In this document: positions 1 to 25,581 of the stretch, piece after piece
Numbering within the stretch: position 1 is the first letter of the stretch
Layout: every line of letters begins with the position of its first letter
IMG/VR virus record: IMGVR_UViG_3300025806_000202
Span: 1 to 25,581 of that record
DNA from: a virus
Reading direction: 5' to 3' (one strand)
DNA length: 25,581 nt
Program-made: the position numbers and the translations under genes
Notes under the pieces: generated by a model
Database searches by the model: none
Seen by the model: the letters and a program-made list of their open reading frames with translations, nothing else
Told to the model about the DNA's origin: nothing

Positions 1-3000
1 CCAAATTTATCAGGTTGAACTCCATAACCTTGATCTTTACCAAAGGCAAAAACAAAAGACGCGGTTGAACCAGTTGCGGTTTCATTTTCTTGTGGAAAAA
101 CAGTTGTAGCTTGAACGGCATTTTCATCAGCTTGATCACCAGTGCTTGGTCTAGGCTCAGATTGCACGTTGTTTGTTACAACACCCAAATTAAAATTAGG
201 GTTATTATCACCTCCTTGAAGTTGAACATTTTGTTGGGTTTTACCGAAACTTATTTCGTTTCCTTCTACATCTGTAGCTGCAACCCAGTTCGTAGTTCCA
301 GCAGCTCTAAACTGCAAATAGCAAGGCCAAATAGCTCCATACTTGTTATTAGAATTTGGTCTGTAGTCTGCGCTTGGAGTTCCCCAAGTTTTAAAACTAA
401 AATCTAACTTAATATAAGCAGTACCAGATTGAAGATCATTACCACTAGTAGGTAAACTAAGTTGAAATGATTTAGGTACATAATTGGTATTTTTCCAAGT
501 ATAACCAGCGCCAGTCGAATCTACATAGCCTCCAGCGCCAGTAAGACTAGTAGTTTCGTTAGTTTGTCTCCTACCTGTTATATCAATTGGAGTATTTCCA
601 AAGCTTAAATCTGGATAAACAGCCCTAGCAGAAAGATCAACTGCGGACGGCATGTTACCAACAACATCACTGTAGTCATTAGCCCAGAATAAACCTGAAG
701 ATTCAAGACCCGACGAAAAGGTTCGGTTTTTAGCTGTTCCAAAAGTAGAGTTTATTTGCTCTTCACCAAAAACAACTGTTAACGTTTTCTCTGCAGTATC
801 TTGACCTGAATCTGTTACTTTTAATACCACAGTGAATAAACCACTAGCATCTCCATTTCTTTGATACAAGTCAGCCGTACCTGCGTTTTCATTAGGTTCT
901 AATGTTATATTTAAACCTGGACCTAAATCAGGAGTTTGAGAAACTATTTCGTAACTCAAATCTTTGCTTTGAGGTGTATTTGTTATATTTGGCACAGCAA
1001 CACCGTTTGTAGCTATAGCTGTATATATAGGATTATTTAAGTTTCTATCACCTGAAAAACTAATTGAACCTGGTGAAGTAAACGAAGGCTTAACGTTTAT
1101 TAGCTTTCGTACTATAGGTACTATTACGTTAGTTGAACCTCCTGCAGAGTTATCTGTTACTGAAATATTAAAAGTAATCCAGTTGTTTGTATCATCTAGC
1201 TGATGGTATAAAGTGTTTAAGCATTTCAAATCCCATCTTATAGGCGTAGTTCCTGTTCCTCCTTCGGCTCTAGCGGTTAAACTCCAGTTGTCTTTCCATG
1301 GATTTCCATCTGGACCAGGAGCGGTAAAGCCAGCAACAGAAACCGAAGAAAGTTCTAAGGTGCTATCTATTATTGCAACAGGGATTAAACCTGGTTTTAC
1401 AGGGTAGAATCCATCAGGACCACTTACCGGTTGCGTTAAGCTGGGTACGGTGTCTTCACTTTGAACCCAAACAAAGTCATTATAACCGCTAGCATCTACA
1501 GTGTCTGACGCGTCATTATATTCAGATATTAGCCCACTAGTAGATGTTTCGTAAAATATATCAATTGAAGACTCTACGGGAGCTGTTTCAAATACACCTA
1601 AAAGTATAGGATATGTAGCTCCTGGATTACCAGTTGTCTGTAAAGATCCTATAGGTAGAGGTAAACTAGATCCAGCAACTGTTGACACATTACCTTGAGT
1701 TAATCTAGCTATATAAGGATCTGAATCAGATTGATATACAGTTCCATAAGGTGCGTCGGTAGTAGCGTCAGCAAATATATAATCTTGTTCTGCGATAGCT
1801 ACAGGCTCTTGATAGTTTGTTTGAGGATAATACGGAACATTAAATACGGGTGCGGTTGCTCTTTCAGGAGAAACTCTACCAAAAAGCTTAACATCACTTC
1901 TGTATTGCTTTTGCTCTGGACCAACTTCTGTTAAATCTCTAGGTACTTTGTTTATATTATCTCCTATAAGCGTTATGTGCGCAATAGTGTTTTCTGCGTC
2001 TGGAGGAGTTTGTTGAGATCCAAAATCAGGATAACCATCTAATATTCCAGGCAAGTAAACATTGTAGTAATCTTGCTCTGTCTGCTTAACAACAACTTTG
2101 TAAGAGTACCAACCTAAAGGATTATAGTCAGCGCTATTTGCGTCGCCATTATAAAGGCCAGGATATCCAGCACCTTCTATGTTGGCTGGTATTCGACCAT
2201 CTATTATTATTTTCAAAGAATCGCCAGACCAAGAATCTATATTGTTATTTCCTGTACCTGGATCAGCTTTGTAAGGGTTGTAAAAGGTTGAACCCGAGTA
2301 GGTTATACCACCCTCAACAAACACCTCGTTCTTTTTGTTACCTACTGGAGATAAAACCACAGTAGATTGTCTACCATATCTATCTGATAACACGAACCCA
2401 ACTTGATAACTTCTATTTTGCTTTAAAGTATGCATAGGATATTCTACTTCGCTAGTATACCTTAAAGTGTTATTAGTGTTATTGTTGAATGTGTATTTTT
2501 GATTAGCAGCAACGTTATAATTAATAGAAGCTGGTGGCGTATGTTTGTCTTGAAAATTACTGTAAACAATTCTATTGCCTATAACCTCCTGACCTAAAGC
2601 TTTTACAGGAACTCTATCAAACACTCTAATTATCTCCGCTTCAGGTAAAGTTTTGTAAGGTTTTCTAGATTGGTATTGATACGTATACACAGAAGAAGTG
2701 TTAACAGAGTCATCTGGATTTGTTGAAAAAACATTTGAGCTTATAGATTCTAGAATTTTAACACTTAAAGCATCTGACTCTTTGTAAAGTATATCTATTT
2801 CAGCGACATCGAGATTAGTGTATAAGCTATTAGCGGCAAAAGGAAGCGGAATATATAAAGCTACATTATTAACTTTATTCTGCATAAATCTAACTATAGA
2901 GCTTCTGAAAGCTTCATCCTCGTCCGATGCTAAAAAGTAACCATCTTGCTTAGGTATAAAAGCTGGTTGAGTAAAAGGAGCCATTATAGAATATTCACCG

Positions 3001-3797
3001 TCATTAAATTTAAATCTATAGCTAAATCTAGCAAACTTGGGTGTTAAATAATCAGGATCTCCAGGCCAAGCAGCTGCTACGCCATTTTGATCTAATATTT
3101 GATTACCTTGAGGTGCATTTAAAAAAGGATTAGCTGTTCCATCTGGAAGTGTAGGAGAAACAACATCTTGCATTGAAGTGTAAGAACCAGACCCACTAGT
3201 GTAGTACATGTGTATAGGCTGGTATGGGTTGTACTTAGCTACAGACATTTTATCTTCTGTACTATAATAAACGCCGTCAGCTATTTGCCAGTTTATTTTA
3301 CGTGGTTGATTTCTATTGTCTGTCCAAAAAAGTAAAGTTTCTAACAGATTAATACCGTGTATTGGCGATGATTGAGAAAAATTTAAGAACGAACCGTAAA
3401 CCAAAAGAGTTGGATTTTGTTTCGTTGTGGTGTTGTATGCGTATATAAAGTTGTTAGCTGAAGGACTATATGTTGATATGCCGGTCGAAGCGTAGTCTTG
3501 ATCATTATAATCAGTTAAAAACACAAATACAGTGCTAGTTGCAGTATCTGTATGCATGCCAATAGATTTTAAATCTAAACTAGTTATGCTTGGGTCGTTT
3601 AAAAAAGTTACAGCAAGTTGATTAAAATCAACAGCTAAAGTGTTACCTAATGCGTTCTCTAAAGCACCTACGTCTTCGCCTTCTGATTCACTAACTTGTA
3701 TATTTTGTCCGTCTCGATATTCGCCAGATGGTAATAATCTACTATCTAGGTCTTTATTCATTTTAGACTTTATAAAAGCATTTTTAACTTCAGCCAT
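1..3797 (-). CDS. Giant tail structural protein, partial (C-terminus beyond left edge)
   Basis: An uninterrupted minus-strand frame starts at ATG 3797 and is still open at base 3, giving at least 1,265 residues. The N-terminus reads MAEVKNAFIKSKMNKDLDSR and continues with SGEYRDGQNI and DVGALENALGN. I associate this opening with large virion proteins of marine short-tailed phages, possibly tail nozzle or stabilisation proteins in the manner of P22 gp10 or T7 gp12. The body is Asn/Ser/Thr/Tyr-rich and probably beta-structured. Around residues 890-1020 there is a likely Ig/cadherin-like region (GSISFSGDRNLN, then FTVVLKVTDSG). It starts 5 nt after the 408-aa connector gene and is last in the visible capsid-tail series. 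A structural role is well supported by context; the exact part (nozzle, tail hub or fibre) is inference. The last domains cannot be seen. Confidence 0.75.
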   Translation of the reverse strand, partial: MAEVKNAFIKSKMNKDLDSRLLPSGEYRDGQNIQVSESEGEDVGALENALGNTLAVDFNQLAVTFLNDPSITSLDLKSIGMHTDTATSTVFVFLTDYNDQDYASTGISTYSPSANNFIYAYNTTTKQNPTLLVYGSFLNFSQSSPIHGINLLETLLFWTDNRNQPRKINWQIADGVYYSTEDKMSVAKYNPYQPIHMYYTSGSGSYTSMQDVVSPTLPDGTANPFLNAPQGNQILDQNGVAAAWPGDPDYLTPKFARFSYRFKFNDGEYSIMAPFTQPAFIPKQDGYFLASDEDEAFRSSIVRFMQNKVNNVALYIPLPFAANSLYTNLDVAEIDILYKESDALSVKILESISSNVFSTNPDDSVNTSSVYTYQYQSRKPYKTLPEAEIIRVFDRVPVKALGQEVIGNRIVYSNFQDKHTPPASINYNVAANQKYTFNNNTNNTLRYTSEVEYPMHTLKQNRSYQVGFVLSDRYGRQSTVVLSPVGNKKNEVFVEGGITYSGSTFYNPYKADPGTGNNNIDSWSGDSLKIIIDGRIPANIEGAGYPGLYNGDANSADYNPLGWYSYKVVVKQTEQDYYNVYLPGILDGYPDFGSQQTPPDAENTIAHITLIGDNINKVPRDLTEVGPEQKQYRSDVKLFGRVSPERATAPVFNVPYYPQTNYQEPVAIAEQDYIFADATTDAPYGTVYQSDSDPYIARLTQGNVSTVAGSSLPLPIGSLQTTGNPGATYPILLGVFETAPVESSIDIFYETSTSGLISEYNDASDTVDASGYNDFVWVQSEDTVPSLTQPVSGPDGFYPVKPGLIPVAIIDSTLELSSVSVAGFTAPGPDGNPWKDNWSLTARAEGGTGTTPIRWDLKCLNTLYHQLDDTNNWITFNISVTDNSAGGSTNVIVPIVRKLINVKPSFTSPGSISFSGDRNLNNPIYTAIATNGVAVPNITNTPQSKDLSYEIVSQTPDLGPGLNITLEPNENAGTADLYQRNGDASGLFTVVLKVTDSGQDTAEKTLTVVFGEEQINSTFGTAKNRTFSSGLESSGLFWANDYSDVVGNMPSAVDLSARAVYPDLSFGNTPIDITGRRQTNETTSLTGAGGYVDSTGAGYTWKNTNYVPKSFQLSLPTSGNDLQSGTAYIKLDFSFKTWGTPSADYRPNSNNKYGAIWPCYLQFRAAGTTNWVAATDVEGNEISFGKTQQNVQLQGGDNNPNFNLGVVTNNVQSEPRPSTGDQADENAVQATTVFPQENETATGSTASFVFAFGKDQGYGVQPDKF

Positions 3798-3802
3798 TCA
3801 AT

Positions 3803-5029
3803 TTAGTATTTAATCCATTTAGATTTACCTCTAGCAATCTGAACAAACTCATTTAATTTTATATTTGACAATCTAATCTTAGCGTTTCTAAGCTTAGCGG
3901 TTCTTTCTCGTTTTAATCTCTGCACAACATACTCAGGCTGATTAATTCTAGATGCTATAATTGCATGACTTATATGAGCATACAAAGCTTCTTCTGCTAA
4001 TTTAGGTATCTTCATATCAGCATCATATCCTAATCCGTCTGATATGTATTCTAACACTATAAGTTTATCAGCAAGATCACTAGAAAAAGACATTTTACCG
4101 TTTTTTTCGTTTATAGTAAACCAACCATTAACTTGAGATGTTTCAGGTTGTAAGCCATATCTTTGGCCAATATAATTATCTCCATACATTCCTGGGTAAC
4201 CTAGACCATCCGACAATAACATACCAGTAAGGTTGCTTTGAGCTGCATTAACCTGCTCTGAGTTATTAGTAGCCCATCGATTTTCTGTTGTAGAAGTAGT
4301 GTCTATGTTCTCACCTATGTTGTCTTGTATTGCTATGCCTTGAGTATCTTGACTAGGTGTTTCATAGGGATTAGTAGTTAAAGTGGTTGGATATATAACA
4401 TGTTTAACTCCCTGACTATCAATCCAAGATACGTTTACGTAGTTAACATAATCTTGAGGAAGCGGTATGCTAAGATTAGCAGGAATATTTAATTCTTGAG
4501 ATCTTATGCTTTTTAACGTATCATAGCTAAACTCTTGAAGTCCTCTTTTAGCAAAAAACATTACATCTGTTGTTTTAGCGCTAGGTATCAATTTGCCAGC
4601 TCCAACGTAACCTATCATGAAGTTAGTTATAACATCTTCTAAAGTAGTGTAAGCGTAGCCTCCATAATTATCCTCTACAGCGTCGCCATACGCGTCTCTG
4701 TTTCCGTATTCACCTCCGTATTGGCTAAGCAGCTGAATTACAAACCACTCGTTAGGTTGTGGAGGAGTGTTTAAAGTTATTACGTTATTTGAAACTGTAT
4801 AAGACGAAGTGTACTCTATGAAACTACCAGGAATTCCTAGTTGACTCACATATAATTTAAAATTGTTTAAATTATATCCAGCAGTTGTTGGATCGTAACT
4901 ACCAAAAATTAAATCAGTATCAAAAGTAGCTTTTATAGTAGAGTTTACTATAGGCGCTTCAAAAGTTTGAGAACCAGAATAATATTGCGCATTAGTTTCG
5001 GTTATTAAACCGTTATTAGGTATAGCCAT
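3803..5029 (-). CDS. Putative head-tail connector / neck protein (408 aa)
   Basis: This 408-residue protein starts MAIPNNGLITETNAQYYSGS. Residues 1-115 look beta-rich. The middle (about 125-190) is helical and contains GKLIPSAKTTDVMFFAKRGL. The C-terminus is strongly helical and basic (IPKLAEEALYAHISHAIIAS, then RLKRERTAKLRNAKIRLSNI), ending with a GKSKWIKY tail. I recall similar C-termini in structural proteins of uncultured marine phages. Position between the 249-aa protein and the giant tail protein, with gaps of 3 and 5 nt, fits a neck or tail-tubular A-like component. No enzymatic motif is visible. The role is inferred from order and composition rather than a definitive motif. Confidence 0.7.
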   Translation of the reverse strand: MAIPNNGLITETNAQYYSGSQTFEAPIVNSTIKATFDTDLIFGSYDPTTAGYNLNNFKLYVSQLGIPGSFIEYTSSYTVSNNVITLNTPPQPNEWFVIQLLSQYGGEYGNRDAYGDAVEDNYGGYAYTTLEDVITNFMIGYVGAGKLIPSAKTTDVMFFAKRGLQEFSYDTLKSIRSQELNIPANLSIPLPQDYVNYVNVSWIDSQGVKHVIYPTTLTTNPYETPSQDTQGIAIQDNIGENIDTTSTTENRWATNNSEQVNAAQSNLTGMLLSDGLGYPGMYGDNYIGQRYGLQPETSQVNGWFTINEKNGKMSFSSDLADKLIVLEYISDGLGYDADMKIPKLAEEALYAHISHAIIASRINQPEYVVQRLKRERTAKLRNAKIRLSNIKLNEFVQIARGKSKWIKY

Positions 5030-5032
5030 TGT

Positions 5033-5782
5033 TTAACTTTTTTTATTAGCTTCATCAGCTTGTACTAAAGCAGCAGCTGTTTGTACTACTTCAGGATCTC
5101 TTATTATGATACCAGAATATAACAATATTTTTAATATAACTTCAGTTTGTTCTGATTCGTGTATCTCAAAATTAGTAGATCCCGTTGGGTTACTTAAAGA
5201 GTAAGGCGTATTATTCCACACGTATTGACCCACAGAGCCTGGAGTAAATCCCCATACTATATCATTAGGTTTTCTTATATAGTCTACTTTTATTTTATCT
5301 GTTATAGTTGTTGGTTTTATAAAAAGCTTTTGGTTTTCATAAAGATAAGCTGGATTTATAGTGCTTGGTTTTGTAAGTCTAGACTGATTAGCATAATAGA
5401 ACTCATGTCTATCGAGTCTTTGAACAACCTTTTCGTCGTTATAAAGCACGTTACCTAGTCTGTAAAAAGAAACAACATCACCGTAAGTGTCTGATGTGGG
5501 TAGTACAAAATACGAAAGGCCACCAATTGCAGTGTATATCGCGTCGCCGAATGTTTTAAAAATAGCTAATTTTTCATCGATGTTTTCTTGTCTATCGGCA
5601 TAATCTGTATCCGCTTGAGGAACACGTAGTTGCTGATTAAGATCATCAAAGTATTTTTCAAATATTTCTAACTGTACTTGTGTTGCTACTGTATTGAACT
5701 CAGTCGGGGTCATATAACCACGCTGCTCTTTATTCAGTATCATTAAAACAGTTTGATATACTGTATTTACGTTTATAGCCAT
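5033..5782 (-). CDS. Putative head-tail connector/adaptor protein (249 aa)
   Basis: This 249-residue protein starts MAINVNTVYQTVLMILNKEQ. Its first 55 residues are helical (RGYMTPTEFNTVATQVQLEI). The middle is beta-rich with aromatic residues, and a helical C-terminus (EVILKILLYSGIIIRDPEVV) is followed by an Ala-rich tail. I associate the N-terminal pattern of NKEQRG-Y-TP-EFN with a family next to capsid genes in Bacteroidota and marine phages, with a likely role in the ring below the portal. The leader is A/T-rich with no Shine-Dalgarno. A strong hairpin sits directly upstream, so expression of this gene probably depends on read-through or on a start downstream of the hairpin. The function is inferred from neighbourhood. 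Confidence 0.65.
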   Translation of the reverse strand: MAINVNTVYQTVLMILNKEQRGYMTPTEFNTVATQVQLEIFEKYFDDLNQQLRVPQADTDYADRQENIDEKLAIFKTFGDAIYTAIGGLSYFVLPTSDTYGDVVSFYRLGNVLYNDEKVVQRLDRHEFYYANQSRLTKPSTINPAYLYENQKLFIKPTTITDKIKVDYIRKPNDIVWGFTPGSVGQYVWNNTPYSLSNPTGSTNFEIHESEQTEVILKILLYSGIIIRDPEVVQTAAALVQADEANKKS

Positions 5783-5796
5783 TTGTTATTATTATT

Positions 5797-5820
5797 AAAA
5801 TAAAGGAGGCGTTAGCCTCC
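5797..5820 (-). terminator. Intrinsic terminator/attenuator between two head genes
   Basis: On the minus strand a perfect 6-bp GC-rich stem GGAGGC / GCCTCC with the 4-nt loop TAAC (5805-5820) is followed by TTTATTTT (5804-5797). This is the classic form of a Rho-independent terminator. It lies after the stop of the 254-aa gene and before the start of the 249-aa gene, so it could reduce transcription of the neck and tail genes relative to capsid genes. Confidence 0.75.
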
Positions 5821-5836
5821 CTTATAGTATTACATG

Positions 5837-6601
5837 TTAAGAGAACTTTTTCTCTATAGACTGAAAGACTTGAATGCCTTCGTCTGTCTTGAAGAACGAC
5901 GCCATAGCTGAGTATGGGTTTTCGTCAAAAGGCACTGTCATTAATTTTCTACCATTAGAAGCCCAAGTAAATGTTCTTTGGTCATCAGCTAGTTTAATTA
6001 TCTTAGCTTCAGTTGCTCTAATTGCAAAATTTCTTAATTGTACGTTATCATCATTAGCTAGTGTAATAAAGAGTTTAGGGTTATGCTTAGCGAATAACAA
6101 TAAATCTCTTTTAAGCTCCTTAGAACTCATGTCAGACACTTTAGATCCAATCTCAACTCTCATTATAGCTTCAGCTTGATCTACATCAATGTTCTGAGCT
6201 AGGTTTAATGCTTCGATTTCTAATTCTAAATCTAAAAGTTCATCTTTAGCTTCTTCCACTACGTCTAATTCAGAGTATATAACTCCTTTTAGTGGGTGAT
6301 ATAACGATAATATTTTTTGAAGAACTTGGTTCTTTTTTGGAACAAACAAGCTTCCTTCTTTAAAAACAATATGCCCTAATGTTGCTTCTCCACCTTGCTC
6401 TTCTTTGAAGGGTGAGTTTTGATTAGTTGCATATCTTATTTCACGCTGCGTATTATTGCTTTCATCGTAATACAACAGAGCATGTCTCGTGTTGTGTCTT
6501 GATGGAATTTTTAATGTCAACGGTTTATTGTTCCCGGTTAGTAGATATGTTCTATCTTTAACTTCCCAAGATACATCTTGAATTACTTCTTTTTTAGCCA
6601 T
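5837..6601 (-). CDS. Conserved head-region protein of unknown function (254 aa)
   Basis: This 254-residue protein starts MAKKEVIQDVSWEVKDRTYL. Residues 1-105 look beta-rich and end in EGSLFVPKKNQVLQKIL. A charged helical stretch (about 113-150, DVVEEAKDELLDLELEIEAL) follows, and a mixed C-terminal part holds LLLFAKHNPKLFITLANDD and ATEAKIIKLADDQRTF. It lies between the major capsid gene and the connector genes and is bracketed by two hairpins. I do not recognise the family by function. Candidates are a capsid decoration, head-completion or capsid-linked accessory protein. No catalytic motif or membrane segment is visible. That it is a real gene is well supported by its position, clean start and absence of overlap. 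Confidence 0.65.
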   Translation of the reverse strand: MAKKEVIQDVSWEVKDRTYLLTGNNKPLTLKIPSRHNTRHALLYYDESNNTQREIRYATNQNSPFKEEQGGEATLGHIVFKEGSLFVPKKNQVLQKILSLYHPLKGVIYSELDVVEEAKDELLDLELEIEALNLAQNIDVDQAEAIMRVEIGSKVSDMSSKELKRDLLLFAKHNPKLFITLANDDNVQLRNFAIRATEAKIIKLADDQRTFTWASNGRKLMTVPFDENPYSAMASFFKTDEGIQVFQSIEKKFS

Positions 6602-6628
6602 AATATAATAAAATTTAATAGTTTAATA

Positions 6629-6665
6629 AAGGTAAGAATTACCCCCGTAGATTCAACGAGGGTAA
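6629..6665 (-). terminator. Probable attenuator/terminator after major capsid gene
   Basis: On the minus strand TTACCCTCG (6665-6657) pairs with CGGGGGTAA (6647-6639) across a 9-nt loop, giving a 9-bp stem with one G-T wobble. The downstream tract TTCTTACCTTTATT is only moderately T-rich, so this may be a partial terminator or an mRNA 3'-end stabiliser. It is 13 nt past the capsid stop codon. Confidence 0.6.
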
Positions 6666-6678
6666 GTCTACCAATTGT

Positions 6679-8100
6679 TTATGCTCCTTTGAACAATACA
6701 AAGTTGTTAGCAGCTTGTACTACTAAACATCTTTCAGATAAGAAGTTAACGTCCATTGCATCTAAACTAGAAGTGAAAGCACCACCAGCAGATCCAGTTA
6801 ACCAAGACTTCATACGACGATCTTCTGTTTGAGAAGCTCTGTATCGCACGTGTAAGAATGGTCTACGGATGTTAGTTCCTAAAATTTGATCGTAAACAGT
6901 AGAAGTTCCAGCTGGTACTAATACTCCTTCAATAGAAGAAATTCCAGTTGTTGCTCCACGAGTTGACGCGTCATTTAGATATTTCCAGTCTGTTTTATAG
7001 AAATCGTAAGATCCTCTACGGAAACCGCTAAACCCTAAGTTTAATGCCATTTCTTCAGAGTTTTCAAATAATCCATAAGCAGTACCTCCGTTTGCTCCTG
7101 CAGAAATACCAGCTAGCATGTCATCAATTTCTAATGAAGTTGTACGATCTAAGAAAAGCATGTTCTCTTCAATCGCTCCTTGAGTATCTAAATTTTTCAA
7201 GATATTATCAAAGTCAGTTAAGTTAGCTCCACTAAATGCAGTTTCAACGTTACCTCTAGCTTCTACAGCAGCAAATAAACCTTGCGTACCTTTAAATCCT
7301 CCAGCTAAAGCTCCAGATCCTGCAGCAGCAAGTTCTCCTTCAACTACACTCATTTCTAAGTAGTCTTCAAAACGTAAACGAGTTTCAGATTCTGCTTTTA
7401 AATACCATAAGTATCCAGAAGTTCCGTCTTCAGTTGCAACTTCAACCCAACCGATTTGAGCCATGTCAGATCCATTGATACTGTAATTGCTACGAATAAT
7501 AATTGGTGAGTTGCTAAATTGAGTAAACGTAGGGTCAATACTAACATTAGTAGTTCCCGTGATTGCTCCAGCAGCTCCATCCCAGTTAGTTGTTTGAGAT
7601 CCTTTGTTGAATTCAGAACCGTATACAAATATCTTAATTCCAGTCGCAGCAAGTGCAGCTGTATTAGCAGCAGTATAAGGGGCTACGATTAAAGCGCCAG
7701 TTCCTGGGTTTGAAGATGTAACTACAGCTTTCAACTCAACACCAGCGGCGTCCATAAGAACGATAGTTTGGCCGGGAGAAATAACGTTTACAATACCAGC
7801 AGCTACTGGAATTCCAATACCGTTTGCGTCATCATTGGTACATCCGTCGTAAGCAACGTGTAATCTATTTTGTTCTGACCAAATAACTTGATCCGACGTC
7901 ATTGGCATTTCAGCTCCAACCATACGTAAGAATCCAGATAAAGTTCTGTTTCCGTAACGCTCTACTTCTTGTTCGTAGATTTCAGGTAGATATTGCTGAG
8001 CAAAGTCAGACGTGCTGTTATTGAACTGTAAGTAGTTCGATTGTAATAATTGTTGTGACTGCGATGGTACTATCGAGCCAAAATTAGGTGCTATTGCCAT
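6679..8100 (-). CDS. Major capsid protein (473 aa)
   Basis: This 473-residue protein starts MAIAPNFGSIVPSQSQQLLQ. The N-terminal arm is followed by a helical stretch with FAQQYLPEIYEQEVERYGNR and SGFLRMVGAEMP, then a long Ala/Gly/Thr-rich beta and alpha body. Size, composition and position directly after portal and scaffold candidates fit an HK97-fold shell protein. The opening resembles capsid proteins of short-tailed Bacteroidota phages, including crAss-like ones, as far as I can recall. Local GC is higher than in flanking genes, as expected for an abundant Ala/Gly-rich protein. The gene has an A/T-only leader and is followed by a hairpin at 6639-6665, consistent with a discrete abundant transcript. 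No membrane or enzymatic motifs are visible. It is a possible client of the phage chaperonin encoded upstream. Confidence 0.82.
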   Translation of the reverse strand: MAIAPNFGSIVPSQSQQLLQSNYLQFNNSTSDFAQQYLPEIYEQEVERYGNRTLSGFLRMVGAEMPMTSDQVIWSEQNRLHVAYDGCTNDDANGIGIPVAAGIVNVISPGQTIVLMDAAGVELKAVVTSSNPGTGALIVAPYTAANTAALAATGIKIFVYGSEFNKGSQTTNWDGAAGAITGTTNVSIDPTFTQFSNSPIIIRSNYSINGSDMAQIGWVEVATEDGTSGYLWYLKAESETRLRFEDYLEMSVVEGELAAAGSGALAGGFKGTQGLFAAVEARGNVETAFSGANLTDFDNILKNLDTQGAIEENMLFLDRTTSLEIDDMLAGISAGANGGTAYGLFENSEEMALNLGFSGFRRGSYDFYKTDWKYLNDASTRGATTGISSIEGVLVPAGTSTVYDQILGTNIRRPFLHVRYRASQTEDRRMKSWLTGSAGGAFTSSLDAMDVNFLSERCLVVQAANNFVLFKGA

Positions 8101-8111
8101 AATTTTTAATT

Positions 8112-9320
8112 TTAATTGTTAAATTTTCTTGTTTTAATTTTAAGTTTTGAAGAGTCTTGCCCGCTAATAGCTTTTACTTTAAATCCATTTACAAATACAT
8201 TACCATCTTGTGTTTTTCTAGGTTCTGTAGTTATATTCTTGTCCTTAGCAATCTGTCCTTTTATGGCGTCTGTTTTTCCTTGCTCATAAAAGTGTTGTGC
8301 AATAGTATCTGCGTTTCGCGCTGCATACAAAGCTTTATGATAACCTTTTGTATCTACGACTTCTCCTTTGTCATTCAAGAACGTCTTGATGAACGTGGAA
8401 ATGTCTTTTTGATTATCTGCAACCTTAACTGGATCTTTAATGCCATATCTAAACTTTTTCTCTCCAACTTTAAAATCAAAACCTTTGAAATCGTTGTTAA
8501 GAAGCTCGTCTGTTTGGCTAATAAATCTGTCTTGGTTAACTTTGGTAGCTGCCTGCTCTTCGTTGTATCGGTTAAAAAAGTCTGTAGCTTTTTGTTGCTC
8601 AGGATTAACCCCAGGTCTCAACTTGATCTCTGCGTAATATTTATCCTTAAGCGATTCCAAATAGCTTTTGGCTTTTGCAACTTCTTCTTTATATGCAAGT
8701 TTCTTCTTTCGAATATCTCTTGCTTCGTCTAAATCCTCATCAAAACTAAAAGAGTCTTCAATTACGAAGTCAATTTCTTCTGAATTTAAATGTGGTTTAG
8801 CTTGTTTGTAATATTCTTTTAATAATGCTTCTCCGTCAACGTCGCTATAATCAGCATTAAGCCTAGCGTAGTCGTCAATAGTTCCGCCAGTTTCTTTCAT
8901 AAACTCAATAAGTTTATCTACATTTTCTGGGTAGTCTTGTGTTTGAGCTTGCGGTAATACTTCTTTTTGTTCCTGTGGGGTGTCGGGACCTTCAGTGCCT
9001 CCAACCATTGTGACCTCTTCAGGGTTATCGTTTTCATCTTCTACTAATTCTAAAGGTGATTCTATTTTTTCTTTGAGATCAATTTTAGTAACTTCACTGG
9101 AGTCGCTCCGTACTTCTTTTTCCATTTCTGGTAAATCTCTGGTTTGTTTATCATCAACCACTGTTTCTGTTTCTCCGACTTGAATGGCATCTTCTTCTGT
9201 TTTTTTACTTAAATCTATCTTAGTAACCTCAGGAACAACATTTCCTTGGCCTTTCATTTTTGAAGTTTTCTTTTTTAATTTAAATTCTCCTTCTGATTTT
9301 ACTTCTTTTGTTTCTGACAT
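8112..9320 (-). CDS. Putative scaffolding / capsid assembly protein (402 aa)
   Basis: This 402-residue protein is highly charged. Residues 1-130 are acidic and probably disordered, with a duplicated EVTKIDL(S/K) motif at 31-37 and 76-82 and a related EEVTMVGG at about 101. Residues 130-330 are rich in Glu, Lys and Asp and predicted helical (EARDIRKKKLAYKEEVAKAK). The C-terminus is basic (SSKLKIKTRKFNN), a typical place for scaffold contact with capsid. Position between portal and major capsid genes is the classic site of a scaffold. I see no protease triad. An alternative is an internal head or ejection protein. The scaffold role is inference from order, charge pattern and length. Confidence 0.6.
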   Translation of the reverse strand: MSETKEVKSEGEFKLKKKTSKMKGQGNVVPEVTKIDLSKKTEEDAIQVGETETVVDDKQTRDLPEMEKEVRSDSSEVTKIDLKEKIESPLELVEDENDNPEEVTMVGGTEGPDTPQEQKEVLPQAQTQDYPENVDKLIEFMKETGGTIDDYARLNADYSDVDGEALLKEYYKQAKPHLNSEEIDFVIEDSFSFDEDLDEARDIRKKKLAYKEEVAKAKSYLESLKDKYYAEIKLRPGVNPEQQKATDFFNRYNEEQAATKVNQDRFISQTDELLNNDFKGFDFKVGEKKFRYGIKDPVKVADNQKDISTFIKTFLNDKGEVVDTKGYHKALYAARNADTIAQHFYEQGKTDAIKGQIAKDKNITTEPRKTQDGNVFVNGFKVKAISGQDSSKLKIKTRKFNN

Positions 9321-9349
9321 AATATAATATAATAAAAATTAATAATTCC

Positions 9350-11758
9350 CTATCTCGGGGTAAACTGTTCTAAATCAAAACCGCCTAAGCCGTCATTAGT
9401 TGATTCAAAGTTTTTAGGTAGCAGATCGTTTTGTCTTTGATCTATAAGTTCACTCTGTTGAGTGCCTTGCATTTGTAGTCTTTTGTCTTTTCTGTCCTCT
9501 ATTTGAGCTTCTTTTTGAGAATTAGCTTTAGCATGCATTTCTGCTAGTTTCATTTGATATGAAAACTCTTCAGCCATTAGACCTCTTTTTATTTCAGCCT
9601 CTTGCTCCATGCGTTGTATTTCAAACTGAGACTTAGCTTGCTCTATTTGAACAGTAGTTTGAGCTAAAGCTTGTTGTTTTTGAACTTCAGCCTCGGCAGC
9701 TTTTTCAGCAGATTCACTATTAGCTTGAGCTTGAGCCTGAATGTTTTCCATCTGTGCAGCTCTTTCAGCCTCTTGATTTTCAGTTTGTCTAAACTTCAAA
9801 TATGTATTAGCTAGCTTTATGTTTTGTATATCTCTTATATCTATAGCATCTGAAAGTTTTATAGCTCCAGATTGCAATGCTATTTGTATGCTTTTTTCTA
9901 ATTGGGCTTTATCTTCTTCGTCTGGTTCTAGATCTAAGAATATACCGAAGTCATGTAACGATAGAGTATCTATTTCCTTTAGAGTAGCTACATTAAAAGC
10001 ATTTATACTATTAAGTAAAGATGCTTTTGTTAATGGAAACTGCAACACATCAGCTACCCTTAAACTTATATTTTCACATGTTCTAATCGTAATATACATT
10101 AAAGACTGTAATATATGTCTTGTAGCCGTATTAGAGTTTGCTGCTGCTAGTTTTTGTAGACCTACTAAAGCGTTTTTATCTGGAGAACTTCCATCTCTAG
10201 CTTCGTTTAATCCTGTTACATCTCTAATCATTTGCAAGTAGTATTGATACGTTTGTATCATTGCTTGTATTTTAGATATACCAGAAGAACTTTGAAGCTC
10301 TTGAATTGGCACTTTACCACGATTAATCTCGCCATCTTGAGTTAATGATCTACCTACTATTGTTCCGGTCTGGAAGTACATATTTAATGCTTCTGCTGGA
10401 TTATAGTTCGTTCCATTGCCTAAGTCAACTTCAGCTAACCCGTCTACGTCTAAGTAAACTCCATCAGGAACCATACGAGCTAATACTTGCTGTAGCTTTA
10501 AATGAGTCAATTGAATCATATCAGCGAAACCTATTGTTCTACTAACTATAGATTCTATACGCCCTTGATACATTCTAGGAGCTGATATACAGTAATTCAT
10601 ATTAACCTTAGTAGTATCAGCGTAAGGTCTTGTCATGTTCTCAGCTAACTTCCACTCTAACATAGTATCTCCCATACCTAAAACTTTCGCTCCAGTATAT
10701 AATACTTCAATAGATCTAGACACTCTTTCAAAGTTATCACTTGGAGGAGGATTAAATGTGTCTTGCTTTTCTAATGTTTTTTCTAAACCTTGTTCAGTTT
10801 GTTTTATTTTAAACACTTGATCGTGATACGTTTTGTATTCAAAAAATAAAACCTGATGTTTCTCTGTATCACTATTTACCTGCCAATCGCTTTGAGCGTA
10901 ATTCTGTCTACCTGGATACTTCTGTATAGTTTCTAACTCTTCGTTAGTTAGATTAGGAAATAATCTTTTTATTTCAGGCAAAGTTAAAGCTTTAATTTCT
11001 CCAACATAATAAATGTCTTCAAAATTAGGATCATCTGTAGCTGAATAAACTAAGTTAGCTGGATCCACGTAGTGAGTTGTTATACCTTCAGAAAGATTAA
11101 AGCTAGTTTTACTAGCTGCAATTCCTAAAACGGTAAGGTCATAAGCTAGTCTTTTTTTAATTTCATCAAATTTATTATACTTAAGCACGTTGCTAACAAC
11201 CTCTTCTTCAGCTATTTCTACACTTAATTTGTAGTTAAGCTGTAGCATTAAGTCTAATTCGTTTTTGTCTCTAGGTATGTTTTCTGGATCAGTAGAAGCA
11301 TAGAAGTTTTGACCAGTAGCTTGAGATAATCTATCTATAGCTTCTTTGTTTTCTATGTCTCTTAAAGCGTTAGCAGCAAAATCAGTACGTTGCTTTAAAG
11401 CAAATGGGTCTGAAGCAAAAGCTTTCATTTCATAACCCTTTTCAGTCATACCATTAACTACTATATCTACAAACTTAGAAAGAACAGGTATTGGCTTCCA
11501 GTCTAAATTCAAATAAGACAAATCACCGTTATTAGATAATTCATCTTTATACTTCTGTACAGGTTGTTCACCTCTAGCGTATAATCTTAGTCTATTGAAG
11601 TTCTGGAAATTATAGGAAAACCTATCCTGACCACTGTTATTTCTAAACCATTCTTGTTCAATAGCGTTTCCAACAGCTAAACCATATTCAAATGATTTCT
11701 TTTCTTCTTCAGGTACCACCTGATCTGGAAAGATGCTATTATTAGTATTGTAGACCAT
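9350..11758 (-). CDS. Portal protein (802 aa)
   Basis: This 802-residue protein lies 3 nt after the terminase gene. The N-terminal region has FNRLRLYARGEQPVQKYKDE and KFVDIVVNGMTEKGYEMKAF, a pattern I associate with portals of short-tailed Bacteroidota phages. The core (about 150-640) contains DPANLVYSATDDPNFEDIYY, the ring-forming helices and a proline-rich turn. Residues 661-770 form a long Gln/Ala/Glu/Lys-rich helix (EAERAAQMENIQAQAQANSE), consistent with a barrel or crown coiled coil extending into the head. The length exceeds that of small HK97-type portals and is closer to P22- or crAss-type ones. The portal forms the dodecameric DNA channel and docks the terminase. Assignment rests on order, length and these motifs. 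Confidence 0.82.
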   Translation of the reverse strand: MVYNTNNSIFPDQVVPEEEKKSFEYGLAVGNAIEQEWFRNNSGQDRFSYNFQNFNRLRLYARGEQPVQKYKDELSNNGDLSYLNLDWKPIPVLSKFVDIVVNGMTEKGYEMKAFASDPFALKQRTDFAANALRDIENKEAIDRLSQATGQNFYASTDPENIPRDKNELDLMLQLNYKLSVEIAEEEVVSNVLKYNKFDEIKKRLAYDLTVLGIAASKTSFNLSEGITTHYVDPANLVYSATDDPNFEDIYYVGEIKALTLPEIKRLFPNLTNEELETIQKYPGRQNYAQSDWQVNSDTEKHQVLFFEYKTYHDQVFKIKQTEQGLEKTLEKQDTFNPPPSDNFERVSRSIEVLYTGAKVLGMGDTMLEWKLAENMTRPYADTTKVNMNYCISAPRMYQGRIESIVSRTIGFADMIQLTHLKLQQVLARMVPDGVYLDVDGLAEVDLGNGTNYNPAEALNMYFQTGTIVGRSLTQDGEINRGKVPIQELQSSSGISKIQAMIQTYQYYLQMIRDVTGLNEARDGSSPDKNALVGLQKLAAANSNTATRHILQSLMYITIRTCENISLRVADVLQFPLTKASLLNSINAFNVATLKEIDTLSLHDFGIFLDLEPDEEDKAQLEKSIQIALQSGAIKLSDAIDIRDIQNIKLANTYLKFRQTENQEAERAAQMENIQAQAQANSESAEKAAEAEVQKQQALAQTTVQIEQAKSQFEIQRMEQEAEIKRGLMAEEFSYQMKLAEMHAKANSQKEAQIEDRKDKRLQMQGTQQSELIDQRQNDLLPKNFESTNDGLGGFDLEQFTPR

Positions 11759-11761
11759 TTA

Positions 11762-13978
11762 TTATATTATTTTTGAATTTTGACCTGAATTGTTATATTT
11801 TCTAAAACCTAAAGATACTTTAGATATTACTCTTTGCGCGACAGGCGTGTATCTATGTTTATTACAAGCCATCATAGCTAAACCAGAGCTTATAGATGCA
11901 TCGTGCTTAGTCCTATTGTTTATATTAAATTTCGCCCAATCTTCTAAAGTTCTTTGAAAGTACATGCTGCCATAACCTTCGTTTAGTAAACCAATGTGGT
12001 TTTCTATATAATCCTCTATAGCTGCTGCGTGAGCTTGCTTTATGTCTTCACTTGAGTTAGGTATTCCACCTATCTCTCTTTCTGTTACAGATAATTTATG
12101 CATAACCCTATCAGGTCTATTCATAGAGTAACCTCTGTAACCTCTTCTTTTCATATAATATAAGAGTCTTGGCTTGTTGTTCTCTGCTAGTATAGGCATA
12201 CCATAAAAAACCAAAGCCATTAAAACATCTTCAAAAAATATATCAGCTGTCTGTGGTCTAGCTATATATTCTAAAAAAAATAAGTTAGGCGGTACGTCTT
12301 CCATTGAAAACTTAGTTAATCCATGTAAAGATCCTTTAGAACCTTTACCATCAACAGTACCAGATATATCGTAACTATCGCATCCAAAAGCTCCACAGTG
12401 CTCATTACCAGGATACTTAACGTTATTTTTTATATTGTATCTATTTTGTAGTGTAACCGGAGGAACCCAGCTAACAAAAAATCTTCCACTTTTACTAGGA
12501 ACAAACAGCACTCTAGTATCTTTAATCCCACCTTCCCACTGAAAATTACCCTGTGTAACAACATTAGTATTACGTAAGTCTTCATTATAGTCTATTTGCT
12601 CGTATATTTTACCTAAGTTAAACAAAGATTCTTTAGCTTCGTCTCTAAAAGCGTGTTTCTCTGTTCTTGGAAACTGTCTATAGTATTCGTTTAAGCCATC
12701 TTGGTCGTCGTGTAGTCCATCTACTTCATTTTCCCAATGTGATATAACACCTATATCTATATCTTCACCATCTATACCTTTAATTGGTTTTTTTGGAGTG
12801 TCGAATACAGGTATTCCATAAGAATCAATGTATCCTTCGTAATTCCACTCCATAGGTACGAACAAACTATATAATCCTGAGCTAGTCTGTCCGTTGCGGT
12901 TTCTTTTTGTGACGTCCGAAGATTCGTATAGTTTTTTAAAATTTGATCCACCTTTGTCTAATGCGTTTGAAGTAGATCCCATCATGCACTTACCTACTAT
13001 TTTTCTACCTAATCTTAACGTTGTTTTCGTAACCCTCCAGTTGTTGAGGATGTTATCTGGTCTTTCCCATTTACCCGATTCATCGTGGACGAGAAGCTTG
13101 AGTTTTTCTCCATCATAGGAGTTGTCCCCTGTATTCTTCCAGTCGATCGTGGTGTCAAGACCCGCCTGTAAATCTTCCGTTGTTTCTTTGATGGAATTAC
13201 GCGTGAGCCTTTTCGAAGGTACTTTGTATGATAATTCTGTCTTTGGACGTTCCATTCCGTCCTGTATTGGTTTAAAAAAGAAGGGGTAGTTAATCGATAT
13301 GGGTACAACTTTATCAGTGAACATTTTCTTAGCATCAGCTCCAGACTTGGAGAGTATTCCAAACCTAGCATCTCTTGAAATTGTTGCCTGGTTAACTGTG
13401 TCGGATGATGCCATGAAACTAAATCCAGACCGTCTGTTCTTAAGATAGCACATTCCGTAACACCTACTGTCCGATTTACAAGCCTCCCAGAATATGTAGA
13501 ATAACCTGTTTGACTCGCGAAAATCTGCTGACCCCACGTCAATTTTAGTCCACTGCAGGTACATGTACTGAGAACCAGTAATATAAGTAGGAACGCCGTT
13601 GCTATAGAACCAATAGCCTTCTTCGCGACGAACAAACTCTTTGTTAATGTACTCGTACCATTTTTCTTTAAACTCGACTGGTCTTTCGTTCCAATCATAA
13701 ACTGTTTTTATTTTATTTAATTCAGATGGATATTCTAAAACTTTCCAACGTTGTTCTTCTTTCTTCTTAGAACACTTGTACACGTCTTCAGCCAACGGAA
13801 GAGCTATTAATAGATTTTGTATACTATATATCTCTCCTATTTGTCCTGTTTTGCTTATGACAACTATGTCATGCTCTTTATTGTATCCGTATTCCCATTT
13901 TTTAAGCCTATTCATTCTACTTAGAACGTTTGACTTTATATGGTCTTCTACTATATGGTATAGATTTTGCTTATACAT
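11762..13978 (-). CDS. terL: Terminase large subunit (738 aa)
   Basis: This is the ATP-driven DNA packaging motor and headful nuclease. A Walker A-like KNRRSGFS at 180-187 is a variant of the usual loop. Walker B is LLVHDE at 295-300, with the catalytic Glu at 300. A coupling motif GSTSN is at 334-338. The C-terminal nuclease (about 525-705) has likely metal ligands at Asp534 (GCDSYDISG), in the PILAENN region near 599, and at Asp693 (KHDASIS). The N-terminal region GYWFYSNGVPTYITGSQYMY (121-140) recalls terminases of Bacteroidota short-tailed phages. It overlaps the upstream gene by 1 nt (TAATG) and leads the packaging-capsid block. The stretch encoding about residues 140-320 is clearly richer in GC than its surroundings (see findings). 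Confidence 0.9.
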   Translation of the reverse strand: MYKQNLYHIVEDHIKSNVLSRMNRLKKWEYGYNKEHDIVVISKTGQIGEIYSIQNLLIALPLAEDVYKCSKKKEEQRWKVLEYPSELNKIKTVYDWNERPVEFKEKWYEYINKEFVRREEGYWFYSNGVPTYITGSQYMYLQWTKIDVGSADFRESNRLFYIFWEACKSDSRCYGMCYLKNRRSGFSFMASSDTVNQATISRDARFGILSKSGADAKKMFTDKVVPISINYPFFFKPIQDGMERPKTELSYKVPSKRLTRNSIKETTEDLQAGLDTTIDWKNTGDNSYDGEKLKLLVHDESGKWERPDNILNNWRVTKTTLRLGRKIVGKCMMGSTSNALDKGGSNFKKLYESSDVTKRNRNGQTSSGLYSLFVPMEWNYEGYIDSYGIPVFDTPKKPIKGIDGEDIDIGVISHWENEVDGLHDDQDGLNEYYRQFPRTEKHAFRDEAKESLFNLGKIYEQIDYNEDLRNTNVVTQGNFQWEGGIKDTRVLFVPSKSGRFFVSWVPPVTLQNRYNIKNNVKYPGNEHCGAFGCDSYDISGTVDGKGSKGSLHGLTKFSMEDVPPNLFFLEYIARPQTADIFFEDVLMALVFYGMPILAENNKPRLLYYMKRRGYRGYSMNRPDRVMHKLSVTEREIGGIPNSSEDIKQAHAAAIEDYIENHIGLLNEGYGSMYFQRTLEDWAKFNINNRTKHDASISSGLAMMACNKHRYTPVAQRVISKVSLGFRKYNNSGQNSKII

Positions 13979-14256
13979 TATCTAGATCTTCCTTCTGCAA
14001 AACCTTTAAACTCTTCGGCTTTAATAGCGCTAGTTTTTGGTTTATCGTTTAAAAGATCTTCTTCTGATTCTATTCTAGCTAATATTTCAAAAGCATCAAA
14101 TATAGCAAGTTTCTTTGTAGCGGCAGCGTTTTTAAGTCTGTCAGCAGAGATATCATCTTCTGAGTCAACGATCTTTTCTTTTGCCACCTTTATAAGTTCT
14201 TCAACTGCTATTTGCCCAGCTTGGATTATATTCAGTTTCGTTTCCTTTATTTTCAT
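13978..14256 (-). CDS. Putative terminase small subunit (92 aa)
   Basis: This 92-residue, almost wholly helical protein starts MKIKETKLNIIQAGQIAVEE and contains SADRLKNAAATKKLAIFDAF. It ends with a basic GRSR tail. Its stop overlaps the terminase start as TAATG, so it is translationally coupled to terL. Position directly upstream of terL, small size and helical charge fit a small terminase subunit or DNA-packaging cofactor, but no clear helix-turn-helix is evident. Its start lies 56 nt inside the end of the upstream GroES-like gene, and no later ATG fits as an alternative. The assignment is by context. Confidence 0.5.
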   Translation of the reverse strand: MKIKETKLNIIQAGQIAVEELIKVAKEKIVDSEDDISADRLKNAAATKKLAIFDAFEILARIESEEDLLNDKPKTSAIKAEEFKGFAEGRSR

Positions 14257-14806
14257 ATTTAATTAAAATATCATTTGATTCCATGCAATAAAGTATTTCA
14301 CCATCTATCAAGAACTCAAATTCTCTGTTCTTTTTAAATCCAACTAAATCCCCTTTATTGATTTTAAGAGCTTCTAAGACGTTGTTTCCGTATTTTACTA
14401 TACCAACGCGCTCTTTTAGTTTGCTTAAGCTAGAGTTGTCCTTATCAACAACTGGCTTGACGAAGCAATAGTCTTTGACTGTCTTCCAGCTGTTATTAAC
14501 CTGTTTCATGTATATCTGATCTTCAGAAGCAAAATACATATCATCTTTAAAGTATTTTCCGCTATTTACAGATCTACCTTTTTGATTATAATATCTTCTA
14601 AATAAATTATGATGCACAATAACTTTATCACCTTTTTTTAGTTCTGTTTCAAACGCTAAAGGCACAGCAACTACTTCTGCTTTTCTATTAACAAATTTAT
14701 GACTAGAGATACTAGAGTTGATAATTAGCTTTTTATCACCAACGTTCAACTCATTATTATATCTTTCGCCTATCGGTTTTATTATAAACTGATAAATACT
14801 ATTCAT
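14201..14806 (-). CDS. Two-domain GroES-like (tandem cpn10) protein
   Basis: This 201-residue protein appears to contain two chaperonin-10 folds. In the first (1-105), YQFIIKP at 5-11 matches the opening strand, a loop follows (about 12-42, with KLII at 26-29), then AEVVAVP (43-49), LKKGDKVIVHHN (56-67) and DDMYFASEDQIYMK (88-101). In the second (108-186), YCFVKPVV (113-120), ERVGIVKYG (132-140), LKINKGDLVGF (147-157) and DGEILYCMESNDILIKYE (168-185) track the ends of GroES, whose last strands read EEVLIMSESDILAIV. The second loop is short and lacks a clear GG-I/L-hydrophobic patch. Tandem cpn10 proteins are known in chloroplasts (Cpn20); a phage version would be unusual. Context is upstream of terminase and capsid genes, so a capsid-folding cofactor is plausible. 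I recognised this by eye, without an alignment program. Confidence 0.6.
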   Translation of the reverse strand: MNSIYQFIIKPIGERYNNELNVGDKKLIINSSISSHKFVNRKAEVVAVPLAFETELKKGDKVIVHHNLFRRYYNQKGRSVNSGKYFKDDMYFASEDQIYMKQVNNSWKTVKDYCFVKPVVDKDNSSLSKLKERVGIVKYGNNVLEALKINKGDLVGFKKNREFEFLIDGEILYCMESNDILIKYENKGNETEYNPSWANSS

Positions 14807-15033
14807 TAGTATTCTAAATCATATTCAACAGATATTGCCATGTTTTTATTAAACTTCTTCCAAGGCAAAATTTCGTTGTTCTTCTTTATATGAATATTGT
14901 AAGATTGTTCTTCTTTATCGAACATTATATTACATATAGTGTGTCCGCCGTAAACTTGCTGGCCTACGGCATAATGCATAGCCTCGTTTTTATAGTCAGA
15001 ACCTATGCTTATTTTTCTTATAACATGGTCCAC
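14806..15033 (-). CDS. Small conserved phage protein (75 aa)
   Basis: This 75-residue protein starts MDHVIRKISIGSDYKNEAMH and contains YAVGQQVYGGHTICNI and EILPWKKFNKNMAISVEYDL. It has a mixed alpha/beta appearance with no membrane segment or catalytic motif. I have the impression of a widespread short family in marine phages with the same HVIRKISIG-DYK start and W-K-FN-NMPISVEY end, but its function is unknown to me. Its stop codon overlaps the start of the GroES-like gene as TAATG, so the two are coupled. Confidence 0.55.
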   Translation of the reverse strand: MDHVIRKISIGSDYKNEAMHYAVGQQVYGGHTICNIMFDKEEQSYNIHIKKNNEILPWKKFNKNMAISVEYDLEY

Positions 15034-15035
15034 TA

Positions 15036-15290
15036 TTATTCTTTTTCAATAGTAGTGTAAGTACCATCTTCAATATTGATATTTATAGCACCATAAATAT
15101 CTTCTAGTTCTTTTTTGTACTTTTCGATATCGTCAACAATCCCAGCGTACTCATGTAGTAAGCTGTGTTTTTGAGTTTCTAAAAAACCAATGTTAGTTAG
15201 AGACTTGTTTAAATCTTTTTGGTGCTTTGTAATTACTTCTAATTGCTCGTCTGTAATTTTACTTACTTTTTTACTTTCTACTTTTTTCAT
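15036..15290 (-). CDS. Small coiled-coil protein (84 aa)
   Basis: This 84-residue protein starts MKKVESKKVSKITDEQLEVI. Residues 14-67 have a heptad-like pattern of hydrophobic residues, suggesting two helices in a coiled coil with a turn near HEYAGIVDD. The last residues are polar (EDGTYTTIEKE). It lies 2 nt before the 75-aa gene, in the same block as the GroES-like and terminase genes. I do not recognise a function. Small coiled-coil proteins of this kind are frequent beside packaging genes of marine phages. Confidence 0.55.
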   Translation of the reverse strand: MKKVESKKVSKITDEQLEVITKHQKDLNKSLTNIGFLETQKHSLLHEYAGIVDDIEKYKKELEDIYGAININIEDGTYTTIEKE

Positions 15291-15315
15291 TTGATTAAAT
15301 TTAATTGATTATTGG

Positions 15316-15339
15316 TTATTGTTATTGTTATTGTTATTT
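15316..15339. repeat. Hexanucleotide short tandem repeat in an intergenic leader
   Basis: Four consecutive TTATTG-type units (three exact and a last TTATTT) span the end of the 378-aa gene and the 47-nt leader of the next gene. On the transcribed strand this reads as AATAAC/CAATAA repeats ahead of the 84-aa start. It may be neutral slippage sequence or act as an unstructured leader favouring initiation without a Shine-Dalgarno. Confidence 0.7.
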
Positions 15340-16474
15340 ATCTAATAGCTAGCAATCCTGATGCTGGAGTTCCAGCCGCTGCAAGATTAACGCCAGTACA
15401 TAGTACGTCTAGAAAAGTTCCAGCAGTTACACCTGCAAATTTAACTTCAGTTGAATCATTAAGTAAAGTTAAAGTTATGTCACCTCCAACTCCAACGTAT
15501 AAAGCCGCTGGGTTTTGTGTAAAATTAGTGCTAGGTAATTCTAAATTAGCAACAGCTGGAGTGTAAGTTATATCTCCACTAAGCGCAGGTTGGTAGTTTG
15601 ATTCGTAAACATACCAGGCTCCAAAAGCGCCACTTACGTCGTCAGATGTAAATGTTCCCGCGAACACAACTCTTTGCCCTACCTTATCAATAGAAGTAAC
15701 TACTAAAGTTTGTGGGGTTAAGCTAGCTGGTGGTATTACTGTAAAGTAATCTCCTACTTCGGTTTGGCTATTAACAACGGTGCCTCCACCGTAACTCAAA
15801 GTAACAGAAGCCGTATCAGAAGGCCCACCTATATTGTATGCGTCTTCAGTTCCAGATAATATAGATATAGATCCAGAAACGTAACTACCAGTTTGCACAG
15901 ATCCAACGTTAAACGATGATATTGTAAAACCCGTTGCACTTGCTTCTGTTATTGTTCCAGACGCTCCTTGTAGTCCAAAATCTAAACCTCCATTGTTTGT
16001 TGTAAAATTATAATCAAATGAAATAACATCACCTACAGTGTATCCACCAACTGGATTCACACCACCGTTACTGTTATCTAAAGTTATAGTAGAAGCAGTT
16101 GTGTTGATGACGGCTCCAACATAAGTTCCGTTATTTCCAAAGCTACTAGATAGCGTTTCATTACTAAATGTAATTGTTTTTCCAGCTGCAGAGTTAGGTC
16201 CTTGATCTATTATAGTTATACTTTCTACTGTTCCATCTGCTGCTGAATTTACTTGGTATAGAGCTCCAGATGTAGGTCCTAGAGTGTTTCTAACTGCTGA
16301 ACCAGTAAATGTTCCGCCGTCTGAATAAACAATAGCACTTGAACTAGCTGGTAAACCTGTTACCGTGCTGGCTAAAGCAGCGTTTGTTAATAATACAGTT
16401 TCAGCTTTCAATGTTGAGGCCAATAGAAGATCAACAGCGCTTGTAGTGAATGGTGTTTGATTTGTGTTATACAT
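15338..16474 (-). CDS. Ser/Thr/Gly-rich beta structural protein (378 aa)
   Basis: This 378-residue protein starts MYNTNQTPFTTSAVDLLLAS. It is rich in Thr, Ser, Gly, Val and Asn, poor in Lys and Arg, and nearly all predicted beta-strand. Repeated short strand-turn units are visible (SSAIVYSDGGTFTGSAV; VGGYTVGDVISFDYNF; PAALYVGVGGDITLTLL). This composition is typical of virion decoration, spike or fibre proteins. It is not followed by an obvious tail gene but sits between holin and packaging-associated genes. A head decoration or spike role is a guess from composition. No signal peptide, enzymatic motif or clear Ig signature could be assigned. Confidence 0.55.
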   Translation of the reverse strand: MYNTNQTPFTTSAVDLLLASTLKAETVLLTNAALASTVTGLPASSSAIVYSDGGTFTGSAVRNTLGPTSGALYQVNSAADGTVESITIIDQGPNSAAGKTITFSNETLSSSFGNNGTYVGAVINTTASTITLDNSNGGVNPVGGYTVGDVISFDYNFTTNNGGLDFGLQGASGTITEASATGFTISSFNVGSVQTGSYVSGSISILSGTEDAYNIGGPSDTASVTLSYGGGTVVNSQTEVGDYFTVIPPASLTPQTLVVTSIDKVGQRVVFAGTFTSDDVSGAFGAWYVYESNYQPALSGDITYTPAVANLELPSTNFTQNPAALYVGVGGDITLTLLNDSTEVKFAGVTAGTFLDVLCTGVNLAAAGTPASGLLAIR

Positions 16475-16480
16475 GTTTTT

Positions 16481-16861
16481 TTATTTTACCTTGTCTTTTA
16501 TTTTTTCGTATGTTCTTAGTCCGCCAAGTCCGAGCATTCCCAGCAATACTGTCATTAAATGTTCCATTTGCAATGGTGGTGGCGCGTCTGTTGTTTTTGT
16601 TATCCAAATAAATAAATCACGTATAACAAAATTGTAAGCTAATGCAAAACCACATATCCAACCTATAAAAGGTCTCCATCCGGCAACAAATAACGTTCGA
16701 TGTGAAGCTTCAGCTAGATTTATTTTGGTTTGAAGTTCTATTAATTTTTCAGGATCTAATTCTTTTCCTTTAATTGCTTCTCTTATTTCCCAAGCTAAAC
16801 CTCCAGCTACAGACTTCCTACCTTCACCTCCCTTTAAAAGACCTAGCAGTACTTTCCACAT
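16481..16861 (-). CDS. Holin, GTA-holin (3TM)-like (126 aa)
   Basis: The protein carries a soluble N-terminus, the signature GWRPFIGW at 61-68, a hydrophobic stretch 64-88 (WICGFALAYNFVIRDLFIWI) and a second one at 100-116 (EHLMTVLLGMLGLGGL), ending with a basic EKIKDKVK tail. The RTLFVAGWRPFIGW-CG pattern is typical of the family named holin of 3TMs for gene-transfer release. Such proteins permit endolysin access by permeabilising the inner membrane late in infection. It overlaps the HExxH gene by TAATG (16861), implying a shared lysis or release cassette. Membrane topology is predicted by eye. Confidence 0.78.
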   Translation of the reverse strand: MWKVLLGLLKGGEGRKSVAGGLAWEIREAIKGKELDPEKLIELQTKINLAEASHRTLFVAGWRPFIGWICGFALAYNFVIRDLFIWITKTTDAPPPLQMEHLMTVLLGMLGLGGLRTYEKIKDKVK

Positions 16862-17178
16862 TATTTTTTAGTTTTAGTGTATGCTTCTTTTTCCCAAGGA
16901 AGGTTTTTAGCACCTTCTTTCATTTGAGATCTAGAATATCGTTTTCCTTTCCAATACACATATTTATCATCATAATCAAGATCACCTCTTTTCATTTGAT
17001 CTATATGAACCTTTTCATGCTCAACAACATCATCTATTTGTTTAGGATCTTTAATATCTTTGTTAATGACTATAGTGCCATTGTTATTAGCTTTACCTAA
17101 TACACCATCTTCCATGTCTACTTGGTATATAGGAGTATCATTACCAACGTATGGAGCGCCATTCATTTTAAAAGCCAT
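16861..17178 (-). CDS. Small HExxH zinc metalloprotease-like protein (105 aa)
   Basis: The chosen start at 17178 (MAFKMNGAPYVGNDTPIYQV) lies 2 nt after the upstream stop and has an A-rich leader. An ATG at 17199 would add 7 residues but overlap the upstream gene by 19 nt. The key motif is VVEHEKVHIDQ, with HEKVH at residues 54-58 of the shorter form, a zinc-binding HExxH. Further on, PWEKEAY provides Glu residues that could supply the third ligand, as in minigluzincin-like peptidases. The protein is small and has no signal peptide. Position beside a holin suggests lysis or virion maturation, but the substrate is unknown. The domain call is from the motif only. Confidence 0.65.
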   Translation of the reverse strand: MAFKMNGAPYVGNDTPIYQVDMEDGVLGKANNNGTIVINKDIKDPKQIDDVVEHEKVHIDQMKRGDLDYDDKYVYWKGKRYSRSQMKEGAKNLPWEKEAYTKTKK

Positions 17179-17180
17179 AT

Positions 17181-17486
17181 TTATTTTTTGTAACCGCAAG
17201 CTTTCATGTATAGTCCAGATCCGGCTGTTTTAGGACCTAATCCTGAGTTTTCTAATGGAGTTCCATAATTGGTAGGCGCATCATATGTAGCTTGCTTTAC
17301 TTCTTCTGGTAGCTTATCTTGATCTCCTACTAGAGCTCTTTTAGCCGGTGAATCTTGTTTATAATCTTTATCGGCGCTATGAAGTTGCTTTTTAGCATCA
17401 GAAATTAATTCACGATCATGGATCATTTCTTCTTTTCTTGAGTGTCTTGCGTTTCCAGTATAATTACCGTAATGTCCTTTTTCCAT
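17181..17486 (-). CDS. Conserved small protein of unknown function (101 aa)
   Basis: This 101-residue protein starts MEKGHYGNYTGNARHSRKEE. It is highly polar and probably disordered in part, with a helical patch around HDRELISDAKKQLHSADKDY. The C-terminus is GLGPKTAGSGLYMKACGYKK. No motif of known function is visible. It is one of a row of small polar genes between the 364-aa protein and the holin, which look like virion-internal or capsid-associated peptides of marine phages. The leader is A/T-rich with no Shine-Dalgarno. Confidence 0.5.
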   Translation of the reverse strand: MEKGHYGNYTGNARHSRKEEMIHDRELISDAKKQLHSADKDYKQDSPAKRALVGDQDKLPEEVKQATYDAPTNYGTPLENSGLGPKTAGSGLYMKACGYKK

Positions 17487-17502
17487 TTTTATTTATGTTT
17501 AT

Positions 17503-17781
17503 TTAGCATTTCCATCTTTTTCTAGCGGCTTTACCTCTTTCTCCGGTCCAGCCTTTCGATCTAGCACAGAAAGATTTACGACGTTTTGCGTCTTTGCTTC
17601 CTGGTTTAACATCTCCAGTTACAGCAGTTTTTAATTTACTACCTGGATTTTCTTTTTTATATTTCTTAACACCGGCACTCGTCATACCAGCTCCTTCTTC
17701 TGTAGTTCTAAAGTTTCTACCTTTACCTTTAGTAGTTTTTCTTACTTTTAAGAAAGGTGATTGTGATTGCTCGTATGCCAT
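17503..17781 (-). CDS. Small basic phage protein, DUF6321-like (92 aa)
   Basis: This 92-residue protein is strongly basic. Residues 26-75 hold the pattern EGAGMTSAGVKKYKKENPGS, then KLKTAVTGDVKPGSKDAKRR, KSFCARSKGW and finally ARKRWKC. I recognise the NPGSKL-TAVTG-VKPGSKAAKRRKSFCARS core as a family frequent in marine phages (DUF6321, from memory). Function is unknown; a DNA-associated virion peptide is possible because of the Lys/Arg content and the conserved Cys. The gene lies in the row of small genes ahead of the lysis cassette. Confidence 0.7.
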   Translation of the reverse strand: MAYEQSQSPFLKVRKTTKGKGRNFRTTEEGAGMTSAGVKKYKKENPGSKLKTAVTGDVKPGSKDAKRRKSFCARSKGWTGERGKAARKRWKC

Positions 17782-17791
17782 GTTATAATTA

Positions 17792-17944
17792 TTACTTCTT
17801 TTCTTTAAGTTTTACCCACTTAGTTACTGTATACCCGATACTTATAAGTAACAGAATAACTTTTAAGGCCACCTCTATATGCGTCATGCTTATCGCTAAT
17901 GCTAATGCGTTGGCTGCCAGTAGCTTAATATCTCCTGTTGCCAT
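17792..17944 (-). CDS. Small two-helix membrane protein, holin-like (50 aa)
   Basis: This gene of 50 codons begins MATGDIKLLAANALALAISM and ends with ISIGYTVTKWVKLKEKK. There are hydrophobic stretches at about 7-19 and 25-41 and a positively charged tail, matching small holin- or spanin-like membrane proteins. It starts 3 nt after the 66-aa gene's stop and ends 10 nt before the 92-aa gene. Its TAA stop is at 17792-17794. A pinholin- or antiholin-like role beside the 126-aa holin is possible but unproven. It is easily missed because of its length. Confidence 0.6.
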   Translation of the reverse strand: MATGDIKLLAANALALAISMTHIEVALKVILLLISIGYTVTKWVKLKEKK

Positions 17945-17947
17945 CTG

Positions 17948-18148
17948 TTATTTTCCTTTAGCTCTTTGAGTTATAGGCGCGTCGCTATAGCTACAAGGGT
18001 ATTTAGATACTTCCATACCTGTAATACCAGAACTACTACCTTTGCCCATTGGAAAACCTTCTTTACTTAGCGGTCCGTCCCAAATAGCACTTTCACCAAC
18101 TCTTCCGTCTAGATCAGGCTTGCTTATAATTGATTTTCTCTTGTCCAT
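17948..18148 (-). CDS. Small polar protein of unknown function (66 aa)
   Basis: This 66-residue protein starts MDKRKSIISKPDLDGRVGES and contains GPLSKEGFPMGKGSSSGITG. It is Gly/Ser/Lys-rich and likely disordered. No catalytic motif or membrane segment is visible. It sits in the row of small genes with 3-nt and 8-nt spacings to its neighbours and has an A/T-rich leader, so it is probably translated. Function is not recognised. Confidence 0.5.
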   Translation of the reverse strand: MDKRKSIISKPDLDGRVGESAIWDGPLSKEGFPMGKGSSSGITGMEVSKYPCSYSDAPITQRAKGK

Positions 18149-18156
18149 ATTATTGT

Positions 18157-19251
18157 TTATTTAGATTTTTTAGGTGTTTTTTTGAATAGAAAATCATGAG
18201 GATCTAATTGATCTTTCATGTTTGATGTGTAACTAGATCTACCCATACTTTCAAGTCGTATTTTTTTACCAAAACCTTTACTTGTTTCTATATCACTACC
18301 TGGTCCATCATACGGCTTTTCTTTGATGAAAGTTCCTTTTTTGTCAGACTGAACTTGTGTAGCGATATGTGCATCTAATTCAGTTTTATCTAGTAAGTCA
18401 TCTTGATCAACAAGATCTCCTTTTACATATCTAGCTCCAGGATACTCTCCATCTGGTTTCATCTTAGTAGTTGTTTTACTAGGATGCGTGTGAGCTTGTT
18501 TTACTCCGTGACCTTTTGATAATAAAGGTGTTTGTAGTTGCTCAGCAGCTAGTTGCTCAGCAGCTGTTTGAGCTTGACCACCTCCAAATATTTCTTTTTG
18601 AACGCCCACGCTTGCTTGGCTACCAAGAGTACCTGGTGCTATTTCGTTTTCATTAAACGTAAAATCTCTGTTTCCTCTTTGAGGTTGTCCGTATGGATCC
18701 ATAGTATCTCCTATTAGTTTATTTGGTGAACCTTTCATCTGACCGACGGAGCTACTATATGTGTTTAGTAATTCATTATCTCCAAATATTTTTGTAGTTT
18801 TAATTTTAGCCGTAGTTGATTTATTTTTTTTATTGTATAAGTCTGCTTTTTCTTTGAAATTGCCAAGAGTAGCTTTACCAAATTCATTTTCCCAAGCACT
18901 TAGTTTTTTAGGATTTTTTTTCAACGTGCTTAAACCTTGACTGTACGATGTTGATGGAGTTGAATTGATTGTTGTTTCACTTCTCAAATCACCAGCAGAT
19001 GCAAAACCTCTTTCAGGAACTTGACCACGATCTGATTTTATAGAACTAGCGATTTCAACTTTTTCTCTAGGTTCTGGTTTTTTGTAGTCGTCCATGTATT
19101 TAGTAGCATTATCAGCTAGTCCAGTTATAGCTTGCCCTACTTGTTCTCCAACTGTTTTGGTTATAACTGTGTCAGGTTGCTCATAGGTATCTCCGCCGTA
19201 AACTTGTACGCGTAGTGGAGATTTAATTGCAAATGGTGTTTTTGATTTCAT
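18157..19251 (-). CDS. Disordered polar protein, possible virion-internal protein (364 aa)
   Basis: This 364-residue protein starts MKSKTPFAIKSPLRVQVYGG. It is rich in Lys, Gly, Ser, Thr and Pro with few hydrophobic stretches. Short helical segments are near SAWENEFGKATLGNFKEKAD and the Gln/Ala-rich AQTAAEQLAAEQLQTPL. The C-terminus is basic (LFKKTPKKSK). I do not recognise a domain. Composition and the neighbouring small genes suggest a virion-packaged or scaffold-type protein. The gene lies 1 nt after the winged-helix gene and 8 nt before the 66-aa gene. Confidence 0.5.
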   Translation of the reverse strand: MKSKTPFAIKSPLRVQVYGGDTYEQPDTVITKTVGEQVGQAITGLADNATKYMDDYKKPEPREKVEIASSIKSDRGQVPERGFASAGDLRSETTINSTPSTSYSQGLSTLKKNPKKLSAWENEFGKATLGNFKEKADLYNKKNKSTTAKIKTTKIFGDNELLNTYSSSVGQMKGSPNKLIGDTMDPYGQPQRGNRDFTFNENEIAPGTLGSQASVGVQKEIFGGGQAQTAAEQLAAEQLQTPLLSKGHGVKQAHTHPSKTTTKMKPDGEYPGARYVKGDLVDQDDLLDKTELDAHIATQVQSDKKGTFIKEKPYDGPGSDIETSKGFGKKIRLESMGRSSYTSNMKDQLDPHDFLFKKTPKKSK

Positions 19252-19252
19252 A

Positions 19253-19696
19253 CTATCTATTTTTGTCGTTGTTTACGTTTCTTATTGCTGTGATTAATAC
19301 TTTGTCTGTATATGTTTTACCTTTCATTATACTATTTCTAGAACTAGTTGGGATATCTTCATCACCAAGCATAATACGATACATTCTTGCTATTAGTTGT
19401 TTACACTTTAACGAAACTTTGTAGATGTTGTATTTTTGTGTTGTCCTGTTGTAGTTTCTAAAAACTACTACCCAACCGTCTTTTATCAACTTGTTCCAGC
19501 GTCTATTGTCCCAACTGTAAGCGTACGTACCGATTTTAAAATCTTGCTTTGTAAACATTCCCATGCAGTCAAAGTATATAAGTAACTCTAAATCAGCATC
19601 GTTAAGCTTGTTATTTCTACAAGCCCATCTTCTAACTATACGATAGTGTTTAAGTAGGTTTAAGTCCCTAATGTCACTAGCTTCTAGTTTTCTCAC
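19253..19696 (-). CDS. Winged-helix-like regulatory protein (147 aa)
   Basis: This 147-residue basic protein starts MRKLEASDIRDLNLLKHYRI. Residues 35-110 follow a winged-helix layout: a first helix (DADLELLIYFDCMGMFT), a basic recognition-like segment (YAYSWDNRRWNKLIKDGW), then VVVFRNYN-TTQKYNIYKVSL as wing strands and a C-terminal helix (KQLIARMYRIMLG). MarR-like folds look similar. It overlaps groES by 4 nt (ATGA), so it is co-translated with the chaperonin genes. A role in timing of phage transcription is plausible. It ends with TAG, while most genes here end with TAA, which argues against TAG reassignment. Confidence 0.6.
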   Translation of the reverse strand: MRKLEASDIRDLNLLKHYRIVRRWACRNNKLNDADLELLIYFDCMGMFTKQDFKIGTYAYSWDNRRWNKLIKDGWVVVFRNYNRTTQKYNIYKVSLKCKQLIARMYRIMLGDEDIPTSSRNSIMKGKTYTDKVLITAIRNVNNDKNR

Positions 19697-19953
19697 AAAA
19701 CAACTACAATATCCTGTATTTTAATGACAGTGTATTGCTCTTTATCAAATTCTATTCCATGTCCAGCGTGTCTATCATAATAGATTTCATCACCTTCTTT
19801 TAAAGCTTTTATATCATCACTAACTGAATTAATAACGGCTTTAATGTATCTTATATCTTCTCTATCTTTCTTAACCAAAAGTAAACCACCTTTAGTTTTA
19901 TCGCCCGTAACTTTTACAGGCGTTATAATTATATTATTACCTATTGCTTTCAT
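19693..19953 (-). CDS. groES: Phage co-chaperonin GroES (86 aa)
   Basis: This is a co-chaperonin that caps GroEL. It starts MKAIGNNIIITPVKVTGDKT, matching the opening strand of GroES. The mobile loop (about 14-35) carries KTKGGLLLVKK, the GG-plus-hydrophobic tripeptide that binds the GroEL apical domain. LKEGDEIYYDRHAG (51-64) equals the VKVGDIVIFNDGYG strand, and the end IKIQDIVVVL equals the SESDILAIV strand. At 86 residues it is shorter than E. coli GroES (97), and the deletion falls where the roof hairpin would be. T4 gp31 likewise lacks that hairpin. The gene follows groEL, overlapping it by 17 nt, and overlaps the next gene by 4 nt. Confidence 0.88.
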   Translation of the reverse strand: MKAIGNNIIITPVKVTGDKTKGGLLLVKKDREDIRYIKAVINSVSDDIKALKEGDEIYYDRHAGHGIEFDKEQYTVIKIQDIVVVL

Positions 19954-21493
19954 CGATTCTCAAGTTATTGATTACACAATCAGTTGATAAAATCGTTGTA
20001 GCTACGGAAGCTGCGTTACGAAGTGCACTTTTGGTAACTAATAGAGGATCTATAATTCCTTGCTTAATCATATTTACCATATTACCTGTAACCACATTAA
20101 GACCTCTACCTTTACTCTTTGGTAATTCATATTCTAATATACCAGCGTTATCTAATATTGTCTTAAAAGGTGCTCTAATCGCTTCTAGTAGCACTTCTTC
20201 TCCAGCTGACTTAGCAACTATGTTTTGTGAAGCATTTAGTAATGCAATTCCACCTCCTGGAACAATACCTTCTTTAATCGCAGCCTTAGTAGCACATATA
20301 GCATCTTCTACTCGATCTGTTTTTTCTTTTAACTCTATATCAGAATTAGCACCAACTTTAACCACTGCAATCTTAGCTGATAATCTAGCTAATCTCTTTT
20401 CTAAGCGTATTACTGCTCCTGGGTTCTGTGTAGTTGATAAATCTTCTTTAATTTGCTCTATGATCTCTAGAATCTCTTCTGATGAATCCTGAACCTGTAT
20501 AATAGTATCTTTTTCAGTTGTTACTGATCTTATGCAACTACCTAAAAGTTCTGGTTGGATTAAATCCATATCATCGCCGAGATCTTCGTTAATAACAGTT
20601 GCTCCTGTTAATAAAGCTAGATCATCTAGTATTTCTCTTTTATTAATACCAAAAGTAGGTGCATTTATAATGTTTACTTTGATATTACCTTTAGTCTTGT
20701 TCATAGCTAACGTAGAAACAACTGCTGGTTCTACATCTGCAATAATTAATAGAGGTTTGTCATTTTTAATAACATACTCTAAAACAGACTGTATTTGTCT
20801 TACGTTTTCAACAGGTGATTCAATAAGAAGTACCGCAGCGTTTTTTAACTCTGCTGTTCTCTTAACATGGTCAGTCATAAAGTGTTGATTAGTCATACCT
20901 TTATCGTATTGAACTCCATCAACTATTTCAACAACTGTATCAGCTTCAGCTGATTGTTCCATCATCACTACTCCTGTATCTCCTACAGCTCTAAACGCAT
21001 CACCAATAATTTTACCTAGATAAGGATCGTTATTAGTTGATATAGTAGCGATTTGATCAATCATATCGCCTTGAACGCTAGTACTGTTTTTCTCTAGGTA
21101 TGCTATTACTTTATCAGTTGCTTTTTCAATACCGCTTTTTAAGTCTCTAGAACTTACATCAGCTTGAACTTTCTGAGCTTCCTTTAGTACAGCATAAGCT
21201 AGAACTGTTGCGGTAGTTGTACCGTCACCAGCTTCTCTTACTGTTTTACGAGCTGCTTCTTTTAAAAGCGTAGCTCCCATATTTTCTACTGGGTCCAGTA
21301 ATACTATTGTATCGGCAACTGTCACACCATCTTTGGTGATTAACGGGTTACCTGAACCATCTTCTAGTAGTACACATTTACCGCTAGCGCCTAATGTGGA
21401 GCTAACGGCTTTTGTGAGTTTGTTTATTCCTTCAAACACTTTATCTTGAGCTTCTTGCCCAAAAGAAAGATTCTTGACTATTAAGTCTGACAT
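19937..21493 (-). CDS. groEL: Phage chaperonin GroEL (518 aa)
   Basis: This is a full-length group I chaperonin, an ATP-dependent folding ring. ATP-site features are present: TLGASGK at 33-39 (P-loop-like), ITKDGVTVAD with Asp55 (Asp52 in E. coli), the AGDGTTTATV signature at 88-97, VPGGGIAL at 411-418 and RVEDAI with catalytic Asp397 (Asp398). The apical domain (about 190-375) keeps the hydrophobic helices IRQ/VLEYV and VVSTLAMNK that bind substrate and GroES. The C-terminus ends VINNLRIDESNR with no GGM-repeat tail. All catalytic residues look intact, so it should be active. It precedes groES in transcription, the reverse of the usual bacterial groES-groEL order. The leader is A/T-only. Confidence 0.93.
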   Translation of the reverse strand: MSDLIVKNLSFGQEAQDKVFEGINKLTKAVSSTLGASGKCVLLEDGSGNPLITKDGVTVADTIVLLDPVENMGATLLKEAARKTVREAGDGTTTATVLAYAVLKEAQKVQADVSSRDLKSGIEKATDKVIAYLEKNSTSVQGDMIDQIATISTNNDPYLGKIIGDAFRAVGDTGVVMMEQSAEADTVVEIVDGVQYDKGMTNQHFMTDHVKRTAELKNAAVLLIESPVENVRQIQSVLEYVIKNDKPLLIIADVEPAVVSTLAMNKTKGNIKVNIINAPTFGINKREILDDLALLTGATVINEDLGDDMDLIQPELLGSCIRSVTTEKDTIIQVQDSSEEILEIIEQIKEDLSTTQNPGAVIRLEKRLARLSAKIAVVKVGANSDIELKEKTDRVEDAICATKAAIKEGIVPGGGIALLNASQNIVAKSAGEEVLLEAIRAPFKTILDNAGILEYELPKSKGRGLNVVTGNMVNMIKQGIIDPLLVTKSALRNAASVATTILSTDCVINNLRIDESNR

Positions 21494-21505
21494 ATTTAAT
21501 TTAAT

Positions 21506-21592
21506 TTAATTTGATTGATTGTAGTAGTGTATCAGAGCTAGTATTATACCAATAAAAGCTATGTATTCAATAGTCTGAACGATGTCTAGCAT
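21506..21592 (-). CDS. Single-pass membrane micropeptide (28 aa)
   Basis: This 28-codon frame reads MLDIVQTIEYIAFIGIILAL then IHYYNQSN. Residues 8-22 form a hydrophobic helix, so it may be a single-pass membrane peptide. Its ATG overlaps the previous gene's stop (TAATG at 21592), as in other pairs in this genome, which supports translation. It ends 12 nt before the groEL start. Its function is unknown; it could also serve only as a translational bridge. Confidence 0.4.
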   Translation of the reverse strand: MLDIVQTIEYIAFIGIILALIHYYNQSN

Positions 21593-21882
21593 TATTCAAA
21601 GGTTTTGACAACTTTAGGACCATCTAAGAAAGCAGTTTTTCTTTTGTAATGCTCAACTGAAGAATCTATTGCTTCTTCAGCACCTTCAATTGTTTCTCTT
21701 CTGGTTACGTCGTGCCAAGTGTCTTTGTCTTTAACATCTTGGTATTCGGTTTGGTAGAATCCATTTGCTAGTTGTACTATCCTCCATTTAGATTTTTCAG
21801 ATAAGTGTTTCCATAGCTCTATGGTTTCTTGGGTTACTTGTGGTTGACTATTCCACGATTGAGTCTGGTAAAAAAACGTCAT
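21592..21882 (-). CDS. Conserved marine-phage protein of unknown function (96 aa)
   Basis: This 96-residue protein starts MTFFYQTQSWNSQPQVTQET. It contains WRIVQLANGFYQTEYQDV, TRRETIEGAEEAIDSSVEHY and ends in GPKVVKTFE. I recall the combination NG-YQTEY and TRRETIEGAE-AID-SIEHY-KK with GPKVVKTFE as a compact family found in marine phages. It is soluble, with no catalytic motif. It is the first gene after the longest gap in the window and probably leads the chaperonin transcript. The role is unknown. Confidence 0.6.
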   Translation of the reverse strand: MTFFYQTQSWNSQPQVTQETIELWKHLSEKSKWRIVQLANGFYQTEYQDVKDKDTWHDVTRRETIEGAEEAIDSSVEHYKRKTAFLDGPKVVKTFE

Positions 21883-22003
21883 TGGTTTTGGTTTTATTGG
21901 TTGGTTTACACTTTTGGTTTAATCATAGCTAGTAAACCGTTAACTATGTTTTATATTATCACTTGTTTTTGTTGTTATTTCCAATAATAAAACTTTTAGT
22001 AAA
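21883..22003. promoter_or_regulatory. Longest intergenic gap, ~121 bp, with a weak inverted repeat
   Basis: This gap separates the adhesin block from the 96-aa/groEL block. GGTTTA (21916-21921) and TAAACC (21933-21938) form a perfect 6-bp inverted repeat with an 11-nt spacer, and TTGGTTT-type repeats lie beside it (21880-21925). No good match to the Bacteroidota -7 element TAnnTTTG was seen on the minus strand. It may hold a promoter or operator for the chaperonin block, but the evidence is only position and symmetry. Confidence 0.3.
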
Positions 22004-23125
22004 TTAAATAGGTGGATATAAATTTGGCGCGGGTGCTGTTCCTACACCTAAACCGTAGATATTTGAAGGATTTGTGGTTGGAGCACTCCATGTTATACCG
22101 TCAGTTGAAGTAACTACATAATCATTAGAACCTCCAACAGCTATAAAAATCTCCCCGTTCCATGAAACATCGTATAAAAGTTCCTCTCCAGGAGTACCTC
22201 TACCTGTCCAATTTATGCCATCTGTAGAAGTGGCTATATTGTTACTTCCATATCCACAAGCAACCCATATTGAACCATTCCAAGCAACACCCAAGCCTCT
22301 ATCTGTCAATGGAGATGATATAACCGCAGTCCATCCTGACGTTCCAGCTGAATTAGTTGTATAAGCTATTGAAGTTCCTCCACTGCCCGAATAACCAACA
22401 GCAACCCACATTGAACCGTTCCAAGCAACATCATTTCCATCATTTGCAAACACCTGCCCCTGCCCGGTCCAAGTTGTTCCATTTGTTGAGGTAGCTATAG
22501 TATGGTTACCGCTTCCAACAACTCCACCACCGTTAGATTGAGCTACTACCCAAGTAGATCCGCTCCACGCAGCTTTGTGAATCGTTCCATTTCCACCAGC
22601 TGCAGTCCAACTTATACCATCTGTAGACTTGTAAATACCTGGAGCATTAGACCCATAACCACACGCAAGCCAATAAGAACCGTTCCAAGATACTGAGTTT
22701 CCCCAAACGTTAAAAATTGCTCCTAATCCTGTCCAATTTATACCATCTGTAGAATAAGCTAGAGAGTTAGTTCCACGCCCAGCAGCAACCCACATTGAAC
22801 CGTTATAAGCACTTTTATTTCCGTAAATAGAAAAAATGCTATTACCTAATCCAGTCCAATTAATTCCATCTGCAGAAAAAATTAAAGTATTTGATCCACT
22901 AGCACCTACTACGATCCCACTGTATGGTACAAAATAAGTAATACCATACCATTTAGTTCCATCGAAGTATTCTACTTTATCTGTAGTAGAGTTGAATATC
23001 ATTTCACCTACAGATAAACCAGTCATAGCGATTCTTTCTGTAGTTGTCATAACAGGTAGCTGCGTAGCTGAAGTTGAATCTCCTAGATTAAATAATTCAG
23101 GGTTTGTTATTTTTGTATTTGCCAT
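22004..23125 (-). CDS. Tail-fibre adhesin with seven-bladed Asp-box beta-propeller (373 aa)
   Basis: This is a tail fibre or receptor-binding protein. The N-terminal module (1-65) starts MANTKITNPELFNLGD and ends DGTKWYGI. From about 70 to 355 there are seven repeats of roughly 38-48 residues, each with a WNGS-WVA-G strand and an Asp-box-like S-x-D-G-x-x-W turn: SADGINW 84-90, STDGINW 125-131, STDGISW 167-173, STNGTTW 213-219, a degenerate copy near 257-265 (ending TSGW), STDGINW 300-306 and STDGITW 340-346. Asp boxes occur in sialidase- and sortilin-type propellers, where they lie on the blade edge. No sialidase Arg triad was found, so it is more likely a binding than cleaving module. It ends in a short VGTAPAPNLYPPI tail. 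Confidence 0.8.
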   Translation of the reverse strand: MANTKITNPELFNLGDSTSATQLPVMTTTERIAMTGLSVGEMIFNSTTDKVEYFDGTKWYGITYFVPYSGIVVGASGSNTLIFSADGINWTGLGNSIFSIYGNKSAYNGSMWVAAGRGTNSLAYSTDGINWTGLGAIFNVWGNSVSWNGSYWLACGYGSNAPGIYKSTDGISWTAAGGNGTIHKAAWSGSTWVVAQSNGGGVVGSGNHTIATSTNGTTWTGQGQVFANDGNDVAWNGSMWVAVGYSGSGGTSIAYTTNSAGTSGWTAVISSPLTDRGLGVAWNGSIWVACGYGSNNIATSTDGINWTGRGTPGEELLYDVSWNGEIFIAVGGSNDYVVTSTDGITWSAPTTNPSNIYGLGVGTAPAPNLYPPI

Positions 23126-23136
23126 GTTTTATTTAA

Positions 23137-24015
23137 TTATGTTGTTCCTGAACCTATAGCGTGTAAATTTGCGACCTCTGTTGAAGTTAAAACAACATCG
23201 TATACTTGAATTTTACTAATTTCTCCACTAAAAAACTGCTGATTGCCATCAAGATAAACTCCACTTAATATACTCTGTGTCATATTTCTAGCTGGTGCTC
23301 CTGTTTGTGAACCCGTTTGGGTGCCGTCTAAATATATTTTCATATCACCTGTAGATGAAACAGTTCCAACCACATGGTGCCAAGTATTGTTAGTCATAGC
23401 AACAGACGATTGAGCAGACACTGATGAACCGTTTAATCTGATTGTAAACACAGGGCTTGCATTAGCATAGTTAACTAAATGAAAATAATTATTATTACTG
23501 CCGGAACTATAATAACCTTGACTTATAAAATTATTATAAGTTGAGACATTATTACAATTAACCCATGCGGCGAAAGATGCGTTTGATGTGTTTGTTGAGT
23601 AAGAAGTGGTTACCTTAGAACTTGAGCCGTTAAAAGATAGGTATCCGTTACTATAAGTCGTGTTTGATAAAGTTGCGTTATTAGAATTCCCACTTATATC
23701 AAACCAAGTGCTTCCAGTTTGCGGGGGTGGATATGAAGTAGCATCACTGGCACTGTAAACTATTTGAGCACCTGCCGGCAATGGATTATCAGCAGACTCT
23801 GTAGCTGCAAAATACTGCCACGCAGTTCCGTTGTAATGTGTTAAAGCACTAGCAGAGCTATCTACAGTTTCTTCAGTGTCATTTCTAATCATACCTTGCT
23901 CAACAGTTGCTCCAATAGGTTGATTGCTATTATCACCACTTGGTATTTTTAAACCCGGTAAGCTTGTTGCTTTATCAAAGTCTGCTACAGGTGTTGTTAC
24001 TTTAGTAATTGCCAT
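23137..24015 (-). CDS. Tail-fibre adhesin with LamG/concanavalin-like domain (292 aa)
   Basis: This 292-residue protein starts MAITKVTTPVADFDKATSLP. The N-terminal module (1-70, ending NGTAWQYF) resembles those of the two adjacent adhesins. Residues about 105-285 show a LamG-3 jelly roll: SFAAWVN (147-153), VFTIRLNG (189-196), NNTWHHVVGTVSSTGDMKIY then LDG (209-231) and FFSGEISKIQVYDVVLTSTE (261-280). LamG folds bind glycans or proteins. It is likely a receptor-binding or ancillary tail protein. The gap to the next gene is 11 nt. Ligand is unknown. Confidence 0.8.
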   Translation of the reverse strand: MAITKVTTPVADFDKATSLPGLKIPSGDNSNQPIGATVEQGMIRNDTEETVDSSASALTHYNGTAWQYFAATESADNPLPAGAQIVYSASDATSYPPPQTGSTWFDISGNSNNATLSNTTYSNGYLSFNGSSSKVTTSYSTNTSNASFAAWVNCNNVSTYNNFISQGYYSSGSNNNYFHLVNYANASPVFTIRLNGSSVSAQSSVAMTNNTWHHVVGTVSSTGDMKIYLDGTQTGSQTGAPARNMTQSILSGVYLDGNQQFFSGEISKIQVYDVVLTSTEVANLHAIGSGTT

Positions 24016-24016
24016 A

Positions 24017-25102
24017 TTATGCGAATGTTATTGTGCCTGTTCCTGAAGTGAATGTTTCTATTTTGTAACCTAATACAGATGTGGATACAGAGCTAATAAG
24101 TGAACCGCCTTTAGCAACAGTGTAGTTTTCTGGGTATCTAAGTATTACAACTCCAGAGCCGCCAGCAGCACCGGTTCCAGTGTTGTTTGCATTATGGCAT
24201 CCTCCACCACCACCACCGCCTAAACCATTTGTTCCAGCTGTTGGAGGTAGGTTACTTCCGTTAGTATAGGTTCCTCCATTTCCACCACCGCCCGCTCCAC
24301 CTTGAGGCGTGTTAGGAAAAGCTACCGCAGCGTTCATAGCGCCAGCTCCACCACCAGCGTAGTAAAGGTTGGTTCCTGTTATAGATGATTGAATTCCATC
24401 ACCACCTTTTCCAACTATAGCTGGATCTGTACCTGAAGATAAACCAGTAGCGCTTGCTCCACCACCTCCACCAGCACAGTAATAAGTACTACTTGTTGAT
24501 GCAGCACCTGCAAAGCCTTGTATTGGGCTACTAGTTCTAGCTCCTCCAGCATGGATACCACTTCTGCTAGCTCCTCCGCCTGAGCCTCCAGGCCCACCAG
24601 CAGCTTCACTACCACCATAACCACCTCCTGTAGCTAGTACACTTGCACGTGCTGGCGTCATATCTAATTCAGAGTTGCCACCGGAGCTTGTTGCACTTCC
24701 GCCTAATCCTACTGTTACTTCATAATTAACACCTTGAACTGCTGTTGTTATGGTTGCAGCCACCTGTTGATTTCCACCGCTAATGTTACCAGAGCCAAAA
24801 GACGTTAGCATTCCACCGGCACCGCCACCACCTGCATAATAATAGTTTCCACCGCCACCTCCACCAGCAACCACTAAATAGTCAACAGTTAACGGCACAG
24901 AAGTAGATCCAGCTTCTTCTAAAAACTGCCAACCAGTAGAAGTACAAACTTCAACTTTGTTTTCAGTTGTATTCTCTCGGATAGAACCAAGGGTAGATGC
25001 GTCGCACGTTGGTTGTTGAGCGGTAGTACCTTTAGCTATAACTAAACCTCCGGTATCTTGACTCATATCCACAACGCCAGTTGAAACTTTAGTTAATGCC
25101 AT
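24017..25102 (-). CDS. Glycine-rich tail-fibre tip protein (361 aa)
   Basis: This 361-residue protein starts MALTKVSTGVVDMSQDTGGL. The N-terminal module (1-65, ending STGWQFLEEAG) matches its neighbours in pattern. Residues 73-85 read DYLVVAGGGGGG, followed by a Gly-rich region (about 79-317) with Gly runs, and then GGSGVVILRYP (314-324) and a short beta C-terminus. The VVAGGGGGG start and GGSGVVILRYP end are typical of the glycine-rich receptor-binding family seen in many marine phages; polyglycine-II sandwich folds are known in phage S16 gp38. It is probably a tip that touches the host surface. Low-complexity Gly codons create open frames in other frames, which I discount. Confidence 0.8.
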   Translation of the reverse strand: MALTKVSTGVVDMSQDTGGLVIAKGTTAQQPTCDASTLGSIRENTTENKVEVCTSTGWQFLEEAGSTSVPLTVDYLVVAGGGGGGNYYYAGGGGAGGMLTSFGSGNISGGNQQVAATITTAVQGVNYEVTVGLGGSATSSGGNSELDMTPARASVLATGGGYGGSEAAGGPGGSGGGASRSGIHAGGARTSSPIQGFAGAASTSSTYYCAGGGGGASATGLSSGTDPAIVGKGGDGIQSSITGTNLYYAGGGAGAMNAAVAFPNTPQGGAGGGGNGGTYTNGSNLPPTAGTNGLGGGGGGGCHNANNTGTGAAGGSGVVILRYPENYTVAKGGSLISSVSTSVLGYKIETFTSGTGTITFA

Positions 25103-25105
25103 TTA

Positions 25106-25312
25106 TTATAGTGTTGGTTTTGTGTCTGGAAAGTCAGAAGTATCAGTCCAATCTCTTAATCTAGCTCTATAATTATAATACAAAGGTCTTTCTGGATGGT
25201 CATCTAACATTATTACCCAATCAGTATCTTTTAACTCTTGGTCTCTCCACGCTTTTTCTTCTACTTTCTTTGCTGCAATTTCTTCTTCTGTCATTTGTAT
25301 TTCTTCACTCAT
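25106..25312 (-). CDS. Tail fibre assembly chaperone-like protein (68 aa)
   Basis: This 68-residue protein starts MSEEIQMTEEEIAAKKVEEK. The core WRDQELKDTDWVIMLDDHPE then LYYNYRARLRDWTD matches the R-x-x-EL-x-x-TDW and YR-x-LRD pattern of phage tail fibre assembly chaperones (Phage_tail_APC type, PF16778 from memory). An acidic helical N-terminus precedes it. It sits at the head of the adhesin block, 3 nt from the glycine-rich fibre, as expected for a fibre assembly helper. It may act on any of the three following fibres. Confidence 0.75.
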   Translation of the reverse strand: MSEEIQMTEEEIAAKKVEEKAWRDQELKDTDWVIMLDDHPERPLYYNYRARLRDWTDTSDFPDTKPTL

Positions 25313-25319
25313 AATAGTA

Positions 25320-25581
25320 TTATTTTAGTTTGATAAATAAAGGTTGTCCTGAACCGCTAGAATCTGTTCTTGCTGTTGAGTCTCCATAGGTTTGGGCGTA
25401 ATTGTAGAAATTATTACTGTTTGCGTCTTTAACTGTAAAAGTTCCTGACGCATAAGCTACATACTGCGGACTATTAGTTTGTGTAGTTGTTATAATTTCC
25501 GCCCCAGTAGCTACTCCCGAAGGAGTGAATTGAATAATACATCCCGACCCATCGTCTTTTCTCCCTGTTATCCAGATATTA
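25320..25581 (-). CDS. C-terminal end of a structural/fibre protein, partial (start beyond right edge)
   Basis: The last 86 codons of a minus-strand gene end at TAA 25320-25322. The visible protein begins NIWITGRKDDGSGCIIQFTP and ends with SSGSGQPLFIKLK. It is Ser/Thr/Asn-rich and beta-like, similar in composition to the following fibre genes. It lies 7 nt ahead of the tail fibre assembly chaperone-like gene, so it is probably a further virion fibre or spike. The missing N-terminus prevents a better call. Confidence 0.6.
   Translation of the reverse strand, partial: NIWITGRKDDGSGCIIQFTPSGVATGAEIITTTQTNSPQYVAYASGTFTVKDANSNNFYNYAQTYGDSTARTDSSGSGQPLFIKLK

Follow-up and report, generated by a model that had tools for sequence, protein, structure and literature searches.

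A tandem array of three adhesin-type genes with a common module and exchangeable domains in a marine bacterial virus

Three adhesin-type genes lying head to tail in a marine bacterial virus raise the question of whether they share one part, what that part would do, and whether the remainder of each protein can be exchanged. The DNA analysed (25,581 nucleotides, hereafter called the window) corresponds to virus record IMGVR_UViG_3300025806_000202 of IMG/VR (25.6 kb). Its terminase was 62% identical to that of the uncultured podovirus MW202828 and about 44% identical to those of Flavobacterium phages, and matched 87 phage records, including Cellulophaga, Tenacibaculum and Maribacter phages. From these relatives we infer the host group, and since it is drawn from terminase similarity the assignment stays a putative one. 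On the minus strand the genes followed in the order cut C-terminal fragment, small chaperone, adhesin slots 1, 2 and 3, a 96-aa ORF, a GroEL-like and a GroES-like gene (Table 1); the three adhesin ORFs were intact and separated by gaps of 1 to 11 nt. The GroEL-like (518 aa) and GroES-like (86 aa) proteins are encoded at 19693-21493, directly downstream of the array, and MW202828 likewise carries a groEL/chaperonin-10 pair; we take the two names to be correct from the sequence itself and from that annotated pair. The 96-aa ORF was kept between array and groEL in most of the close relatives compared, had no match in Pfam and no more than a weak one in PHROG (E 0.005), and is possibly a dedicated adhesin assembly factor. 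The element at the right edge (AAAACAAGTGATAATATAAAACATAG) may serve as a promoter of the chaperonin genes; its core was present in 24 of 215 loci.

Table 1. Positions of the adhesin array and its flanking features in the window
Feature	Position	Strand	Basis
Conserved ORF, 96 aa, between array and groEL	21592..21882	-	ORF list, relatives' loci
Conserved element just downstream of slot 3, right edge of exchanged segment	21944..21969	-	Single-copy within window
Slot 3 adhesin: module + 7-bladed propeller-like domain (predicted), 373 aa	22004..23125	-	ORF, relatives, AlphaFold model
Slot 3 module, 63 aa; port A empty in window; 8-site recombinant tract vs L083	22937..23125	-	Profile matches, DNA comparison
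Port A seam of slot 3, ~residues 35-39; relatives with Gly-rich insert of ~270-310 residues	23009..23023	-	DNA/protein comparison
Slot 2 adhesin: module + LamG/ConA-like domain, 292 aa	23137..24015	-	ORF, Pfam, relatives
Slot 2 module, 71 aa; port A empty	23803..24015	-	Profile matches
Slot 1 adhesin: module + Gly_rich_2 domain, 361 aa	24017..25102	-	ORF, Pfam, same slot in relatives
Slot 1 module, 63 aa; port A empty	24914..25102	-	Profile matches
PF16778 tail-fibre chaperone, 68 aa; unlike L083 in the 5' two-thirds (25172-25312), with the shared edge in the 3' part	25106..25312	-	Pfam, DNA comparison
C-terminal fragment of upstream gene, cut by window end; at position of slot-0 fibre gene	25320..25580	-	Position; identity putative

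The three ORFs named in the first-pass annotation were recovered on the minus strand, with products beginning MALTKVS, MAITKVT and MANTKIT (slots 1, 2 and 3), and the tryptophan-aromatic pair proposed to end their common part was present in each (TGWQFL, TAWQYF and TKWYGI, respectively). The tips had been read as unrelated glycine-rich, LamG and propeller structures, and all three identities were borne out by Pfam or by AlphaFold with fold search. The slot 1 tip matched Gly_rich_2 (PF21722; E 1e-16, 62.1 bits, curated cut-off 24.3) and the slot 2 tip Laminin_G_3 (PF13385; E 2e-21, 77 bits, curated cut-off 27.6). For the slot 3 tip no Pfam match above cut-off was obtained; its AlphaFold model showed a propeller with good confidence (pLDDT 74 on average and 74-91 in most blocks of the tip) and had 824 structure matches at E ≤ 0.001, the top match among solved structures being 7bid (E 1.4e-8, TM 0.59 by query length), a designed 7-bladed protein, and the tip is thus predicted to be a seven-bladed beta propeller. 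In Pfam searches the three adhesins matched Gly_rich_2 and LamG-type families, with otherwise weak matches only and no tailspike, enzyme or anchor domain; a tblastn comparison of slot 1 with named phages found nothing. These domain types would fit a role in host receptor binding.

Sequence comparison confirmed a module of about 62 residues as common to all three adhesins, in line with the shared part that had been suggested for the first ~65 residues. MAFFT alignment of the three N-termini gave 11 invariant columns; cross-matches between single sequences were borderline (phmmer E 0.003-0.007, slots 1 vs 2), and protein identity between slots was about 20-30%. Profiles built for the slots from 18, 22 and 22 relatives aligned to each other with hhalign scores of 103.6, 100.0 and 70.3 (E 4e-22, 1e-21 and 9e-15), against at most 15.8 in a column-shuffle control (50 per pair), and still scored 80, 83 and 48 after removal of the first 7 residues. 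Pooled pN/pS was 0.12 and 0.40 in the N- and C-half of the slot 3 module, 0.46 in slot 1 and 0.42 in slot 2; with values below 0.5 in all modules, the module protein itself is constrained. Its modelled fold was not confident (pLDDT mostly under 60; the two AlphaFold models were of monomers, with 10-row alignments each), no Pfam family matched the modules above cut-off, and a phmmer search of one module against the PDB gave chance matches only.

The conservation of the array was assessed in relatives found by a groEL scan, of which the best 80 of 140 were used; 41 of these 80 loci had at least 4 kb upstream. The relatives are without exception metagenomic contigs, and single junctions could be assembly errors, which is unlikely overall given several independent in-frame cases. 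Three consecutive module genes in the same order preceded groEL in 22 of the 41 loci (several of the 22 being near-duplicates), in agreement with the proposed tandem arrangement of three binders. Three further loci had two module genes (cut at the contig start), 3 had one weak match and 13 had none; because of these last two groups, the array is dispensable at the lineage level. In the array-less loci L105 and L106, a 2140-aa fibre gene (L105:3115-9537) stands in place of the whole array, and L105 extends to the conserved 3' edge seen in array-bearing loci.

A tree of 62 modules (18 from slot 1, 22 each from slots 2 and 3; 22 hand-picked genomes, 64 columns) required 2 label changes for the three slots, which is the minimum and was equalled in none of 200 shuffles, so no module was seen to wander between slots. 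Slots 2 and 3 each formed one side of a branch (99/92 and 89/97, respectively) and slot 1 did not; the inner forks were weak because of the 64 columns. Since the modules split into three slot groups, they look like three fixed addresses rather than one common site. The single virion attachment site proposed in the first-pass annotation is not supported: over the 22 genomes the modules of slots 1-3 were separate lineages, which three different positions or partners would lead one to expect, and the trio was fixed in number and order.

The module receives domains at two positions: port B, after the tryptophan-aromatic pair, where domains follow, and port A, a split near residue 34 (profile position ~28-37) that was occupied by 204-774 residues in 27 of the 62 genes (7 of 18 in slot 1, 6 of 22 in slot 2 and 14 of 22 in slot 3), a module being counted as split when it gave two separate profile matches in one ORF. 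It was whole and N-terminal in 28 of 62 genes, and in 7 of 22 slot-2 genes the entire module is internal, being preceded by a Gly-rich domain; a strictly N-terminal module, as first assumed, is not supported in view of these insertions and preceding domains. Pfam searches of 10 of the 62 proteins placed Gly_rich_2, LamG, DUF7483 and lactonase-type propeller domains at the ports or ahead of the module. Slot 2 of L120 (1299-3041) and of L129 (5981-7741) ends right after the second half of the module, with no tip, and port A of L129 slot 2 holds Gly-rich and LamG domains; port B can therefore be empty with port A filled. The predicted fold of the Gly-rich insert of L085 aligned to the Bxb1 tail tip (9d93, Z 12.7) and to the Pam3 fibre (7ypx, Z 12.6, 3.0 A over 172 residues), and Foldseek alone ranked 7ypx first at an E of only 0.016.

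The explanation that we favour, with a probability of roughly 0.7, is that of three co-present adhesin-type subunits with slot-specific addresses, domains at two ports and conserved edges for exchange. Three different subunits would probably sit together on the virion, each addressed to its slot by its first ~34 residues together with a small beta hairpin ending in the tryptophan-aromatic pair, and each would carry receptor-binding-type domains (Gly-rich, LamG, DUF7483, propellers) at the seam (port A) and at port B. Conserved module DNA, together with conserved sequence past the last stop codon, would provide homologous edges for the exchange of whole domains between genomes, slots and ports. 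A more specific form, in which the seam-split address acts as a clip, so that each of the three subunits bears one lectin-like domain in the seam and one after it and the six ports are interchangeable sockets, is put forward tentatively, at just short of an even bet.

The strongest competing reading, for which we would allow a somewhat worse than even chance, takes the module to be a generic joint between fibre domains, with attachment achieved by other means such as the Gly-rich domain or partner fibres. It accords with the wide occurrence of the module, which matched 39 PHROG families at positions varying from N-terminal to C-terminal (phrog_1325 was matched by 18 of 23 modules, best E 8e-14), and a search with the module of one relative matched 350 phage records at E ≤ 0.1, most of them from cyanophages. 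In a PDB profile search including the cyanophage rows, the C-half matched near the C-terminus of Gp49 (9d83, E 8e-5); without these rows Gp49 alone was found, at E 0.53. A weak match lay near the C-terminus of tailspike protein 3 (5w6f, E 0.07). Other fibre proteins, too, contain the C-half, either internally or at their end, with the module lying within the upstream long fibre of L089 and L095, and for this reason the C-half may be a generic joint rather than an address; the internal modules of slot 2, and the C-terminal ones of L120 and L129, point the same way. The N-half, however, is slot-specific and, in slot 3, strongly constrained (the pN/pS of 0.12 given above), and the slots never mix in the tree, a separation that a joint would not need.

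Under another reading the three genes encode alternatives for a single receptor binder, only one being mounted per virion; this would agree with the module being common to all and with related domain types occurring in all three slots. The constant number and order of the genes, their slot-specific modules and their intact, closely spaced ORFs argue against such a reading, which we consider unlikely, and for three different subunits.

Exchange of tips, which had been proposed for the window, was seen directly when relatives were searched: unrelated tips occur on modules that are nearly identical, and one nearly identical tip occurs on modules that have diverged. The slot 3 N-half of the window was 97% identical to those of L174, L085 and L088, the tips having no match at E 1e-5, and L174 and L100 have tips that are 95% identical in amino acids on modules at 68% and 64%. 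A module joined to unrelated variable parts in close relatives, the hallmark of modular phage receptor-binding proteins, is thus found here. The edges are sharp at the DNA level: between the window and L085 both module halves were 94% identical, the tip showed no similarity, and 94% identity resumed from 21 nt past the stop codon. This right edge, 21 nt past the slot 3 stop (window 21983), was found in 7 of 13 compared loci; L083 was alike throughout, and the other five resumed similarity at other points. Complete domains have also changed slot and port, at DNA identities of 87-98%. The port A domain of slot 1 in L119 is the port B domain of slot 3 in L121 (98% over 605 nt; other long aligned stretches 89-99% alike), the port B domain of slot 1 in L127 is part of port A of slot 2 in L129 (96% over 614 nt; backbones mostly 74-85% alike), and the port A domain of slot 3 in L085 is the port B domain of slot 1 in L088 (87% over 749 nt). 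Homologous recombination would be the probable route.

A finer trace was found between the window and L083, which were 99.67% identical over 6.6 kb from the 3' end of the chaperone gene onward. Of 22 differences, 9 lay at the chaperone edge and 8 of the other 13 within a 69-bp part of the slot 3 module (binomial 2e-13 for any one given stretch, uncorrected for the ~95 stretches), and in this tract L083 mostly has the bases of L174 and L089. If the module were no more than homologous DNA at which recombination is anchored, without a structural role, one would likewise expect sharp edges of exchange at the modules and a recombinant tract inside one of them; the low pN/pS in all modules, lowest in the slot 3 N-half, and a between-slot protein similarity too low for DNA homology make this quite improbable. 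Variation by a diversity-generating retroelement, as in Mtd, was rejected as having next to no chance: one of 23 modules gave an Mtd_N match, below threshold (E 0.04, 14.3 bits vs cut-off 26.3), and it is whole domains that are replaced, the window-L083 differences being not A-specific and mostly in the module rather than the tip.

The chaperone gene at the head of the array had been linked to the three adhesins. Its family stands (Phage_tail_APC, PF16778; 27.4 bits, curated cut-off 26.6), and the link is not supported. Upstream of the chaperone 3' part the window is unrelated to L083 (window 25172-25580; L083:372-1200), the junction lying inside the chaperone gene, and therefore its 5' part and, by position, the preceding fibre gene appear to have been exchanged together, with adhesins that remained 99.7% identical. 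In relatives this slot-0 fibre gene begins MSDLTDFFP..., the start MS..T(D/E)FF being conserved in several. Because it is exchanged with the fibre gene, and because phage Pam3 has the same order of fibre gene and chaperone, again with a variable N-part and a conserved C-part (gp24 and gp25; parts covered of PMC9608196; 7ypx), the small chaperone probably serves the upstream fibre and not the three adhesins.

Several elements of this organisation are known: receptor binders built as mosaics, binders in tandem whose N-terminal parts are conserved, and exchange at conserved motifs. In T4-type phages, recombination between conserved motifs of gp37/gp38 swaps adhesin specificity; the array resembles this in exchanging at conserved motifs, which in T4-type phages lie within one adhesin gene and here are spread over three genes and two ports. 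The cyanophage ACG-2014a (L214:8237-15005) has seven consecutive module-bearing genes downstream of an annotated short tail fibre, all annotated as hypothetical, in which, compared with the array, the module match starts 13-42 residues in and some genes have two copies. In the Ackermannviridae branched tailspike complex (TSP1-4), receptor binders in tandem each have N-terminal assembly domains of their own, which are conserved, and C-terminal binding parts that can be exchanged, and conserved 5' ends act as recombination sites (PMC11414711). The array is similar in having several tandem binders, each with its own conserved part and exchangeable binders; it differs in its lack of recognised tailspike or XD/anchor domains, in modules of only ~62 residues, in a further port within the module, and in packaging genes related to flavobacterial phages. 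Pam3 gp24, in the parts of its description covered, shares with the array a Gly-rich domain of similar predicted fold (the Z of 12.6 above) and the fibre-then-chaperone order; Pam3 has one fibre with a helical N-terminal domain, whereas in the array the chaperone is followed by three adhesins and the Gly-rich domain can move as a unit. Domain mosaicism of phage receptor-binding proteins (PMC10684548) and mosaic, hypervariable host-recognition proteins in metaviromic islands of marine phages (PMC3909814) have been reported, and the parts of these surveys covered do not describe fixed slots with two ports. Nor was a three-slot array or split module described in the titles and abstract openings searched, a scope outside which most subscription journals fall; as far as this literature goes, an array of three fixed slots with a port in a split module is a new form of the known modular receptor-binding proteins.

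The array represents a natural, repeatedly used plan for placing different binding domains on one scaffold with the reading frame unbroken and with sequence edges that are exact. For each gene it leads to a prediction of the part that determines position and the part that determines specificity, and metagenomic adhesin tips can therefore be compared separately from their backbone. The evolution of adhesion also becomes readable in an abundant, largely uncultured group of marine phages (at least 600 rows in a terminase scan for relatives). If the two-port clip is real, a common marine phage lineage would shuffle complete receptor-binding domains, giving combinatorial, multivalent host recognition, and the swapping of whole sugar-binding-type domains around a fixed piece may be how such viruses change their adhesion targets.
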